From positions 1 through 64,000 of the forward strand of contig NZ_FZNO01000019.1 in the NCBI RefSeq assembly GCF_900188025.1: a stretch of 64,000 bases of DNA, given 5' to 3'. Shown here one piece after another: positions 1-64,000 of this stretch (position 1 is the stretch's first letter; each line of letters begins with the position of its first letter). The notes beneath the pieces were generated by a model. The model saw only the letters and a list, made by a program, of their open reading frames with translations. It searched no databases and was not told where the DNA came from. The DNA comes from Blastococcus mobilis (GTDB lineage: Bacteria; Actinomycetota; Actinomycetes; Mycobacteriales; Geodermatophilaceae). A program made the position numbers and the translations under genes.

Positions 1-88
1 GCACTGGTCACACTGGCGTCGCAGACACCAGGCCCGCGCCCGCCGCTGCCACTACGCAACCCGAGAGGCCAGGTACGTGCGGCTGTAG
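1..88 (+). mobile_element. C-terminal end of a probable IS701-like transposase, cut by the window edge
   Basis: Reading from base 2, 28 codons stay open to a TAG at 86-88. They encode HWSHWRRRHQARARRCHY followed by ten residues. A tail of the form W-R-R-R-H-Q-x-x-A-R-x-x-H-Y is, from memory, typical of actinobacterial IS701-type DDE transposases. The catalytic part would lie to the left of the window. No terminal inverted repeat or target duplication could be confirmed, so family and intactness are inference. The non-coding, degenerate DNA that follows fits the edge of an inserted element. Confidence 0.45.
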
Positions 89-90
89 TA

Positions 91-109
91 CTAGGCCTAG
101 CAGGCTAGG
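91..109. repeat. Two overlapping perfect palindromes rich in CTAG
   Basis: Bases 91-100 are the perfect palindrome CTAGGCCTAG. Bases 96-109 form a second inverted repeat, CCTAGC-AG-GCTAGG. Three CTAG tetramers fall within 18 bp, directly after the transposase stop codon. CTAG is usually rare in bacterial genomes. The site could be an insertion-element end or a small transcription-stop hairpin; the function is unknown. Confidence 0.5.
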
Positions 110-536
110 GCTCGAACCTTCCGACGGCATGGTGGAGCCTCAACGCGCTGATTGTCTGCCTCGAGGCACGGTGATTTGCGTGCGCTGATGTGCGCGGCGA
201 GCGGACCCGCTGGCGGCCTCGGCCCTCGAGTGAACTGACGTCGAGGACGGGCAACCTGTCTCTCGAGCTGCCTTGAGGGATGATCTGGTGACATCGGCCA
301 GACAACGAATTCGTGGATGTCTGGTACGGACTCACCGGACCGCCGGGGTCCCTCGAAGGCCTCTACGGCCAGCGCCGCGCCGACGGCCGCACCCACCCCG
401 GAGTGCGGCGGCCCGCCCCCGGCGATCTGAGGCCGCGCTCCCTTCGTGTGCTGTGAGCGGCGGAGCGGCGCAGCTCACATTCCACTGGGACCAAGTGCCC
501 TGTAGCAGGTTCGCATCACCCCAGATCGTGATCAGC
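110..536. other. Non-coding stretch, no supported gene
   Basis: Open frames occur on both strands here but none has the G/C-rich third codon positions seen in the genes of this window, and none has a convincing ribosome binding site. A GGTTCGAGCCC string on the minus strand near 111-121 resembles a tRNA T-loop, but the flanking stem does not pair. This looks like degenerate DNA beside the transposase remnant. Confidence 0.4.
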
Positions 537-833
537 GTGAGTCAAGAAGCGGCCCACGGCCCGCCTCGGCCTGACCGGGATCCCCGGGCCGGCCGAGTCG
601 AACGGGAGGGCTGGACGGTCGGCGCCGATGCGGTCGCCCCCCGGCCCTGGGAGCAGGAATGGGTGGACATGCCCGCCGGACACCTGCACGCGGTCAGCGG
701 CGACGGGCTCGTCGCCGGCCGCGCGGTCTGCCTGGCGCCGGTGACGCTGCTCGACCCGGCCGACTGGGCGTGGCCCGACGACGGCGACCACGAGTGGCCG
801 CTGTGCTGGATCTGCCTCGCGCTGACCCACTGA
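537..833 (+). CDS. Hypothetical protein, about 98 aa
   Basis: I do not recognise a family. From about base 600 nearly every third codon position is G or C, so the C-terminal 75 residues look genuinely coding. They are rich in Trp, Asp and Pro (WEQEWVDMPAGHLHAVSGDG, then DWAWPDDGDHEWPLCWICL). The protein ends with a W-x-x-C-W-I-C motif, which could bind metal. The GTG at 537 is the likeliest start; the same frame is open further upstream but with non-coding composition. No signal peptide or membrane segment is seen. It stands alone between the transposase remnant and a minus-strand operon. Confidence 0.45.
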   Translation: MSQEAAHGPPRPDRDPRAGRVEREGWTVGADAVAPRPWEQEWVDMPAGHLHAVSGDGLVAGRAVCLAPVTLLDPADWAWPDDGDHEWPLCWICLALTH

Positions 834-1067
834 CGGCTCACCGCCCGCGTACAGGGCATGCACGCCCACAGCGGCAGTCCGCGTCCGGAATGGAACTGCT
901 GGCAGATAGCCAGGTCCGGCATGGTTGCGCGCACCGACGACGTCCCGATCCGCGCACCGAACTCGAGGAATCCGTCGACGCCCCGTCGACGTCCGCCGGT
1001 GGCCGGTGCCGGTGACGCGGTCCGGCATCCGCGCCTCCTCGGAATGGGATGCCCTGGGTGCTGCCAG

Positions 1068-1988
1068 TCACTCGGGGCAGGCCCTGTCCAGAAACTCGAA
1101 GCGCAGGTCCTCCGTGTCCTGGAGAACGGTCACGCGCCCGCGCTCCTCGTCCCAATCCCGATTGATGAGGACGTACCGCGACCCGGCCTGCTGGAGGAGG
1201 AGCAACCCGTCGTACCGGAAGCGGTAGCGGGCGTCCTCACCCTCCCCCACCATCGTGCGCTCCACACCCGGCAGATCAAGGGCCAGGTCCCGTCCGCTGT
1301 AGAGGGACACCGCCACGACCAGATCGCTGCACCCGGTGATGATGTCCCGCGCGTAGAGCTCACCCATCAACAGCGCGATCCGCTCGGCGTCCCAGAAGAC
1401 CGCGAAGAGGAGCACTCCCCAGAGCAGCCCGCGCACCGCGGTGTGCCCACCGCTCGAGCCGCTGCCGGTGATCCGCTGTTCCAGAGCACCGCCGTACAGG
1501 GCTGCCCCAACGGCGCCGGTCAAGGCCACCGGCACCGCGAGGGTCTGGGTGCTGGGCAGTAGCAACAGGACCACCGCGAGCAGGAACCAGCCGACCCAGG
1601 ACCACTGCAGCGCCCTCGCCCACCGGAGAACCCTCGGTCGCACAGGAGTACCGAGCGCCGCGGACAGGACCAGCCGCTCGTGGGCCCAGCGTGCCAAGAC
1701 TGCGAGCAGAAGCACGAGCAGGGCGGGTACGTAGAGCACATTCACGCTCTTGAGCACGTAGTCCGTCGATGTCAGGCCCATGACCGAGGCGTCGAAGCCG
1801 AGCTCGTCCGCCTGGGCGTCCGTCCTCCGCCATCCGAAGTAGAACAGCAGCGCCGCGCCCACCGCGACCGGCGACCCCAGCGTGGCGAGCAGGCGGATCG
1901 ACGACGCAGCCGTGCTTTCCTTCGCCGCAGGCCGCGGGCGGCGCAGTCGAGGCGGCGGCATCGATGCACCCCGGCGAGCGGCCGGCAT
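1068..1988 (-). CDS. Hypothetical membrane protein, 306 aa
   Basis: The function is not recognised. The N-terminus is basic and proline-rich. Hydrophobic segments lie at about residues 35-52, 82-100, 128-145, 150-168 and 188-204. A soluble C-terminal domain of about 100 residues follows, with a 'ALDLPGVERTMVGEGEDARY' stretch that resembles a small beta-rich domain. The start codon lies 7 bp after the stop of the TIG-domain gene, so the two are almost certainly cotranscribed. An in-frame Met ten codons downstream is an alternative start. A role as a membrane partner of the TIG protein is inference from position only. Confidence 0.6.
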   Translation of the reverse strand: MPAARRGASMPPPRLRRPRPAAKESTAASSIRLLATLGSPVAVGAALLFYFGWRRTDAQADELGFDASVMGLTSTDYVLKSVNVLYVPALLVLLLAVLARWAHERLVLSAALGTPVRPRVLRWARALQWSWVGWFLLAVVLLLLPSTQTLAVPVALTGAVGAALYGGALEQRITGSGSSGGHTAVRGLLWGVLLFAVFWDAERIALLMGELYARDIITGCSDLVVAVSLYSGRDLALDLPGVERTMVGEGEDARYRFRYDGLLLLQQAGSRYVLINRDWDEERGRVTVLQDTEDLRFEFLDRACPE

Positions 1989-1995
1989 CGGTGGA

Positions 1996-3108
1996 TCACC
2001 CGCCCGGTGATGCGGTCGGATCCGCCACGGTGCCCGGACTCGGACGTGGCCGGGGTTCCAGCTCGTACACGAAGGTAGGGGTGTTGAAGACCTGCATGTA
2101 CCAGCCCTCGACCCAGACCTGAACCGAATGCTCGCCCGCTGACCATTCCGCGTCCACGGGGGCCGGCGGCACGATCAAGGAGGCGCTGTCGCCGTCCGTC
2201 TGAACGGTCAGGTCCACGTCGCCGAAGTGGATGACGCTCGTGGAGGGGAGGTGCTCCCCGACGAGGTGGATGCGGTAGCCACCGGAGGCAGCACCATGAT
2301 CCGGCTCGAGGCTGATCACCCGAGGACAGGCCGGTCCGCGCCCCGGCCCGTCCCCGCGGACCAGCCGGGCGGTGGGGTCGGTCGTGTGCACAGCCACGAG
2401 CTCACGGAGCACCTCGTACGCCACGTCACCGAGGCAGGTGAAGTCCGCGCCCACGGCATCGATCTGCGCCAGAGCGGCTTCTGCAACCGGCCACTGATCG
2501 GGCTCGTCGTAGAAGGCGGCGCGGCACGCGGCGGCAGCGCCCTCGTAGAGGCGTCGCTCCTGCGCGCTCAGTGCGGTGTAGTAGGGATCGTCCGACCCGT
2601 CCTGGGGCGTGAGTATGCAGTCGTGCTGCAGGTTCTGGTAGGCGATCTCCTCAGGGAGGTCGACGCCGCCTCCCGGCGCCAGACCCAGGATCCACGCGAC
2701 CACGCGATTGCGTGGGCGTTCTGGCCTCCTCGACCGATCTTCGTCGGAGGACGCAGTGGAACCGGTGGCCGGCGAGGTGTCGGAGGCCGTTCCTCCAGAG
2801 GAATCGGAAGCCGACCCTTCAGCGGAATCGGAGGCTGTTCCTCCAGAAGGAGCAGACGCCGTTCCTCCGCCGGAGGAAGGGTTCGTGGGCGTGGCTGTCG
2901 GAGTCGCGCCCGGGCCGGATGACGGGGTGAGCGCCGTCGTGGGCCCGATGGTGGCCGGAGGCTCGACGAGGACGTCGCTGTCGTGGTCCCGGGCAACCAG
3001 GACGCCTGCGCCGGTCATGACGACAACCGTCAGGACCAGCAGTCCCCACCACAGCGGAGCCCGACGACCGTGCAGGAATCGCGGCAACGACCACTGCTCA
3101 ATGCCCAT
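1996..3108 (-). CDS. Membrane-anchored protein with Ser/Thr-rich linker and C-terminal IPT/TIG-like domain
   Basis: A short cytoplasmic N-terminus precedes one transmembrane segment (WWGLLVLTVVVMTGAGVLV, about residues 20-38). A low-complexity Ser/Thr/Gly/Pro linker then runs to about residue 130, with repeated GGTAS and SDS units. After it comes a conserved region with several Cys residues (QHDCIL, AAACRAAF, FTCLGD). The C-terminus looks like an IPT/TIG immunoglobulin fold: 'CPRVISLEP', then 'SGGYRIHLVGEHL', then 'SVIHFGDVDL'. This suggests a surface protein held off the membrane by a flexible stalk. I chose the ATG at 3108; a GTG at 3159 in the same frame would add 17 residues. It is the first gene of a two-gene operon. 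Confidence 0.6.
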   Translation of the reverse strand: MGIEQWSLPRFLHGRRAPLWWGLLVLTVVVMTGAGVLVARDHDSDVLVEPPATIGPTTALTPSSGPGATPTATPTNPSSGGGTASAPSGGTASDSAEGSASDSSGGTASDTSPATGSTASSDEDRSRRPERPRNRVVAWILGLAPGGGVDLPEEIAYQNLQHDCILTPQDGSDDPYYTALSAQERRLYEGAAAACRAAFYDEPDQWPVAEAALAQIDAVGADFTCLGDVAYEVLRELVAVHTTDPTARLVRGDGPGRGPACPRVISLEPDHGAASGGYRIHLVGEHLPSTSVIHFGDVDLTVQTDGDSASLIVPPAPVDAEWSAGEHSVQVWVEGWYMQVFNTPTFVYELEPRPRPSPGTVADPTASPGG

Positions 3109-3159
3109 GTCGGCCTCGGCCAGGAGGACATCTCGGCCCTTGCCCCCACTGCAGATCAC

Positions 3160-3520
3160 CCTCGTGACGGACCGAGGCCGGCCGGGTCAGGACGGGGCTG
3201 TGTCCTGCGTGTCCGCGGGCCGTGGAGTCGGACTCGTACCCGGAGATCGAGAGTCCGTCCATCCACCGCTCAAGTCAAGCCCTCGCCACCCGGGCGACGG
3301 CGCACGCCCTCGCGGTCGAGGCGGTGACCGTGGGCACGCCGGAAGGCCACGCAGACGACTCTTGTGGGATTCGGAACCTCTGAGGACGATCCCGCGCACG
3401 GTGAAGTCGCTGGACTGCCTCGTCCGCCGCCACCCGTGGTGCGGCAAGAAGAACGACGAGAGCGGCATGCCGTCCCATGGCCGCTCGGCCGAGCGTCCAC
3501 ACCCATCGAGGGAGAACCCG
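3160..3520. other. Divergent intergenic region, no gene seen
   Basis: This gap separates the minus-strand TIG gene from the plus-strand AOC-like gene and should hold both promoters. Overlapping frames are open, but their codon composition is mixed and no family is recognisable. I could not pick a convincing -10/-35 pair. The 3' end holds the ribosome binding site GAGGGAGAA for the gene that starts at 3521. Confidence 0.4.
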
Positions 3521-4084
3521 ATGCGCCGTATCGCTGTGCTGTCCGCATGTGTCCTGGCCGGTGGCCTGCTCGGCCCGAGCACCGCGCTCGCCTCCCAGGA
3601 AGGCGGGGACCATGACTACCGCTGGATCGGCGTGGAGGACCAGTTCGCCATCGTCCTGCCCAACGGCGAGACGTTCACCGAGGACGAGGAACCCACGGCC
3701 GGAGAGGAGGAGGCGCCTCCGATCGGCACGCGCCTGTTCGTCAGCGAGGTCCTGTACGAGACCGAGGACGGTCGCACTCGTGGGGGCGAGGTCGGCCGCA
3801 TCCACGTCGAGTGCACGTTCCAGGCCGTGGCCCTGAACGTCCTGTGCGACATCGCCTTCGTCCTCGACGACGGATCTCAGCTGCACGGCACCGCAGCCAT
3901 CGACTTCAGCACGCAGGGCACGACCGAGCCACTGCAGGTGGACATCGCGGTGACCGGCGGGACCAATGACTTCTTCGGCGCCACCGGTGAGGTGTCCCGC
4001 CTCGACATCAGCCCCACCGGGGGCGAGAACGCCGAGACGGTGGCGCTGTACGAGACGAACCTCGTCCTGGCCCACGAGAAGTAG
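3521..4084 (+). CDS. Secreted allene-oxide-cyclase-barrel-like protein, 187 aa
   Basis: The first 25 residues form a Sec signal peptide (MRRIAVLSACVLAGGLLG, cleavage near ALA-SQ). The mature part alternates hydrophobic and polar residues as in an eight-stranded barrel. Signature-like stretches are 'HVECTFQAVALNVLCDIAF', 'HGTAAIDF' and 'VTGGTNDFFGATGEV'; the last strongly resembles the AOC/dirigent-like barrel domain common in actinobacterial secreted proteins. The two Cys residues may form a disulfide. The ATG at 3521 has GAGGGAG seven bases upstream. A longer in-frame extension exists but lacks coding composition. Enzymatic activity is not implied. Confidence 0.65.
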   Translation: MRRIAVLSACVLAGGLLGPSTALASQEGGDHDYRWIGVEDQFAIVLPNGETFTEDEEPTAGEEEAPPIGTRLFVSEVLYETEDGRTRGGEVGRIHVECTFQAVALNVLCDIAFVLDDGSQLHGTAAIDFSTQGTTEPLQVDIAVTGGTNDFFGATGEVSRLDISPTGGENAETVALYETNLVLAHEK

Positions 4085-4275
4085 CCCGGTGGGGTGCGGT
4101 GGCGGCTCCCCGCCTCCGCCCCCCGAGCGGCCGGTTTCCCGGGGTGGTCTGCCCGTAGGCCACCCCGGGAGACGACACCGCCGTCCTCGCGCGCACGGGC
4201 AGGAGGGTCAGCCGGCGCAGCTGACCAGCCGGGCGGCATGCGACGCTCCCGGGGTCCCCGACGAGAGGTGGCCCA

Positions 4276-4692
4276 GTGCCGTCCGACAGCGTGTTCGCCG
4301 CCCGCGTGCAGGCCGTGCTCGACATCCCCCTTCACCGCTTCCTCGGCATGTGCCTGCGGGACGCGGCCGACCCGTCGGCGGGCGTGTGGTTCCCGGTGGA
4401 CGCGCCCGCGCAGAATCAGGCCCAGGTGCTCCACGGCGGCGTCGTCTACACGCTGCTCGACGTCGCGTCCTTCCTGGCGCTGCTCCCCCACCTCGGCGAC
4501 GACGAGCACGCGGTCACCCACGACCTGACGGTGTCCCTGCTCCGCCCGGTCGCGGCCGACAAGCGCGTGGACATCACCGGCACCGTCCTGCGCCGCGGCC
4601 GGGCGGTCGCCTTCATGCGGGCGGAGGCAACCATGGACGGCGAGGTCGTCGCCGCGGCCCAGGTGACCAAGAGCGTCGTCCGCGCGAGCTGA
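4276..4692 (+). CDS. PaaI-family hot-dog thioesterase, 138 aa
   Basis: The length and a single hot-dog domain fit acyl-CoA thioesterases of the PaaI/YbgC-like group. The core helix motif is 'VLHGGVVYTLLDVASFLAL', matching the usual HGG-x5-D signature with the catalytic Asp. The following strands ('VTHDLTVSLLRPV', 'VDITGTVLRRGRAVAFMRAE') are typical. Start is GTG at 4276, preceded by GAGAGGTGG. Its stop codon abuts the stop of the convergent alcohol dehydrogenase with no gap (TGATCA). It probably hydrolyses an aryl- or acyl-CoA; the substrate cannot be told from sequence. Confidence 0.8.
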   Translation: MPSDSVFAARVQAVLDIPLHRFLGMCLRDAADPSAGVWFPVDAPAQNQAQVLHGGVVYTLLDVASFLALLPHLGDDEHAVTHDLTVSLLRPVAADKRVDITGTVLRRGRAVAFMRAEATMDGEVVAAAQVTKSVVRAS

Positions 4693-5982
4693 TCACCAGA
4701 GACACATCGACCGGCTGAAGATGCCGGCGATGTCGTCGTCGGTGACCTCGCGGGGACAGGTCGCCAGAAGCCGCTGCTGCTTCATCGTCCCCTCGACCAG
4801 ATCGGGGATGTCGCCTTCGGCGAAGCCCACCGCCCCCACGCCGTTGGGGATGTCGATGTCGCGCATGAGGTCGGCCAGCACCATGGGCAGGAACTCCGAC
4901 GGTTCCGTGGGCAGCCCGGCATTCGGGGCGAGCAGCTGCGCGGCCCGGACGTGCCGTTCCGGCGCGGCCTCGAAGGTGAACCGGAAGGCCTCCGGCGCGG
5001 TGAGGGCCACCGACATGCCGTGCGGCACCATCGGCTCGCCGGCCGGGTAGTCCTTGGGGTGGAAGTCCTTCACCTGCCCGGCGATCGGATAGGCGTTCGC
5101 GTGCGGGATGTGCACACCGGCGTTGCCGAAGCCCATGCCGGCGAAGGTGGCCGCCATGGCCATGTCCGCGCGGGCCTGCGCGTCGTCCCCGTGGCGGACG
5201 GACCGCCGGAACGAGCCGGCCAGCAGCGTCAGGGCCTTCTCCGACCACATGTCCGCGATCGGGTTCGACCCGCAGTAGGGCACTCGCTGGTCGGGCGTCT
5301 TGCGCTCGTAGGTCGTGTACCACCGCGCGGTGTAGCTCTCCAGCGCGTGGCACAGGATGTCCATGCCCGAGGCCGCCGTCACCCCGGGCGGCTGGGTGAG
5401 CGTGAGGTCGGGGTCGATCACGGCCAGGGTCGGGCGGAGCCACGCGTGACTGATCCCGGTCTTCACCTTCGCGGCGATGACGTCCATCACGCAGATCGTC
5501 GTGCTCTCCGATCCGGTGCCCGTCGTCGTGGGGACGGCGACCAGCGGCTTGAGCGGCTGCGACGGCGCCTCCCCCTTGCCGACCGGCACGTTGACGTAGT
5601 CCATGAGGTCGCCGGGATTGGTGGTCAGCAGGTTGATCGCCTTGGCCGTGTCGATGCTGGAGCCTCCGCCCACGGCGACGAACGCGTCCCACGGCCCCGT
5701 CGAGCGGGCCTCCTCGATCGCGGCGACCAGGCTGAGGTCGGTCGGCTCGACGTGGACGCCGTCGTACACCCGGGCCTCGATGCCGAATTCGCTCATCTGG
5801 TCGGCCACCCGCTGCGGGATCCCGGTGGCCGCCAGGCCGGCATCGGTGACCACCAGCACCCGCCGCACGCCGTACCTGCTGAGGTCGTAACCGATCTCGT
5901 CGGAGGCCCCGCTCCCGAACTTGAGCAGCGGCGCCCCGTAGGTGAAGACGGACTCGGGGTGGGCGGGCGAGGTGGTGCTCAT
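4693..5982 (-). CDS. Iron-containing alcohol dehydrogenase, hydroxyacid-oxoacid transhydrogenase-like, 429 aa
   Basis: A group III (Fe-dependent) alcohol dehydrogenase. The NAD-binding motif GGGSSIDTAKA lies near residue 105. Metal ligands can be seen as Asp and His in 'GMDILCHALESYTARW', His in 'GVHIPHANAYPIAGQ' and His in 'MVPHGMSV'. The long insertion after 'LESYTARW' and the 'AGMGFGNAGVHIPH' segment resemble the ADHFE1/HOT branch, which oxidises 4-hydroxybutyrate-type hydroxyacids using 2-oxoglutarate as acceptor. The exact substrate is inference. It is transcribed divergently from the cyclase/CoA-ligase pair across a 150-bp gap, suggesting a shared catabolic role. Confidence 0.85.
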   Translation of the reverse strand: MSTTSPAHPESVFTYGAPLLKFGSGASDEIGYDLSRYGVRRVLVVTDAGLAATGIPQRVADQMSEFGIEARVYDGVHVEPTDLSLVAAIEEARSTGPWDAFVAVGGGSSIDTAKAINLLTTNPGDLMDYVNVPVGKGEAPSQPLKPLVAVPTTTGTGSESTTICVMDVIAAKVKTGISHAWLRPTLAVIDPDLTLTQPPGVTAASGMDILCHALESYTARWYTTYERKTPDQRVPYCGSNPIADMWSEKALTLLAGSFRRSVRHGDDAQARADMAMAATFAGMGFGNAGVHIPHANAYPIAGQVKDFHPKDYPAGEPMVPHGMSVALTAPEAFRFTFEAAPERHVRAAQLLAPNAGLPTEPSEFLPMVLADLMRDIDIPNGVGAVGFAEGDIPDLVEGTMKQQRLLATCPREVTDDDIAGIFSRSMCLW

Positions 5983-6043
5983 GGCGTCCCTTTCGGCGGT
6001 CGCGGTCCTGCTGCGCGGGTCGGCTGCACCGAATGTTGCACGC

Positions 6044-6059
6044 GGTTGTGATCAGCACC
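6044..6059. promoter_or_regulatory. Possible operator in the ADH/cyclase divergent promoter region
   Basis: GGTTGTGATCAGCACC is an imperfect inverted repeat centred on TGATCA, with matching outer GGT/ACC arms. It sits between the divergent starts at 5982 and 6132. No regulator gene is adjacent, so assignment as an operator is tentative. Confidence 0.25.
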
Positions 6060-6131
6060 ACACCGGCGAATAGTCCTCGGCACCGCCTCGGCCCGTCAGC
6101 GAGCGGGCATCTTCCCGCCCAGGAGGCCCCG

Positions 6132-7103
6132 ATGACCGACACCCCGACGACGACCGCCCCGGCCCTCGGCGAGCTGCTCAGCGACGCACCCACCAACTGG
6201 GGCAAGTGGGGGGACGACGACGAGGTCGGGGCGCTCAACTACCTGGGCCCCGAGCAGGTCCTCGCCGCCGTCCGGCTGGTCAACCAGGGGAAGGTCTTCA
6301 CCCTGCAGCGGCTGATCGGCGACCCGAAGGGCGACCCGGTCTGGCCGGGCCGCACGCCCGCCGAACGGACCCAGATACTGGATGAGTCCGACTGGGACGA
6401 GGGCGGCAAGGGCCCCGCGTACCCGGGCGGGCTGCACTACGCCGACGACAAGATCAACGCCTTCCTGCAGGGCTCGACGCAGTACGACGCCCTCGGCCAC
6501 GTCTGGTACGGCGGGAAGATCTGGAACGGCTACGACGCGCGGACCACGGTCGGGGGCATGGAGGAGGCCAGCGTCGAGCCGATCGCCCGGCGCGGCGTCG
6601 TCGGCCGTGCCGTCCTGCTGGACATGGCGCGGTTCCGCGGCAAGCACACTCTCGACAAGGGCGAGACCTTCACCCACGAGGACCTGATGGCGTGCGCCGA
6701 GTCCCAGGGCATCCGGATCGAGAAGCGGGACATCCTGCTCGTCCGCACCAATTTCCTGCAGCTGTTCTTCGAGCAGGGCGAGGCGTTCTACGAGGGCTTC
6801 AACGAACCCGGCCTCGTCTACAGCCCCGAGCTCGTCCAGTGGTTCCAGGACATGGAGATCCCCAACCTGGTCACCGACACCATCGCCAACGAGGTGACGA
6901 TCGATCCCAACAACGGGGTCGCCCTGGTGCTGCACAACGCGCTGATGCGCAACCTGGGCATCGCCCTGACGGAGATCGCCGACCTGGAGCAACTGGCCGC
7001 CGACTGCGCCGAGGACGAGCAGTACGCCTTCCTGTACGTGGCCGCCCCGCTGAAGATCGCCAAGGCGGCCGGTTCGCCCGTCAACCCGGTAGTCATCAAG
7101 TAG
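6132..7103 (+). CDS. Cyclase-family protein (kynurenine formamidase-like fold), 323 aa
   Basis: Matches the cyclase/metal-dependent hydrolase family (PF04199 type). The metal-site region usually reads HxGTHxDxPxH; here it is 'GSTQYDALGHVWYGG', keeping Asp and the last His but replacing the earlier His residues, as in a known long subgroup. Other landmarks are 'VGGMEEASVEPIARRGVVGR' and 'DILLVRTNF'. Start ATG 6132 follows a perfect AGGAGG; an upstream ATG in the same frame is not needed. The gene ends eight bases before the CoA ligase, so the two form an operon. Likely role: hydrolysis of an amide or cyclic intermediate in a catabolic route; substrate unknown. Confidence 0.8.
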   Translation: MTDTPTTTAPALGELLSDAPTNWGKWGDDDEVGALNYLGPEQVLAAVRLVNQGKVFTLQRLIGDPKGDPVWPGRTPAERTQILDESDWDEGGKGPAYPGGLHYADDKINAFLQGSTQYDALGHVWYGGKIWNGYDARTTVGGMEEASVEPIARRGVVGRAVLLDMARFRGKHTLDKGETFTHEDLMACAESQGIRIEKRDILLVRTNFLQLFFEQGEAFYEGFNEPGLVYSPELVQWFQDMEIPNLVTDTIANEVTIDPNNGVALVLHNALMRNLGIALTEIADLEQLAADCAEDEQYAFLYVAAPLKIAKAAGSPVNPVVIK

Positions 7104-7111
7104 AGGACGCC

Positions 7112-8758
7112 ATGAGCACCTACGACGACCGCCCCTGGCTGGCCCTCTACGGCGACCAGCCGGCCGACTACGAGATCGAGTTCGGCGACGCGCTGAGCAT
7201 GTTCCGTGCCGGCGTCGCCCGGGATCCCGCCGCCGTCGCGCTGCGGTACTTCGACGGCGTCATCACCCGCCGGGAACTCGACGAGCTCAGCGACGGGCTG
7301 GCCAGTGGCCTGCTCGCCAACGGGTTCTCGCCCGGCGACCGCCTGGCCGTGTACCTGCAGAACGTCCCCCAGTTCGTCATCGCCATGGTCGCCGCCTGGA
7401 AGGCCGGCGGCATCATGGTCTCGATCAACCCGATGAGCCGTACCCGCGAGCTGTCCTACCTGCTCGAGGACTCCGGGGCCACCGTGCTGGTCGCCCTGGA
7501 GACCCTCTACGACCAGGTCGCCCGGGACGTCGTCCCCGGGACCGACGTACGCCTGGTGCTCACCACCAGCGAGCTCGAGTTCCAGACCCGCAACGACGAA
7601 CGGCTGTTCAAGGGCGTCGAGCGGCAGCGCCACGAGGGCACGACCGACTTCAGCGAGTTCATCGCCGAGCACCGCGGCCCGGTGCCACCGCCGGTCGACC
7701 TGGGCTCGGACGACGTCGCCTTCCTGACCTACACCTCGGGGACGACGGGCGTGCCGAAGGGGGCGATGAACACCCACCGGAACGTCGTCTTCACCGCCCA
7801 GGTCTACCGGGACTGGGTGCACGCCGGGCGGGACGGCGCGATCTTCGGGATCGCCCCCCTCTTCCACATCACCGGACTCATCGGGCACATCGCGGTGAGC
7901 ATGCTGGTCCCCGCGCCGCTGGTCCTGGCCTACCGGTTCGAGCCGCAGGTCGTCCTGGACGCGTTCCTCGAGCACCGGCCGGCCTTCACGATCGGGGCGA
8001 TCACCGCGTTCAGCGCCCTGCTCAACGCACCCGGCTTCACCAAGGACCACTTCGCGTCGTTCACCTCGATCTACTCCGGCGGGGCCGCGATCTCCCCGAC
8101 CGCCGAGCAGCACTTCCTGGCGGCCACCGGCAAGCAGGTCCACAACGCCTACGGCCTGACCGAGACGACGTCGCCGATGACCGTCACGCCGTTCGGATCG
8201 CCGTCGCCGGTCGATCCCACGTCCGGGGCGCTGTCCGTCGGCGTGCCGGCCCCGAACACGATCGTCCGCATCCAGGACGACGACGGGAAGGACCTGCCCC
8301 TGGGGGAGGTCGGCGAGATCGTCGCCGACGGGCCGCAGGTCGTCGCCGGTTACTGGGGCAAACCGGACGAGACCGCTGCCAACCTGCCCGGCGGTGCACT
8401 CAGGAGCGGCGACGTGGGCTTCATGAACCCCGAGGGCTGGGTGTTCATCGTCGACCGCAAGAAGGACATGATCAACGCTTCGGGCTACAAGGTGTGGCCG
8501 CGCGAGGTCGAGGACGTCCTGGCCGAGCATCCCGCGGTCCGTGAGTCGGCGGTGGTCGGCGTCCCGGACGAGAAGCGCGGCGAGACGGTGAAGGCGTTCG
8601 TCAGCCTCCGGCCCGGCGCGAACGCCGCCCCCGAGGAGCTGATCGCGCACTGCAAGGAGCGCATGGCCGCCTACAAGTACCCGCGCAGCGTCGTCCTGGT
8701 GGACGAGCTGCCCAAGACCGTGACCGGCAAGATCCTGCGGCGCGAACTCCGGGGCTGA
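7112..8758 (+). CDS. AMP-dependent acyl-CoA synthetase/ligase, 548 aa
   Basis: Member of the ANL adenylate-forming superfamily. The phosphate-binding loop is TYTSGTTGVPKGAM (near residue 210), the A5 motif is NAYGLTETTSPM, the hinge region reads 'GDVGFMNPEGW' then 'VDRKKDMI', and the C-terminal catalytic Lys lies in PKTVTGKILRREL. The length is typical of medium/long-chain or aryl acyl-CoA ligases. It would activate a carboxylic acid to its CoA thioester with ATP. It follows the cyclase gene by eight bases in an operon. With the nearby ADH and thioesterase it suggests degradation of a small hydroxy- or aryl-acid, but the compound cannot be named. Confidence 0.88.
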   Translation: MSTYDDRPWLALYGDQPADYEIEFGDALSMFRAGVARDPAAVALRYFDGVITRRELDELSDGLASGLLANGFSPGDRLAVYLQNVPQFVIAMVAAWKAGGIMVSINPMSRTRELSYLLEDSGATVLVALETLYDQVARDVVPGTDVRLVLTTSELEFQTRNDERLFKGVERQRHEGTTDFSEFIAEHRGPVPPPVDLGSDDVAFLTYTSGTTGVPKGAMNTHRNVVFTAQVYRDWVHAGRDGAIFGIAPLFHITGLIGHIAVSMLVPAPLVLAYRFEPQVVLDAFLEHRPAFTIGAITAFSALLNAPGFTKDHFASFTSIYSGGAAISPTAEQHFLAATGKQVHNAYGLTETTSPMTVTPFGSPSPVDPTSGALSVGVPAPNTIVRIQDDDGKDLPLGEVGEIVADGPQVVAGYWGKPDETAANLPGGALRSGDVGFMNPEGWVFIVDRKKDMINASGYKVWPREVEDVLAEHPAVRESAVVGVPDEKRGETVKAFVSLRPGANAAPEELIAHCKERMAAYKYPRSVVLVDELPKTVTGKILRRELRG

Positions 8759-8759
8759 T

Positions 8760-8780
8760 CGCAGCCGACGGCGGGCTGCG
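8760..8780 (+). terminator. Hairpin after the CoA ligase, possible terminator
   Basis: A perfect 7-bp stem (CGCAGCC / GGCTGCG) closes a 7-base loop directly after the ligase stop codon. No T-run follows, so it would be an atypical terminator or an RNA-stability hairpin. Confidence 0.35.
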
Positions 8781-8810
8781 GCCGACCACGGGGTACGGGA
8801 GGCTCCCCCC

Positions 8811-8936
8811 ATGACGACACCCGCCCCCGAGGACCCGCAGCCCCGCGACATCGCCCTCGAGCTGGAGACACCCGAGCTGGCCGCCGAGCTGGAGGCGCAG
8901 AGCGAGCCGGACGGGCAGCAGTCCGAAGAATCCTGA
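8811..8936 (+). CDS. Small acidic hypothetical protein, 41 aa
   Basis: A short ORF starts at ATG 8811 with GGGAGG eight bases upstream and ends at TGA 8936. The sequence begins MTTPAPEDPQPRDIALELE and ends EPDGQQSEES. It is very acidic, has a short amphipathic Leu/Glu/Ala middle and no Cys or membrane segment. Third codon positions are mostly G/C. It lies 17 bp before the kinase gene, so it may be cotranscribed and could be a substrate or modulator of the kinase; that is speculation. No family is recognised. Confidence 0.5.
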   Translation: MTTPAPEDPQPRDIALELETPELAAELEAQSEPDGQQSEES

Positions 8937-8953
8937 CCGCGGGTTGGGGGTAC

Positions 8954-10183
8954 ATGCAGGTCATGAGCGCTGACACCGGACGCGACGACCGCGTGGTCGC
9001 GGGTCGTTACGCGCTCAGCGACGTCCTGGGTCGCGGGGGCATGGGGACCGTCTGGCTGGCGACCGACCAGGTGCTGGAGCGCAAGGTGGCACTCAAGGAG
9101 GTCACCTTCTCGATCGACCTCACCGAGGAGGAGCGGACCATCCTCCGCGAACGGACGATGCGGGAGGCTCGCGCCGCCGCCCGGCTCGACCACCCCCACG
9201 TCACGACCGTCTACGACGTCGTGGAGGAGGCGGGCAAGCCCTGGCTGGTGATGGAGCACGTCGCGGCACACAGCCTGCAGGAGGTCCTGGAGGAGCACGG
9301 CCCGCTGCCGCCGGCCGCCGTGGCCCGCATCGGCCTGGACGTGCTCGACGCGCTCGACGCCGCGCACGAGGCCGGGATCGTGCACCGCGACGTGAAGCCG
9401 GGCAACGTGCTGGTCGCGGCCGACGGCCACGCCTGTCTGACCGATTTCGGCATCGCCACCACGACCGGCGACTCCAGCCTGACCACGCAGGGGGCGCTGA
9501 TCGGGTCGCCGTCGTACATGGCGCCCGAGCGGGCCAACGGCGAGGAGCCCCGGCCACCGGTGGACATCTGGTCGCTGGGCGCGACGCTGTACGCCGCGGT
9601 GGAGGGCCGCCCGCCCTTCAACCGGGGCGAGGCGATGGCCACGTTGATGGCGGTCGTCTCGGAGCACCCGGCGCCCATGCTGCGTGCCGGACCGCTGGAG
9701 CCGGTCCTCCACGGCATGCTCACCAAGGACCCGGCCCGACGCAGCACCGCCCGGAGCGTCCGGCCACAGCTGGAGGCGGTCCTCGCCGGTCGGGCCGCGG
9801 ACCCGGCCGCGCCGTCTCCGCCCGCTGAGGCCCCTCCCGCTGAGGCCCCTCCCCCGCTGTCGGCGCCCGGCCGGCTGCCCGGCGACTCGGTGGAGCGGAT
9901 CGACAGCGACGACCTGCGGAAGCTGGCGTCCGCCTCGCGCGCGCTGCTCGGCTCCGTCGCCCGCGACGCACGGGAGGTCCTGGCCGAACGACGTCGCGAC
10001 CGGAAGGCCCAGGACCCTCGCCGGAGGACGGCGCCGCCCGCCCGGACCGTCGCTCCCCCGGCTCGCCGCCGTCGGTTCAAGCGGCGGTGGGTGGTGATCC
10101 CGGTCCTGACCACCGTGATGGTGATCGCGGTTCTCCTGGCCGGCGCGGCGCTGGCCCTCGCCGCGGTCTTCGGGCTGCTCTGA
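8954..10183 (+). CDS. Ser/Thr protein kinase (Pkn type) with C-terminal transmembrane anchor, 409 aa
   Basis: A complete Hanks-type kinase domain spans about residues 18-275. The Gly loop is LGRGGMGTVW, the ATP-binding Lys lies in 'KVALKEV', the catalytic loop is HRDVKPGNVL, the metal motif is DFG, and the P+1 region reads GSPSYMAPER. A Pro/Glu/Ala-rich linker with a PPAEA repeat follows, then a basic stretch (RRRFKRRW) and one C-terminal transmembrane helix ending at the last residue. There is no extracellular PASTA or other sensor domain, so ligand sensing is not obvious. Start ATG 8954; a second in-frame ATG is three codons later. Confidence 0.88.
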   Translation: MQVMSADTGRDDRVVAGRYALSDVLGRGGMGTVWLATDQVLERKVALKEVTFSIDLTEEERTILRERTMREARAAARLDHPHVTTVYDVVEEAGKPWLVMEHVAAHSLQEVLEEHGPLPPAAVARIGLDVLDALDAAHEAGIVHRDVKPGNVLVAADGHACLTDFGIATTTGDSSLTTQGALIGSPSYMAPERANGEEPRPPVDIWSLGATLYAAVEGRPPFNRGEAMATLMAVVSEHPAPMLRAGPLEPVLHGMLTKDPARRSTARSVRPQLEAVLAGRAADPAAPSPPAEAPPAEAPPPLSAPGRLPGDSVERIDSDDLRKLASASRALLGSVARDAREVLAERRRDRKAQDPRRRTAPPARTVAPPARRRRFKRRWVVIPVLTTVMVIAVLLAGAALALAAVFGLL

Positions 10184-10190
10184 GCCCGGG

Positions 10191-11234
10191 TCAGCGTCCG
10201 GCGGCCAGCAGCCTGTCCTCGATCCGGCGGCCGGCGACGTAGTACAGCGTCGTCCCCTCGGTCACCGGCGTCTCCCAGGGCGGGCTGACCACCAGTCCGT
10301 CCCTCCCCCGCACCGCGAGGACGGTGGCCCCGAAGGTGCGGCCGAAGTGGGTCTGACAGTCGCCGAACGTCCGGTGCGGGAAGCCGGTCGGCACCCGCAG
10401 CGAGTAGGTGTTGCCGTGCCCGCCGCTGCTCATCAGGTCGTTGTAGATCTGGGTGATGCCCGGATCGGTGGCCTCCTCGGTGAGGAGGAAGGGCATGTGC
10501 CACTGGACGACCTGCACGCCGCCGTTGACGTAGCGCAGGTTCTCCCGCCGGCCCAGGTCACGGACCGCGGCCACCAGGTGGATGCCGGGGTTCGCGTGGT
10601 CGACGGCCACGGCGATAGCGAGGGTCTCGTTGTCGTCCCTGCCGTCGATGACCGCCGTCCGGGCGCGCTGCACGCAGGCCCGGTTCATCACGTCCTCGTG
10701 GGTGAGGTCGCCGCGGACGAAGTGCACGGCCGGCTGGTCGGGGAACGGGTTCTCCGGCACGTCCCCCCAGGCACACAGCGCGACCTGGAACCGGCCCTCG
10801 GCCGTCAGCTCGGCGACGATGCGTTCGGTCCGGCCGGGCCAGTAACCGAGCAGGACGACGTGGTCGGACAGGTCCAGGGGAACCACACCTCTCAGACGCC
10901 GGCCACGGATCGACTGCAGGGCAGCGGCCAGCTGGGTGAACAGGAGCGTGAGGGTCACGATGCCGCCGACGATCACGTAGAGGCCGACGAGCCGCCCGCC
11001 GGTCGACACCGGGAAGACGTCGCCGTACCCGACGGTCGCCGACGTGACGAGGAAGTACCACCAATAGGTACCGGGGGCGGCGATCTCGGCGCCGGCCGGT
11101 TCCACCAGGGCCATCGCCAGCCAGCTGGTGAGGAAGACGAACACCGCGACGGCCAGCGGCAGCCGCCATCCCCGCAGGCGCAGCCGGAAGAACCGCGACA
11201 GTCGATGGATGAGGAACGGCACCGGCACTCCCAC
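10191..11234 (-). CDS. Potassium channel with TrkA-N (RCK) domain, 347 aa
   Basis: The N-terminal 105 residues have the two-helix plus pore-loop layout of a bacterial K+ channel. The selectivity filter is TSATVGYGD. A cytoplasmic RCK domain follows, with a Rossmann start 'DHVVLLGYWPGRTERIV' and conserved segments 'VHFVRGDLTHEDVM', 'ARTAVIDGRDDNETLAIAVA' and 'VQVVQWHMP'. A C-terminal TrkA-C-like part ends the protein. It should conduct K+ under control of a nucleotide or ion bound to the RCK domain. It is convergent with the kinase gene (7 bp apart) and has its own promoter. Confidence 0.85.
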   Translation of the reverse strand: MGVPVPFLIHRLSRFFRLRLRGWRLPLAVAVFVFLTSWLAMALVEPAGAEIAAPGTYWWYFLVTSATVGYGDVFPVSTGGRLVGLYVIVGGIVTLTLLFTQLAAALQSIRGRRLRGVVPLDLSDHVVLLGYWPGRTERIVAELTAEGRFQVALCAWGDVPENPFPDQPAVHFVRGDLTHEDVMNRACVQRARTAVIDGRDDNETLAIAVAVDHANPGIHLVAAVRDLGRRENLRYVNGGVQVVQWHMPFLLTEEATDPGITQIYNDLMSSGGHGNTYSLRVPTGFPHRTFGDCQTHFGRTFGATVLAVRGRDGLVVSPPWETPVTEGTTLYYVAGRRIEDRLLAAGR

Positions 11235-11295
11235 GTCGTCCGGACGGACAGCGCAAGCTACCGCTCCCCCGGGCGGGCGCGTGACAGGGCCGCCC

Positions 11296-11859
11296 TCAGG
11301 CGATCGGTGTGCCCTGCCGGCCGGCCGTGCTCTGGCGCCGGCTGCGGCGCAGGTGCAGCCGCTCGTGCCGGGCCTCCGGCGAGTGGACGACGGTCACCGG
11401 GCAGGACGCGTGCTGGGCGCACTGCATGCTCACCGAACCCAGCAGCATGTTGGTGAAGCCACCGTGCCCCCGGCTGCCCACGACCAGCAGATCCGCGCCC
11501 TGCGACTCCCCGATGAGCACATCGGCGGCCGTCCCGATGGCGGCGTGCGCGTGCACCTCCGGCGGCGGCTGCGGGCCCTCCGCCACGCTCTCGGCCACGA
11601 AGGCCCGCAACCGCTCGAGGGCAGCGGTCCGCATCTGGTCGGGCTGGTAGCTGCCGACCGCGTAGAAGTCCATCCAGTAGTCCGGCGGTCGGTAGGCCGT
11701 CACCGCCTCGACCGGGACGCCGCGCCGGGCGGCGTCCTGCAGGGCGAACAGCAGTGCCGCCCGCGCCCCGGACGAGAAGTCCACGCCGACCACGATCCGC
11801 GGCCCGCGCAGGGCCTCCTCGTCGACGACCGGCACGACCGGGTCCGTCTGCTCGGTCAT
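11296..11859 (-). CDS. Universal stress protein (UspA family), 187 aa
   Basis: A UspA-type domain spans about residues 20-165. The start strand is 'RIVVGVDFSSGARAALLFAL', and the ATP-binding signature G-x2-G-x9-G-S is intact in 'VGSRGHGGFTNMLLGSVS', followed by 'CPVTVVHSP'. A basic tail of about 20 residues (RHERLHLRRSRRQS) extends beyond the domain. Start ATG 11859 has a strong GGAGGAGG and overlaps the stop of the upstream Usp gene by 4 bp (ATGA), so the pair is translationally coupled. It probably acts in stress or dormancy responses. Confidence 0.85.
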   Translation of the reverse strand: MTEQTDPVVPVVDEEALRGPRIVVGVDFSSGARAALLFALQDAARRGVPVEAVTAYRPPDYWMDFYAVGSYQPDQMRTAALERLRAFVAESVAEGPQPPPEVHAHAAIGTAADVLIGESQGADLLVVGSRGHGGFTNMLLGSVSMQCAQHASCPVTVVHSPEARHERLHLRRSRRQSTAGRQGTPIA

Positions 11860-12215
11860 GACGCCACCTCCTCCGAACCCACCACCAGCAGCTCGGCTCC
11901 GGTCCGGGCCGCCACGTCCGAGACGGTCACCGGGTGGGTGACCGCCGCGACGCGGGTGCGTCCGTGCACGCCGGTCTCGTCGGCGGCGCGCTCCACCATG
12001 GCGGCGAGCGCTTGTTCCATCTCGGCGAGGCCCTCGTCCGGCTGCGCCGGGTCGCCGGCCCAGACGGTCACCGCGAGCAGCGTGGCGTCGCGACGTTCGG
12101 CCTCGCGCAGCGCCCACATCAGCGCCTGGTAGCCGCACGCCGTCGGCCGGATGTCGACCAGCACCAGCGGCCGGTCGAGGACGCCGGCCGGCGCGACGGG
12201 CGCACCCTCCGTCAT
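11856..12215 (-). CDS. Short universal-stress-like protein, 119 aa, lacking the ATP-binding C-terminus
   Basis: The N-terminal strand 'RPLVLVDIRPTACGYQAL' and the middle 'RTGAELLVVGSEEVAS' show the Usp fold. The protein stops right after the VVGS strand, so the G-x2-G-x9-G-S/T nucleotide motif and the last strand are missing. The typical family length is 140-150 residues. The downstream, complete Usp gene overlaps it by 4 bp. It may be an ATP-independent partner forming a heterodimer with the complete copy, or a truncated paralogue. Start ATG 12215. Confidence 0.7.
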   Translation of the reverse strand: MTEGAPVAPAGVLDRPLVLVDIRPTACGYQALMWALREAERRDATLLAVTVWAGDPAQPDEGLAEMEQALAAMVERAADETGVHGRTRVAAVTHPVTVSDVAARTGAELLVVGSEEVAS

Positions 12216-12263
12216 GCGCGCAGAATGCTCCGCACCCGCCGTGCGGGCCAGGGTCCTTGGTCG

Positions 12264-13370
12264 CTAGCGCGCCAGTGCGGGCACGACCCGCGCGGCCAGG
12301 TCGGCGAGCACCGGCTCCGGCGCGGAGAGGCAGCGACGGACGTCGGGCTCCACCTCGGTCAGCGCGTGCCCGGCCGCGAAGCCACCGGCGGCAAGCTCCT
12401 CACCGGACAGGCGGAGGACGCCGGCCAGTGCCAGGCAGGGCACCCCGGCCGCCCGGGCCCGCCGGGCCACCTCGGCCGGGGCCTTGCCGTGCAGCGTCTG
12501 CGCGTCCAACGCGCCCTCCCCCGTGATCGCCAGGTCCGCGCCCGCCAGTACCTCGGACAGGCCCACCAGGTCGCAGACCAGGGCCGCCCCGGAGGTCAGC
12601 CGCGCGCCGATCGCGAGCGCACCGGCCGCCGTTCCACCCGCTCCGCCTGCCCCGGGCACGTCGGCCACGGCCACGCCCAGGTCGCGGCCGAGGACGGCGG
12701 CGTACCGGGTCAGCGCGGCATCGAGCGCCTCCACGTCCCCCGGCGAGGCGCCCTTCTGCGGCCCGAAGACGTGGGCCGCGCCGGACGGCCCGGTCAGCGG
12801 GTTGTCGACGTCCGAGGCGACGACCAGCTCGATCCCGGCCAGGCGCGCGTCCAGGCCGGAGGCGTCCACCCGGTCCAGCAGGGCCAGCCCCCCGCCACCG
12901 GGCGGGACGTCGTCCCCCTCGGCGTCCAGCAGCCGGACGCCGAGTGCCTGGAGCATTCCGGCGCCGCCGTCGGTGGTGGCACTGCCGCCGATGCCCAGGA
13001 TGATCCGGTGCACGCCCTGGTCGAGGGCCGCCGCGACCAGCTCGCCGACTCCCCGGGTGGTGGCCGTCATCGGGGCCGGCTCCGCCAGCCCGAGCCCCGC
13101 CGCGGTGGCGAGCTCGACGACGGCGGTGCCGGCGTCGACCGCGATCGTGGCCTGCACCGGACGGCCGTCCGGCCCGCTCACCCGCGCTGTCTGCGGCCGG
13201 TATCCGGCGCGGAGCGCGGCCGCGACCGTCCCCTCGCCCCCGTCGGCGAGCGGGCGCAGCAGCAGCTCGGCCTCGGGCAGTCCCCGGGCGATGCCGGCCG
13301 CGATGGCCGTCGCCACGCGATCGGCGGCCAGGCTGCCCTTGAACGAGTCGGGGGCGATGACGATGCGCAT
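12264..13370 (-). CDS. Glycerate kinase, 368 aa
   Basis: Matches the GarK/GlxK (type I) glycerate 2-kinase family along its whole length. Landmarks are the N-terminal 'IAPDSFKGSLAADRVA', 'PLADGGEGT', the Gly-rich 'LGIGGSATTDGGAGMLQALG', 'FGPQKGAS' and 'DLAITGEGALDAQT'. It phosphorylates D-glycerate to 2-phosphoglycerate, feeding glycolysis. Start ATG 13370; another in-frame ATG lies four codons upstream. It is divergent from the acyl-CoA dehydrogenase gene across 39 bp. Confidence 0.9.
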   Translation of the reverse strand: MRIVIAPDSFKGSLAADRVATAIAAGIARGLPEAELLLRPLADGGEGTVAAALRAGYRPQTARVSGPDGRPVQATIAVDAGTAVVELATAAGLGLAEPAPMTATTRGVGELVAAALDQGVHRIILGIGGSATTDGGAGMLQALGVRLLDAEGDDVPPGGGGLALLDRVDASGLDARLAGIELVVASDVDNPLTGPSGAAHVFGPQKGASPGDVEALDAALTRYAAVLGRDLGVAVADVPGAGGAGGTAAGALAIGARLTSGAALVCDLVGLSEVLAGADLAITGEGALDAQTLHGKAPAEVARRARAAGVPCLALAGVLRLSGEELAAGGFAAGHALTEVEPDVRRCLSAPEPVLADLAARVVPALAR

Positions 13371-13409
13371 GTCGGGCAGCATGCCCCCGATCGCCGTAGC
13401 GTCCCCGGC

Positions 13410-14594
13410 ATGACCGACCCGAGCCCGGATTTCTACGCCATCGAGGAGCTTCTCGAGCCCGAGGAGATCGGGATCCGGAACCGCGTGCGCGCCTTCTGCG
13501 AGAAGGAGGTGACGCCCCGGATCAACGAGTACTGGGAGCGGGCCGAGTTCCCCTTCGAGCTCGTGCCGCGACTGGCCGAGGTCGGCATCGTCGGAGGCAC
13601 GATCGAGGGCTACGGCTGCCCCGGGATGAGCGCGGTCTCCGCCGGGCTCGTCGCCGCTGAGCTGGCCCGTGCCGACGGCAGCGTCGGCACCTTCAACGGC
13701 GTGCACAGCTTCCTCGCCATGCAGTCGATCGCCCTGCTCGGCGACGAGGAGCAGCGGGAGCGCTGGCTGCCGGAGATGGCGCGCCTGGAGAAGATCGGCG
13801 CGTTCGGGCTGACCGAGCCCCAGCACGGCTCCGACGCCGTGGAGCTGGAGACCTCCGCGCGCCGCGACGGCGACGCCTACGTGCTGAACGGTCAGAAGAA
13901 GTGGATCGGCAACGGCTCGATCGCCGACTACGTGATCATCTGGGCGCGCGGCGAGGACGGCGCCGTCGGCGGGTACGTCGTCGAGAAGGGAACGCCCGGC
14001 TACGAAGCGACCGTCATGACGGGCAAGACGGCACTGCGGGCGGTGTGGCAGGCCGAGATCACGCTGAGCGACGTCCGGGTGCCGGTGGAGAACCGGCTGG
14101 CGAACTGCTCCTCGTTCAAGGACGTCTCCCGGGTGCTCGACCGCACCCGCTACACCGTGGCCTGGCGAGCGCTGGGCCTGGCGACGGCGTCCTACGAGCT
14201 CGCCCTCGCGCACGCCCTGCAACGGGAGCAGTTCGGTCAGCCGATCGCCGGCTTCCAGCTCGTGCAGGACAAGCTCGCGCGCATGCTGGCCGAGATTACC
14301 TCGATGCAGCTGATGTGCTGGCGGCTGTCGAAGCTGGCCGACGCCGGTCGCATGACCGCGGCGATGGCGTCGCTGGCGAAGATGAACCACGCGGCCAAGG
14401 CCCGGGCGATCGTGGCCGACGCCCGCGACATCCTCGGTGGCGACGGGATCCTGATCGACCACCACGTGGCCCGTCACCACGCCGACATGGAGGCCGTCTT
14501 CACGTTCGAGGGCACCGACTCGGTGCAGGCCCTCATCGTCGGCCGGGAGATCACCGGCCTGTCGGCCATCGGCGGGCGCAGGCCCACCGGCTGA
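13410..14594 (+). CDS. Acyl-CoA dehydrogenase, glutaryl-CoA-dehydrogenase-like, 394 aa
   Basis: All three acyl-CoA dehydrogenase domains are present. FAD/substrate motifs are 'FGLTEPQHGSDA' and 'GQKKWIGNGSIADYVI'; the C-terminal helical domain has 'REQFGQPIAGFQLVQDKLA' and 'DILGGDGILI'. The catalytic base Glu lies in 'FTFEGTDSVQALIVGR', which matches the T/F-x-E-G-T pattern of the glutaryl-CoA dehydrogenase branch. It probably oxidises a short-chain or dicarboxylic acyl-CoA; decarboxylating activity cannot be judged. Start ATG 13410, 39 bp from the divergent glycerate kinase start. Confidence 0.87.
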   Translation: MTDPSPDFYAIEELLEPEEIGIRNRVRAFCEKEVTPRINEYWERAEFPFELVPRLAEVGIVGGTIEGYGCPGMSAVSAGLVAAELARADGSVGTFNGVHSFLAMQSIALLGDEEQRERWLPEMARLEKIGAFGLTEPQHGSDAVELETSARRDGDAYVLNGQKKWIGNGSIADYVIIWARGEDGAVGGYVVEKGTPGYEATVMTGKTALRAVWQAEITLSDVRVPVENRLANCSSFKDVSRVLDRTRYTVAWRALGLATASYELALAHALQREQFGQPIAGFQLVQDKLARMLAEITSMQLMCWRLSKLADAGRMTAAMASLAKMNHAAKARAIVADARDILGGDGILIDHHVARHHADMEAVFTFEGTDSVQALIVGREITGLSAIGGRRPTG

Positions 14595-14621
14595 GCGGTC
14601 GGCTCGTATACCGCACCGAGG

Positions 14622-14882
14622 TCAGCGCGCCGACGTCAGGCGCTCGCCGACGGCGGTGATGCGCTGGCACTCGGCGCAGGCGGTCCGCCCGCTGCCCACC
14701 CGCTCCCACTTCTGCGATCCCCAGACCTGCACGATGGCCCCGCAGACGGCGAGCTCGACCTCGCCGTCCAGCTCGCCCGGTGGGCGGTGCGCCTCGACGG
14801 CGTGCCACGGGCAGGCGTGCTCCGCCGGCCGCCCCCGTGACCAGCGATCCGGCCGGGCGAAGCCCACGGCATATGTGTCCAC
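14622..14882 (-). CDS. Small Cys-containing hypothetical protein, about 86 aa
   Basis: The C-terminal 60 residues look conserved: 'EHACPWHAVEAHRPPGELDG', 'AVCGAIVQVWG' and 'RTACAECQRITAVGE'. The Cys/His spacing suggests a small zinc-binding fold. I know similar short actinobacterial hypotheticals of this pattern but no function. The start is uncertain: GTG 14882 is used, and the frame stays open further upstream. It is convergent with the acyl-CoA dehydrogenase (27-bp gap) and divergent from the hemerythrin gene. Confidence 0.5.
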   Translation of the reverse strand: MDTYAVGFARPDRWSRGRPAEHACPWHAVEAHRPPGELDGEVELAVCGAIVQVWGSQKWERVGSGRTACAECQRITAVGERLTSAR

Positions 14883-15003
14883 GAGGGACGTGTTCCCCGC
14901 CACCCACACGGTCAACCACCATGATCCGGGCCGTCGCGTGTGCCGGGCCACGTGGAGGGGAAGGAGGGCCGGATCAGGGTCCCTCCGCTGCCGAGGAGTT
15001 TCC

Positions 15004-15582
15004 ATGACCGAGACCCAGCGCGACGTCGTCGACGTCCTCACCGCCGACCATCGCGAGTTCGACCGGATCTTCACCGAGCTGGAAGCACTGCGCGGGCAGA
15101 CCGGACCGGACGCTCTCACGCGCAAGCGGGAACTGGTGGACGAGGTGACGATCGGGCTGGTCAAGCACTCGGTCGCCGAGGAGACGCAGGTCTACCCGCG
15201 GGTGGAGAAGCAGGTCGACAAGGAGGAGGCCGAGCACTCGAAGGAGGAGCACGCCGAGGCCGAGGAGACGATGAAACGGCTGGAGCGCATGGACGCCGGC
15301 GACCCGGAGTTCGACGGTGCGGTGGCCGAGCTCATCCGCGAGATCCGCCATCACGTCGAACACGAGGAGAGCCGGATGTTCATCGAGCTCCGGGCCACCT
15401 TCACGCGTGAGCAGCTCGTCGAGATGGCGGACAAGGTGGAGTCGATCAAGAAGATCGCACCGACGCGGGCCCATCCCATGACGCCCAACGAGCCCGGCGT
15501 CCGGCTGGCGGTCGGCCCGGTGGCCAGCCTCCTGGACCACCTGCGCGACGCCGTCAGCGGGCGGGGCAGGAGCAGCGACTGA
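15004..15582 (+). CDS. Hemerythrin HHE domain protein, 192 aa
   Basis: A four-helix HHE cation-binding domain occupies about residues 8-145. Candidate Fe ligands are in 'LTADHREFDRIFTELE', 'LVKHSVAEETQVYP', 'HSKEEHAEAEE' and 'IRHHVEHEESRMF'. A C-terminal segment of about 40 residues is less ordered (TRAHPMTPNEPG). Such proteins bind a non-heme di-iron centre and act in oxygen, nitric-oxide or peroxide handling. Start ATG 15004 follows GAGGAG. It is monocistronic by position. Confidence 0.85.
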   Translation: MTETQRDVVDVLTADHREFDRIFTELEALRGQTGPDALTRKRELVDEVTIGLVKHSVAEETQVYPRVEKQVDKEEAEHSKEEHAEAEETMKRLERMDAGDPEFDGAVAELIREIRHHVEHEESRMFIELRATFTREQLVEMADKVESIKKIAPTRAHPMTPNEPGVRLAVGPVASLLDHLRDAVSGRGRSSD

Positions 15583-15643
15583 CGGGCACCACCCGACCCG
15601 CCGCCGCGTTACCGTCGGAGGACGCGGACGGAGGGAGTGGGGC

Positions 15644-15949
15644 ATGGATCCGGTCAGCCTGCTGGTGGGTGGCGTTCTGCTCGCGGCGGGATTCGTGGCC
15701 GGCCGGCTCGGCCGCCGACAGAGCGCTCCTCCCCCGCCGGTGACCCCGGTGTGCGGATGCGGCCACACCCTCAGCCAGCACGACCGCGAGACCTCCACCT
15801 GCTACGCCGAGCTGCGCCGCGACAACTACGACAAGCGCGGTCGCTGGGCCGGCGTCAGCTGGGTGCCCTGCACCTGCCGCCAGTACGTGGGTCCGCGGCC
15901 GATCGACGAGGTCTTCGCCCCCCGGCTGCTCCCGCCCAGCCTCGACTGA
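15644..15949 (+). CDS. Hypothetical protein with N-terminal membrane helix and Cys/His motif, 101 aa
   Basis: Residues 3-24 form a hydrophobic helix (SLLVGGVLLAAGFVAGRLG). After a Pro-rich turn, the soluble part has 'VCGCGHTLSQHDRET', 'TCYAEL' and 'VPCTCRQYVG'. This C-x-C-x-H ... C ... C-x-C pattern suggests a zinc-ribbon-like site on the cytoplasmic side. Start ATG 15644 with GGAGGGAG upstream. I do not recognise a named family; similar small actinobacterial proteins exist. Confidence 0.6.
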   Translation: MDPVSLLVGGVLLAAGFVAGRLGRRQSAPPPPVTPVCGCGHTLSQHDRETSTCYAELRRDNYDKRGRWAGVSWVPCTCRQYVGPRPIDEVFAPRLLPPSLD

Positions 15950-15995
15950 CAGCTCCGGTCGGCGCGGCGCCGAGTGACCGCGGACCTTCCCGGGC

Positions 15996-16799
15996 ATGAC
16001 CCTTCTCATGGACGGACGCTCCGATCCCCGCGCCGCCCGCCGTCGGGCCATGGTGCTCGCCGCCACCGAACCGGCTCGGACGCTGATGAGCGCCGGCACC
16101 GCGGCCGCGGCGCTGCCCCTGCTGCGGTGGGCGCCGCGCGGGGAGCCCCACCCCGTGCTCGTCCTGCCCGGGCTCATGGCCTCCGACGTCTCGACGCGGG
16201 TGCTGCGGGCGTGGCTCGGGCGGCTGGGTTACCCGGTCGTCGGCTGGGCCCTCGGCCGCAACCGCGGCCCCACCCAGGAGGTGACCAGCGAGCTGCCGTT
16301 GCTGGTCGACCGCCTGGCCCGCGAGCACGGGACGTCGGTGAGCATCGTCGGCTGGAGCCTCGGCGGGATCTACGCGCGGCGCCTGGCCCGCCAGGCGCCG
16401 CGCCAGGTCCGGCAGGTCGTCTCCCTGGGCTCACCGTTCGCCCTGACCGACCGGCCCGTCGACGGCACTCCCGGCGCTCGCTCCTACCAGCGGCTCGCTC
16501 CGGGGCACGGCAGCCGGCGTCCTCCTGCGTCCCGCGGCCCCCTCGCGCGGCCGCTGCCGGTGCCCAGCACCGCGATCTACTCGCGGTGGGACGGCGTCGT
16601 GGACTGGCGGGCCTGCCGCCAGAAGCCCGGCCCCACCAGTGAGAACGTCGCCGTGCGCAGCAGCCATCTGGGCATGGGACACGACCCGGCCGTCTTGTGG
16701 GTCGTGGCCGACCGCCTCGCCCAGCCACGCCACGACTGGCGGCCGTTCCAGCGCCCCACCCGGTTCGGTCTGAGCGCGCTCTTCTCGCCGGAGAACTGA
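15996..16799 (+). CDS. Alpha/beta hydrolase, lipase-like, 267 aa
   Basis: An alpha/beta hydrolase without a signal peptide. The oxyanion region is 'HPVLVLPGLMASD', the nucleophile elbow is GWSLGG (Ser near residue 118), the acid is probably in 'YSRWDGVVDWRAC', and the catalytic His in 'VRSSHLGMGHDP'. The late 'IYSRWDGVVDW' and 'SHLGM' motifs resemble actinobacterial triacylglycerol-lipase-like esterases. Substrate unknown. The start is the ATG at 15996; an in-frame ATG four codons later is an alternative. Confidence 0.8.
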   Translation: MTLLMDGRSDPRAARRRAMVLAATEPARTLMSAGTAAAALPLLRWAPRGEPHPVLVLPGLMASDVSTRVLRAWLGRLGYPVVGWALGRNRGPTQEVTSELPLLVDRLAREHGTSVSIVGWSLGGIYARRLARQAPRQVRQVVSLGSPFALTDRPVDGTPGARSYQRLAPGHGSRRPPASRGPLARPLPVPSTAIYSRWDGVVDWRACRQKPGPTSENVAVRSSHLGMGHDPAVLWVVADRLAQPRHDWRPFQRPTRFGLSALFSPEN

Positions 16800-16833
16800 G
16801 GGCGGCTCGGTCATCGCATGTGACCGTGAGGGG

Positions 16834-17289
16834 TCAGTCCTCCGCCGGGGCGAGATCGGCCAGGGCTCGCACGAGGGCCGACACCCGCTCCGTGCCCAGC
16901 GAGGCGGCCAACGCCGCCTCGTGGGCACCCACCAGCGCCTCCAGCCGCGCAAGCCGGATGCGGCCCGGCTCCGACAGGTGGACGACGACCTTGCGGCCGT
17001 CCCGCGGATCGGGCAGCCGGTAGGCCAGGGCCGCGTCCACCGCCCCGTCGACCAGGCGGGTCAGCGTGGGCGCCGGTAGGTGCAGGGCCGCCACCAGCTC
17101 GCCCATCGATCGGCCACCGGTGCCGGCGAGCGAGCGGAGGAGGCGGTAGCCGTCCAGCGTGGCGCCGTCCTCGGCCAGGACGGCCGCAACCCCGCGGGCC
17201 ACCCGCCGCTGCGTGACCGTGAGCAGCTCCACGAGGTCGTCCGACAGCGGAACGGGCGGTCCGGCTGCAGCCTCGGCGCCCGGCACCAT
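16834..17289 (-). CDS. MarR-family transcriptional regulator, 151 aa (candidate amide-operon repressor)
   Basis: A winged-helix MarR protein. The dimerising N-terminal helix is 'LVELLTVTQRRVARGVAAVL', the recognition region is 'SMGELVAALHLPAPTLTRLV', and the wing is 'LPDPRDGRKVVVHL'. Start ATG 17289, only 17 bp from the divergent start of the AmiC-like gene. In Mycobacterium smegmatis the inducible acetamidase cluster is controlled by a MarR-type AmiA with AmiC, and the gene content here matches that layout. The inference is that it binds the palindrome at 18359-18376 and/or the short divergent gap. Confidence 0.8.
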   Translation of the reverse strand: MVPGAEAAAGPPVPLSDDLVELLTVTQRRVARGVAAVLAEDGATLDGYRLLRSLAGTGGRSMGELVAALHLPAPTLTRLVDGAVDAALAYRLPDPRDGRKVVVHLSEPGRIRLARLEALVGAHEAALAASLGTERVSALVRALADLAPAED

Positions 17290-17306
17290 GGCCGCACCAT
17301 ACTCAT

Positions 17307-18347
17307 GTGGTGCCCAGCCAGCCCGCACTCCTGGACCCGTGGGAGGTGCTCCTGACCGGCCCACTCCCGGAGGTCGTCCGGGTCGGGCTGGCGGTGCCCC
17401 TGTCCGGCCCGCTGGCCATGACCGCACCTTCGGCCCTCGATCTGGCGGGGCTGGCCGCTGACGAGATCAACGCCGTAGGGGGAGCCAGCGGTCGCCCCGT
17501 CGAGCTCGTCGCCGTGGACTCCGGACGCCCACCGGCGGTCGTCGCCGCGGAGGCGGCCATGCTTCACCGGGCCGGCGCCTTCGACCTGCTCGTCGGCTTC
17601 CACACCAGCGACGTGCACCGGGCGTTGGAGAAAGCGCTACCTCCTGACGCCCGCTACGTCTTCACTCCCCCGCACGAGGGTGGGCGCGGTCGTCCCGGGG
17701 TGGTCCGGCTCGGTGCATCTCCCCTCGAACAGCACGCCGCCGCCGTGGCCTGGCTCGTCATGCACCGTCGGGCGCGGCGCTGGGTGCTGCTGGGCACGAA
17801 CTACGTGTGGCCGCGTGCCGTGCACCGCGCGGCACGGCGGGTGCTGGCCGAGGTCGGCGGCGAGGTCGTCGGCGAGGCGCTGGTGCCCTTCGGTCCGGGC
17901 GACCCCGGTGCTCTCCTGGACCTCGTCCGGCACAGCCGGGCCGACGCCGTGCTGCTGAGCCTGGTCGGGCGTGACCTGGTCGCGTTCAACCGGGAGTTCA
18001 CCCGGGCCGGACTGGATCGTCGGGTCGTGCGGCTCTCCGGTGCGCTGGAGGAGAACGGCCTCTACGCACTCGGCGGGGACGCGACCGGTGGGCTGTTCGC
18101 CTGCATGCCCTCCTTCGCCGCCGCCGACAGCCGGGCCGACGAGGGGCAGTTGGCGCTGGAGGAACGGCACGCCCGCCGTTCGGGACCGCGGGCACCGGTG
18201 GTCTGCGCGTACGCGCGCGGCGTCTACGACGGCGTCCGGGTGGCCGCCGCGCTCGCCGACGGCCGCCCGGTCCGCGCCGGCCGGTCCGTCCCCCGGCTGG
18301 CCCGGGCCGACGGGCTGGCATTCCGGGAGCTGACCGGAACGCTCTGA
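17307..18347 (+). CDS. AmiC/UrtA-like ligand-binding protein without signal peptide, 346 aa
   Basis: A type I periplasmic-binding fold of the branched-chain amino acid/urea/amide class: 'RVGLAVPLSGPLAM', 'AADEINAVGGASGRPVEL', 'LVGFHTSDVHRAL', 'WVLLGTNYVWPRAVHRA', 'DAVLLSLVGRDLVAFNREF' and 'VCAYARGVYDGVRVAAAL'. There is no signal peptide or lipobox, so it should stay in the cytoplasm like AmiC, which senses amides and controls amidase expression. It sits between a MarR gene and an amide permease/amidase pair, supporting a sensor role. Start GTG 17307; GTG 17310 is equally possible. No ABC permease or ATPase is adjacent. Confidence 0.75.
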   Translation: MVPSQPALLDPWEVLLTGPLPEVVRVGLAVPLSGPLAMTAPSALDLAGLAADEINAVGGASGRPVELVAVDSGRPPAVVAAEAAMLHRAGAFDLLVGFHTSDVHRALEKALPPDARYVFTPPHEGGRGRPGVVRLGASPLEQHAAAVAWLVMHRRARRWVLLGTNYVWPRAVHRAARRVLAEVGGEVVGEALVPFGPGDPGALLDLVRHSRADAVLLSLVGRDLVAFNREFTRAGLDRRVVRLSGALEENGLYALGGDATGGLFACMPSFAAADSRADEGQLALEERHARRSGPRAPVVCAYARGVYDGVRVAAALADGRPVRAGRSVPRLARADGLAFRELTGTL

Positions 18348-18358
18348 GCCTGAATCGT

Positions 18359-18376
18359 TGCTTCCATATGGAAGCA
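18359..18376. promoter_or_regulatory. 18-bp perfect palindrome, candidate operator of the amide module
   Basis: TGCTTCCATATGGAAGCA is its own reverse complement. It lies 61 bp before the permease ATG, and a TAnnnT-type -10 (TACTCT, 18385-18390) lies downstream of it, so the palindrome overlaps the expected -35. Size and symmetry suit a MarR-family dimer. Binding by the adjacent MarR is inference. Confidence 0.65.
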
Positions 18377-18437
18377 GTTGGCTCTACTCTCTGCCCGGCC
18401 CGGCTGGGCGCCGGAGGCGCGAGATTCAGGAGTTGTC

Positions 18438-19886
18438 ATGAGCGAGCCCCGAACCACCAACGATCCCGCCGGCCCACTGCCGGGCGCCGCCCGCGGACCG
18501 ATCCCCGCCACCGGCGATCCGGGCGTCGAGGCGTTCGGCTACCGCCAGGAGCTGAAGCGCTCCCTCAGCTTCACCGACCTGCTGGTCTACGGCCTGGTCT
18601 TCATGGTCCCGATCGCGCCGTTCGGCATCTTCGGCGGCGTCTTCCAGGCCTCGGGCGGCATGGTCGCCCTCGCCTACGCGATCGGCATGCTCGCCATGGC
18701 GTTCACGGCCGCGTCGTACTCGCAGATGTCGCGGGCGTTCCCGATGGCCGGCTCCGTCTACACCTATGCCGGCCGCGGCATCGGCCAACCGGTCGGCTTC
18801 CTCGCCGGCTGGATGATCCTGCTCGACTACGTGCTGGTTCCCGGGCTGCTCTACCTGATCGCGTCGATCGCGATGAACTCGATCGTGACATCGGTGCCGG
18901 TGTGGATCTGGCTGGTCGCGTTCGTGGTGCTGAACACCGTCGTCAACTACATGGGCATCGAGTTCACCGCCCGGATCAACAAGCTCATGCTGATCGGCGA
19001 GCTGATCGTGCTCGCGATCTTCCTGGTCATCGGGGTCATCGCCCTGGCCGGCGGCGAGGGGCGTGGCTTCGACTTCTCCCCGATCTACAACAGCGACACG
19101 TTCTCGCTCGAGCTCGTCTTCGGCGCCGTGTCGATCGCCGTCCTGAGCTTCCTCGGCTTCGACGGCATCTCGACGCTGGCGGAGGAGAACCGGGACGCCG
19201 CCCGCTCGCTGGGCAAGTCGATGATCGCCGCGCTGGTCCTCGCCGGGACGCTGTTCATCGTCCAGACCTGGGTCGCCGCGCTGCTCGTGCCCGACCCGGA
19301 CACCCTCATCGCCGAGGGCGACGCCGCCGGGACGGCGTTCTACGACGCGGCCGGGGTCGCCGGCGGCGCCTGGCTGGCCACACTGACCGCGGTGGCGACG
19401 GCGATCGCCTGGGGCTTCGCCAACTCCCTCGTCGCGCAGGCCGCCACCTCGCGGCTGCTGTTCGCGATGGCCCGCGACCGCCAGCTGCCGGCGATCCTGG
19501 CCAAGGTGGACCCGAAGCACCGCGTGCCGGTCAACGCCACGCTCGTCGTCGCGGTCATCTCCCTGGCGCTGGGCATCTACATGAGCCAGCGCGACGACGG
19601 CATCACGCTGCTCTCGACGCTGGTCAACTTCGGCGCGATGACGGCCTTCCTGCTGCTGCACGTGTCGGTGGTCGTGCACTTCGTCGTCCGGAAGAAGAGC
19701 CGCAACTGGGGCCTGCACCTGGTCGTCCCGGTCATCGGCTTCGCGATCCTGGCCTACGTCGTCTACAACGCCCAGGTCGCCGCGCAGGAGCTCGGCTTCG
19801 TGTGGCTCGGCATCGGGTTCGCGCTGCTGGTCTTCCTGCTGGCGACCGGCCGCAAGCCGGAGCTGAAGGCGGAGGAGAACCTGTGA
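18438..19886 (+). CDS. APC-superfamily amino acid/amide permease, 482 aa
   Basis: Twelve hydrophobic segments with the APC-family entry 'LSFTDLLVYGLVFMVPIAPFG' and 'SYSQMSRAFPMAGSVYTYAG' in the first repeat. The 'GFDGISTLAEENRDAARSLG' loop is typical of the family. The N-terminal 35 residues are polar and cytoplasmic. It imports a small substrate with H+ symport. Because its stop overlaps the acetamidase start (GTGA) and an amide sensor precedes it, the likely substrate is a short amide or related compound; mycobacteria use an unrelated AmiS channel in this position. Start ATG 18438. Confidence 0.85.
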   Translation: MSEPRTTNDPAGPLPGAARGPIPATGDPGVEAFGYRQELKRSLSFTDLLVYGLVFMVPIAPFGIFGGVFQASGGMVALAYAIGMLAMAFTAASYSQMSRAFPMAGSVYTYAGRGIGQPVGFLAGWMILLDYVLVPGLLYLIASIAMNSIVTSVPVWIWLVAFVVLNTVVNYMGIEFTARINKLMLIGELIVLAIFLVIGVIALAGGEGRGFDFSPIYNSDTFSLELVFGAVSIAVLSFLGFDGISTLAEENRDAARSLGKSMIAALVLAGTLFIVQTWVAALLVPDPDTLIAEGDAAGTAFYDAAGVAGGAWLATLTAVATAIAWGFANSLVAQAATSRLLFAMARDRQLPAILAKVDPKHRVPVNATLVVAVISLALGIYMSQRDDGITLLSTLVNFGAMTAFLLLHVSVVVHFVVRKKSRNWGLHLVVPVIGFAILAYVVYNAQVAAQELGFVWLGIGFALLVFLLATGRKPELKAEENL

Positions 19887-20905
19887 GCGACCTCGAGGTC
19901 ATCGCCCTCTCACCGGAACAGGAGCAGCTCCGGTACACCTTCGGCGGGGGCGAGCCCCTGCTGCGCGTGCAGCAGGGGACCGTCGTCGAGCTGACGACCG
20001 AGGACTGCTTCGGCGGGCGGGTCCGGAGCGCCGAGGACCTGCCCAGCCAGGTCTGCGAGTTCCCCTACCTGAACCCGGTTACCGGCCCGATCCACGTCGA
20101 AGGGGCCGAGCCCGGCGACACCCTCGCCGTGCACCTCGTCGAGATCACGCCGGCGCGCGACTGGGCGGTGTCGGCGACGTTCCCGCACTTCGGGGCCCTC
20201 ACCGCCACGCACAACACGGCGATGCTGCACGAGCCCCTCGAGGAGGTCGTCTGGGTCTACGAGGTCGACCGCAAGCGGGGCACCTGCCTGTTCCGGCCGC
20301 GCCGCGGCGGACCGGAGGTGGAGCTCCCGCTGGACCCGATGCACGGGACCATCGGCGTCGCCCCGGCCGGCGGCGAGGTGTTCGCCAGCATCACGCCGGG
20401 CGCCCACGGCGGGAACATGGACACCCCGGAGATGCGCGCCGGGACCACGGCCTACTTCCGGGTGAACGTCCCGGGTGGGCAGCTGTCGCTCGGTGACGGG
20501 CACTGCCGGCAGGGCGAGGGCGAGGTGTGCGGCACGGCCGTGGAGGCATCGATGCGCACGGTCGTCGTCGTTGACCTGATCAAGGGCGGCGGACCGGCCT
20601 GGCCCCGCATCGAGAGCGATGAGTACCTCATGTCGACCGGGTCGACCCGGCCGCTGGAGGACGCCTACCGGGTCAGCCAGCACGACCTGGTGACGTGGGC
20701 TGCCCAGCTGACCGGCTGGGACAGCCTCGACGCCTACCAGCTGGTCAGCCAGGCGGGCCTGGCGCCGGCGGGCAACGTCGTGGACACCAACTACACGATG
20801 GTCGCGAAGCTGGCCAAGAAGTACCTGGGCTCCGGCGCCGTCGTGGCTGACGGCGCGCACGACCGGCTGCGGGAGACCGCCGCGACCTACCTCTCCCAGC
20901 GCTGA
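19883..20905 (+). CDS. Acetamidase/formamidase family protein, 340 aa
   Basis: Belongs to the FmdA/AmdA family (PF03069 type). Diagnostic stretches are 'VVELTTEDCFGGRV', 'NPVTGPIHVEGAEPGDTLAV', 'HGTIGVAPAGGEV', 'PGAHGGNMDTPEM', 'GQLSLGDGHCRQGEGEVCG' and 'NVVDTNYTMVAKL'. It hydrolyses short aliphatic amides to ammonia and the acid in the cytoplasm. Start GTG 19883 overlaps the permease stop by 4 bp and has GGAGGAG upstream. Length and motifs look complete and active. It is convergent with the reductase-methyltransferase gene (15-bp gap). Confidence 0.88.
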   Translation: MSDLEVIALSPEQEQLRYTFGGGEPLLRVQQGTVVELTTEDCFGGRVRSAEDLPSQVCEFPYLNPVTGPIHVEGAEPGDTLAVHLVEITPARDWAVSATFPHFGALTATHNTAMLHEPLEEVVWVYEVDRKRGTCLFRPRRGGPEVELPLDPMHGTIGVAPAGGEVFASITPGAHGGNMDTPEMRAGTTAYFRVNVPGGQLSLGDGHCRQGEGEVCGTAVEASMRTVVVVDLIKGGGPAWPRIESDEYLMSTGSTRPLEDAYRVSQHDLVTWAAQLTGWDSLDAYQLVSQAGLAPAGNVVDTNYTMVAKLAKKYLGSGAVVADGAHDRLRETAATYLSQR

Positions 20906-20920
20906 GGCCGCACCCGAGGA

Positions 20921-22504
20921 TCAGCGCAGTCTGCGGGCCACCACGACGGCGTCGTGCACCGTTGCCACGTCGCCCTCGTGCGCGTGCGCCTGTCGCGGCC
21001 TCGCCTCGGCGACCACGATCTGCCACTCGCCGGGGTCCAGTGACGAGGCGACCTCCTCCGCGGTGAAGAACAGGTCGGGCGCATGGGGCCTGCGCGCCGC
21101 GGTCTCCAGGTCGCTCTTGTCATGTCCGACGACGAGCAGCGTCCCGCCGGGCGCGACCGCGGACGCCAGCTGCGCGACGAGCTTCCGTCGCTCGTCGCCG
21201 TGCAGGTGCATGAAGTGCGAGGTCACCAGGTCGTAGGGGCCCGTCACGGGCAGCCCGGCGGTCACGTCGGCGTGCTGCCAGTCGATCCGCGCGGCGACGT
21301 CCGCCCCCGCCGCGGCGGCATGGCCGGCCGCCCGTTCCAGTGCGGTGGCGGAGAAGTCCACCGCCGTGACCTGCCAGCCGCGCTCGGCGAGCCAGATCGC
21401 GTCGGCCCCCTCGCCGCAGCCCACGTCCAGGGCCGACCCGGGCGCGAGGCCCGCGGCCTGCTCGACCAGCGGGGGGTTCGGCCGGCCGCTCCAGAGCATC
21501 GGGTGGGAGCGGTACTGCTCCTCCCAGTCGTGCTCGCGGTGCGGTGCCAGCACGTGCTGCTCCCGGGCGGCGGCGACGGCGAGGCGGGTGTCCTCGGCGA
21601 TCAGGTCGGCGTTGATCTGCGCCGCCGCGTTCAGTCCGGCGGCGGCCGACGTGATCACCTGGGCCTGCAGGTCGGCCACGTTCCCGGCGACCCACACGCC
21701 GGGGACGGCGGTGGCGCCGGTCGGCTCCGACGGGACGTAGCTGCCGACCACGGAGCCGCGCATCTCCTGCTCGACCGTCCCGAGGCCGAGCGAGCGGAGG
21801 ACGGCGGAGTTCGCGGTGAACCGCGGCGCCACCACGAGTGCCTCCCGCGCGAGGACCGAACCGTCCTGCAGCCGGACGCCGGAGAGCCGGCCGCCGGCCG
21901 CCACGAGAGCGGCCACCGTTCCCTCGACGACGGTGATGCCGCGGGCGTCGAGCTGCTCCCGCTCCTCGTCCGTCGGCTCGGGACCGGTGTGCCGGAAGAG
22001 GGTGACGTCCGTGCTCCACTGCCGCCAGAGCAGCGACGCGTGGACGCCGAACGGGCCGCCGAGGATGCCGACCGCCCGGTCGCGGACCTCCCAGCCGTGG
22101 CAGTACGGGCAGTGCAGGACGTCGCTCCCCCACAGCTCGGCCACCCCCGGCAGCTCGGGCAGCTCGTCGGTCAGGCCGGTGGTCACCAGCAGCCGCCGGG
22201 CCTGCACCGTCCGCCCGTCGGCCAGGTCCACCCGGAACCCGTCGTCGGTCCGCTCGGCTCCGCTCACCGAGCCGGTCACGACCTCGCCGCCGTAGCCGGC
22301 CACCTCCTCGCGACCGATCGCCAGCAGCTCGCCCGGCGGCGTGCCCTCGCGGCCCAGGTAGTTGTGCACGTGTCCGGCCGGTGCGTTGCGCGGTGCACCG
22401 GCGTCGACCACCAGTACCGTCCGCCGCGCCCGGGCCAGCGCCAGCGCCCCGCTCAGCCCGGCGGCTCCGCCCCCGATGACCACCACGTCGTACCGCTCGT
22501 CCAT
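20921..22504 (-). CDS. Bifunctional FAD oxidoreductase (thioredoxin-reductase-like)/SAM methyltransferase, 527 aa
   Basis: Residues 1-305 form a thioredoxin-reductase-like flavoprotein: FAD motif 'VVIGGGAAGLSGALALARA', redox pair in HCPYCHGWE, and the C-terminal 'GVWVAGNVADLQAQVITSAA'. The NAD(P) loop is atypical ('GILGGPFGVHASL'). Residues 330-527 are a class I methyltransferase with SAM motif 'ALDVGCGEGADAIWLAE' and 'ARIDWQHADVTAGLP'. The same fused architecture is known from other actinobacteria; its substrate is not. A dithiol oxidase plus methyltransferase pair suggests thiol or arsenic/selenium chemistry. Start ATG 22504 with GAGGAGG. Divergent from the XRE-cupin regulator. Confidence 0.85.
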   Translation of the reverse strand: MDERYDVVVIGGGAAGLSGALALARARRTVLVVDAGAPRNAPAGHVHNYLGREGTPPGELLAIGREEVAGYGGEVVTGSVSGAERTDDGFRVDLADGRTVQARRLLVTTGLTDELPELPGVAELWGSDVLHCPYCHGWEVRDRAVGILGGPFGVHASLLWRQWSTDVTLFRHTGPEPTDEEREQLDARGITVVEGTVAALVAAGGRLSGVRLQDGSVLAREALVVAPRFTANSAVLRSLGLGTVEQEMRGSVVGSYVPSEPTGATAVPGVWVAGNVADLQAQVITSAAAGLNAAAQINADLIAEDTRLAVAAAREQHVLAPHREHDWEEQYRSHPMLWSGRPNPPLVEQAAGLAPGSALDVGCGEGADAIWLAERGWQVTAVDFSATALERAAGHAAAAGADVAARIDWQHADVTAGLPVTGPYDLVTSHFMHLHGDERRKLVAQLASAVAPGGTLLVVGHDKSDLETAARRPHAPDLFFTAEEVASSLDPGEWQIVVAEARPRQAHAHEGDVATVHDAVVVARRLR

Positions 22505-22573
22505 CACGTCCTCCTCGCCTCCGGGTGAGTGCGGCCGACGATCCGCCCCATCGAGCCGGGATGACAATTATCG

Positions 22574-22588
22574 TTGCCGGTATGGCAA
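22574..22588. promoter_or_regulatory. Inverted repeat over the XRE-cupin start codon, possible autoregulatory site
   Basis: TTGCC-GGTAT-GGCAA is a perfect 5-bp inverted repeat with a 5-base spacer. It covers the ATG at 22582 and lies beside a minus-strand GATAAT (22567-22572), a plausible -10 for the reductase-methyltransferase gene. Its position suits binding by the XRE regulator to control both genes. No binding data are implied. Confidence 0.4.
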
Positions 22589-23193
22589 AGGACGGCGCTG
22601 TCGAGCTCGGCACCGTCCTCTCCGCGGTCGGTCCCCGTCTGCGCGCCCTGCGACTGGAGCGGGGGGCGACGCTCGGCCAGCTGTCGGCGACCACCGGCAT
22701 CTCGGTGAGCACGCTGTCCCGGCTGGAGTCCGGGCAGCGACGGCCGACCCTGGAACTGCTGCTGCCACTTGCCCGCGCGCACCAGGTGCCGCTGGACGAG
22801 CTGGTCGACGCACCCGAGACCGGCGATCCGCGGATCCACCAGCGCTCGTTCGTCCGCCACGGGGTCACGATGATCCCGCTGACCCGCCGGCCGGGTGGTC
22901 TGCAGGCCTACAAGCAGGTGTTCCCGCCCCGCTGGCCCGGCGGAGAGGTGGAGCAGCAGGTCCACGAGGGCTACGAGTGGCTCTACGTGCTGTCCGGCCG
23001 GATGCGCCTGCGGCTCGGCGAGCACGACGTGACGCTGACGGCGGGCGAGGTGGCCGAGTTCGACACCCGGACCCCGCACGCCGTCACCAACCCCGGTCCG
23101 AGACCCGCCGAGGTGCTCACCCTCTACGGCCCCCAGGGCGAGCGGATCCACGTCCGCGCCCGCCCGGCGGCACGGGGCGGCGGCGGCACCTGA
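22582..23193 (+). CDS. XRE-family regulator with C-terminal cupin, 203 aa
   Basis: An N-terminal helix-turn-helix (about residues 15-70; 'TLGQLSATTGISVSTLSRLE', then SGQRRPTLELLLPLA) is followed by a cupin sensor domain (about 95-185; 'HEGYEWLYVLSGRMRLRLGE', 'VAEFDTRTPHAVTN'). Such proteins bind DNA and sense a small ligand in the cupin. It is divergent from the reductase-methyltransferase gene across 77 bp and is its likely regulator. The start is ambiguous: ATG 22582 lies in an inverted repeat without a clear ribosome binding site (leaderless is possible); ATG 22561 would add seven residues. Confidence 0.85.
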   Translation: MAKDGAVELGTVLSAVGPRLRALRLERGATLGQLSATTGISVSTLSRLESGQRRPTLELLLPLARAHQVPLDELVDAPETGDPRIHQRSFVRHGVTMIPLTRRPGGLQAYKQVFPPRWPGGEVEQQVHEGYEWLYVLSGRMRLRLGEHDVTLTAGEVAEFDTRTPHAVTNPGPRPAEVLTLYGPQGERIHVRARPAARGGGGT

Positions 23194-23202
23194 CCGCCCG
23201 GG

Positions 23203-26200
23203 TCAGGTGCTGACCTGCTGGGCCGGGGTGTCCCCGCCCTCGAGGTCGCCCTCCGTGTCGAGGTAGGCCTGCTGGAGCTCGGCCAGCAGCGCAGGGTCGG
23301 GTTCGACCCACATCTGCCGGTCGACGGCCTCGAGCAGCCGCTCGGCGATCCCGTGCAGCGCCCACGGGTTGGACTTCTCGAGGAACGCGCGGTTCTCCGG
23401 GTCCAGCACGTAGATCTGCGCGAGCTTCTCGTACATCCAGTCCGCGACGACGCCGGTCGTGGCGTCGTAACCGAACAGGTAGTCGACGGTCGCGGCGAGC
23501 TCGAAGGCGCCCTTGTAGCCGTGCCGGCGCATCGCCTCCAGCCACTTCGGGTTGACGACGCGGGCCCGGAAGACGCGGGAGGTCTCCTCCAGCAGCGAGC
23601 GGGTGCGCACCTGCTCGGGCCGGGTGGAGTCCCCGATGTAGGCCGCGGGCGCCGTCCCGGTCAGCGCGCGGACCGTCGCGACCATCCCGCCGTGGTACTG
23701 GAAGTAGTCGTCGGAGTCGGCGATGTCGTGCTCGCGGGTGTCGACGTTCTTGGCTGCGACCGCGATCCGCCGGTAGGCGGCCTCCATGTCCGGCCGGGCC
23801 TGCACCCCGTCGAGGTCACGGCCGTAGGCGTAGCCGCCCCAGACGGCGTAGACCTCGGCGAGGTCGGCGTCCCCGCGCCAGTCCCGGGAGTCGATCAGCG
23901 AGAGCAGGCCGGCGCCATAGGCGCCCGGCTTGGAGCCGAACACCCGGGTGGTCGCCCGCCGCCGGTCGCCGTGGGTGGCCAGGTCGGCGTCGACGTGGGC
24001 CTTGACGTAGTTGACCTCGTCGGGCTCGTCGAGCCCGGCCACCAGCGTCACGGCGTCGTCCAGCATCGTGACCACGTGGGGGAAGGCGTCGCGGAAGAAG
24101 CCGCTGATCCGCACGGTGACGTCGATCCGCGGCCGGCCGAGCTCGTCGAGCGGGATCGGCTCCAGGCCGGTGACCCGCCGCGAGGCGTCGTCCCACACCG
24201 GGCGGATGCCGAGCAGCGCGAGCACCTCGGCGATGTCGTCGCCGGAGGTGCGCATCGCCGAGGTTCCCCAGACCGACAGCCCGACCGAGCGGGGGTACTC
24301 GCCGGTGTCGGCGCGGTAGCGGTCGACCAGCGACTCGGCCATCGCCTGCCCGGTCTCCCAGGCCAGCCGCGAGGGCACAGCGCGGGGGTCGACCGAGTAG
24401 AAGTTCCGGCCGGTCGGCAGCACGTTGACCAGCCCGCGCAGCGGCGATCCGGACGGTCCGGCCGGCACGTAGCCGCCCTCGAGCGCGTGCAGCGTGGCGT
24501 CGAGCTCGTCGGTGGTCCGGTCCAGCCGGGGCACGATCTCGTCCACGGCGAATCGGAGGACGGCGGCCACCGTCTCGTCGTCCCGGCCGAGCACCTGGGC
24601 CACCACCTCGGGGACGGCGTCGGCGGTCCAGCCGCGCTCCTCCATGACGGCGACGAGCGCCTCCGCCTGCGCCTCGACCGCGTCGGTCGCCCGCAGGCCG
24701 GCGGTGCCGTCCTCGGTGAGCCCGAGCGCCTCGCGCAGGCCGGGCAGTGCGACCGAGCCGCCCCATATCTGGCGAGCCCGCAGCATGGCGAGCACCAGGT
24801 CGACCCGGTTCTGCCCGTCGGGCGGGGTGCCCAGCACGTGCAGTCCGTCGCGGATCTGGGAGTCCTTGATCTCACAGAGCCAGCCGTCGACGTGCAGGAT
24901 CATCTCGTCGAAGTGGTCGTCCTCCGGCCGGTCCTTCAGGCCCAGGTCGTGGTCGAGCTTGGCGGCCTGCAGCAGCGTCCAGATCTGCGCACGGACGGCG
25001 GGCAGCTTCGCCGGGTCCATCGCGGCGACGTTGGCGTGCTCGTCGAGCAGCTGCTCCAGCCTGGCGATGTCGCCGTAGGAGTCGGCGCGGGCCATCGGCG
25101 GCACCATGTGGTCGACCAGGGTGGCGTGCGCCCGACGCTTGGCCTGGCTGCCCTCCCCCGGGTCGTTGACCAGGAACGGGTAGACCAGCGGCAGGTCGCC
25201 GATCGCCGCGTCCGGACCGCACGATGCCGACATCCCGACGGTCTTGCCGGGCAGCCACTCCAGGTTGCCGTGCTTGCCCACGTGCACCAGGGCATGCGCG
25301 CCGAAGACCGACCGCAGCCACCAGTAGGCGGCCAGGTAGTGGTGCGACGGCGGCAGATCGGGGTCGTGGTAGATCGCGATCGGGTTCTCCCCGAAGCCGC
25401 GCGGCGGCTGGACCATCACGACGACGTTGCCCGCCCGCAGCGCCGCGAAGACGATGGCGCCGTCGGTCTCGTCGACGAACAGCGCGCCCGGCGCCGGGCC
25501 CCAGTGCTCCTCCATCGCCTCGCGCAGGTCGGCGGGCAGGGTCTCGGAGAACGCGCGGTACTCGGCGGCGGGGATACGGACCGGGTTGCCTTCGAGCTGC
25601 TCGCTGGTCAGCCAGTCGGCGTCCTGGCCCCCCGCGGCGATCAGGGCGTGCACGAGCCGGTCGCCGTCGAGGTCGGCCACCCCGGGCAGCGCGTCGGGCC
25701 CGTCGAACGGGCCGATGTCGTAGCCCTGACCGGACATGGCCGCCAGCAGCCGCACGACCGACGCCGGGGTGTCGAGGCCGACGGCGTTGCCGATCCGGGC
25801 GTGCTTGGTCGGGTAGGCGCTCAGCATGACCACGATCCGGCGCTCGGCCGGGGGCGTGTGCCGCAGCCGCGCGTGGGCGACCGCGGTGCCGGCCACGCGG
25901 GCCGCACGCTCGGGATCGGCGACGTAGTGCGTCAACCCGTCGGCGTCGGTCTCCTTGAACGAGAACGGCACGCTGATCAGCCGGCCGTCGAACTCCGGGA
26001 TCGCGACCTGGTTGCCGACGTCGAGCGGGGAGAGTCCGTCGTCGTCGGCGGCCCACTCGGCCCGGGACCGGGTGAGGCACAGACCCTGGATCACCGGGAC
26101 GTCCAGGGCGGCGAGCTCACCGACGTCCCAGGCCCCGTCGTCCCCGCCTGCCTGGGCGGTGGCCGGCCGGGAACCGCCGGCCGCAAGCACGGTGACGACC

Positions 26201-26817
26201 ATGGCGTCGGCGGTGCGCAGCGTGTCCAGCAGACCCGGGTCGACCGTCCGGAGGCTGGCGGTGAACACGGGGAGGGCCTGGCCACCGGCCTCCTCGATCG
26301 CGCGGCAGAGCGCCTCGACGAAGTCGGTGTTCCCGGCGAGGTGGTGGGCGCGGTAGTAGAGGACGGCGACGGTCGGACCGCTCCCCCGGCTGTCGCGCTG
26401 TAGCACCCCCCAGTCAGGGGCCACCGACGGCGGCTCGAACCCCTCGCCGGTGAGCAGGACGGTGTCGGACAGGAACCGGTGCAGCTGGCCGAGGTTGTCC
26501 GGGCCGCCCTGCGCGAGGTAGCCGTGGGCCTCCGTGGCGACACCCATGGGGACGGTGGAGAGCTCCATGAGCTCGGCGTCGGGCACCTGCTCGCCCCCGA
26601 GGACCACGACGGGCGCCGGGCCGGCGATCAGCGGCGCCAGCTTTTCCTCGTACTGGCGACGGACGCCCAGGATGCGGACGACCACGAGTGCGCTGCCCTC
26701 CACGAGGGCGGTGATGCCGGCGTCGTCGAGCCGTGCCGGGTTGCCCAGCCGCCAGTCCGCGCCGCTGGCGCGGGCCGAGAGGAGGTCGGTGTCGCTGGTG
26801 GAGAGCAGGGTGAACAC
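23203..26817 (-). CDS. cobN: Cobaltochelatase large subunit CobN, 1204 aa
   Basis: A full-length CobN/BchH-type chelatase subunit. Recognisable segments are 'VVVRILGVRRQYEEKLAPLI' near the N-terminus, 'VAVLYYRAHHLAGNTDFVEA', 'VVMLSAYPTKHARIGNAVGL', 'HVGKHGNLEWLPGKTVGMSA' and 'SDDYFQYHGGMVATVRALTG'. Such subunits bind hydrogenobyrinic acid a,c-diamide and insert Co2+ with ATP hydrolysis by partner subunits. The partner here is probably the fused ChlI/ChlD gene at 38297-40348. Start GTG 26817 follows AGGGAGG. A cobalamin riboswitch precedes it, so excess B12 should switch it off. Confidence 0.93.
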   Translation of the reverse strand: MFTLLSTSDTDLLSARASGADWRLGNPARLDDAGITALVEGSALVVVRILGVRRQYEEKLAPLIAGPAPVVVLGGEQVPDAELMELSTVPMGVATEAHGYLAQGGPDNLGQLHRFLSDTVLLTGEGFEPPSVAPDWGVLQRDSRGSGPTVAVLYYRAHHLAGNTDFVEALCRAIEEAGGQALPVFTASLRTVDPGLLDTLRTADAMVVTVLAAGGSRPATAQAGGDDGAWDVGELAALDVPVIQGLCLTRSRAEWAADDDGLSPLDVGNQVAIPEFDGRLISVPFSFKETDADGLTHYVADPERAARVAGTAVAHARLRHTPPAERRIVVMLSAYPTKHARIGNAVGLDTPASVVRLLAAMSGQGYDIGPFDGPDALPGVADLDGDRLVHALIAAGGQDADWLTSEQLEGNPVRIPAAEYRAFSETLPADLREAMEEHWGPAPGALFVDETDGAIVFAALRAGNVVVMVQPPRGFGENPIAIYHDPDLPPSHHYLAAYWWLRSVFGAHALVHVGKHGNLEWLPGKTVGMSASCGPDAAIGDLPLVYPFLVNDPGEGSQAKRRAHATLVDHMVPPMARADSYGDIARLEQLLDEHANVAAMDPAKLPAVRAQIWTLLQAAKLDHDLGLKDRPEDDHFDEMILHVDGWLCEIKDSQIRDGLHVLGTPPDGQNRVDLVLAMLRARQIWGGSVALPGLREALGLTEDGTAGLRATDAVEAQAEALVAVMEERGWTADAVPEVVAQVLGRDDETVAAVLRFAVDEIVPRLDRTTDELDATLHALEGGYVPAGPSGSPLRGLVNVLPTGRNFYSVDPRAVPSRLAWETGQAMAESLVDRYRADTGEYPRSVGLSVWGTSAMRTSGDDIAEVLALLGIRPVWDDASRRVTGLEPIPLDELGRPRIDVTVRISGFFRDAFPHVVTMLDDAVTLVAGLDEPDEVNYVKAHVDADLATHGDRRRATTRVFGSKPGAYGAGLLSLIDSRDWRGDADLAEVYAVWGGYAYGRDLDGVQARPDMEAAYRRIAVAAKNVDTREHDIADSDDYFQYHGGMVATVRALTGTAPAAYIGDSTRPEQVRTRSLLEETSRVFRARVVNPKWLEAMRRHGYKGAFELAATVDYLFGYDATTGVVADWMYEKLAQIYVLDPENRAFLEKSNPWALHGIAERLLEAVDRQMWVEPDPALLAELQQAYLDTEGDLEGGDTPAQQVST

Positions 26818-26849
26818 GTGTCACGCCTCCCTGGGGGTCCGCGCCCCGC

Positions 26850-26990
26850 GTCGTGGGTCAGGCACGACCGCCGGAGTGTCTGGCTCACCCGAAGGCTCAC
26901 AGTGGCGGGACCGCGCCGGATTCGCACCGGCTTCCTCGCTGCGCTGTCGTGGTGGGCCGACCGTACCGGGCGCCGCCGAGCCGCCCGTCA
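26850..26990 (-). promoter_or_regulatory. Cobalamin riboswitch upstream of cobN
   Basis: On the minus strand the conserved core reads GGAAGCCGGTGCGAATCCGG (from 26935), then GGTCCCGCCACTGTGAG, then a B12-box-like GAGCCAGACACTCC near 26873-26886. A downstream hairpin (GTCGTG / CACGAC, 26852-26870) and a GC-rich stem lie before the AGGGAGG ribosome binding site of cobN. Order and spacing are those of class I AdoCbl riboswitches. The outer boundaries are approximate. Confidence 0.88.
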
Positions 26991-27015
26991 ACCCGGCAGC
27001 CGTCTTCCGCCCGCG

Positions 27016-27555
27016 TCAGACGACCTCCACCAGGTCGAGCACGAAGACCAACGTGGCGTCGCCGGGGATCGGGCCCTGGCCGGCCGGGCCGTAGCCGAGG
27101 TCGCTGGGGATGGTGACCATCCGCCGGCCACCGACCTGCATGCCGGCGATCGCCTGCTCGAAGCCCGGGATGACCTGTCCGGCACCCACGGTCACCGGGA
27201 GGGTCTCGTCCTCTCCCCGGCTCCAGGAGGAGTCGAACTCCTCTCCCGTCCCGTAGAAGGCGCCCACGTACTTCACGGCAACGGTCGTGCCCGCGACTGC
27301 CTCGGGGCCGTTCCCCACCACGACGTCGCTGATCTGCAGGTCGCAGGGAGGCGCGACGTCCGTCGCCGGCACCTCCGGCTTCTCCGAGAGGTCGGCGGAG
27401 ACCCCGTCCAGCGCGTCGGCCGCGGCCGGCCGGCTCTCGCACGCCTGGGACGACGAGTCCTCCCCACCCCCACCGGTGCTGTCGTCCGCACAGGCGGTGA
27501 CCAGCAGCACGGCCGCGGTCACGGCGAGCAGGCGCGGGGTGGTGCGGCGCATCAT
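27016..27555 (-). CDS. FKBP-type peptidyl-prolyl isomerase lipoprotein, 179 aa
   Basis: The signal peptide ends in a lipobox (LLVTAC, Cys near residue 22), followed by a Gly/Ser-rich spacer, so the protein is anchored outside the membrane. An FKBP domain spans about residues 72-179: 'VAVKYVGAFYGTGEEFDSSW', 'TVGAGQVIPGFEQAIAGMQV', 'RRMVTIPSDLGYG' and 'IPGDATLVFVLDLVEV'. The aromatic pocket residues look intact. It would speed proline isomerisation of exported proteins. Its stop is close to the upstream edge of the cobN riboswitch. Confidence 0.9.
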   Translation of the reverse strand: MMRRTTPRLLAVTAAVLLVTACADDSTGGGGEDSSSQACESRPAAADALDGVSADLSEKPEVPATDVAPPCDLQISDVVVGNGPEAVAGTTVAVKYVGAFYGTGEEFDSSWSRGEDETLPVTVGAGQVIPGFEQAIAGMQVGGRRMVTIPSDLGYGPAGQGPIPGDATLVFVLDLVEVV

Positions 27556-27697
27556 GGATCTCCTGGTCGGGACGGGACGGCGATGACGACGGGTGCGGTC
27601 GACCCACTAGACCACGCCGTCCTCGGACGGCCGCGACGGCGGACCCGTGTTCGCTGCGGTCGCCGATCGGCGGTGGCGCAGTAGCCTCGCGGGCGCG

Positions 27698-28846
27698 ATG
27701 ACCGTGCCCCCGATCCGCGAGCGTCCTGACGCCTGTCCCGGCGCGCTGCAGACGCACGCCGCTGCCGATGGCGCCCTGGCACGGGTCCGGCTCCCCGGCG
27801 GGGCCCTGACCGCTGAGCAGCTGCGTGCGCTGAGCACGGCCGCGGGTGAGCTGGGCGACGGCGCTCTGGAGCTCACCAGCCGCGGGAACGTACAGCTCCG
27901 GGGGTTGCGGTCCGGCGGGGAGCGCGAGCTGGGCGACCGGCTGGCGGAGGCCGGGCTACTGCCCAGCGCCACGCACGAGACGGCCCGCAACGTGCTGGCC
28001 AGCGTCCTCAGCGGCCGGACCGGCGGTGTCCTCGATGTGCGCTCCTGGGTCACCGAGTTCGACGCCCGGATGTGCGCCGATCCCGCGCTCGCCGACCTGC
28101 CCGGCCGGTTCCTGACCGCGTTCGACGACGGCCGCGGGGACGTCGCCGGCCTCGGCGCCGACGTCGGTCTGCTGGCCCTCGACCGCGCGACGGTGGCCCT
28201 CCTCCTCGCTGCAACGGACACGGGCCTGCGGTGCCGGCCGGACGAGGCGGTCGGGCTCGCCCTGGCCGCCACCCGTGGCTTCCTCGACGAGCGGGCGGCA
28301 CAAGGTGGGACGCCCTGGCGGGTGACCGAGCTGGCAGAGGGGCCCGCCCGGATCGCCGCCGCACTCGGCGGACCTCGCACCGACCCGCTCCCGGTCCCCT
28401 CCCCGCCGCTGACCGGCCCGGCCGGCGCGGTCCTCCAGGACGACGGCCGGACCGCCCTGGTCGCCGTCGTCCCGCTGGGTCGGCTGACCGCCGACCAGGC
28501 GGGGCTGCTCGCGAGCACCGCGGTGGGCGGGCTGCAGCTGACGCCGTGGCGCAGCGTCGTGGTGCCGGACCTGGAGGGCGCCGGCGCGGCCGGTGCCCTC
28601 GCGGCGGCCGGGCTGGTGCTCGATCCCCGCAGCCCGTGGCTGTCGGTCAGCGCGTGCGCCGGGCGGCCGGGCTGCGCGAAATCGCTGGCCGACGTCCGCG
28701 GTGACGTCGTCCGGGCGGTGGCCACCGGAACCCTCCCGATGGGCGGCGCCCGCCAGCACTGGGTCGGCTGCGAGCGGCGCTGCGGCCGGCCCTCCGGGAA
28801 CGTCGTGGACGTCGTGGCAACCAGCACCGGCTACCGGATCGGCTGA
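27698..28846 (+). CDS. cobG: Precorrin-3B synthase CobG, 382 aa
   Basis: A nitrite/sulfite-reductase-fold protein with two ferredoxin-like half domains. The [4Fe-4S]/siroheme-type ligand set is visible as 'CAGRPGCAKS' and 'HWVGCERRCGRP'. Early landmarks are 'RERPDACPGAL', 'LELTSRGNVQLRGL' and 'LPSATHETARNVLAS'. CobG uses O2 to convert precorrin-3A to precorrin-3B and defines the aerobic cobalamin route. The ATG at 27698 begins the conserved part. It is divergent from the FKBP gene and monocistronic by position, since the SOS-boxed HNH gene follows. Confidence 0.88.
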   Translation: MTVPPIRERPDACPGALQTHAAADGALARVRLPGGALTAEQLRALSTAAGELGDGALELTSRGNVQLRGLRSGGERELGDRLAEAGLLPSATHETARNVLASVLSGRTGGVLDVRSWVTEFDARMCADPALADLPGRFLTAFDDGRGDVAGLGADVGLLALDRATVALLLAATDTGLRCRPDEAVGLALAATRGFLDERAAQGGTPWRVTELAEGPARIAAALGGPRTDPLPVPSPPLTGPAGAVLQDDGRTALVAVVPLGRLTADQAGLLASTAVGGLQLTPWRSVVVPDLEGAGAAGALAAAGLVLDPRSPWLSVSACAGRPGCAKSLADVRGDVVRAVATGTLPMGGARQHWVGCERRCGRPSGNVVDVVATSTGYRIG

Positions 28847-28952
28847 CCCGCCGAGGCCGCGCACACACACCTGTCAAGACGTTCACGGAATCCGTGGACA
28901 GGCATCTGAGCTGCGGATTCGCCTCGCGGGCGGGGCGCGATCGCGGTAGTCT

Positions 28953-28968
28953 TCGAACACCTGTTCGG
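28953..28968 (+). promoter_or_regulatory. LexA (SOS) box before the HNH gene
   Basis: TCGAACACCTGTTCGG matches 11 of 12 defined positions of the actinobacterial LexA consensus TCGAAC-N4-GTTCGA. A TAGTCT at 28947-28952 could be the -10, placing the box over the transcription start, 16 bp before the GTG at 28985. LexA control of 13E12-family genes has been described in Mycobacterium tuberculosis. Confidence 0.8.
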
Positions 28969-28984
28969 GTGCGGAGGGGGTGTC

Positions 28985-30196
28985 GTGGGGGAACTGCAGT
29001 CGGCCCTCGACGCCCTCGCGGCCGACGACCTCCACGCCATGGCCGCGCCCCAGTTGCTCGACCGGACGGCGGAGCTCGTGCGTGCCCGCAACCGGATCGA
29101 CGCCGAGCTCGCCCGCACCGTCCGGGTCGCCGACCTCACCCAGGCGCCGGAGCACGACGGGCTGAAGACGATGCGGTCGTGGCTGCGTGGTCACGCTCGG
29201 CTCTCGCCGGGCGCCGCCGCTGCCGTCGTGCGCAGTGGCCGCGTCATCGAGCACCTGCCGGCGGTGGCGGCCGGATGGGCCGGGGGCGCGATCACCGCCG
29301 AGCAGGTCTCCGTCGTCGCCCCGGTCACCCGGCCCGAGAACGTGGATGCCGCCGTCGACCAGGGCGTGGAGCTCGACGAGGTGGACGGCGTCCTGGCCGA
29401 GACGGCCATGACCCGCCAGCACGTGCACCTGGGCCGGGTGGTGCACCACTACCTGGCCCGGCTCGATCCCGACGGCACCGAGCCGGAGCCGACGGAGGGC
29501 CGCTCGCTGACCCTGTCGCGTCTGTTCGACGGCCGGGTGGCGATCCGCGGTGAGCTGGATGCCGTGGGCGGGGAGAAGCTGCAGGCGGCGCTGGAGTCGG
29601 TCGTGCAGGCCGACCGGCCGGCCGGTGACATGCGCACCCGTGCCCAGCAGCTCGGTGACGGGCTGGTGCAGCTCGCGGACAACGCCCTCGCCTCGGGCGA
29701 CCTGCCGGTGCTGCGCACGGTCAAGCCGCAGCTGATCGTGACCATTCCGCTCGAGGACCTCGCCGACCCGACCACCGGCCCCGGCGCGGCCACCACCGGC
29801 TTCGGTGCCACCCTCTCCGCCGCCCGCGCGCGGTGGGCGGCCTGCGACGGCACGATCACCCGCCTGGTGCTCGACCCCGACGGCCAGCCCCTCGATGTCG
29901 GGCGGACCAAGCGGGTGGTGCCCCCGCACCTGCGGCGGGTGGTCGAGCAGCGCGACCGGCACTGCGTGTTCGCCGGCTGCGGAGCGCCCACCCACTGGTG
30001 CGACGTCCACCATCTGCTGCACTGGATCGACGGCGGCGAGACCTCGCTGGAGAACTCCGCGCTGCTGTGCGAGCGGCACCACACCAAGGTCCACCACGGG
30101 TTCCGGGTCGAGCGACCACCCGACGGCCGATGGCGCACCTACCGACCCGACGGCACCGAGATCCTGCTCGCCGAACCCCTGCTGGCGGCGCGCTGA
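28985..30196 (+). CDS. 13E12-repeat (DUF222) HNH endonuclease-domain protein, 403 aa
   Basis: The N-terminal two thirds are the DUF222 region typical of actinobacterial 13E12 proteins ('ELVRARNRIDAELARTVRVA', 'WLRGHARLSPGAAAAVVRSG', 'GGAITAEQVSVVAPV'). The C-terminus has a McrA-like HNH domain: 'VEQRDRHCVFAGCGAP', 'HWCDVHHLLHWIDGGETSLE', 'ALLCERHHTKVHH'. All Cys and His residues expected for the zinc-stabilised HNH fold are present, so it looks intact. The family is multi-copy and mobile-like; its biological role is unproven. Start GTG 28985. The SOS box upstream suggests expression after DNA damage. Confidence 0.88.
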   Translation: MGELQSALDALAADDLHAMAAPQLLDRTAELVRARNRIDAELARTVRVADLTQAPEHDGLKTMRSWLRGHARLSPGAAAAVVRSGRVIEHLPAVAAGWAGGAITAEQVSVVAPVTRPENVDAAVDQGVELDEVDGVLAETAMTRQHVHLGRVVHHYLARLDPDGTEPEPTEGRSLTLSRLFDGRVAIRGELDAVGGEKLQAALESVVQADRPAGDMRTRAQQLGDGLVQLADNALASGDLPVLRTVKPQLIVTIPLEDLADPTTGPGAATTGFGATLSAARARWAACDGTITRLVLDPDGQPLDVGRTKRVVPPHLRRVVEQRDRHCVFAGCGAPTHWCDVHHLLHWIDGGETSLENSALLCERHHTKVHHGFRVERPPDGRWRTYRPDGTEILLAEPLLAAR

Positions 30197-30311
30197 TCCG
30201 TGCCGCCTGTCCTCCGCGGGACGACAGGGTCACGGTGCGACGTAGCCTCGCCCCGGCAGCGAGCGCTCGACAGGCGCCACTTTCCCGAGCCGACGGAGAT
30301 CCGCGCATCCC

Positions 30312-30932
30312 ATGTACGAGTACGAGAAGGACGGCGCCGAGATCTACCGGCAGTCGTTCGCGACGATCCGCGCCGAGGCCGATCTCGCCGGGCTGCCCGC
30401 CGACGTCGCGCAGGTGGCCGTACGCATGATCCACGCCTGCGGTCAGGTCGACCTCGTCGACGACGTGGCCTTCTCCCCCGCCGTCGTGGAACGCGCCCGC
30501 GAGGCGCTGAACGGCGGCGCGCCGGTGCTCTGTGACGCGCAGATGGTGGCGTCGGGCATCACCCGCCGCCGGCTGCCCAAGGACAACGACGTCGTCTGCA
30601 CGCTGGACGACCCGCGGACGCCCGGGCTGGCCGCCGAGTTGGGCACCACCCGCACCGCCGCGGCGCTGGAGCTCTGGCGCGACCGGCTCGAGGGCGCCGT
30701 CGTCGCCATCGGCAACGCCCCCACCGCGCTGTTCCACCTGCTGGAGATGGTCGCCGCCGGCGCACCCCGCCCGGCCGCCGTCCTCGGCATCCCGGTCGGC
30801 TTCATCGGGGCCGCCGAGTCCAAGGACGCGCTGGCCGCCTCCGACCTCGAGTTCCTCGTCGTCCGCGGCCGCCGGGGCGGCAGCGCCATCACTGCCGCGG
30901 CGGTCAACGCGATCGCGAGCACCGAGGAATGA
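30312..30932 (+). CDS. cobH: Precorrin-8X methylmutase CobH, 206 aa
   Basis: Length and sequence match CobH/CbiC. The catalytic His lies in '[14 protein letters not shown]'. Other family blocks are '[16 protein letters not shown]', '[20 protein letters not shown]', 'TALFHLLEM', and '[15 protein letters not shown]'-like '[18 protein letters not shown]'. It moves the methyl group from C-11 to C-12, giving hydrogenobyrinate. Start ATG 30312. An ATG at 30929 overlaps its stop (ATGA) and opens the frame of CobIJ, giving possible translational coupling through a repeat-rich leader. Confidence 0.92.
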
Positions 30933-30946
30933 GCGAAGAGGGGCGT

Positions 30947-31054
30947 GAGCATCGCAGCGAGGCGGCCGGCGACAGGGAGGGAGCATCGCAGCGAGGAACG
31001 AGCGAGGAGCGGACCGACCGCGGAGGCGGCCTGGGCACGGGAGCGAGGAGCGGA
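30947..31054 (+). repeat. Cluster of short direct repeats between cobH and cobIJ
   Basis: GAGCATCGCAGCGAG occurs twice (30947-30961 and 30981-30995) and GAGCGAGGAGCGGA occurs twice (31000-31013 and 31041-31054). The composition is purine-biased, GAGCG-rich and unlike the flanking genes. The cobIJ frame stays open through it, which gives an implausible low-complexity N-terminus if translated. It resembles short interspersed GAGCG-type elements. Confidence 0.6.
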
Positions 31055-31081
31055 TCGCTTCGCGGGAGCGGGGTGCGGAGC

Positions 31082-32578
31082 GTGAGCGGCCGTCTGTTCG
31101 GCGTCGGGCTGGGCCCCGGCGACCCCGAGCTCGTCACCGTGAAGGCCGCGCGACTGATCGGCGCCGCCGACGTCGTCGCGTTCCACGCCGCGCAGCACGG
31201 CAGGTCCGTCGCGCGGGCCGTGGCCGCGCCCTACCTGCGCGAGGGCCAGATCGAGGAGCTGCTGGTCTACCCGGTCACCACCGGGACCACCGACCATCCC
31301 GGCGGCTACCAGGGCGCGATCGACGAGTTCTACGAGGCCGCGGCCGCCCGGCTGGCTGCCCATCTCGACGCGGGGCGCGACGTCGTCGTCCTGGCCGAGG
31401 GCGACCCGTTCTTCTACGGCTCGTACATGCACATGCACAAGCGCCTCGCGCACCGGTACCCGACCGAGGTCGTCCCCGGGGTGACCAGCGTCAGCGGCGC
31501 CGCAGCGGCGGTCGGCCGGCCGCTGGTCGAGCGGGACGAGGTGCTCACCGTCCTCCCCGGCACCCTCGGCGCCGACGCGCTGGCCGAGCGGCTGGCCGCC
31601 ACCGACTCCGCCGCGGTCATGAAGCTCGGGCGGACGTTCCCCGAGGTCCGCCAGGCCTTCGACCGCGCGGGGCTTCTCGACCGCGCCCTCTACGTCGAGC
31701 GGGCCACCACCGACCGGCAGCGCACGATGCCGCTGGCCGACGTGGACCCCGAGAGCGTCCCCTACTTCTCCCTCGCCCTGCTGCCCAGCCCGCTGACCGC
31801 AGGCATGCCGCTCCCCTCCCGTCCGGCAGCCGGGGACGGGCACGGCGGGGAGGTCGTCGTCGTCGGGCTCGGCCCGGGCTCGCGCAGCTGGACGACGCCG
31901 GAGGCGGCCGACGCCCTGGCCGCCGCCGACGTCCTCATCGGCTACGGCCCCTACCTCGACCGCGTCCCGGCCAACCCCCGCCAGGAGCGATACCCCAGCG
32001 ACAACCGCGTCGAGGCGGAGCGCGCTGCCCATGCGCTGGAGCTGGCGCGGTCCGGACGACGGGTCGCGGTGGTCTCCAGCGGCGACCCGGGCGTCTTCGC
32101 GATGGCCGCCGCGGTGCTCGAGGTCGCCGGCCGGCCCAGGTTCGCCGACGTCCCCGTGCGGATCGTGCCCGGTCTGACGGCCGCCCAGGCCGTCGCCGCC
32201 AAGGTCGGTGCCCCGCTCGGCCACGACTTCTGCGTGCTGTCGCTGTCCGACGTCCGCAAGCCGTGGGACGTCGTCCTCGACCGTCTGCGGCACGCCGCCG
32301 CCGCGGACCTGGTGATCGCCCTCTACAACCCGCGTTCCAACCACCGGCCGCACCAGCTGGGCGAGGCGCAGAGGGTGCTGCTGGAGACCCGCTCCCCCGA
32401 CACCGTCGTCGTGGTCGGCCGGGACGTCGGCGGCCCGGAGGAGCACGTGACGGTGACCAGGCTGGGCGACATGGACCCGGACACCGTCGACATGCGCTGC
32501 CTGGTGCTCATCGGTTCGTCACAGACCCGGGTCGGCCCGTCCGGTGCCGTGTACACGCCGCGCACCTACCCCGGCTGA
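31082..32578 (+). CDS. cobIJ: Fused precorrin-2 C20-methyltransferase / precorrin-3B C17-methyltransferase (CobI-CobJ), 498 aa
   Basis: Two tetrapyrrole methylases in one chain. The CobI half begins 'LFGVGLGPGDPELVTVKAAR' and has 'VLAEGDPFFYGSYMHMHKRL'. The CobJ half begins near residue 255 with 'VVVVGLGPGSRSWTTPEAA' and has 'RRVAVVSSGDPGVFAMAAAV' and 'LYNPRSNHRPHQLGEAQRVL'. They add the C20 and C17 methyl groups using SAM. Start GTG 31082 (GGAG upstream) begins the conserved part; the in-frame ATG at 30929 would add 51 low-complexity residues. Its 3' end overlaps the convergent cobK by 13 bp. Confidence 0.92.
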   Translation: MSGRLFGVGLGPGDPELVTVKAARLIGAADVVAFHAAQHGRSVARAVAAPYLREGQIEELLVYPVTTGTTDHPGGYQGAIDEFYEAAAARLAAHLDAGRDVVVLAEGDPFFYGSYMHMHKRLAHRYPTEVVPGVTSVSGAAAAVGRPLVERDEVLTVLPGTLGADALAERLAATDSAAVMKLGRTFPEVRQAFDRAGLLDRALYVERATTDRQRTMPLADVDPESVPYFSLALLPSPLTAGMPLPSRPAAGDGHGGEVVVVGLGPGSRSWTTPEAADALAAADVLIGYGPYLDRVPANPRQERYPSDNRVEAERAAHALELARSGRRVAVVSSGDPGVFAMAAAVLEVAGRPRFADVPVRIVPGLTAAQAVAAKVGAPLGHDFCVLSLSDVRKPWDVVLDRLRHAAAADLVIALYNPRSNHRPHQLGEAQRVLLETRSPDTVVVVGRDVGGPEEHVTVTRLGDMDPDTVDMRCLVLIGSSQTRVGPSGAVYTPRTYPG

Positions 32579-33309
32579 GCGCCCAGCCAGGCCAGGACCT
32601 CCTCGACGGTCGCGACCGCGGCCAGCCCGGAGGGCAGGCGCGGACGGCGCACCAGCACGACCGGGAGACCGAGTTCGCGCGCCGCGGTCAGCTTGGCGGC
32701 GGTCATCGAAGCGCCGCTGTCCTTGGTGACCAGCACCTCCACCGCGTGCTGCCGCATCAGCGCCAGCTCCTCCTCGACGGTGAACGGGCCACGCGCCAGG
32801 ACCACCGTCGTGCGTGCGGGCAGCGGCGGAGCCGGCGGATCCACCGACCGGACCACGCACCGGCCGGTCAGCCCGGCGAAGGCCGCGAGCCCCTGCCGGC
32901 CGGTCGTGAGGAACACCGAGCCGAAACCGGCCACGGCCTCGGCCGCCTCCGGCAGGGAGTCCACCCATCGCCAGTCGTCGCCGGACTGCTCGGTCCAGCC
33001 GGGGCGCTGCAACCGCAGCAGCGGGCGGCCGACCGTGGCGCAGGCCTCGACCGCGGAGGCGGTCATGGTGGCGGCGAAGGGATGGGTCGCATCGACGACG
33101 GCCGCCACCGGGTCGGCCTCCAGCCAGGCGGCCAGCCCGGCGGCGCCGCCGAAACCGCCGACCCGCACCTCACCCGGTGGCAGCACCGGGTCCGCCACGC
33201 GGCCGGCCAGGGAGCTGACGACGTCGACGCCGTCGGCGACCAGGGCCGCGGCCAGCCGCCGCGCCTCACCGGTGCCGCCGAGGACGAGCACTCGCCGGGT
33301 CACGTGCAC
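32566..33309 (-). CDS. cobK: Precorrin-6A reductase CobK, 247 aa
   Basis: NADPH-dependent precorrin-6A reductase. The Rossmann start is 'RRVLVLGGTGEARRLAAALV'; further blocks are 'VVDATHPFAATMTASAVEAC', 'PLLRLQRPGW', 'VFLTTGRQGLAAF' and 'VEVLVTKDSGASMTAAKL'. It reduces the macrocycle after C1 methylation. The start at 33309 is only 5 bp from the divergent cbiD start, so promoters must lie inside the opposing genes or be leaderless. The C-terminus overlaps cobIJ. Confidence 0.9.
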   Translation of the reverse strand: MHVTRRVLVLGGTGEARRLAAALVADGVDVVSSLAGRVADPVLPPGEVRVGGFGGAAGLAAWLEADPVAAVVDATHPFAATMTASAVEACATVGRPLLRLQRPGWTEQSGDDWRWVDSLPEAAEAVAGFGSVFLTTGRQGLAAFAGLTGRCVVRSVDPPAPPLPARTTVVLARGPFTVEEELALMRQHAVEVLVTKDSGASMTAAKLTAARELGLPVVLVRRPRLPSGLAAVATVEEVLAWLGAQPG

Positions 33310-33314
33310 CCCCC

Positions 33315-34421
33315 GTGCATGCTGATCCCGTGACCGCGGCGGGCAGGGAGCGCAGCACCGGGCTGCGCTACGGCTGGACGACGGGCGCGTGCGCGACCGC
33401 CGCCACCACCGCCGCCTACACCGCGCTGCTCACCGGGGAGTTCCCCGACCCGGTGCGGATCGACCTGCCCCATGACAAGCACCCCTCGTTCGCGCTGGCG
33501 ACCGAACGGCTCGAGAACCGCGCCGCCACGGCCGCAATCGTCAAGGACGCCGGCGACGACCCCGACGTCACCCACGGTGCGCTCGTCTCCGCGCGGGTGA
33601 CGCACGGCGGACCCGGCACCGGCGTCACCTTCCGGGCCGGCCGAGGGGTCGGCACCGTGACCAAGCCCGGCCTCCCCCTGCCGGTCGGCGAGCCCGCGAT
33701 CAACCCCATGCCCCGGCAGTTCATCCGCGAGCACGTCGCCGCCGTCGCCGCGACGTGCGGAGGCACCGGGGACGTCGTCGTCGAGATCGCGGTGGAGAAC
33801 GGGGAGGAGCTCGCCCGCAGGACCTGGAACCCACGGCTGGGCATCGTCGGCGGCCTGTCGATCCTCGGGACGACCGGCGTCGTCGTCCCCTACTCCTGTT
33901 CGTCCTGGATCGACTCGATCCGGCGCGGCATCGACGTCGCGCGGGCGGCGGGTCATCAGCACGTGGCCGGATGCACGGGTTCGACGAGTGAGCGGGTGGT
34001 GCGGGAGCTGTACGGGTTGCCCGAGGACGCGCTGCTGGACATGGGCGACTTCGCCGGCGCCGTCCTCAAGTACCTCCGCCGCCACCCGGTGCCGCGGCTG
34101 ACCGTCGCGGGGGGCATCGGGAAGCTGGCGAAGCTGGCCGAGGGCCACCTCGACCTGCACTCCGCCCGCTCGCAGGTCTCCCCCGACGCCCTCGCGGCCC
34201 TGGTGCGCGACGCCGGCGGACCGGCGGAACTGGTCGAGGGAGTGCGAACGGCCAACACCGCGCTCGACGCGCTGCAGCAGTGCCAGGTCGCGGGCCTGCC
34301 GCTGGGCGACCTGGTCGCGGCCGGTGCCCGGGAGACCGCGCTCGGGGTGCTGCGCGGCGCTCCGGTCGAGGTCGACGTGGTGGTCATCGACCGCGCCGGG
34401 ACCGTGGTGGGCCGGGCCTAG
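33315..34421 (+). CDS. cbiD: Cobalt-precorrin-5B C1-methyltransferase CbiD, 368 aa
   Basis: Clear CbiD family: 'LRYGWTTGACATAATTAAY', 'GVGTVTKPGLPLPVGEPAIN', 'PMPRQFIREHV', 'RTWNPRLGIVGGLSILGTTG', 'GCTGSTSERVV' and 'GDFAGAVLKYLRRH'. CbiD belongs to the oxygen-independent route; in the classical aerobic route CobF does this step. Here it coexists with CobG, and no cobF is seen in the window, so CbiD probably supplies the C1 methylation. Start GTG 33315; GTG 33330 is possible. Confidence 0.92.
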   Translation: MHADPVTAAGRERSTGLRYGWTTGACATAATTAAYTALLTGEFPDPVRIDLPHDKHPSFALATERLENRAATAAIVKDAGDDPDVTHGALVSARVTHGGPGTGVTFRAGRGVGTVTKPGLPLPVGEPAINPMPRQFIREHVAAVAATCGGTGDVVVEIAVENGEELARRTWNPRLGIVGGLSILGTTGVVVPYSCSSWIDSIRRGIDVARAAGHQHVAGCTGSTSERVVRELYGLPEDALLDMGDFAGAVLKYLRRHPVPRLTVAGGIGKLAKLAEGHLDLHSARSQVSPDALAALVRDAGGPAELVEGVRTANTALDALQQCQVAGLPLGDLVAAGARETALGVLRGAPVEVDVVVIDRAGTVVGRA

Positions 34422-34485
34422 CGGCACCGCGCAGGACCCGGCGCTCAGCGGCACCGCGCAGGACCCGGCGCTCAGCGGCACCGCG
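34421..34485. repeat. 27-bp tandem repeat between cbiD and cobM stop codons
   Basis: Two identical 27-bp units (34421-34447, 34448-34474) and an 11-bp partial third copy (34475-34485) fill the gap between the convergent cbiD and cobM. Each full unit carries a copy of the cobM stop codon context, so the array probably arose by duplication of the cobM 3' end. No function is evident. Confidence 0.75.
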
Positions 34486-35212
34486 TCGTCGAGTACAGGT
34501 GGCTGTCCGGGAACTGTCCGGCGGTCAGCACCGAGCCGACGATCACCACCGCCGTCCGCTTCACCCCGGCGGCCTCGACCTGCCCGGCGATGTCGGCGAG
34601 CGTGCCGCGGAGGATCAGCTCGTCCTCCCGGCTCGCGCGGGCCACGACGGCGACCGGGCAGTCCGCGCCGTAGCTCGGCACCAGTTCCGGCACGAGCTCG
34701 GCGATCCGCTGCACCGCCAGGTGCAGCACCAGGGTGGCGCGCGAGGCGCCGAGCGCGGCGAGGTCCTCCCCCGGTGGCATCGGGGTGGAGCGGGCCGACG
34801 TCCGGGTCAGGATCACCGTCTGGCCCACGCCCGGCACGGTCAGCTCCCGCTTCAGGGAGGCCGCCGCCGCGGCGAACGACGGCACGCCCGGGACGACGTC
34901 GTAGGGCACGCCCGCCGCGTCGAGCCGGCGCATCTGCTCGGCCATCGCGCTGTAGACCGACGGGTCGCCGGAGTGCAGCCGCGCCACGTCCAGCCCGGCC
35001 TCGTGGGCGGCGACCAGCTCGGCGGTGATCTCGTCGAGGTCGAGGGCGGCGGTGTCGACCAGCCGGGCACCGGCCGGGGCGGTGTCGAGCAGCTCCCGTG
35101 GCACCAGAGCGCCCGCGTAGAGGCAGACCGGGGCGCTCGCGATGAGGCGCGCCGCCCGGACGGTGATCAGGTCGGCGGCGCCCGGTCCCGCGCCGATGAA
35201 GTGCACGGTCAT
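34472..35212 (-). CDS. cobM: Precorrin-4 C11-methyltransferase CobM, 246 aa
   Basis: Tetrapyrrole methylase with the SAM-site start 'VHFIGAGPGAADLITVRAAR', then 'VCLYAGALVPRELL', 'VARLHSGDPSVYSAMAEQM', 'YDVVPGVPSFAAAAASL' and 'LVLHLAVQRI'. It methylates C-11 of precorrin-4. Start ATG 35212 overlaps the cobL stop by 4 bp, so cobL-cobM are coupled. Its stop lies in a 27-bp tandem repeat. Confidence 0.92.
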   Translation of the reverse strand: MTVHFIGAGPGAADLITVRAARLIASAPVCLYAGALVPRELLDTAPAGARLVDTAALDLDEITAELVAAHEAGLDVARLHSGDPSVYSAMAEQMRRLDAAGVPYDVVPGVPSFAAAAASLKRELTVPGVGQTVILTRTSARSTPMPPGEDLAALGASRATLVLHLAVQRIAELVPELVPSYGADCPVAVVARASREDELILRGTLADIAGQVEAAGVKRTAVVIVGSVLTAGQFPDSHLYSTTRCR

Positions 35213-36453
35213 GGCTTGACCACCGACCAGATCGTCACCGGCATCGCCGGCTTCCAGCCGGTGAACCGGCCGACCGGCTCGGCGTGCTGGACACCGATGC
35301 GCACGAGAGCCCCGCCCACGCGCCCGAACCACTTGGCCAGGACCGCCTCGCTCTCGACCGTGACCGCGTTGGCCACCAGCCGCCCGCCCGACGGCAGCGC
35401 GTCCCAGCAGGCCTCCGGCAGGCCCGGGGTGGTGAGCCCGCCGCCGATGAAGACGGCATCGGGTCCGGGTAGCTGCTCCAGCACGTCCGGGGCCCGGCCG
35501 ACCAGCACCCGCAGGTACGGGACGCCGAGGCGGGACGCGTTGCGGGTGATCCGTCCCGCCCGTTCCGCCGACGCCTCCACCGCCACGGCGCGGCACGAGG
35601 GGTGCGCCCGCATCCACTCGATGCCGATGGAGCCCGAGCCCGCGCCGACGTCCCACAGCAGCTGGCCGGGTACCGGTGCCAGACGCGCCAGGGTGACCGC
35701 CCGGACGTCGGACTTCGTGAGCTGCCCGTCGGACTCGTAGACCTCGTCGGGCAGGCCGGGAACGGTGGGCAGCGGGACCGTGCCGGGGTCGGCCCGGCAC
35801 TCGACGGCGGTCACGGCCAGTGCGGGGACGGCGTGCGACCACCCCGCCGCGGTACCGGTGTGCGCCGTCTCGTTCGCCGCGCCCAGATTGCCGAGCACCG
35901 TCACGACGCTCGGGCCGTACCCGCGGGCGGCGAGCAGCGAGGCCACGTCGGCGGGCGTCCCGGCGCCGGAACCGAGGACGAGCAGCCGGCGTCCGGGATG
36001 GACGTGCGGGTGCAGCAGCTCGAGCGGCCGGCCGACGAGGGTCACCACCTCGGTCTCCTCGATGGCCCAGCCGAGCCGGGCGCAGGCCAGCGACACCGAC
36101 GACGGCGCCGGGAGGACGCGCACCCGGTCCCTGCCCAGCAGCCGGGTCAGCGTGGCGCCGATGCCCGAGAGCATCGGGTCACCGCTGGCGAGCACGACCG
36201 TCGCGCGGCCGGCCTGCTGCTCGATCAGCCCCGGCAGGGCCTGGCTGAGCGGCGTCGGCCAGGGCACCCGCTCCGCCTCGATCGACGCGGGGACCAGGGC
36301 GAGCTGGCGGGCGCTGCCCAGGAGCACCTCGGCGCGTTCGACCTCGGCCCGCGCGGCAGGCGCCAGCCCGTCCCATCCGTCCGCGCCGATCCCGACGACG
36401 ACGAGGGAGGCTCCCACCGCCGAGGGCGATGTCCCGACCTCGGCGGCATGCAT
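35209..36453 (-). CDS. cobL: Precorrin-6Y C5,15-methyltransferase (decarboxylating) CobL, 414 aa
   Basis: A CbiE-CbiT fusion. The CbiE part (about 1-200) starts '[20 protein letters not shown]' and has '[18 protein letters not shown]'. The CbiT part (about 220-414) has the SAM motif '[20 protein letters not shown]' and '[18 protein letters not shown]'. It methylates C-5 and C-15 and decarboxylates the C-12 acetate. The start is ATG 36453; an ATG at 36474 in frame is also possible. It is divergent from cobQ across about 40 bp and overlaps cobM by 4 bp. Confidence 0.91.
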
Positions 36454-36493
36454 GTCGGCCGATCCTAGGAGCATGCGGCGGGCGGTTGGCACC

Positions 36494-38008
36494 ATGTGCG
36501 CCGTGAGCACCGGAGCACTCCTCGTGGCGGGGACGACGTCGGACGCCGGCAAGTCCGTCGTCACGGCGGGGATCTGCCGCTGGCTGGTCCGGCAGGGTGT
36601 CTCGGTGGCGCCCTTCAAGGCGCAGAACATGAGCAACAACTCGATGGTCACCCCCGACGGCGCGGAGATCGGCCGGGCCCAGGTGATGCAGGCCGCCGCC
36701 GCCCGGGTCGAGCCCGAGGCCGCGATGAACCCGGTCCTGCTCAAGCCCGGGGGGAACGACTCCAGCCAGGTCGTCGTCCTGGGGAAGGCGGTCGCGGACG
36801 TGACCGCGCTGTCCTACCGGCCGATGAAGGCCTCGCTGCTCGACCAGGTCCTCGCCAGCCTGGCCGACCTCCGGTCGCGTTTCGACGTCGTCGTCTGCGA
36901 GGGCGCCGGCTCCCCCACCGAGATCAACCTGCGCGCCGACGACATCGCGAACATGGGCCTGGCCACGGCGGCGCAGCTCCCGGTGCTCGTCGTCGGTGAC
37001 ATCGACCGGGGCGGGGTCTTCCCGGCCCTGTACGGCACGGTCGCCCTCATGCCGCCGGAGGATCAGCGGCTGGTCGCCGGTTTCCTGGTCAACAAGTTCC
37101 GCGGCGACGTCCGCCTGCTCGAGCCCGGCCTCGCCGAGCTCGCCCGGCTCACCGGCCGGCCGACGCTCGGCGTGCTGCCGTGGCTGGGCGGTCTGGAGCT
37201 CGACGTCGAGGACTCGCTGAACATCCCTGCCGGAACGTCTGCGACGCCTCCCCTCGGTGAGGACGTCCTGCGCGTCTCGGTGGCCCGGCTGCCCCGCTTG
37301 TCCAACTTCACCGACCTCGACGCTCTCGCCGCCGAGCCGGGGGTCCTGGTCCGCTACGCCACCCGACCCGAGGAGCTGGCCGACGCCGACCTCGTCGTGC
37401 TGCCGGGCACCCGGTCGACCGTCGCGGACCTGGACTGGCTGCGCCGCTCCGGCCTGGCCGACGCGGTGGTCCGGCACGCGGCGGCGGGTTCGCCGGTGCT
37501 GGGCATCTGCGGTGGCCACCAGATGCTGGCGCGCACCATCACCGACGAGGTGGAGTCACGCGCCGGCACCGTCGCCGGGCTCGGCCTGCTGCCCACCGAG
37601 GTCCGGTTCGCCCCCGAGAAGACGCTGGGCCGGCCGGTCGGGAAGGCCCTCGGGCAGCCGGTGCGCGGGTACGAGATCCACCACGGGGTGGTGACGGTCG
37701 AGGACGGGGCCGAGCCGTTCCTGGACGGCGCCCGGACCGGCTCCGTCTTCGGGACGACGTGGCACGGGGCGCTGGAGAACGACGGGTTCCGGCGCGCCTT
37801 CCTCACCGAGGTCGCCCGGATCAGCGGCCGCCGGTTCGCCGTCGCCCCCGACACCGACTTCGCCGCCATCCGCGAGGAACGCCTGGACCGGCTCGGCGAC
37901 CTGATCGCCGACCACGCCGACACCGACACTCTCTGGCGGTTGATCGAAGCCGGCCCGCCGGTCGGGCTGCCGCTGCTCCCCCCGGGCGGTGGATCGACCG
38001 CTCGCTGA
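36494..38008 (+). CDS. cobQ: Cobyric acid synthase CobQ, 504 aa
   Basis: The N-terminal ATP-binding part reads '[20 protein letters not shown]', '[14 protein letters not shown]' and '[16 protein letters not shown]'. The C-terminal class I glutamine amidotransferase has its Cys in '[14 protein letters not shown]' and a His in 'GYEIHHGVV'. It amidates four side chains of adenosylcobyrinate a,c-diamide. Starts at 36473 (ATG), 36494 (ATG) or 36503 (GTG) are all in frame; 36494 is used. It is followed by the second cobalamin riboswitch. Confidence 0.92.
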
Positions 38009-38039
38009 GCGCCGCCCCGGGCTGTCGCTGCCGGCCGTC

Positions 38040-38235
38040 CCTGTGGTCTCATTGCCCCGCCACACGCGACGGCAGTGGAGGAAGCCCGGTGAGATCCCGG
38101 CGCGGTCCCGCCACTGTGACCGGGGAGCCCGTCCCCATGCACGGCCACTGCACCTGAGGTCCGCCTCGGGTGTGGGAAGGCCGGGGACGGACGTCGATCC
38201 GGAAGCCAGGAGACTCCCGCCGTCGTCCCTGCCAC
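38040..38235 (+). promoter_or_regulatory. Cobalamin riboswitch upstream of the chelatase subunit
   Basis: The core GGAAGCCCGGTGAGATCCCG begins at 38080 and is followed by GGTCCCGCCACTGTGACC, a long variable arm, and the B12 box GCCAGGAGACTCCC at 38204-38217. These are the conserved class I AdoCbl riboswitch elements in the right order. It lies between cobQ and the 9-codon upstream ORF and should control the chelatase-cobO-cobB-cbiMNQO-cobA run. The exact ends are approximate. Confidence 0.92.
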
Positions 38236-38262
38236 CTCCGGGCGTGGACACCCGGGGAGAGG
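38236..38262 (+). promoter_or_regulatory. Shine-Dalgarno-sequestering hairpin, likely riboswitch expression platform
   Basis: CTCCGGG (38236-38242) can pair with CCC and GGAG in CCCGGGGAG (38251-38259), with a two-base bulge. The 3' arm includes the GGGGAGAGG ribosome binding site of the ATG at 38271. Folding would hide the site, which points to translational control by cobalamin. This is a paper prediction only. Confidence 0.55.
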
Positions 38263-38270
38263 ACTGCGCC

Positions 38271-38300
38271 ATGCGCGACTGCTCGGTCAGCGACTCGTGA
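38271..38300 (+). CDS. 9-aa upstream ORF coupled to the chelatase gene
   Basis: ATG 38271 opens a nine-codon frame, MRDCSVSDS, ending at TGA 38298-38300. GGGGAGAGG sits eight bases before the ATG. The stop overlaps the GTG start of the chelatase gene (GTGA, 38297-38300), while the chelatase gene has no ribosome binding site of its own close to its start. Translation of the small ORF therefore probably delivers ribosomes to the chelatase start, and the riboswitch hairpin controls the small ORF rather than the enzyme directly. The peptide itself need not have a function. Confidence 0.6.
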   Translation: MRDCSVSDS

Positions 38301-40348
38301 CCTTCCCCTTCGGCGCCGTCGTCGGCATGGACGACATGCGGCTCGCCCTCGTGCTCAACGCCGTCTCCCCCGCCGTCGGCGGAGTGCTCGTCCGCGGCGA
38401 GAAGGGCACCGCCAAGTCGACGGCGGTCCGGGCGCTGGCCGCCGTCCTGCCCCCGGTCGACGTCGTCCCCGGCTGCCGCTTCGCCTGCGATCCGGCCTCC
38501 CCCGATCCGGCCTGCCCCGACGGTCCGCACGATGCCGCAGCGCGCGGGCACACCCGGCCGGCCCGGCTGGTCGAGCTGCCGGTGGGGGCGTCCGAAGATC
38601 GCGTCGTCGGTGCGCTGGATCTCGAGCGCGCGCTCACCGAGGGGGTCAAGGCCTTCGAACCCGGTCTGCTGGCCGCCGCTCATCGCGGCGTGCTCTACGT
38701 GGACGAGGTCAACCTCCTCCACGACCACCTGGTCGACCTGCTCCTGGACGCCGCCGCGCTCGGCACCGCCTACGTCGAACGGGAGGGCGTGTCCGTCCGG
38801 CACGCGGCCCGCTTCCTGCTCGTCGGGACGATGAACCCCGAGGAGGGCGAGCTGCGCCCGCAGCTCCTGGACCGCTTCGGCCTCACCGTCGAGGTGGCCG
38901 CGCCCCGGGACCCGGACGTGCGGGCCGAGGTGGTGCGGCGGCGCTTCGCCTTCGACGCCGACCCGTCGCGCTTCACCGCGGAGTGGGCCGCCGAGGAGGC
39001 GTCGCTGTCCACCCGCATCGCCGAGGCCCGCGCGCGGCTGCCGCACGTCGCCCTCTCGGACGGGGCGCTGCGCCAGGTGACCGCTGTGTGCGCGGCCTTC
39101 GACGTCGACGGCCTGCGCGCCGACCTGGTCACCGCCCGGGCCGCGCTGGCGCACGCCGCCTGGCAAGGCCGGGACTCCGTCACCGAGGACGACGTGCGGG
39201 TCGCCGCCCGGCTGGCCCTGCCGCACCGTCGCCGCCGCAACCCCTTCGACGCCCCGGGCCTGGACGAGGAGACCCTCGAGCAGGCCCTGTCCGACGCCCG
39301 ACCGGACGACGACGGCCCGGAGAACGACGGCCCGGGCAACGACGGCCCGGACGGGGGGCCGGGCGACGGCGGTCCGGGCGAGGGGCCCGGCGACGGCGGC
39401 GGCGCTCCCCCGCCTACCTCGAGTGCCCCCGACGGAGCCTCCTCCCCCACCGACGAGGGACTTCCTGTACAGAAGGTCCCCGAGGGGCGTGCACCGGAGG
39501 GGTCCTCCGCACCGGAGCGTGCGGCCGCCACGCCCACCGATCCGTTCCGCATCCGGCGCCTGGAGGTGCCCGGCATCGGTGCCGGCGCGGCCGGTCGCCG
39601 CTCGCGGGCGAGGTCCGAGCGCGGGCGGGTGGTCGGATCCACCCGCCCGGCGGGTTCGGTGACCCGGCTGCATCTGATCGACACCGTGCTCGCGGCCGCA
39701 CCGCACCAGGTCGACCGCGGCCGAACCGGACCGGCGCTGCGGATCGCCCGGGAGGACCTGCGCCAGGCCACGCTGGAGGGCCGCGAGGGCAACCTCGTCC
39801 TGTTCGTCGTCGACGGCAGCGGATCGATGGGGTCCCGGGCGCGGATGGGCGCGGTGAAGGGCGCCGTCCTGTCCCTGCTGCTGGACGCCTACCAGCGCCG
39901 CGACAAGGTCGGCCTGATCACGTTCCGCGGATCGGGGGCCGAGGTGGCGCTGCCGCCCACCTGGTCGGTGGAGGCCGCCGCGGCCCGCCTGACCGACCTG
40001 CCGACGGGGGGGCGGACTCCGCTGGCGGCCGGGCTGCTCCGGGCCCATGAGGTCCTGCGGGTGGAGCGGGTCCGGGACCCGCGACGCCGACCGCTGCTCG
40101 TCGTCGTCACCGACGGACGGGCCACCGGCCCGCGGGGCGGCACGCACCTCGCCGACGCCCGCGCGGCCGCCGCCCTCCTCGCGTCGGCCGGCACCACCAG
40201 CGTCGTCGTCGACTGCGAGTCCGGCCCGGTGCGCCTGGGCCTGGCCGCCGCCCTCGGTGCGCACCTCGGCGCGCAGACCCTGCGGCTGGAGGAGCTGGCC
40301 GCCGACTCCCTCGCGGCCACGGTGCGGTCCGCCCGGAAGGCGGCCTAG
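38297..40348 (+). CDS. Fused ChlI/ChlD-type chelatase subunit, probable cobaltochelatase ATPase, 683 aa
   Basis: The N-terminal AAA+ ATPase has Walker A in 'RGEKGTAKSTAVRALA', Walker B in 'GVLYVDEVNLLHDHLVD', and 'FLLVGTMNPEEGELRPQLLD'. A Gly/Asp/Pro-rich linker fills about residues 335-420. The C-terminal von Willebrand A domain has the MIDAS motif 'FVVDGSGSMGSRARM'. This I+D fusion replaces separate CobS and CobT in many actinobacteria and would power CobN. Start GTG 38297 overlaps the stop of a 9-codon upstream ORF. A palindromic repeat (39457-39480) is embedded in the linker. Confidence 0.85.
   Translation: MTFPFGAVVGMDDMRLALVLNAVSPAVGGVLVRGEKGTAKSTAVRALAAVLPPVDVVPGCRFACDPASPDPACPDGPHDAAARGHTRPARLVELPVGASEDRVVGALDLERALTEGVKAFEPGLLAAAHRGVLYVDEVNLLHDHLVDLLLDAAALGTAYVEREGVSVRHAARFLLVGTMNPEEGELRPQLLDRFGLTVEVAAPRDPDVRAEVVRRRFAFDADPSRFTAEWAAEEASLSTRIAEARARLPHVALSDGALRQVTAVCAAFDVDGLRADLVTARAALAHAAWQGRDSVTEDDVRVAARLALPHRRRRNPFDAPGLDEETLEQALSDARPDDDGPENDGPGNDGPDGGPGDGGPGEGPGDGGGAPPPTSSAPDGASSPTDEGLPVQKVPEGRAPEGSSAPERAAATPTDPFRIRRLEVPGIGAGAAGRRSRARSERGRVVGSTRPAGSVTRLHLIDTVLAAAPHQVDRGRTGPALRIAREDLRQATLEGREGNLVLFVVDGSGSMGSRARMGAVKGAVLSLLLDAYQRRDKVGLITFRGSGAEVALPPTWSVEAAAARLTDLPTGGRTPLAAGLLRAHEVLRVERVRDPRRRPLLVVVTDGRATGPRGGTHLADARAAAALLASAGTTSVVVDCESGPVRLGLAAALGAHLGAQTLRLEELAADSLAATVRSARKAA
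39457..39480. repeat. Palindromic repeat copy 1, inside the chelatase linker
   Basis: A 24-bp near-palindrome centred on GTAC with arms GGGACTTCCT and AGAAGGTCCC. Two further copies with the same centre and arms lie in the 3' end of cobB. In this copy the reading frame encodes LPVQKVP within the low-complexity linker, a place that tolerates insertion. Confidence 0.7.
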
Positions 40349-40370
40349 GTGAGCGAGCGTGCGAGCTCAC
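40349..40370. repeat. Junction palindrome copy 1, between the chelatase gene and cobO
   Basis: Arms GTGAGC and GCTCAC enclose the 10-base spacer GAGCGTGCGA, starting at the base after the chelatase stop codon. The same architecture with spacer GAGCATGCGA occurs at 45107-45128. A second hairpin follows at 40377-40400 (GCCGAG / CTCGGC outer arms, TGCC / GGCA inner arms). Confidence 0.65.
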
Positions 40371-40425
40371 CCATGAGCCGAGCGTGCCGAGGCACTCGGC
40401 CGACGAGCGCCGGCGAGGAGGACTA

Positions 40426-41040
40426 GTGCCCCGGGGACAGGTCGCCGTCGTGCCCGAGGACGGGCTGACGACCCGGCAGCGCCGCAACCGCCCGCTGCTC
40501 GCCGTGCACACCGGCGAGATGAAGGGCAAGTCCACCGCCGCGTTCGGCATGGCCCTGCGCGCGTGGAACCAGGGCTGGTCGATCGCGGTCTACCAGTTCG
40601 TCAAGAGCGCCAAGTGGAAGGTCGGCGAGGAGAACGCGCTGACCGCCCTGGGCCGGCTGCACGAGCAGACCGGCGAGGGCGGACCCGTCGTCTGGCACAA
40701 GATGGGCAGCGGCTGGAGCTGGTCGCGCCGGCAGGGCAGCGAGGTGGACCACGCCGCCGACGCCGCCGAAGGCTGGGCCCAGATCCGGCGGGACCTCGCC
40801 GCCGAGACGCACCGCTTCTACGTGCTCGACGAGTTCACCTACCCGATGACGTGGGGCTGGGTCGACGTCGACGAGGTGGTCGAGACGCTCGCCGCCCGCC
40901 CGGGCAACCAGCACGTCGTCATCACCGGGCGCGACGCCCACCCCCGGCTCATCGAGGCCGCCGACCTCGTCGTGGAGATGACCAAGGTCAAGCACCCCAT
41001 GGACGCCGGGCAGAAGGGCCAGCGGGGGATCGAGTGGTGA
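40426..41040 (+). CDS. cobO: Cob(I)yrinic acid a,c-diamide adenosyltransferase CobO, 204 aa
   Basis: Matches the CobA/CobO adenosyltransferase family. The P-loop is 'VHTGEMKGKSTAAFGMALRA'; other blocks are 'VYQFVKSAKWKVGEENAL', 'FYVLDEFTYPMTWGW' and 'VVITGRDAHPRLIEAADLVV'. It transfers the adenosyl group of ATP to Co(I) corrinoid. Start GTG 40426 follows GAGGAGGA. About 78 bp with two hairpins separate it from the chelatase gene, but the run remains co-directional. Confidence 0.93.
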   Translation: MPRGQVAVVPEDGLTTRQRRNRPLLAVHTGEMKGKSTAAFGMALRAWNQGWSIAVYQFVKSAKWKVGEENALTALGRLHEQTGEGGPVVWHKMGSGWSWSRRQGSEVDHAADAAEGWAQIRRDLAAETHRFYVLDEFTYPMTWGWVDVDEVVETLAARPGNQHVVITGRDAHPRLIEAADLVVEMTKVKHPMDAGQKGQRGIEW

Positions 41041-41089
41041 CCCCCCGTCCGGCCATGGTGGCCACTCCGGCCGCCCGAGGGGGACGGCG

Positions 41090-42524
<1,435 letters not shown>

Positions 42525-42538
<14 letters not shown>

Positions 42539-43214
42539 GGGCTTCCTGCCGCCGGCGCACGCGATCGGCTGGACCGTCGCCGCCGCCCCGTTCGTCGTGC
42601 ACGGTGCCCGGGCGGTCGTGCGCGAGGTCCGCGAGAACCCGGAGTCCACGCTGCTGCTCGGTGCGGCCGGCGCCTTCACCTTCGTGCTCAGCGCGATCAA
42701 GCTCCCGTCGATCACCGGCAGCTCCAGCCACCCGACCGGCACCGGAGCAGGCGCGATCCTCTTCCGGCCACCGGTCATGGCCCTGCTGGGCACCGTCGTC
42801 CTGCTGTTCCAGGCGCTGCTGCTGGCCCACGGCGGGCTGACCACGCTCGGCGCCAACGCGGTCGCGTTCGCCGTCGTCGGGCCGTGGGTCGGCTACGGCG
42901 CCTACCGGCTGACCCGCGCCCTCGGCGGCGGGCTGCTCCCGGGAGTGTTCGCGGGCACGGCGGTCGCGGACCTGGCCACCTACGTCACGACCTCCCTGCA
43001 GCTGGCGCTGGCCTTTCCCGACCCCACGGGAGGACTGGCCGGCGCGGTGGTCAAGTTCCTCGGCGTCTTCGGCGTGACCCAGATCCCGCTGGCGATCGGT
43101 GAGGGCCTGCTCGGGGTCCTGCTCTTCCGCGCGCTCACCGTCAACGCCCGGCCGGAGCTGGAGCGCCTAGGCGTGCTCCGTCCAGCCGCGCCCGCCGCCG
43201 AGGGGCCGGCGTGA
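42525..43214 (+). CDS. cbiM: Cobalt ECF transporter component CbiM, 229 aa
   Basis: The N-terminal [13 protein letters not shown] motif is the cobalt-binding signature of CbiM (backbone N-terminus plus His2). Six or seven hydrophobic segments follow, with '[20 protein letters not shown]' as a second family hallmark. It is the substrate-specific membrane subunit of the Co2+ energy-coupling factor transporter. It overlaps cobB by 14 bp and cbiN by 4 bp (GTGA). Confidence 0.94.
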
Positions 43215-43534
43215 CCCGGCGCTCCCTGGTCACCGCGCTCCTCGTGATCGGAGTCCTGGCGCTGTTCGCCGCCCCCCTGCTGCTCGACGGCGGGGGCTCG
43301 GAGTTCACCGGCAGCGACAGCCTGGCGACGTCGACCGTCGAGGAGGACCACCCGGGCTACGACGCGTGGTTCGAGTCGGTGTTCGCCCCCTCGTCGGCCG
43401 AGGTGGAGTCGGGCCTCTTCGCCGTCCAGGCGGCGCTGGGCGGAGGCGTGCTCGGCTACATACTGGGCCGGTTCCGCGGGCGGCGGTCCGCAGGGAAGAC
43501 GCCGCCCGCACAGCCGGGAGCGGACGGCCAATGA
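43211..43534 (+). CDS. cbiN: Cobalt ECF transporter component CbiN, 107 aa
   Basis: A small two-helix protein: residues 7-25 form one membrane helix and about 70-90 another. The extracellular loop has '[20 protein letters not shown]' and '[18 protein letters not shown]', typical of CbiN. It helps CbiM load cobalt. GTG start at 43211 overlaps the cbiM stop; the stop overlaps cbiQ ATG 43531. Confidence 0.9.
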
Positions 43535-44268
43535 GCGGCCTGGCCATCGACGACGCCGCATGGAGCAGCGCCTGGCGGTGGCGCTCGCCGACGGACAAGC
43601 TCCTGCTCTGCCTCGGACTCGTCGTCTGCGCATCGGTCCTGCCGGCCTGGCCGGGCGACGTGCTCGTCGGGGCGACCGCCACGGCCCTGGCCCTGGGGCC
43701 GGCCCGGGTGCCCCCACGCATCTTCGGACGCGCGGTGCGCCTGCCGATGACGTTCATCGCCCTGGGCACGGTGACCGCGGTCCTCAGCATCGACGACGGC
43801 GGCATCGGCTGGGCCCCGGACGCGGCCGAACGGGCCGGATCGCTCGCCGGTTCGGCGCTGGCCGGCAGCACCGCGGTCCTGCTGCTGGCCACCACCACCC
43901 CGATATCGGACCTGCTGCCGGCGCTGCGCCGGCTCGGCGTCCCGGCGGCGGTCGTGGAGGTCGCCTCGGTCGTCTACCGGCTGGTGTTCGTCCTGCTCGA
44001 CAGCCTGCGCACCATCCGCGAGGCGCAGACCGCCCGGATGGGGTACTCCTCCCTCCGCCGCACCTACCGCTCCTCCGGAGCCCTGGCCGCCGCCGTGCTG
44101 ACCCGTTCCTGGGACCGCGCCCGGCGACTGCAGGAGGGGCTTGCCGGGCGCGGGATGGAAACCGGGCTGCGGGTACTCCCCGAGGTGCTGCCGAGTTCCT
44201 GGGTATTCCTGGGCGCGACCGCGCTCGGGGTGGGCGCGATCGTCTCCGTCAGCGTGGCGCTGTCGTGA
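43531..44268 (+). CDS. cbiQ: Cobalt ECF transporter permease CbiQ, 245 aa
   Basis: EcfT/CbiQ-type transmembrane coupling protein with four to five helices. The cytoplasmic coupling region has '[18 protein letters not shown]' and '[13 protein letters not shown]', matching the two conserved A-R-G-like motifs that contact the ATPase. ATG 43531 overlaps the cbiN stop; its stop overlaps the cbiO GTG. Confidence 0.9.
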
Positions 44269-45110
44269 GCCACCGGACCCTCGCGGGCGCCGGTCTGGTG
44301 ATCGGCTACGAGCGCACCCGGCCCGTGCTGGACGGCGCGACCCTGACCGTTCCGGCGGGCCGCCGGCTCGCGGTGCTCGGCGCCAACGGCTCGGGGAAGA
44401 CGACCCTGCTGCGCTGCCTGTCGGGGGCGCTGCGGCCGCTGGCCGGGACCGTGACCCTCGACGGCGTCCCGCTCGCGCACTCCCGGCGGGGCCTGCGGGA
44501 GCACCGCCAGGTCGTCCAGCTGGTCCTCCAGGACCCCGACGACCAGCTGTTCAGCGCGTCCGTCGCGCAGGACGTGTCGTTCGGACCGCTCAACCTGGGC
44601 CTGCCGGAGGACGCCGTGCGCTCCCGGGTCGTCGAGGCCCTCGACCTGCTCGCCGTCGGGCACCTCGCCGGGCGGCCTTCCCACCAGCTCTCCTTCGGCG
44701 AGCGCAAGCGGGTGGCGATCGCCGGTGCCGTGGCCATGCGGCCGTGCGTGCTGCTGCTCGACGAGCCCACGGCCGGGCTGGACCCGTCGGCCGTGGCCGA
44801 CACGCTGGCCGCCCTGACGCGGTTGCAGGAGCACGACTCGACGGTGGTGATGAGCACCCACGACGTGGATCTCGCGCTGCGGTGGGCCGACGACGTGGCC
44901 GTCGTCGTGGACCGCACCGTGGTGCAGGGGCCGCCCGAGGACATGCTCGGGAACGACGCCCTGCTCGCGCGGGCCCGGCTGGAGCGCCCCTGGGCCCTGA
45001 CGGTGGGCGCGCGGCTGCGCGCGCTCGGCCTGCTCCCCGAGGGCACGCTCCCCCGCGACGCGGCCGGCCTGCTCGCCGCCCTCCCCGACCGCCCGGGGGT
45101 GCCGACGTGA
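44265..45110 (+). CDS. cbiO: Cobalt ECF transporter ATPase CbiO, 281 aa
   Basis: Complete ABC ATPase. Walker A '[17 protein letters not shown]', Q-loop '[15 protein letters not shown]', signature '[16 protein letters not shown]', Walker B '[13 protein letters not shown]', and switch His in '[14 protein letters not shown]'. The Q-loop and '[16 protein letters not shown]' are typical of cobalt/nickel ECF ATPases. Only one ATPase is present, so it probably works as a homodimer. GTG 44265 overlaps cbiQ. Confidence 0.92.
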
Positions 45111-45128
45111 CCGAGCATGCGAGGTCAC
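45107..45128. repeat. Junction palindrome copy 2, at the cbiO/cobE junction
   Basis: Arms GTGACC and GGTCAC enclose GAGCATGCGA, mirroring the element at 40349-40370. Here its first GTG is the start codon of the cobE-like gene and its first bases overlap the cbiO stop, so the repeat supplies the N-terminal residues TEHARS of that protein. Confidence 0.65.
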
Positions 45129-45484
45129 GCAGGGGCGGAGTGCTGACCGTCGGCTTCGGGGCCGCTCGCGGCGTGACCGCCGACGAGCTGCTGGCCGCCG
45201 TCGATGCGGTCCTGCCGCCGGACGCCGACGACGTCCGGCTGGCGACCCTGGCCGCACGGGCGGCCGAGGCCGGACCAGTGGCGGCAGCCGCCCGCCGGGG
45301 ATGGCCGCTGACCGGTCACTCCGCTGCCCAGCTGGCCGCGGTGGCGGTGCCGGCGCCGTCGGCCCGGGTGGCGCGCCTTGCCGGGACGCCGTCGGTGGCC
45401 GAGGCGGCCGCCCTGCTGGGCGGCGGCCGGCTGGTGGTCGGCAAGACCGTGCACGGCCGGGTGACGGTGGCGGTGTCGGCATGA
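45107..45484 (+). CDS. CobE/CbiG-C-terminal-like cobalamin biosynthesis protein, 125 aa
   Basis: A single small domain: '[20 protein letters not shown]', '[20 protein letters not shown]', '[16 protein letters not shown]' and '[20 protein letters not shown]'. The 'GKT' near the end and the G-F-G-A-x-R-G start match CobE and the C-terminal domain of CbiG. CbiG opens the ring-A lactone in the anaerobic route; the CobE role is less clear. Start GTG 45107 overlaps the cbiO stop and its stop overlaps cysG/cobA ATG 45481. Confidence 0.8.
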
Positions 45485-46749
45485 CGGCGCTGTTCCAGGA
45501 CGTCCACGACCTCTATCCGGTGGGGCTGCGACTGCTGGACCGCAGGGTGGTCGTCGTCGGCGGCGGCCCGGCCGCGCACCGGCGGACCGTGGGCCTGCTG
45601 GAGGCCGGGGCGCGCGTCACGGTGGTCTGCGCGCAGCTCACCCCGGCTCTCGAAGCGCTCGCCGCGGCCGGGGCGCTGACCTGGATCTCTCGGGACTACC
45701 GGCCCGGCGACCTCGACGGGGCCTGGTACGCGGTGGCCGCGGCGGACACCCCGACCGTGGACGCCGCCGTCGCGGCGGACGCCGAGGCAGCACGCATCTT
45801 CTGCGGCGGGGGCGACGAGGCACGGGCCCTCAGCGCACGGACGCCCGCGGTCGGCCGCTCGGGCGACCTGCTCGTCACGGTGCACGGCGGGACGGACCCG
45901 CGGCACGAGGCCGGACTGCGGGACGCGATCGTCACCGGCCTCGGCGACGGCGGCATCACGGCCCGGACGCCGGAGGCCGGGCGGACCGGCGGCGTCGTCC
46001 TCGTGGGCGGTGGGCCCGGCGACCCGGGACTGATCACGGTCCGCGGACGGCAGGCGCTCACACAGGCCGACGTCGTGGTGGCCGACCATCTCGCGCCGCA
46101 GGCCCTGCTGGCGTCGCTGTCGGCCGACGTCCAGGTCATCGACGCGTCGAAGCTGCCGCGCGGCCGGTCGATGGCCCAGGAACAGATCAACGCGCTGCTG
46201 GTCGAGCACGCACTCGCCGGACGCCGGGTCGTGCGGCTGAAGGGCGGCGATCCGTTCGTGTTCGGTCGCGGCATGGAGGAGCTCGAGGCGTGCGCGGCGG
46301 CGGGCGTGCCGGTGGAGGTGGTCCCGGGCGTCACCAGTGCGATCGGCGTCCCGGGGCTGGCCGGGATCCCGGTGACGCACCGTGGCATGACGCACGAGTT
46401 CGTCGTCGTCTCCGGGCACGTGCCTCCCGACGATCCGACGTCGCTGGTCGACTGGGCGGCGCTGGGCCGGCTGCGGGGCACGCTCGTCGTGCTGATGGGC
46501 GTGGACACCGCGCCCGCGATCGCCGCGGCGCTGATGCGCCACGGCCGGGCCCCGGACACACCGGTGGCCGTCATCACCGACGGCGCGAGCGCCGCCCAGC
46601 GGCTCCTCCGGACCACGCTCTCCGGCCTGCCGAGCACCATGGCCGACCAGGCCGTCCGCCCGCCGGCGGTCTGGGTCGTGGGCGAGGTGGTGCGGCTCGC
46701 GACGCCGCCGGGATCGGCGTGGGAAGGGTCGCCTAACCTGCTGGCGTGA
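45481..46749 (+). CDS. cobA: Uroporphyrinogen-III C-methyltransferase fused to a precorrin-2 dehydrogenase-like domain, 422 aa
   Basis: Residues 10-150 are a Rossmann domain like the CysG N-terminus ('RRVVVVGGGPAAHRRTVGLL', 'WYAVAAADTPTVDAAVA'). Residues 172-415 are a SUMT: 'VVLVGGGPGDPGLITVRGRQ', 'VVADHLAPQALL', 'VVRLKGGDPFVFGRGMEEL', and 'GVTSAIGVPGLAGIPVTHRG'. It makes precorrin-2 and perhaps also sirohydrochlorin for siroheme. The linker domain is shorter than in enterobacterial CysG, so ferrochelatase activity is uncertain. ATG 45481 overlaps the cobE-like gene; the stop overlaps the next glycosyltransferase start (GTGA). Confidence 0.88.
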   Translation: MTALFQDVHDLYPVGLRLLDRRVVVVGGGPAAHRRTVGLLEAGARVTVVCAQLTPALEALAAAGALTWISRDYRPGDLDGAWYAVAAADTPTVDAAVAADAEAARIFCGGGDEARALSARTPAVGRSGDLLVTVHGGTDPRHEAGLRDAIVTGLGDGGITARTPEAGRTGGVVLVGGGPGDPGLITVRGRQALTQADVVVADHLAPQALLASLSADVQVIDASKLPRGRSMAQEQINALLVEHALAGRRVVRLKGGDPFVFGRGMEELEACAAAGVPVEVVPGVTSAIGVPGLAGIPVTHRGMTHEFVVVSGHVPPDDPTSLVDWAALGRLRGTLVVLMGVDTAPAIAAALMRHGRAPDTPVAVITDGASAAQRLLRTTLSGLPSTMADQAVRPPAVWVVGEVVRLATPPGSAWEGSPNLLA

Positions 46750-48188
46750 CATCCACGGCGCTGCGGGCCGGCACGCCGACGTCCCGGCCGCCGGGTGCGC
46801 CGGCCGTCCGGTGGTCCCCCTGGGAGCTGCTGCCGCCGCTGGTCGTGCTGGTCCTGGGCACCGTGCTGCTCCGGCCCGGCCACGGGTTGTGGTTCGACGA
46901 GCTGTTCACCGCCGAGGTGGCTCGGCTCCCCCTGGGCGACATCGTCTCGGCGATCGTCAGCGGCGAGGGAACGACCAGCTACCTCGCCGGGGTGCCGCCG
47001 TCGTACAACGCGCCCTACTACCTCGTGGTGCACCTGTGGATGTCGCTGCCCGGCCTCGGCGGCGACACGTCCCTGCGGGTCCTGTCCCTGCTGGCCACGG
47101 CCGGTGGCCTGGCGCTGATCTGCCGCGCGGTCGCGCGGCTGGGTGGCCACGCGACCGGCATCCTGGCCGGCTGCGTGCTCGCCTGCAGTCCCCTGGTGCT
47201 CGAGCAGGCGGTGGAGGCGCGCAGCTACGGGCTCGCGGTGCTGGCCACCGGCGGGGCTGCGCTCGGCCTGGTGCGCTGGCTGCAGGACCCGCCGCGGGGG
47301 CTGGTGCTCTTCGGCGTCGCGGGCGCGGGGATGGGCCTGGCGCACTGGTACGCCGTCACCGTCCTGGCCGCGTTCGTCGTCGCCGCCCTCGTCCTCCGCG
47401 GCAGACGCGCCCTCCCGGTGCTGCTGACCGGCGCCGCCGCCGCACTGCCCACCGTCGCCCTCGTCGCGCTCAACCTGCTCAACGGGACGGGCGGGCGCAA
47501 CGCCGAGCACCTCAAGGACACCGGCGGCCAACTGCCCGGTCTGGCCGTGCGCGCGTGGGCCGGCGGGGTCGACCCGCTGCTGTACCTGACCGTGGGGCTG
47601 GCGATCCTCGGTGCCGTGCGCGCCGCCGGGCTGCGCGCGGTCGCCGCCTCCTGGGTACTGGTGCCGCTGCTCCTGCTGCTCACCGCGGAGCTGGTCCGCC
47701 CGGTCTACCTGCCCCGGTACCTGCTGGCCGGCCTGCTGGGGCTCGGCGTCCTGGCGGCGGCGGGTGCGCTGACCGTGCCCCGGGCTGCCCGTGCCCCGGT
47801 CGCCGCCCTGATCCTGGCCTGCTCGCTGCTGGCGAGCCAGCCGCTGTTCGACCGCCAACCCCGGGAGCGGTCCGACGACCTGGTGCGGTCGCTGGCCGAG
47901 GTCCAGCGCCGGGGCGAGCCGATCGTCGCCGCCGACCAGCGCTCGGCGACCGGACTCGATCACTACGTCCGCACCCTGGCGCCGGAGCTGCGCCCGGACG
48001 TCGTGCTGCCCCCGGACGACGCGCCGGTGGGCGCCGAGCGCGTGTGGCTGGTCCGCCGGCTGACGGACGGGGTGCCGGAGCCCACCGACGACGACGAGAT
48101 CCTCGCCGCCGGAGGCTTCCGTCAGGTCGCCGAGGACTCGTTCCCGGGCGGCAAGACCGACCTGGTCCTCCAGCGCTGGGAACGCTGA
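46746..48188 (+). CDS. Integral-membrane glycosyltransferase, GT39/GT83-like, 480 aa
   Basis: About ten transmembrane segments. The first luminal loop carries the acidic pair typical of GT-C enzymes in 'GHGLWFDELFTAEVARL'. 'NAPYYLVVHLWMSLPGLGGD' and 'LEQAVEARSYGLAVLATG' also match this class of lipid-linked-sugar transferases (mannosyl- or arabinosyl-type). A soluble C-terminal domain of about 110 residues follows. GTG 46746 overlaps the cobA stop, so it is transcribed at the end of the cobalamin operon, though a link to cobalamin is not evident. It is convergent with the GT2 gene (4-bp gap). Confidence 0.75.
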   Translation: MTSTALRAGTPTSRPPGAPAVRWSPWELLPPLVVLVLGTVLLRPGHGLWFDELFTAEVARLPLGDIVSAIVSGEGTTSYLAGVPPSYNAPYYLVVHLWMSLPGLGGDTSLRVLSLLATAGGLALICRAVARLGGHATGILAGCVLACSPLVLEQAVEARSYGLAVLATGGAALGLVRWLQDPPRGLVLFGVAGAGMGLAHWYAVTVLAAFVVAALVLRGRRALPVLLTGAAAALPTVALVALNLLNGTGGRNAEHLKDTGGQLPGLAVRAWAGGVDPLLYLTVGLAILGAVRAAGLRAVAASWVLVPLLLLLTAELVRPVYLPRYLLAGLLGLGVLAAAGALTVPRAARAPVAALILACSLLASQPLFDRQPRERSDDLVRSLAEVQRRGEPIVAADQRSATGLDHYVRTLAPELRPDVVLPPDDAPVGAERVWLVRRLTDGVPEPTDDDEILAAGGFRQVAEDSFPGGKTDLVLQRWER

Positions 48189-48192
48189 CCGC

Positions 48193-48876
48193 TCACCGTC
48201 GGCGGAACAGCGCCCACGACAGGGATCGGACCGACTGACGCAGCCGGGCCTGACCCGTCCACGCCGAGCGGCCCACCGGTCGCAGGTCCCGCGTCACCGG
48301 CACGCTGGTCGTCGGGACGCCGGCGCGGGCGACGGCCAGGACGACGCTGGGCGCGGCCTCGGCGGTCATCGCGGTCAGGACGGCGGAGCGCACCTCGGCG
48401 TCCATGGCGAAGAAGGCGCCGGCGTCCGGGGGCAGCCCGGTCAGCCGTGCGGCGAACCGCCGGTGCAGGGTCCCGGTGAGCCGGCGCACGGGCGACTCGT
48501 ACCGGCCCCGCCGCCCGGCGAACACCGCACCGACGTCCCCGGTGGCCAGCCGGTCCAGCAGCAACGGCACGGCCTCGGGTGGGTCCTGCAGGTCGGCGTC
48601 CAGACAGACCCAGGCATCCGCGTCGGGCTCCGCGGCCAGCCCCTGGGCGAGTGCGGCGTGCTGGCCAACGTTGACGGGGAGGTCGGTGACCGCGATCCGT
48701 GGGTCGACGGCGGCGAGCGCGGAGGCCACGGCCACGGAGTCGTCGGGCGAGGCGTCGACCACCAGGCGCAGCCGCCAGGTGCGGTCACCCAGGGCGGCCG
48801 CCAGTCGGCCGGCCAGGCGCTCGAGGGTGGCGGCGTTGCCGTACACGGGCGCCACGACCGCCACGCGCGTCGTCAT
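48193..48876 (-). CDS. Family 2 glycosyltransferase, 227 aa
   Basis: A GT-A fold enzyme. The nucleotide-sugar start is 'VAVVAPVYGNAATLERLAGR', the metal-binding DxD is in 'WVCLDADLQDPPEAVPLLL', and 'SPVRRLTGTLHRRFAARL' with 'GAFFAMDAEV' resembles dolichol-phosphate-mannose-synthase-like GT2 members. No C-terminal membrane helices. ATG 48876 overlaps the epimerase stop. It is the last gene of the iron-boxed aldolase-epimerase-GT2 operon. Sugar donor and acceptor unknown. Confidence 0.82.
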   Translation of the reverse strand: MTTRVAVVAPVYGNAATLERLAGRLAAALGDRTWRLRLVVDASPDDSVAVASALAAVDPRIAVTDLPVNVGQHAALAQGLAAEPDADAWVCLDADLQDPPEAVPLLLDRLATGDVGAVFAGRRGRYESPVRRLTGTLHRRFAARLTGLPPDAGAFFAMDAEVRSAVLTAMTAEAAPSVVLAVARAGVPTTSVPVTRDLRPVGRSAWTGQARLRQSVRSLSWALFRRR

Positions 48877-49724
48877 GACGCCGCCCACGTGCGCGCCAGC
48901 CCCTCCGTCAGGTCCACGGTGGGCTCCCAGCCGAGCAGGCGCTGGGCGGCGGAGGGATCGGCGACCCAGTCGGCGGTGTCCCAGTCGCGGCCGGGATGGG
49001 CCCCCGGCAAGGTTGCGATCGGACGCCCCGTCACGCGCTCGGCGACCGCGACGAGCTCCCCCGTGCTGGTCTGCACGCCCGTGCCGATGTTCAGCACGGT
49101 GCCGTTCGGCAGCGTCTGGTCCTGCGCCGCGCGCACGCAGGCGTCGACCACGTCGCCCACCCACACCCAGTCGCGCCGGCTCAGCCGAGCGGGCAGCGGC
49201 ACCGTCGCGCCGGTCCGGGCCGCGGCGAGGACGACGGGGACGAGGCGGGTCGGGTGGTCGCCGGGCCCGTAGACCTGGAAGGCGCGCAGCACGGCGGCCC
49301 GCACGCCACGCTCGGCGGCGGCGGCCTGGAGCAGGAGGGACCCGGCGGCCTTGGTCGCGCCGAAGAACCCGCGCGGTCGGAGGGCGGCATCCTCTCCCAG
49401 TGGCCGAGGCGCGGCGGCGTACTCGGTGGAGGACCCCAGTCGAATCACGGCCCGGCAGCGGTCGGGGAGAGCGTCCACCAGCCACGGGCTGGTGTTGACC
49501 TGCACGGTCGCCGCCCGCTCCGCCGCGGTGGCCTTGGCGCGCCCCGCCGCGAGGGAGAAGACGATGTCGGGGTCCGCCGCGCGAACAGCCGTCGCGGCGG
49601 CCACGGGATCGGCGAGGTCCACGTCGGTCCGGGTGAGGGCGGCGACGTCCCAGCCGTCCGCACGCAGCCGGGCCACCAGGTGCCGGCCGACGAACCCGCC
49701 GGCACCGGTCACCAGCGCCTTCAC
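48873..49724 (-). CDS. NAD-dependent epimerase/dehydratase-like protein with Tyr-to-Phe change, 283 aa
   Basis: Extended SDR fold: 'KALVTGAGGFVGRHLVARL' gives the GxxGxxG motif, 'DVDLADPVAAATAVRAADPD' the second strand, and 'RLGSSTEYAAAPRPLGED' the catalytic Ser/Thr region. The usual YxxxK reads 'GFFGATKAAGS', i.e. Phe in place of the catalytic Tyr with Lys retained. The C-terminus ('GTVLNIGTGVQTSTGELV', 'RLLGWEPTVDLTEGL') is normal. It may bind a nucleotide sugar with altered or lost redox chemistry. GTG 49724 and its stop overlap both neighbours by 4 bp. Confidence 0.82.
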   Translation of the reverse strand: MKALVTGAGGFVGRHLVARLRADGWDVAALTRTDVDLADPVAAATAVRAADPDIVFSLAAGRAKATAAERAATVQVNTSPWLVDALPDRCRAVIRLGSSTEYAAAPRPLGEDAALRPRGFFGATKAAGSLLLQAAAAERGVRAAVLRAFQVYGPGDHPTRLVPVVLAAARTGATVPLPARLSRRDWVWVGDVVDACVRAAQDQTLPNGTVLNIGTGVQTSTGELVAVAERVTGRPIATLPGAHPGRDWDTADWVADPSAAQRLLGWEPTVDLTEGLARTWAAS

Positions 49725-50548
49725 GCCGGCTGGGCCACGACCGCCGGCTCCAGCACCGGAGCCGGCTCCACCAGGTCCGCGGGACCGGCCTCGACCGCCG
49801 CGACGAAGCGCGCCCGGCGCTCCCGGGCCTCGGCGGCGGCTGCATCCCGCAGCTCGGCGACGGAGTCGAGCAGGCGCGGCACCTCGACGAACGGATCGCG
49901 GCCGACCATGTCGGCGGTGAAGGACCGCCGCAGGAAGGTGAAGTCGGTTCCCAGCCGCACCAGCTCGGCAGCCAGCAGGCCGCTCGGCACCGGGAAGCCG
50001 CTCTCCGGGAGCGTCAGGCCACCGACACCGAAGGGCTGGGCCACCTCGGCGCGGACGTCGTCCACGGTGCCGTCGACCAACGGCCGGAAGAGCTCGACGG
50101 ACCGCCGGTCGATGCGCAGGTCGTTGAGGCCCACGTAGATCCGCGACAGGGGCCGGAGAGCCAGCTGGCGAGCCCGGTCGACGGCGTCCTGCGTCTCGAT
50201 CAGGATGCCCAGCCCGCAGCGGCCGGCGACCAGGTCCAGCGTGCGGTCGACCTCGTCGGGAGTGCGGACCATCGGCAGCAGGATCTCGTCCGCGCCGCGG
50301 GCGATCGCCTCGTCGACCTCGTCCCCCGTCCACGGGCCGTGGCCGTTGATCCGGCAGAGCAGCCGTCCGTCGGTCGCGGCCCGCATCCGGGCCAGGTCGT
50401 CCGGAGTGTCCGCGTTGATCTGGGTCCCCTCCCCCAGCTGCCGGCGGGCCTTTCCACGGCGCTCCCAGTCGACGACGATCCCGGCCGCCCCGGCGGCGAC
50501 GACGTCGGCGCCCCAGCCCGGGTCGACGGTGAAGAGGAAGAGGTCCAC
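49721..50548 (-). CDS. HpcH/HpaI aldolase / citrate-lyase-beta-like protein, 275 aa
   Basis: A TIM-barrel of the HpcH/CitE superfamily: 'DLFLFTVDPGWGADVVAAGA', 'GIVVDWERRGK', 'CRINGHGPWTGDEVDEAI', 'ADEILLPMVRTPDEVDRTL' and 'GLGILIETQDAVDRARQL'. The metal-binding Glu in ILIET and a downstream Asp in VGLNDL are present, so it looks catalytic. Members cleave or form C-C bonds with pyruvate-, oxaloacetate- or acyl-CoA-like substrates. It heads the operon with an epimerase and GT2; the iron box 10 bp before its GTG start suggests induction in iron starvation. The leader is so short that the mRNA may be leaderless. Pathway unknown. Confidence 0.8.
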   Translation of the reverse strand: MDLFLFTVDPGWGADVVAAGAAGIVVDWERRGKARRQLGEGTQINADTPDDLARMRAATDGRLLCRINGHGPWTGDEVDEAIARGADEILLPMVRTPDEVDRTLDLVAGRCGLGILIETQDAVDRARQLALRPLSRIYVGLNDLRIDRRSVELFRPLVDGTVDDVRAEVAQPFGVGGLTLPESGFPVPSGLLAAELVRLGTDFTFLRRSFTADMVGRDPFVEVPRLLDSVAELRDAAAAEARERRARFVAAVEAGPADLVEPAPVLEPAVVAQPA

Positions 50549-50558
50549 GGCGGGCAGC

Positions 50559-50577
50559 TTAGGCTTCCCTAACCGAA
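50559..50577 (-). promoter_or_regulatory. DtxR/IdeR-like iron box before the aldolase operon
   Basis: Read on the plus strand, TTAGGCTTCCCTAACCGAA agrees at 14 of 19 positions with the canonical palindrome TTAGGTTAGGCTAACCTAA, keeping the outer TTAGG and the CTAACC core. It ends 10 bp before the GTG at 50548 and overlaps a possible -10 (TAAGCT). A second iron box precedes the adjacent iron transporter operon. Confidence 0.6.
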
Positions 50578-50625
50578 TCGTTCGCAGCGCCCCCGGGACA
50601 GCCGGTCAGCGCTCGCGGCGGCCCC

Positions 50626-51711
50626 TCAGCCCAGGGGCGCGGGCGCCGGCAGCGCCGCGCCGTGGCCCGCCGGGAAGGCGAGCGCGGTGCCGCGCACCGA
50701 GATCGCGACGTCGTCCCCGGCACGAGGAAGATCGGCGCCGTCCAGCCGTGCGCTGACCGTCCCGCCGTCCGGCAGGTCCAGCCAGACCCGGGAGTCGTGG
50801 CCGTAGAAGTCGACGCTGCGCACGCGGGCGATGGGCGCCCCCGGGTCGGGCGCCGAGAGCCGGAGCTGCTCCGGGCGCAGCAGGACCCGGGCGCGGCCGT
50901 CGGGCACGGCGCCGGTGGACGCCTGCTCGTACGGCAGCGCCCCGAGCGCGCAGTGGGCCAGCCCGTCGCGCAGGTCCGCGTCGAGGACGACGGCCTCACC
51001 GACGAAGGTGGCGACGTCGAGGTCGCCGGGACGGCGGTACAGCGTGCGCGGATCGGTCAGCTGCACCAGTCGCCCGCCGCGGAGGACCGCGACCTGGTCG
51101 GCCATCGACAGCGCCTCGGCCTGGTCGTGGGTCACCAGGACCGCGGTGGCCCCGGTGGCGCGCAGCGCCTGCGAGACCGCGAGGCGCGTCTCCTCGCGCA
51201 GGGCGGCGTCCAGCGAGGAGAAGGGCTCGTCGAGCAGGACCAGCGAGGGCTCGGGCGCCAGCGCACGGGCCAGGGCGACACGCTGCTGCTGGCCGCCGGA
51301 GAGCTGGTGCGGGGCGCGGTCGGCCAGTTCGGCGTCCAGGCCGACGAGAGCGAGCAGTTCGCGGACCCGGCCGCCCTCGCGCCGCTGCCGCCGGGGCAGC
51401 CCGAAGCTGATGTTGCCGGCCACGGTGAGGTGCGGGAACAGCCCGCCCTCCTGGGGCACGAAACCGATGCCGCGGCGACGCGCGGCGACGCTGCGCCCGG
51501 CCCCGGCCACGACGCGGTCGCCGAGGGCGACGGTGCCCGAGTCGGGGTCGTCGAAGCCGGCGATGAGCCGGAGGAGGGTCGTCTTGCCACAGCCGGAGGG
51601 CCCGAGCAGCGCGGTGAAGCTCCCACTGGGGACGTGCAGGTCCACCCCGGTGAGAACCGGGGCGGTGGCGGTGAAGGACTTGGTCAGGTCCTGCACGGTC
51701 AGGGAGCTCAT
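50626..51711 (-). CDS. Fe3+-type ABC transporter ATPase (FbpC-like), 361 aa
   Basis: Walker A 'LGPSGCGKTTLLRLIAG', signature 'LSGGQQQRVALARALA', Walker B 'LVLLDEPFSSLDA' and switch 'VLVTHDQAEALSMADQ'. The C-terminal TOBE/OB region (about 240-361) has 'VRSVDFYGHDSRVWLDLPDG'. 'GRSVAARRRGIGFVPQEGGL' and the length fit FbpC/FutC-type ferric transporters. ATG 51711 overlaps the permease stop by 4 bp. It is the last gene of the SBP-permease-ATPase operon. Confidence 0.87.
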   Translation of the reverse strand: MSSLTVQDLTKSFTATAPVLTGVDLHVPSGSFTALLGPSGCGKTTLLRLIAGFDDPDSGTVALGDRVVAGAGRSVAARRRGIGFVPQEGGLFPHLTVAGNISFGLPRRQRREGGRVRELLALVGLDAELADRAPHQLSGGQQQRVALARALAPEPSLVLLDEPFSSLDAALREETRLAVSQALRATGATAVLVTHDQAEALSMADQVAVLRGGRLVQLTDPRTLYRRPGDLDVATFVGEAVVLDADLRDGLAHCALGALPYEQASTGAVPDGRARVLLRPEQLRLSAPDPGAPIARVRSVDFYGHDSRVWLDLPDGGTVSARLDGADLPRAGDDVAISVRGTALAFPAGHGAALPAPAPLG

Positions 51712-53270
51712 GTCGTCAGACCTCGTCGGGCGTCGCGGGACAGCAGCACGGTAGCGGGCGCCGAGAGCAGCACCATGACCACGGCGTACGGCGCTGCCGC
51801 TCCGTACTCCAGGGCACTGCTCGCCGACCAGAACGCCGTGGCCAGCGTCGTCGTTCCCGTGGGGGCGAGCAGCAGGGTCGCCGTCAGCTCGGTGACGACG
51901 GCGAGGAAGACCAGGGCCGCACCGGCGCCGATCCCCGGCGCGAGCAGGGGCAGCGTGATCCGTCGCAGGCGATCGGCCGCCGAGGCGCCGAGCGAGGCGG
52001 CGACGTCGTCGTACACCCGCGGCGACTGCTCCACCGCCGCGCGCACGGTCACGATGGCCCGCGGGAGGAAGAGGATCGCGTAGGCCGCCAGCAGCACCGG
52101 CACCGTCTGGTAGAGCCACGGCGTCACCCGGATGCTCAGCGTCACCAGCGCCAGGGCGACGACGATGCCCGGAACGGCGCTGCCCAGGTAGGTGCTGCGC
52201 TCCAGCAGAGTGGCGACCCGGCCGCGGGCGCGCACGGCCAGCCACCCGGTGGGCAGCGCCATCCCGGTGGTGACGACGGCGGCCGCGGCGGCCAGGCCGA
52301 GCGTCGTCCCGGTGGTGGCCACGAGGGCCGCCCCGTCCAGGGCCGTGGAGGCGCCGGCGGCCATCCAGTAGCCGAGGCTGCCGAGCGGCACGAGCAGGGA
52401 GAGCGCGACGACGGCGGCGAGCGCGGCCAGGGCTGGTCCGGTCAGCCCGCGCAGGGCCACCGGCCGGACCGGCCGGACGGCGCCCTTCGCGGTGCGCGCG
52501 TAGCCGCGCCGGCCGCGCAGCCGGATCTCGGCCAGCAGGAGCACGAGGCAGAGCAGGACCAGGACCCCGGCCAGCATGGTGGCGCCCGGGCCGTTGAACG
52601 TGGCCCGGTACTGGTCGTAGATCGCGGTGGTGAACGTCGGGTAGCGCAGCATCTGCAGCGCGCCGAACTCGGCCAGCAGGTGCAGCGCGACCAGCAGGCT
52701 GCCGCCCAGGAGGGCCACCCGGAGTTGCGGCAGCTGTACCCGCAGGAAGACCGCCCAGCTGGACAGGCCCAGTCCCCGCGCCGTCTCCTCCAGCGCCGGA
52801 TCGAGCCCGCGGAAGGCCGCGGCGATCGGCAGGTAGACGAACGGGAAGTAGGACAGGCTGACGACCAGCAGCGCGCCGCCGTAGGTGTCCAGACCGGGCA
52901 GCAGCGAGATCCACGCGTAGCTGTTCACGAACGCCGGGACGGCGAGCGGCGCGACCAGCAGGACGTGCCAGATGCGGCGGCCGGGGAGGCTCGACCGCTC
53001 GATCAGCCAGGCGGCGCCCACCCCCACGACGGCGCAGACGGCAACGGTGCCCGCCACGAGCCGGGTGGTGTTCCAGAGCAGCTCGGCGACCCGCGGCCGG
53101 AGGACCAGCTCGCGGATGCCCGACCAGCCGACATCGGCGGTGTACCAGGCGATGTAGCCCAGCGGGAGCAGCGCCAGCGCCGCCACCGCCGCGGCCAGCG
53201 CCAGGGTCACCGGGGAGCGACGCAGCCGCACCGGCGTCCCGGCCCCGGACGGCCGAGAGCCCCGGGCCAC
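51708..53270 (-). CDS. Fe3+-type ABC transporter permease (FbpB-like, duplicated module), 520 aa
   Basis: Two permease modules in one chain, about twelve helices. EAA-like coupling loops are 'EETARGLGLSSWAVFLRVQL' in the first half and 'DDVAASLGASAADRLRRITL' in the second. 'VPAFVNSYAWISLLPGLDTY' and 'FGALQMLRYPTFTTAIYDQY' are typical of FbpB permeases for free or loosely chelated Fe3+. The start at 53270 lies 47 bp after the solute-binding gene; the stop overlaps the ATPase start. Confidence 0.88.
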   Translation of the reverse strand: MARGSRPSGAGTPVRLRRSPVTLALAAAVAALALLPLGYIAWYTADVGWSGIRELVLRPRVAELLWNTTRLVAGTVAVCAVVGVGAAWLIERSSLPGRRIWHVLLVAPLAVPAFVNSYAWISLLPGLDTYGGALLVVSLSYFPFVYLPIAAAFRGLDPALEETARGLGLSSWAVFLRVQLPQLRVALLGGSLLVALHLLAEFGALQMLRYPTFTTAIYDQYRATFNGPGATMLAGVLVLLCLVLLLAEIRLRGRRGYARTAKGAVRPVRPVALRGLTGPALAALAAVVALSLLVPLGSLGYWMAAGASTALDGAALVATTGTTLGLAAAAAVVTTGMALPTGWLAVRARGRVATLLERSTYLGSAVPGIVVALALVTLSIRVTPWLYQTVPVLLAAYAILFLPRAIVTVRAAVEQSPRVYDDVAASLGASAADRLRRITLPLLAPGIGAGAALVFLAVVTELTATLLLAPTGTTTLATAFWSASSALEYGAAAPYAVVMVLLSAPATVLLSRDARRGLTT

Positions 53271-53317
53271 CGGGCGGATCGGTGCCCCGGGGCCTCCCGG
53301 GCTCAGGGTGGGCGTGC

Positions 53318-54328
53318 TCAGAGCAGCCCGACTTCCTGCATGAGTGCGGTGACCTCCGGCGCGTTCAGCGAGCCGGGGTCGACCGCCGGGGCCTGCAGCG
53401 ACTCCAGCGGGGGCAGCGCCTCGGCCGAGGCCACGCCGTTGCCGACGGCGTACTCCAGCGCCTTGCTGTCGGTGAGCCGTTCCTGGGCGGCAGTGCTGGT
53501 CAGGTACTCGACCAGCCGCTGGGCCTCCTCCTGCTGGTCGGAGGAGGCCAGCACACCGGCGCCGGAGACGCTCACGAAGGCGCCCGGGTCCTGGTTGCGG
53601 AAGTAGTGCAGGACGACGTCGTCACCGACGAGGCCGTTCTGCGCCTGGTCGCGGTACCAGTAGTAGTGGTACATGACGCCGACGTCGACCTCGCCCTCGT
53701 CGACGGCCTTCATCACCGCGGTGTTGCTGGCGTAGACCTCGGCGTTGCGCTCCAGGCCGGTCAGCCAGGCGCGGGTCTCCTCCTCGCCGCGCAGGGCGAG
53801 GACGGCGCTGACGATCGCCTGGAAGTCCGCTCCCCCCGCGGCGATGCCGACGCGGCCCTCCCACACGGGATCGGCCAGCTCCATGATCGAGGCCGGCACC
53901 TCGGCCTCGGAGATCGCCGCGGGGCTGTACCCGAGCACCGTCGAGCGGGCAGCGAAGCCCACCCAGTTCCCGGACGACGGGCGGTACTGCTCACCCACCT
54001 GCTCGAGCGTCGCCTCGTCCAGGGGAGCCAGCAGTCCGGCCTTGTCGACGACGTCGATCGAGGGGCTGTTCTCGGTCAGGAAGACGTCGGCCGGCGAGGC
54101 GTCGCCCTCCTGGACGATCTGGTTGGCCAGCTCGGAGTCGTTGGCGTCACGGAACTCCAGCTCGATGCCGGTCTCCTCGGTGAAGCCCTCGAGCATCGTG
54201 CGGACCAGGCTCTCGTGCTGGGCGCTGTAGACGGTGAGCGTCTCGGCGTCCGAGCCGCAGCCGGCCAGCGCCACGGTGCAGCCCAGGGTCGAGACGAGTC
54301 CGGCGATTGCCCGGCGGGGCCTGGTCAC
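53318..54328 (-). CDS. Iron ABC transporter substrate-binding lipoprotein (FbpA/FutA-like), 336 aa
   Basis: The signal peptide ends in a lipobox (VALAGC). The mature protein is a class II ferric-binding protein: 'LTVYSAQHESLVRTMLEGF', 'IELEFRDANDSELANQIVQE', 'DVFLTENSPSIDVVDKAGLL', and 'VGVMYHYYWYRDQAQNGLVG' with clustered Tyr residues suited to Fe3+ binding. The GTG at 54328 (GAGGAGC upstream) gives a normal signal peptide; an upstream in-frame start at 54373 would run into the iron box. First gene of the operon and likely iron-repressed. Confidence 0.88.
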   Translation of the reverse strand: MTRPRRAIAGLVSTLGCTVALAGCGSDAETLTVYSAQHESLVRTMLEGFTEETGIELEFRDANDSELANQIVQEGDASPADVFLTENSPSIDVVDKAGLLAPLDEATLEQVGEQYRPSSGNWVGFAARSTVLGYSPAAISEAEVPASIMELADPVWEGRVGIAAGGADFQAIVSAVLALRGEEETRAWLTGLERNAEVYASNTAVMKAVDEGEVDVGVMYHYYWYRDQAQNGLVGDDVVLHYFRNQDPGAFVSVSGAGVLASSDQQEEAQRLVEYLTSTAAQERLTDSKALEYAVGNGVASAEALPPLESLQAPAVDPGSLNAPEVTALMQEVGLL

Positions 54329-54358
54329 GTGTGCTCCTCGAGACGGATGGGCCCGTAG

Positions 54359-54377
54359 ATAGGCCAGGCACACCTAA
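54359..54377 (-). promoter_or_regulatory. DtxR/IdeR-like iron box before the iron transporter
   Basis: On the minus strand TTAGGTGTGCCTGGCCTAT matches the 19-bp canonical iron box at 13 positions, keeping TTAGGT and CCTA arms. It overlaps a possible -10 (TATCTA) and lies 31 bp before the GTG of the ferric-binding protein. Control by DtxR/IdeR is established for such transporters in other actinobacteria; here it is inference. Confidence 0.65.
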
Positions 54378-54429
54378 CCATGCCGGAATCGCGCCCGGAC
54401 AGCCCACTCCTCCGCTGCGGGTCAGGCGG

Positions 54430-55464
54430 TCACCGGACCGCGCGCGTCGCCGCGGTGGGCGCGGGCTGCTCGGCGGTCGGCCGCTGGAACAGGGCGTAGA
54501 GGTAGACGAGCGCCGGAACCAGGATCACCGCTCCGACGACGAGTGCCACGAGCATCGCGACCAGGCTCGCCCGCCCTGCGGCTGCCTCCTCGATCGTGAG
54601 CTCGGGGACCAGCAGGTAGGGGTACTGGCCGACCGCCCAGCCGACGAGGATCGCGGTGACCGCGAGCGCTGACGCCGCCCGCGCCGGCACGTAGCGCCGG
54701 CCGGCGAGCAGCACCAGCGCGGCGACGCCCGCCACGACGGAGAGGGCCACCACAGGGGCCGCCCGGCCGGTGAGCCCGGCGAACAGGCGGGGCGCGTCGG
54801 CCCGGAGCACGAAGAGACCCACGATGCCGACCAGGCCCGTCACCCCCGCGGTGCGGAGTGCTCGGAGCCGGAACTGGTCGGCGAGGTCGTCCGCGCCGTC
54901 TCGGTGCGCGTCCCCGCACAGGAACACGGCGGCGAGGTAGGCGCAGGCGAGGACGGCGAGGACGCCGCCCAGCACCGACGTGGGGTTGATCCAGCTGGTC
55001 ACGACGTTCCCCGCGGCGATGCCGGCCGGCACCCGGCCCGAGGCGACGCCGCCGACGACCGCACCCAGGAAGAACGGCGTGACGAGCGAGGACAGCGCGA
55101 ACGAGGCGCCGAGGAAACGACGCATGCCCAGGGTGGTGACGCTCTTGCGGAAGGCGAACGCCGATCCGCGCGCGATCATCCCGAAGGCGGCGAGGGTCAG
55201 GGGGATGTAGAGGGTGCTGGCGACAGCGGCGAAAGCGCCGGGGAACGCCGTCCAGAGCACGACGAGCACGAAGATCAGCCAGACGTGGTTGGCCTCCCAG
55301 ACCGGGGCGATGGAGTGTTCGATGAGCTCCCGCTGTCGCGCGCCGCGGCGCGTACCCCCGGCGAGCAGGTCCCAGATGCCCCCGCCGAAGTCGGCGCCAC
55401 CGAAGAGTCCGTAGGCGATGAGGCCGACGAACATCATGCTGAGCACCACCTCCGCCAGCGTCAT
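54430..55464 (-). CDS. cydB: Cytochrome bd ubiquinol oxidase subunit II CydB, 344 aa
   Basis: Nine hydrophobic segments of the CydB type. The N-terminal 'MFVGLIAYGLFGGADFGGGI' carries the conserved G-G-A-D-F-G-G-G motif; 'PVWEANHVWLIFVLVVLWTA' and 'GSAFAFRKSV' are further family hallmarks. It partners CydA to form the high-affinity quinol oxidase. ATG 55464 overlaps the cydA stop by 4 bp. The cydCD assembly genes are not adjacent. Confidence 0.93.
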   Translation of the reverse strand: MTLAEVVLSMMFVGLIAYGLFGGADFGGGIWDLLAGGTRRGARQRELIEHSIAPVWEANHVWLIFVLVVLWTAFPGAFAAVASTLYIPLTLAAFGMIARGSAFAFRKSVTTLGMRRFLGASFALSSLVTPFFLGAVVGGVASGRVPAGIAAGNVVTSWINPTSVLGGVLAVLACAYLAAVFLCGDAHRDGADDLADQFRLRALRTAGVTGLVGIVGLFVLRADAPRLFAGLTGRAAPVVALSVVAGVAALVLLAGRRYVPARAASALAVTAILVGWAVGQYPYLLVPELTIEEAAAGRASLVAMLVALVVGAVILVPALVYLYALFQRPTAEQPAPTAATRAVR

Positions 55465-56845
55465 CGGACGGCCGCCTCCCCGACGTCCCGCTCGGGAGGG
55501 CGGGCATCCACCTCCTGCGGCGCGGCGGTGTCCGGACTCCGGGCCAGGCGCCGCAGCACGAACACCGTGAGCGCGGTGAGCAGCACGTAGATCACCACCA
55601 CGGCGTAGAAGCCCAGGTACAGCCCGGGTGCCGGGCTGACGGCGTCCTCGGTCCGGAGGATGCCGTAGACGACCCAGGGCTGCCGGCCGACCTCCGTGAC
55701 GATCCAGCCGGCCTCCATGGCGACGACCGCGGCGACCCCGGAGACCGCGACCGCCCGCAGGAACCACCGGCTCTCCGGCATCCGCCGGCGGCGCCACCAG
55801 GTCCAGCCGAACACCAGGCTGAGCAACAGCAGCGCGGTTCCGAGGCCGACCATCGTGTCGAAGGCCAGGTGGACGACGTTCACCGGCGGTCGCTCGTCGA
55901 CCGGGATCTCCTCCAGGCCGAGCACGACGCCGTCCGGGTCGTGATGGATCAGCAGGGACAGCCCGTTGGGGATCTCCAGCGCGTAGTGCAGCTCGTCGTC
56001 GTAGTGCAGGCCACCCACGGACAGCGGCGCACCGGCGGTCGTCTCGTACTCGCCCTCCATCGCCGCCAGCTTGGCCGGCTGGTTGTCGGCCACGGTGTTG
56101 GCGATCCAGTCGCCGACGCCGACCTGCACCGGCGTGAGCGCGGCCGCGAACGCGAGCGGGATGAGCAGCCCCAGGCGGTGCCGCCGCTCGCGCCGGCCAC
56201 GGAGCATCCCCACGGCGTAGACCGACGCGATGGTGAAGCCGGTGACCATGTAGGCCGCCAGCAGCATGTGCACCACCTGCGGCCAGGTGGACGGGCCGAA
56301 CATCGCCGCCCACGGCTGCGCGTCGACCACCCGCCCTCGTCGTCCAGCCGGAAGCCGGTCGGGTTGTTCATCCACGCGTTCGCGGCGACGACGAAGAAGG
56401 CGCCGGCCATGCCGGAGATGATCATCGGGAACGCGCTGAGCATGTGCGCCCGCGGCGACAGCCGGTCCCAGCCGAACAGGTAGACGCCGACGAAGATCGC
56501 CTCGATGAAGAATGCGAACCCCTCCAGGACGAAGGGAAAGCCGTAGATCTCGCCGAAGCGGTCCATGAGGACGGGCCAGAGGATGCCCATCTCGAACGAC
56601 AGCAACGTGCCCGACACGGCCCCCGCGGCGAACAGCACACCCATCGCCTTGGCCCACGTGTGCGCCAGGTCGGTGAGGGCCGCGTCCCCCCGCCGGTGCC
56701 CGAGCCACTCGGTGAACACCGTGATCAGCGGAAAGGCGATCCCGAAACAGGCGAAGACGATGTGCCAGCCCAGCGACACCGCCATCTGCATGCGCGCCGG
56801 ATAGAGGTTCTCCGCCGCATCGGCCAACACGGTCACGTGGTCCAC
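55461..56845 (-). pseudogene. cydA: Cytochrome bd ubiquinol oxidase subunit I CydA, interrupted by an apparent -1 frameshift
   Basis: The N-terminal 170 residues read in one frame from GTG 56845: 'SLGWHIVFACFGIAFPLITV' (heme b595 His), 'FGWDRLSPRAHMLSAFPMI' and 'ANAWMNNPTGFRLDDEG'. The remaining 290 residues continue in another frame: 'VVDAQPWAAMFGPSTWPQVV', 'NTVADNQPAKLAAMEGEYE' and 'VTEVGRQPWVVYGILRT'. Both parts are well conserved and join near 56329-56336, where one C appears to be missing between the codons for EG and VVDAQP. Combined length (about 460) is normal. It may be a sequencing error, a recent mutation or programmed slippage. CydB follows with an intact 4-bp overlap. Confidence 0.85.
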
Positions 56846-56947
56846 GCGGATCTCCGCTCAGGAGACGGGCCCGGCGCAGGAGTCGCCGACGCCACCATGC
56901 CCGCAACTCCCCCGCCTACGCGTCCTCGGTCAGGCGGGCGGACGGCG

Positions 56948-58438
56948 TCATGCGGGTTGGCGGACCTCCTGCACCAGCGCGGCGAGCGTGGCCCTGGCCC
57001 CGTGCTCGTGCAGGGATGCCAGGGTCGCCAGGTAGTGCGAGGTGAACCGCTCGTCGTCGACCAGGTCCCCGAACAGGTCGCGGTCGGCGATGAAGGCGAG
57101 GGGGTCCTCCCGCTGGCGGCGGGCGTTGGCCACGAGCGAGTCCCGCCTGCGGTCGACGATCTCGATGGGGTGCCCCTCCTCGTCCACTCCCTCGGCGTAC
57201 CGCGCCCAGCCGGCCACCACCGCTGCCGACCGGCGCACCTCACCGCCGGAGGCGAGGTTGTCCCGGACCACCGGGAGCAGCCACTTGGGCAGCCGCTCGG
57301 AGCCGTCGAAGGCGAGCCGCGCCAACGTGTCGCGGACGGCGGGGTTGGAGAAGCGGGTGATCAGGTCCTGCCGGTAGTCGGCCACATCGATGCCGGGAAC
57401 CGGCGCCAGGGTCGGCGTCGCCTCCTCCTCCATGTAGCCGAGCAGGAAGCGCCGGAACAGCGGGTCCTGCGCCGCGTCGTGCACCAGCCGGTGGCCGGCG
57501 AGATGGCCGAGATAGGCCAGCGCCTGGTGGCTGGCGTTGAGCAGTCGCAGTTTCATCATCTCGTAGGGCTCGACGTCGCCGACGAGCTGGACCCCGGCGT
57601 CCTCCAGGGGCGGGCGCCCGAGGCCGAACCGGTCCTCGAGGACCCACTGGGTGAAGGGCTCGCTGACCACCGGCCACCGGTCCTCGATGCCGAAGCGCCG
57701 GGCGACCTCCGCCCGGTCCTCGTCCGTGGTCGCGGGCGTGATCCGGTCGACCATGGAGTTCGGGAAGGACACCTCCCGCTCGACCCAGGCACCGAGGTCG
57801 CGGTCGCGCAGCCCGGCGAAGGCGGCGAAGCTCCGCCGGGCGACGTCGCCGTTGTGCTCGATGTTGTCGCAGGACACGACCGTGAACGGCGCCAGCCCGC
57901 GGTCACGCCGTCGGACCAGTGCCTCGGTGACGAGTCCGAACGCCGTCCGGAGCGCCGCACCGGGCCGCAGGTCGTGCACGACGTCCGGGTCGGCCGGGTC
58001 GAACGCCCCGGTCACGGCGGAGATGTTGTATCCGCCCTCCGTCACGGTCATCGACACGATCCGGGTCTCCGCGGCGGCCATCTTCTCGACGACGGCCTCC
58101 GGGTCGTCCGGGGCGAGCAGGTACTCCACGATCGATCCCACGACCCGGGCGTCATAGCTTCCGTCGGGGTGCTTGAGGACGAGGGTGTACAGGCAGTCCT
58201 GTGCCGCCATCACCTCCGCCATGCGGCGATCGGAGGGCAGGACGCCGACGCCGCAGATCCCCCAGTCCTGCGCCGCTCCCTGCTCGAGGAGGCGGTCCAC
58301 GTACATGGCCTGGTGGGATCGGTGGAACCCGCCCACGCCCAGATGCACGATGCCCGCGCGCACCTGTGACCGGTCGTAGGTCGGCGTGGCCACCCCGGCA
58401 GAGAGCGAGGTCAGCGTTTCGCCGTTGAGCGGCTGCAT
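56948..58438 (-). CDS. Mannitol 2-dehydrogenase-family polyol dehydrogenase, 496 aa
   Basis: Long-chain polyol dehydrogenase. The N-terminal NAD domain has 'AGIVHLGVGGFHRSHQAMYV' and 'VSMTVTEGGYN'; the middle has 'FTVVSCDNIEHNGDVARRSF' and 'FPNSMVDRITPATT'; the catalytic K-x4-N-x2-H signature is in 'MMKLRLLNASHQALAYLG'. It oxidises D-mannitol to D-fructose or a related polyol. It is the last gene of the polyol ABC-transporter operon, 34 bp after the ATPase gene. Confidence 0.9.
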   Translation of the reverse strand: MQPLNGETLTSLSAGVATPTYDRSQVRAGIVHLGVGGFHRSHQAMYVDRLLEQGAAQDWGICGVGVLPSDRRMAEVMAAQDCLYTLVLKHPDGSYDARVVGSIVEYLLAPDDPEAVVEKMAAAETRIVSMTVTEGGYNISAVTGAFDPADPDVVHDLRPGAALRTAFGLVTEALVRRRDRGLAPFTVVSCDNIEHNGDVARRSFAAFAGLRDRDLGAWVEREVSFPNSMVDRITPATTDEDRAEVARRFGIEDRWPVVSEPFTQWVLEDRFGLGRPPLEDAGVQLVGDVEPYEMMKLRLLNASHQALAYLGHLAGHRLVHDAAQDPLFRRFLLGYMEEEATPTLAPVPGIDVADYRQDLITRFSNPAVRDTLARLAFDGSERLPKWLLPVVRDNLASGGEVRRSAAVVAGWARYAEGVDEEGHPIEIVDRRRDSLVANARRQREDPLAFIADRDLFGDLVDDERFTSHYLATLASLHEHGARATLAALVQEVRQPA

Positions 58439-58472
58439 GGTCGTCCCTCCGAGTTGGCGCGCGGGCTCGGGT

Positions 58473-59585
58473 TCAGATCGGCAGACGCAGTCCGGTCGAC
58501 GGGGAGAAGAGGTGCTGCTTGCCCGGCTGGATGCGCAGGTGCACCCGCTCCCCCTTGGCCGGCGGCCGGGCCGGGTCGACCCGCGCGACGATGTTCTCGC
58601 CCAGCGGCCCGGAATCCTCGCGGAGCTCCGGCAGCGTCCCGTGCAGGAACGCGTCGGAGCCGAGCTCCTCCACGACCGCCACGTCCACGGGGAAGGCGCC
58701 GGCGTCGCCTTCCGTGGCGAGGTCGAGCGACTCGGGGCGGAAGCCGACGACGACGCGGTCGGCCCCCTCTGCTGCCAGCGCGCTCAGGGTCGCGGTGGTC
58801 AGCGGCAGGCGTGCCCTCCCGAGCGTGGCGTGCCCGTCGTCGAGGCGGAACTCGGCGATGTTCATCCCCGGGGAGCCGATGAAGCCGGCGACGAAGACGT
58901 TGGCCGGCTCCTGGTAGAGCCGCAGCGGCGTGTCGCACTGCTCGAGGATGCCGGCGCGCAGGACCGCCACCCGGTCCCCCATGGTCATCGCCTCGACCTG
59001 GTCGTGGGTGACGTAGACCGTCGTGGTCCCCAGCCGGCGCTGCAGGGCGGCGATCTGGGTGCGGGTCTGCACGCGGAGCTTGGCGTCGAGGTTGGACAGC
59101 GGCTCGTCCATGAGGAACACCTGCGGCGAGCGCACGATGGCCCGTCCCATGGCGACCCGCTGGCGCTGCCCACCGGACAGCAGCTTCGGCCTGCGGTCGA
59201 GGAAAGGCTCCAGGTCGAGGATCTTGGCGGCCTCCGCGACCCGCGTGGAGATCTCGTCCTTGCCCACGCCGGCGATCTTGAGGGCGAAGCCCATGTTGTC
59301 CGCCACCGTCATGTGCGGATAGAGCGCATAGCTCTGGAACACCATCGCGATGTCCCGGTCCTTGGACTTCAGATGGGTGACCCGCCGGTCGCCGATCAGG
59401 ATGTCGCCCTGGTCGATGTCCTCGAGTCCGGCGAGCATCCGGAGGCTGGTGGACTTGCCGCACCCGGACGGGCCGACCAGGACGAGGAACTCGCCGTCGG
59501 CGATCTGGAGATCGAGGGCGTCGACCGCGGGCTTGTCGGAGCCCGGGTAGATGCGGCTCGCCCGGTCGTAGGTGACGGAGGCCAT
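58473..59585 (-). CDS. Carbohydrate ABC transporter ATPase, UgpC/MsmX type, 370 aa
   Basis: Walker A 'VGPSGCGKSTSLRMLAGLED', Q-loop 'AMVFQSYALYPHMTVADNM', signature 'LSGGQRQRVAMGRAIV', Walker B 'VFLMDEPLSNLDAKLR', switch 'VYVTHDQVEAMTMGD'. The C-terminal TOBE region from about residue 240 ('FIGSPGMNIAEFRLDD', 'VVVGFRPESLDLATEGD') is typical of MalK/UgpC/SmoK. It energises the sugar-alcohol permeases upstream. ATG 59585 has AAGGAGAG. Confidence 0.92.
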   Translation of the reverse strand: MASVTYDRASRIYPGSDKPAVDALDLQIADGEFLVLVGPSGCGKSTSLRMLAGLEDIDQGDILIGDRRVTHLKSKDRDIAMVFQSYALYPHMTVADNMGFALKIAGVGKDEISTRVAEAAKILDLEPFLDRRPKLLSGGQRQRVAMGRAIVRSPQVFLMDEPLSNLDAKLRVQTRTQIAALQRRLGTTTVYVTHDQVEAMTMGDRVAVLRAGILEQCDTPLRLYQEPANVFVAGFIGSPGMNIAEFRLDDGHATLGRARLPLTTATLSALAAEGADRVVVGFRPESLDLATEGDAGAFPVDVAVVEELGSDAFLHGTLPELREDSGPLGENIVARVDPARPPAKGERVHLRIQPGKQHLFSPSTGLRLPI

Positions 59586-59623
59586 GGGTTCTCTCCTTGC
59601 TGGAGCCAGAGGTCTAGGGAACG

Positions 59624-60697
59624 TCAGGTCTGGGGGTGGACGACGACCTTCACCGACTGCGGATCGCGCCGGCCGGCCACCAGGGCGTCGGCCGCCTGGT
59701 CCAGCCGGTAGGTGCCGGTGACCAGGCGGTCGAGGTCGATCCGTCCGGCCGCGACGAGCGCGATCGCGGTGGGCCAGGTCCCGGCGTAGCGAAAGGTGCC
59801 GGTCACCTCGAGCTCCCGTTCCTGCACGACCGACAGCGGCAGGCGCAGCTCGTCGCCCCCCATGCCGACGAGCACGGCCCGTGCGGCCGGGCCGAGGGCG
59901 CGGATGGCGTCGCCCGTCGCGGCCGGGTGGCCCGAGCACTCGAGCAGCACCTCGGGCGGGCGGGGCAGGTCGGCGAGGTCTGCCGTCCGCACGTCGACGG
60001 TCTCCGTGGCACCGAGTTCCCGGGCGAGGGCGAGCCTCGCGGGGTTGACGTCGGACACGACGACCTCGGTGGCGCCGAAGGCCAGGGCCGCCTGGAGGCT
60101 CACCAGGCCGATGGGGCCGGCACCGGTGATCAGCACCCGTGAGCCGGGGCCGACCCGTCCCTTGCGGCACGCCCAGATGCCGACCGACAGGGGCTCCAGC
60201 AGCGCGGCGGCATCGTCGCTGACGGTGTCGGGCACCGGGTGGGCGAAGGCGGCGTGGACGACGACGTACTCCGCGAACGCGCCGTCGACGGGCGGGGTCG
60301 CGAAGAACCGCATCCCCGGGCAGAGGTTGTACCGGCCGGCCAGGCACTGGGCACAGGTCAGGTCCGGGATCCCGGGTTCCACCGACACCCGCTGACCGAC
60401 GACCGGCGACGTGACGCCCGGGCCCAGGGCCGCCACCTCGCCCGACGCCTCGTGACCCAGCACGAGCGGGCTCTCGACGACGAAGCGCCCGATGCGCCCG
60501 TGCTCGTAGTAATGGGTGTCGGACCCGCAGACCCCCACCGACGCCACGCGGACGACGACCTGCCCCGGGCCCGCCTCCGGGACGGAGCGCTCCTCGACGA
60601 CCACGTCACCGATGCCGCGCAGCACGGCGGCCCGCATCGGAGCGATCTGCCGGACCCCGCCCGGAGCCGGCGCCGCCAGCCCGGTCGACGCGCTCAC
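59624..60697 (-). CDS. Zinc-dependent polyol dehydrogenase (sorbitol/xylitol dehydrogenase-like MDR), 357 aa
   Basis: Medium-chain dehydrogenase with the catalytic-zinc region 'VGVCGSDTHYYEHGRIG' and 'LVLGHEASGEVAALGPGV'. The structural zinc site is reduced ('LTCAQCLAGRYNLC' keeps three Cys). NAD motif 'VLITGAGPIGLVSLQAALAF'. The H-Y-Y-E-x-G-x-I-G segment is characteristic of sorbitol/xylitol dehydrogenases. GTG 60697 overlaps the upstream permease stop, so the enzyme is embedded in the transport operon and acts on the imported polyol. Confidence 0.9.
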   Translation of the reverse strand: MSASTGLAAPAPGGVRQIAPMRAAVLRGIGDVVVEERSVPEAGPGQVVVRVASVGVCGSDTHYYEHGRIGRFVVESPLVLGHEASGEVAALGPGVTSPVVGQRVSVEPGIPDLTCAQCLAGRYNLCPGMRFFATPPVDGAFAEYVVVHAAFAHPVPDTVSDDAAALLEPLSVGIWACRKGRVGPGSRVLITGAGPIGLVSLQAALAFGATEVVVSDVNPARLALARELGATETVDVRTADLADLPRPPEVLLECSGHPAATGDAIRALGPAARAVLVGMGGDELRLPLSVVQERELEVTGTFRYAGTWPTAIALVAAGRIDLDRLVTGTYRLDQAADALVAGRRDPQSVKVVVHPQT

Positions 60698-61587
60698 TTC
60701 ACCGCACCGAGCGACAGTCCCTGCACCAGCTTGTCCTGGGCGGCGAACCCGGCGATGAGCACTGGCAGGGACACCACGAAGGCGGCGGCGCACACCTGGG
60801 CCAGGAACAACCCCTGGCTGGTCACGAAGCCGGTCAGGTAGACCGGCGCGGTCCCGGCCACGGTGCCGGTCAGGGTCCGGGCGAGCAGCAGCTCGTTCCA
60901 GCTGAAGATGAAGCAGATCAGCGAGGTCGCCGCGATGCCGGGCAGGATGATGGGCGCCACCACCTGGCGGAGGGTCAGCAGCAGCCCCGCGCCGTCCATC
61001 GCCGCCGCCTCGAGGATCTCGACGGGGACCTCGGCGAGGAACGAGCGCATCATCCACACCGCGATCGGCAGGTTCATCGCGGTGTACAGGACGATGAGCA
61101 GCCAGATGTTGTCCAGCAGTCCGCTCCACTGGGCGAACAGGTAGATGGGCAGCAGCCCGGCCACGATCGGCAGCATCCGGGTGGAGAGGAAGAAGAACAT
61201 CACGTCGGTCCACTTGCGCACCGGCTTGATCGACAGCGCGTAAGCAGCCGGGATGGCCAGCAGCAGCACGATGATCGTGGACACCACGCTGGCCGTGAGC
61301 GAGTTGAGCAGCGACGGCCAGGGGTTGGCGCCGGTACCGACGCCGAAGAACTCGCGGTATCCCTCCAGGGTCAGTGGGGCCAGCAGCGAGGGCGGGTTGG
61401 TCGCGGCTGCTTCCTCGCTGTGGAAGGACGTCAGCACCATCCAGAGCACGGGGACGACGAACAGGAAGCCGATCAGCCAGGCGGCCAGCCCGAGCAACGC
61501 GCCGCTGCGCGGCTTGCGTGGCTTGCGGGGTTCGCCCTCCGGCGTGCGGGTGGCAGCGATCGGTGCGACGTCGGTGACGGAGCTCAT
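60694..61587 (-). CDS. Polyol ABC transporter permease, MalG/SmoG-like, 297 aa
   Basis: Six membrane helices after a Lys/Arg-rich N-terminal tail. The coupling motif is 'VPVEILEAAAMDGAGLLLTL'-type EAA loop followed by 'RQVVAPIILPGIAATSLICF'. 'FFLSTRMLPIVAGLLPIYLF' and 'WNELLLARTLTG' are typical of sorbitol/mannitol permeases. ATG 61587 overlaps the first permease stop; the stop overlaps the dehydrogenase GTG. Confidence 0.91.
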   Translation of the reverse strand: MSSVTDVAPIAATRTPEGEPRKPRKPRSGALLGLAAWLIGFLFVVPVLWMVLTSFHSEEAAATNPPSLLAPLTLEGYREFFGVGTGANPWPSLLNSLTASVVSTIIVLLLAIPAAYALSIKPVRKWTDVMFFFLSTRMLPIVAGLLPIYLFAQWSGLLDNIWLLIVLYTAMNLPIAVWMMRSFLAEVPVEILEAAAMDGAGLLLTLRQVVAPIILPGIAATSLICFIFSWNELLLARTLTGTVAGTAPVYLTGFVTSQGLFLAQVCAAAFVVSLPVLIAGFAAQDKLVQGLSLGAVK

Positions 61588-62570
61588 CGCGCGTTCTCCT
61601 CCTGGAAGAGCGTCGACACCGTCCGCAGCGCCAGGGTGGCGATGATGATCGTGCCGATGACGACGAGGACGCCGGCCGCCGATGCCCGGCCGTAGTCGTG
61701 GGCCTGGTAGAAGGTCTGGTAGATCACGTACGGGAGGTTCGCCGTGCCGAGGCCGCCCGAGGTGATCGTGAAGACGTGGTCGAAGTTCTGCACGATGTAG
61801 ATCGACCCCAGCAGCGCGCCCAGTTCCAGGTAGCGGCGCAGGTGCGGGAAGGTCATGTAGCGGAAGATCTGCCAGCTGCTGGCGCCGTCGATGCGCGCGG
61901 CCTCGATGACGTCCAGCGGCCGGCTCTGCAGACCGGCCAGCAGGATCAGCATCATGAACGGCGTCCACTGCCAGATGAGGGCGACCTCGATGGACACCAG
62001 CGGCGCCGTGCTGATCCAGTCCGGCTGCGGCGGGTTGTCCGAGCCGAACAGGCCCCAGATCCAGGTCAGCGTGCCGTTGAGCAGGCCGTACTCGGGGTTG
62101 AACAGGGCGTGCTTCCACAGCAGCGCCGCGGCCACCGGGACGATCAGGAACGGCGTGATCATCATCGTCCGCACCGCGCCGCGGCCGCGGAACTTCCGGT
62201 CCAGGAGCAGCGCGATCACCATGCCCAGCAGCAGGCTGACCAGGACGACGACCACCGTCAGGATGACCGTGGTCCGGATGGCCTGGCGCATGTTGACGTC
62301 GGTCAGCACGCTCGCGTAGTTGTCCAGGCCGGTGAAGCCCCGCTCGTCGGGGTAGTACGCGTTCCAGTCCATGAACGAGACGATCAGGGTGACCACGAAC
62401 GGCAGCTGGGTCACGATGATCGTGAAGACCAGCGCCGGGAGCAACGGCGCCCGGCGGGCCCAGTCGGCGGACCGGCGAAGCGCCCCGCTCGGCGGCGGCG
62501 AGGGCGGCGCTGGAGGAGGTGTGGGCGGTTGCTGACCGCGCCCGCGGCTCGTCTCGAGGGTGGTGCTCAT
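61584..62570 (-). CDS. Polyol ABC transporter permease, MalF/SmoF-like, 328 aa
   Basis: Six helices after a Pro-rich cytoplasmic tail. 'LVVTLIVSFMDWNAYY'-like 'PFVVTLIVSFMDWNAYYPDE', 'FTGLDNYASVLTD', 'VPVAAALLWKHALFNPEYGL' and the EAA loop 'LDVIEAARIDGASSWQIFRY' match the MalF subfamily for polyols (SmoF/MtlF). It pairs with the downstream MalG-type subunit. It lies 37 bp after the solute-binding protein gene. Confidence 0.91.
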   Translation of the reverse strand: MSTTLETSRGRGQQPPTPPPAPPSPPPSGALRRSADWARRAPLLPALVFTIIVTQLPFVVTLIVSFMDWNAYYPDERGFTGLDNYASVLTDVNMRQAIRTTVILTVVVVLVSLLLGMVIALLLDRKFRGRGAVRTMMITPFLIVPVAAALLWKHALFNPEYGLLNGTLTWIWGLFGSDNPPQPDWISTAPLVSIEVALIWQWTPFMMLILLAGLQSRPLDVIEAARIDGASSWQIFRYMTFPHLRRYLELGALLGSIYIVQNFDHVFTITSGGLGTANLPYVIYQTFYQAHDYGRASAAGVLVVIGTIIIATLALRTVSTLFQEENAR

Positions 62571-62607
62571 CCGGCTGCCTTCCCCTTCTGTCGTCCTGCC
62601 GGCTCGG

Positions 62608-63975
62608 TCATCCGGAATCCCGTTCCCGGTAGCGTTCGGCGACGTCCTCGGCCAGCTGCTGCCCCCGGTCGAGCACCTCTTCCACCGTCATCCGGCCGGC
62701 GATCGCCGAGCTGACGTCCTGGGAGACCTGCGTGGCCAGGTCCGGGAACTCAGGGATGCCGATGAACTGGATGCCGGGTGCCGGCCGGGGTTGCACGCCG
62801 GGGTCGTTCGGGTCCGCCGCCTGGATCGCCTCGAGGGTCGGCTGGGCGAAGGCCCCCGCCTCCTCGAGGTAGTCCGGGTTCGAGTACGTCGACGCGCGCT
62901 TCCCGGCGGGCACCCTGGACCAGCCCAGCTCCTCGCCGACGAGCTCCTCGTAGTCACGGCCGGACGCCCAGGAGATGAACTCCCACGCGGCGTCCTTCTT
63001 CTGGCTCGCCTGCTGGATGCTCCAGGACCACGCGTAGAGCCAGCCCGAGCTGTCGGTCTCGACGACCGGTGCGGCGACGTAGCCCATCTTGCCCCGGACC
63101 GGGGAGTCGGCGGACTCCAGCGATCCCGCGGCCGAGGTCGCGTCGTACCACATCGCGGCGTTGCCCTGGATCATGTTGTTCAGGCACTCGGTGAAGCCCG
63201 CCTGGGGAGCTCCCGTCTCGCCGTGCTCCCGGACGAGATCGACGTAGAACCGGACCGCCTCGCGGAACCTGTCGCTGTCGACCTGGGCCTCCCAGTCCTC
63301 GGTGAACCAGGTGCCGCCGAAGGTGTTGACCACGGTCGTGAGGGGCGCGAACACCTGACCCCAGCCCGGCTGGCCGCGCAGGCAGATGCCGGCCATCCCC
63401 GGCTCGGCGCCGTCGACCTCCGCGGCGATCCCGGCGACCTCGTCCCACGTCGGGTTGGCCGGCATCTCGACACCGGCGGCGTCCAGCACGTCCTTGCGGT
63501 ACATGAGGAACGAGGACTCGCCGTAGAACGGCTCCCCGTAGAGCTTGCCGTCGTCGCCGGACAGGGACGCCGTCAGCGGGCCGAGGACGTCGTCCTGGTC
63601 GAACTCGGTGTCGGCCTCGACGTAGTCGTCCAGCGGGGCGATCCACTCGCTCCGGGCGTAGATCGGGATCTCGAAGTTGCTCAGCGTGGCGACGTCGTAC
63701 TGACCGGCCTGGCTGGAGAACTCCTGACTGATCTTGTCCCGGACGTCGTTCTCCGGCAGGACCGTGAAGTTCACCGAGATACCGGTCTCGGCGGTGAAGT
63801 GCTCGGCGGTCAACTGCTGCAGGTCGACCATCTGGGGGTTGTTCACCATCAGCACGTTGATCGTGTCCGCCCCTCCCCCGGCGGGGCCTCCGCCCCAGCC
63901 GGCGCACCCGCTGACTCCCACCACGAGTCCGGTCGTCATCGCGACGGCGAGTGCGGGCCTCACGTGTGTGTGCAC
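62608..63975 (-). CDS. Polyol ABC transporter substrate-binding lipoprotein (SmoE/MtlE-like), 455 aa
   Basis: The signal peptide ends with a lipobox (GVSGCAG). The mature protein is an extracellular solute-binding protein family 1 member: 'INVLMVNNPQMVDLQQLTAE', 'ISVNFTVLPENDVRDKISQE', 'YGEPFYGESSFLMYRKDVLD', 'NMIQGNAAMWYDATSAAGSL' and 'SWSIQQASQKKDAAWEFISW'. The N-terminal 'VLMVNNPQM' is seen in sorbitol/mannitol binding proteins. GTG 63975 follows AGGAGGA. It is the first gene of the polyol operon; the promoter lies beyond the window edge. Confidence 0.9.
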   Translation of the reverse strand: MHTHVRPALAVAMTTGLVVGVSGCAGWGGGPAGGGADTINVLMVNNPQMVDLQQLTAEHFTAETGISVNFTVLPENDVRDKISQEFSSQAGQYDVATLSNFEIPIYARSEWIAPLDDYVEADTEFDQDDVLGPLTASLSGDDGKLYGEPFYGESSFLMYRKDVLDAAGVEMPANPTWDEVAGIAAEVDGAEPGMAGICLRGQPGWGQVFAPLTTVVNTFGGTWFTEDWEAQVDSDRFREAVRFYVDLVREHGETGAPQAGFTECLNNMIQGNAAMWYDATSAAGSLESADSPVRGKMGYVAAPVVETDSSGWLYAWSWSIQQASQKKDAAWEFISWASGRDYEELVGEELGWSRVPAGKRASTYSNPDYLEEAGAFAQPTLEAIQAADPNDPGVQPRPAPGIQFIGIPEFPDLATQVSQDVSSAIAGRMTVEEVLDRGQQLAEDVAERYRERDSG

Positions 63976-64000
63976 GGTCAGTCCTCCTACGAGGCCGGCT

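Follow-up and report, generated by a model that had tools for sequence, protein, structure and literature searches.

A putative IdeR-controlled glycosylation module linked to a ferric importer in Blastococcus mobilis

In ArnC-ArnT and other polyprenyl-phosphate GT2/GT-C pairs the GT2 enzyme loads the carrier and the GT-C enzyme carries out the transfer outside. Arn expression is turned on through PmrAB, a sensor of high Fe3+. Other described systems close to the locus presented here are the FbpABC/SfuABC ferric importers and the IdeR/DtxR regulons of Actinobacteria, for which TTAGGNNNNCCTAA is proposed as a half-site consensus in the available part of PMC8464063. The surface-carbohydrate composition of C. 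diphtheriae is said, in the accessible portion of PMC3658426, to depend on iron. Literature searches at search-result level yielded no paper naming an aldolase-SDR-GT2-GT-C module as an IdeR/DtxR target and, mostly at the same level, no description of an iron-regulated glycosylation module coupled to a ferric importer. A candidate for such an arrangement lies in the window, i.e. the whole stretch of 64,000 nucleotides of B. mobilis DNA that was analysed (Table 1).

Table 1. Positions of genes and regulatory sites of the locus in the window
Feature	Position	Strand	Remarks
Weaker IdeR-like site before GT-C gene	46723..46741	+	13/19
GT-C (PMT/ArnT-like) glycosyltransferase	46746..48188	+	convergent with GT2; PF13231 weak
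GT2 related to polyprenyl/dolichyl-phosphate glycosyltransferases (ArnC, sll0501, DPMS)	48193..48876	-	
Extended-SDR nucleotide-sugar epimerase/dehydratase homologue	48873..49724	-	PF01370; Phe replaces catalytic Tyr
CitE/HpcH-like metal-dependent pyruvate/acyl-CoA aldolase homologue	49721..50548	-	Pfam just under cut-off; modelled TIM barrel
Probable -10 element TAAGCT	50556..50561	-	7 nt before GTG, overlapped by operator
IdeR/DtxR box of aldolase operon	50559..50577	-	15/19; 50559-50572 is a perfect TTAGGNNNNCCTAA half-site
fbpC, ATPase	50626..51711	-	PF00005 and TOBE_2
fbpB, permease	51708..53270	-	PF00528
fbpA, ferric-binding lipoprotein, SfuA/YfuA family	53318..54328	-	homology and motif
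IdeR/DtxR box of fbpABC	54359..54377	-	14/19; 31-49 nt before fbpA GTG (54328)

The first-pass annotation had placed DtxR/IdeR-like boxes before the aldolase and ferric-binding protein genes, and both lie where it put them, the former ending 10 nt before the GTG start codon (50548); its scores of 14/19 and 13/19 had to be corrected, as a recount against TTAGGTTAGGCTAACCTAA gave the values of Table 1. The perfect 14-bp IdeR half-site in the aldolase box is the sole perfect copy found by pattern search in the assembly (5,094,633 bp), where about 0.5 copies are expected from the base composition of the window. All loci counted (32/32 in Geodermatophilaceae, 3/3 in Actinomycetospora and 8/8 in the third family, with L064 left out) have TANNNT at a distance of 6-8 nt from the start codon, and the promoter of the aldolase operon is probably leaderless, with the operator laid over the -10 element. 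The operator register is 14-bp in Geodermatophilaceae versus 19-bp in the third family. A single PF02742 protein is encoded in the genome; its closest PDB sequence is IdeR (1fx7), and judging from the residues kept (S37, P39, T40 and Q43 as well as M10, H79, E83, H98, C102, E105 and H106) it is a canonical IdeR. Four one-mismatch half-sites are present in the genome: between the genes for a siderophore-interacting protein and a siderophore-type binding protein, about 50 nt before a second siderophore-type binding-protein gene, between ferritin-like and PEP-mutase-like genes, and by a DUF2470 gene.

The expected conservation of the aldolase box in relatives was borne out. A 19-mer scoring at least 13 within 60 bp upstream of the gene was found in 31/32 Geodermatophilaceae, 3/4 Actinomycetospora and 8/8 third-family loci, counts which are not independent events since loci within one lineage are kin; shuffled aldolase upstream regions reach this score in 0.13%, 0% and 0% of cases, respectively. 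In L051 the genes are kept and the box is poor (11/19). Before fbpA a site of at least 13/19 is present in all 30 Geodermatophilaceae loci holding the region, and in the third family a site stands upstream of an fbpA-like gene in seven of eight such loci. Boxes were scanned for in the window, in 37 named loci, in 12 regions and in the 8 fbpA-like loci, with L003-L031, L069-L100 and later loci left out. The aldolase gene and an FbpA of at least 74% identity occur in the same 54 of 112 Geodermatophilaceae genomes. In the third family fbp is not nearby. The placement of fbpABC differs between the three lineages (in line, divergent or not nearby) and the aldolase box is found in all of them. In wider searches the aldolase was recovered from 3/394 genomes of the class and 2/296 of the phylum (the window's genome counted in both), and from 2/200 genomes of the phylum of G1057 (G1057 counted). 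As for the importer, FbpA matches a ferric iron-binding protein (8k7n, E 8.4e-108) and SfuA (3.8e-106), and the YHYY motif with its Tyr-Tyr pair is kept in 36/36 FbpA proteins. fbpB and fbpC overlap by 4 bp. In A. callitridis an additional DtxR-family protein is encoded beside fbp.

The 4-bp overlaps reported earlier between aldolase and SDR genes (GTGA) and between SDR and GT2 genes (ATGA) were confirmed. Conservation, co-occurrence and the anatomy of the promoter support both the idea that the three genes act together and their link to iron. The naming of the first gene as an HpcH aldolase is backed by fold and conserved residues, although the Pfam HpcH_HpaI (PF03328) cut-off is just missed (24.7 against 25 bits). 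Because PDB sequence searches with the aldolase gave matches at chance level only, its structure was modelled; the predicted TIM barrel (pLDDT 86) resembles pyruvate kinase and HpaI. The fold matches place pyruvate kinases and HpaI/HpcH together and indicate no substrate, and citrate lyase beta and SbnG are absent among the matches listed, an absence by which neither is excluded. D27, E29, R66, E118 and D143 are invariant in a 12-row alignment. The label of epimerase fits the second protein by its score (133.3 bits against a cut-off of 20.9 for PF01370) and by the NAD-binding glycine motif G[AG]GGFVG in 43/43 proteins, but not by its catalytic residue, since the Tyr of YxxxK is replaced with Phe (FFGATK-type motif) in 42/43; no motif match was obtained for the protein of L062, whose gene is truncated at the end of the contig.

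Both glycosyltransferases score below curated cut-offs. GT2 scores 58.4 bits with the ArnC equivalog of NCBIfam, for which the curated cut-off is 529, and GT-C scores 20.5 bits with PMT_2 (PF13231; cut-off 26.1), with PDB matches at E 0.25 or worse; an acidic DE motif near the N-terminus, W[FY]DEL[FY], is seen in 35/39 GT-C proteins. Since GT2 and GT-C are fused into one protein in two Actinomycetospora loci (L061, L068), the convergent GT-C gene is, on this comparison, also part of the module. A site of at least 13 within 60 bp upstream of it was found in 12/19 Geodermatophilaceae, 0/1 Actinomycetospora and 0/1 third-family loci measured. In some relatives genes that by eye appear to be unrelated insertions separate GT2 from GT-C.

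It could be argued that nothing more than a conserved leaderless promoter is seen here, that the operon is not iron-regulated and that it adjoins fbpABC through shared ancestry. The right arm contains the conserved TANNNT, common descent would by itself give synteny within one family, and motif counts show no excess: in the window three places carry at most two half-site mismatches versus 1.73 expected, a number reached by 28 of 100 shuffles, and in the genome the half-site motif with at most one mismatch gives 5 matches against 14 for the reversed-pattern control. Because no excess over control is seen at either scale, the case for an operator is based on place and conservation. The right arm doubles as the -10 element, so its conservation alone would be explicable; however, the left arm TTAGG is conserved to the same degree in a sharp-edged block, and across 32 Geodermatophilaceae loci the arm columns are almost invariant with unconserved flanks. 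The boxes also persist despite differing neighbourhoods, and 13/19 is reached upstream of none of the fbpC (0/36), SDR (0/43) or GT2 genes (0/41; 0/120 together), which makes a mere promoter very improbable.

Two functions had been offered for the trio, and remodelling of a surface glycan under iron starvation is the better fit, given the GT2-GT-C fusion and the glycan-type genes found next to distant homologues of the aldolase, which include GT2, methyltransferase and GT-C-like genes (mostly by eye; L065 checked) as well as aminotransferase, PLP-decarboxylase and sugar-nucleotide genes (by eye). The other one, an iron ligand of carboxylate or sugar type, is the lesser fit and draws on the residues expected of pyruvate/acyl-CoA aldolases which the aldolase keeps; the earlier interpretation as a whole is partly supported. 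SbnG makes citrate for staphyloferrin B, and here too a soluble carboxylate could be produced by the aldolase and exported as an iron ligand, with the sugar genes decorating it. The HpcH-type fold with its acid/Arg residues and the adjoining ferric importer agree with this, but no siderophore synthetase is found among the eight window proteins annotated, the glycan-type clusters of distant homologues speak against it and the fusion points towards an envelope acceptor, hence this route is judged quite unlikely. It would be unlikely as well that the GT2/GT-C pair glycosylates proteins at low iron, e.g. the lipoprotein FbpA: a weakly PMT-like GT-C and co-regulation and linkage with fbpA point that way, whereas no Ser/Thr-rich linker is obvious by eye after the FbpA lipobox and in the third family the glycan genes are retained although fbp is not close by.

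The best explanation, which we hold to be probable from sequence comparison, is an IdeR-repressed surface-glycosylation module, probably with a lipid carrier, co-regulated with the ferric importer. When iron is sufficient, Fe-IdeR would occupy the operator that overlaps the -10 element of the aldolase operon, as well as those in front of fbpABC and, probably, of the GT-C gene, switching them off; in iron starvation importer and glycosylation module would be produced together. The CitE/HpcH-like enzyme and the SDR would synthesise or alter a sugar, or sugar nucleotide, that bears an acid group, GT2 would put the sugar onto a polyprenyl-phosphate carrier and GT-C would move it outside the membrane onto a wall glycan or protein. 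The most obvious benefit of the glycan may be to hold Fe3+ or to pass it to FbpA. That the starvation-induced, wall-anchored, acid-bearing glycan serves as an immobile ligand for ferric iron, a "wall siderophore" which hands Fe3+ to FbpA, is a tentative and rather doubtful extension; if true, these stone and desert bacteria would gather mineral iron at their surface. Since L065 and L066 contain related modules with neither box nor fbp, the glycan as such does not have to be tied to iron. The locus suggests that soil and stone actinobacteria alter their cell surface at low iron, and if the preferred reading is true, envelope glycosylation in Actinobacteria would be directly controlled by the iron repressor, through operators that are clean in three lineages. 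It offers a four-gene pathway that is compact and testable and might yield a cell-wall iron ligand, and a natural comparison between families in which the same gene is served by a 14-bp half-site or by a 19-bp operator.

Among the known systems, the IdeR/DtxR regulons of Actinobacteria are matched by the canonical regulator and operators found here, and the FbpABC/SfuABC importers by SfuA homology and the kept YHYY, with the difference that the importer is coupled here to glycosylation genes. The iron-dependent surface carbohydrates of C. diphtheriae concern a different organism, and no genes or DtxR site are given in the accessible portion of that source (PMC3658426). With regard to ArnC-ArnT, homology points to the same division of labour between GT2 and GT-C, although the GT2 has only 227 aa and other partners. 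Whereas Arn is on via PmrAB at high Fe3+, the module described here is predicted to be on at low iron.

The six genes fbpA, fbpB, fbpC, aldolase, SDR and GT2 share the minus strand, with 77 nt between fbpC and the aldolase gene and 4-bp overlaps at three junctions (fbpB/fbpC, aldolase/SDR and SDR/GT2), the last two as described in the first-pass annotation. The two DtxR/IdeR-like boxes reported there with scores of 14/19 and 13/19 are confirmed, with 15 matches to the 19-bp consensus before the aldolase gene and 14 before fbpA. The regulatory coupling of this module with iron control is well supported by sequence comparison; its chemistry we infer.

Genes and operator-like sites of the locus, with the related half-sites of the same assembly
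Feature	Coordinates	Strand	Remark
fbpA	54328-53318	minus	
fbpB	53270-51708	minus	
fbpC	51711-50626	minus	
Aldolase gene	50548-49721	minus	
Epimerase-like SDR gene	49724-48873	minus	
GT2 gene	48876-48193	minus	
GT-C gene	46746-48188	plus	end 4 nt from GT2 end
Box before fbpA	54359-54377	minus	
Box before aldolase gene	50559-50577	minus	
Perfect half-site	50559-50572		
One-mismatch half-site 1			between siderophore-interacting protein gene and siderophore-type binding protein gene
One-mismatch half-site 2			about 50 nt before second siderophore-type binding protein gene
One-mismatch half-site 3	L127:4977		between ferritin-like and PEP-mutase-like genes
One-mismatch half-site 4	L126:3004		by DUF2470 gene, adjacent to rpsD (assigned by eye)

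The aldolase box holds a perfect fit to TTAGGNNNNCCTAA, a sequence bound by a single IdeR dimer according to the proposal of PMC8464063, and a genome pattern search places no other perfect fit in the 5.09-Mb assembly, where 0.5 are expected from composition. Half-sites with at most one mismatch are not in excess genome-wide (5 places vs 14 for the reversed control pattern), nor are those with at most two mismatches within the window, where three occur and 28 of 100 shuffles reach that number. Besides the perfect one, the assembly holds four one-mismatch half-sites; the DUF2470 gene beside one of them may be iron-related, going by HugZ-type proteins.

One PF02742 protein is encoded in the assembly, and it possesses M10, H79, E83, H98, C102, E105 and H106, to which we ascribe metal roles. 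Its nearest PDB sequence is 1fx7 (IdeR), followed by the IdeR entries 7b1v-7b25, which are the structures of PMC8464063, and at the recognition positions that this paper names it has S37, P39, T40 and Q43. In a separate family of the same order (the third family) there is also one PF02742 protein per genome, with the recognition helix altered in all four read, and three Actinomycetospora genomes have one canonical recognition helix each among 2-3 PF02742 proteins. A DtxR-family protein (L064:3369-4187; 43% to the IdeR of the window's genome) adjoins the fbp operon of Actinomycetospora callitridis and is possibly a local metal regulator.

Conservation was assessed in 37 named loci (31 Geodermatophilaceae by title, a membership we assume for the titled genera, 4 Actinomycetospora and 2 MAG, L065 from Actinobacteria and L066 from Gemmatimonadetes) and in eight third-family genomes, read as regions. 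L032 is among the 31, but its contig bears the title Bacillus sp. AZ43; the gene order is that of Geodermatophilaceae and the proteins are 81-88% identical, and the Bacillus label seems wrong for this record. A site of at least 13/19 no more than 60 bp from the start of the aldolase gene is kept in 31/32 Geodermatophilaceae loci, the window included (L051 misses at 11), in 3/4 Actinomycetospora loci and in 8/8 of the third family, and shuffles reach it at 0.13%, 0% and 0%, respectively; these counts are not independent events because loci within one lineage are related. The exception in Actinomycetospora, L064, scores 12 within 60 bp and has a site at -162, nearer to fbpA. The fbpA site is present in all 30 Geodermatophilaceae loci holding the region, and within 60 bp in 22/27 (Actinomycetospora 1/2); the GT-C site occurs in 12/19 Geodermatophilaceae loci, with 0/1 in Actinomycetospora and 0/1 in the third family. 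No site of at least 13/19 was found upstream of fbpC (0/36), SDR (0/43), GT2 (0/41) or fbpB (0/20), and the box scan found none in L065 and L066.

Within Geodermatophilaceae, TTAGG and CCTAAGCT hardly vary, and the flanks do. The start codon is preceded at 6-8 nt by the hexamer TANNNT in 32/32 Geodermatophilaceae, 3/3 Actinomycetospora (without L064) and 8/8 third-family loci, which suggests that the aldolase mRNA is probably leaderless and that the operator would cover its -10 element.

It could be argued that the coupling is merely inherited synteny. In the window's family the aldolase occurs in 54/112 genomes, exactly those with FbpA of at least 74% identity, both on one contig within about 4 kb (G010 is split at a contig end), and it is missing in nine genomes with 65-66% FbpA and six with 40-41% (lists compared by eye). 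In the eight third-family regions read fbpABC is absent, three of the contigs being only 3.4-4.4 kb long. That family carries its fbpA-like genes (31-42% identity) on contigs separate from the aldolase, and by our own reading, with no shuffle control, 7/8 of these loci have a site of at least 13/19 about 100 nt or less upstream. Relative to the aldolase gene, fbpABC thus runs in line in Geodermatophilaceae and divergently in Actinomycetospora and is missing from the third-family regions, and the coupling is not inherited synteny alone. The operator register also differs, 14-bp in Geodermatophilaceae vs 19-bp in the third family.

PDB sequence comparison places FbpA among the SfuA/YfuA-family ferric-binding proteins, with the YHYY motif in 36/36 proteins examined, and shows GT2 to be similar to sll0501, ArnC and DPMS. 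The aldolase falls marginally below the Pfam HpcH_HpaI cut-off, and its model is a barrel (pLDDT 86) that matches pyruvate kinase and HpaI/HpcH; D27, E29, R66, E118 and D143, which we read as the CitE/HpcH acid-Arg-metal set, are kept across 12 aligned relatives. The SDR protein resembles epimerases, but that label may be wrong because Phe replaces the catalytic Tyr in 42/43 proteins, the window's included.

GT2 and GT-C form a single protein in two Actinomycetospora loci (L068, whole, and L061, cut by a contig end) and are separate convergent genes in A. callitridis. GT-C is present in 30/31 named Geodermatophilaceae loci, even across insertions (L048 ends first). In L067 a large ORF, TIR/KAP-NTPase-like by eye (10397-13042) and perhaps defence-related, is inserted between the two genes. 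The coupling of an iron operator with a glycosylation module is not described in the literature searched, which left out most subscription papers. Behind the aldolase gene of L065 and L066 come genes for a D-2-hydroxyacid dehydrogenase, a GT2, a methyltransferase and a GT-C-like protein. More distant homologues (L109:5206-8828; L120:7965-10966) have a BCAT-like aminotransferase and a PLP decarboxylase close by, in clusters judged by eye to be of glycan type, and these genes may form a pathway that leads to an acid or amine substituent. Such gene contexts suggest that the aldolase family has its place with surface glycans and that iron control was added in these actinobacterial lineages, a direction of change that we infer.
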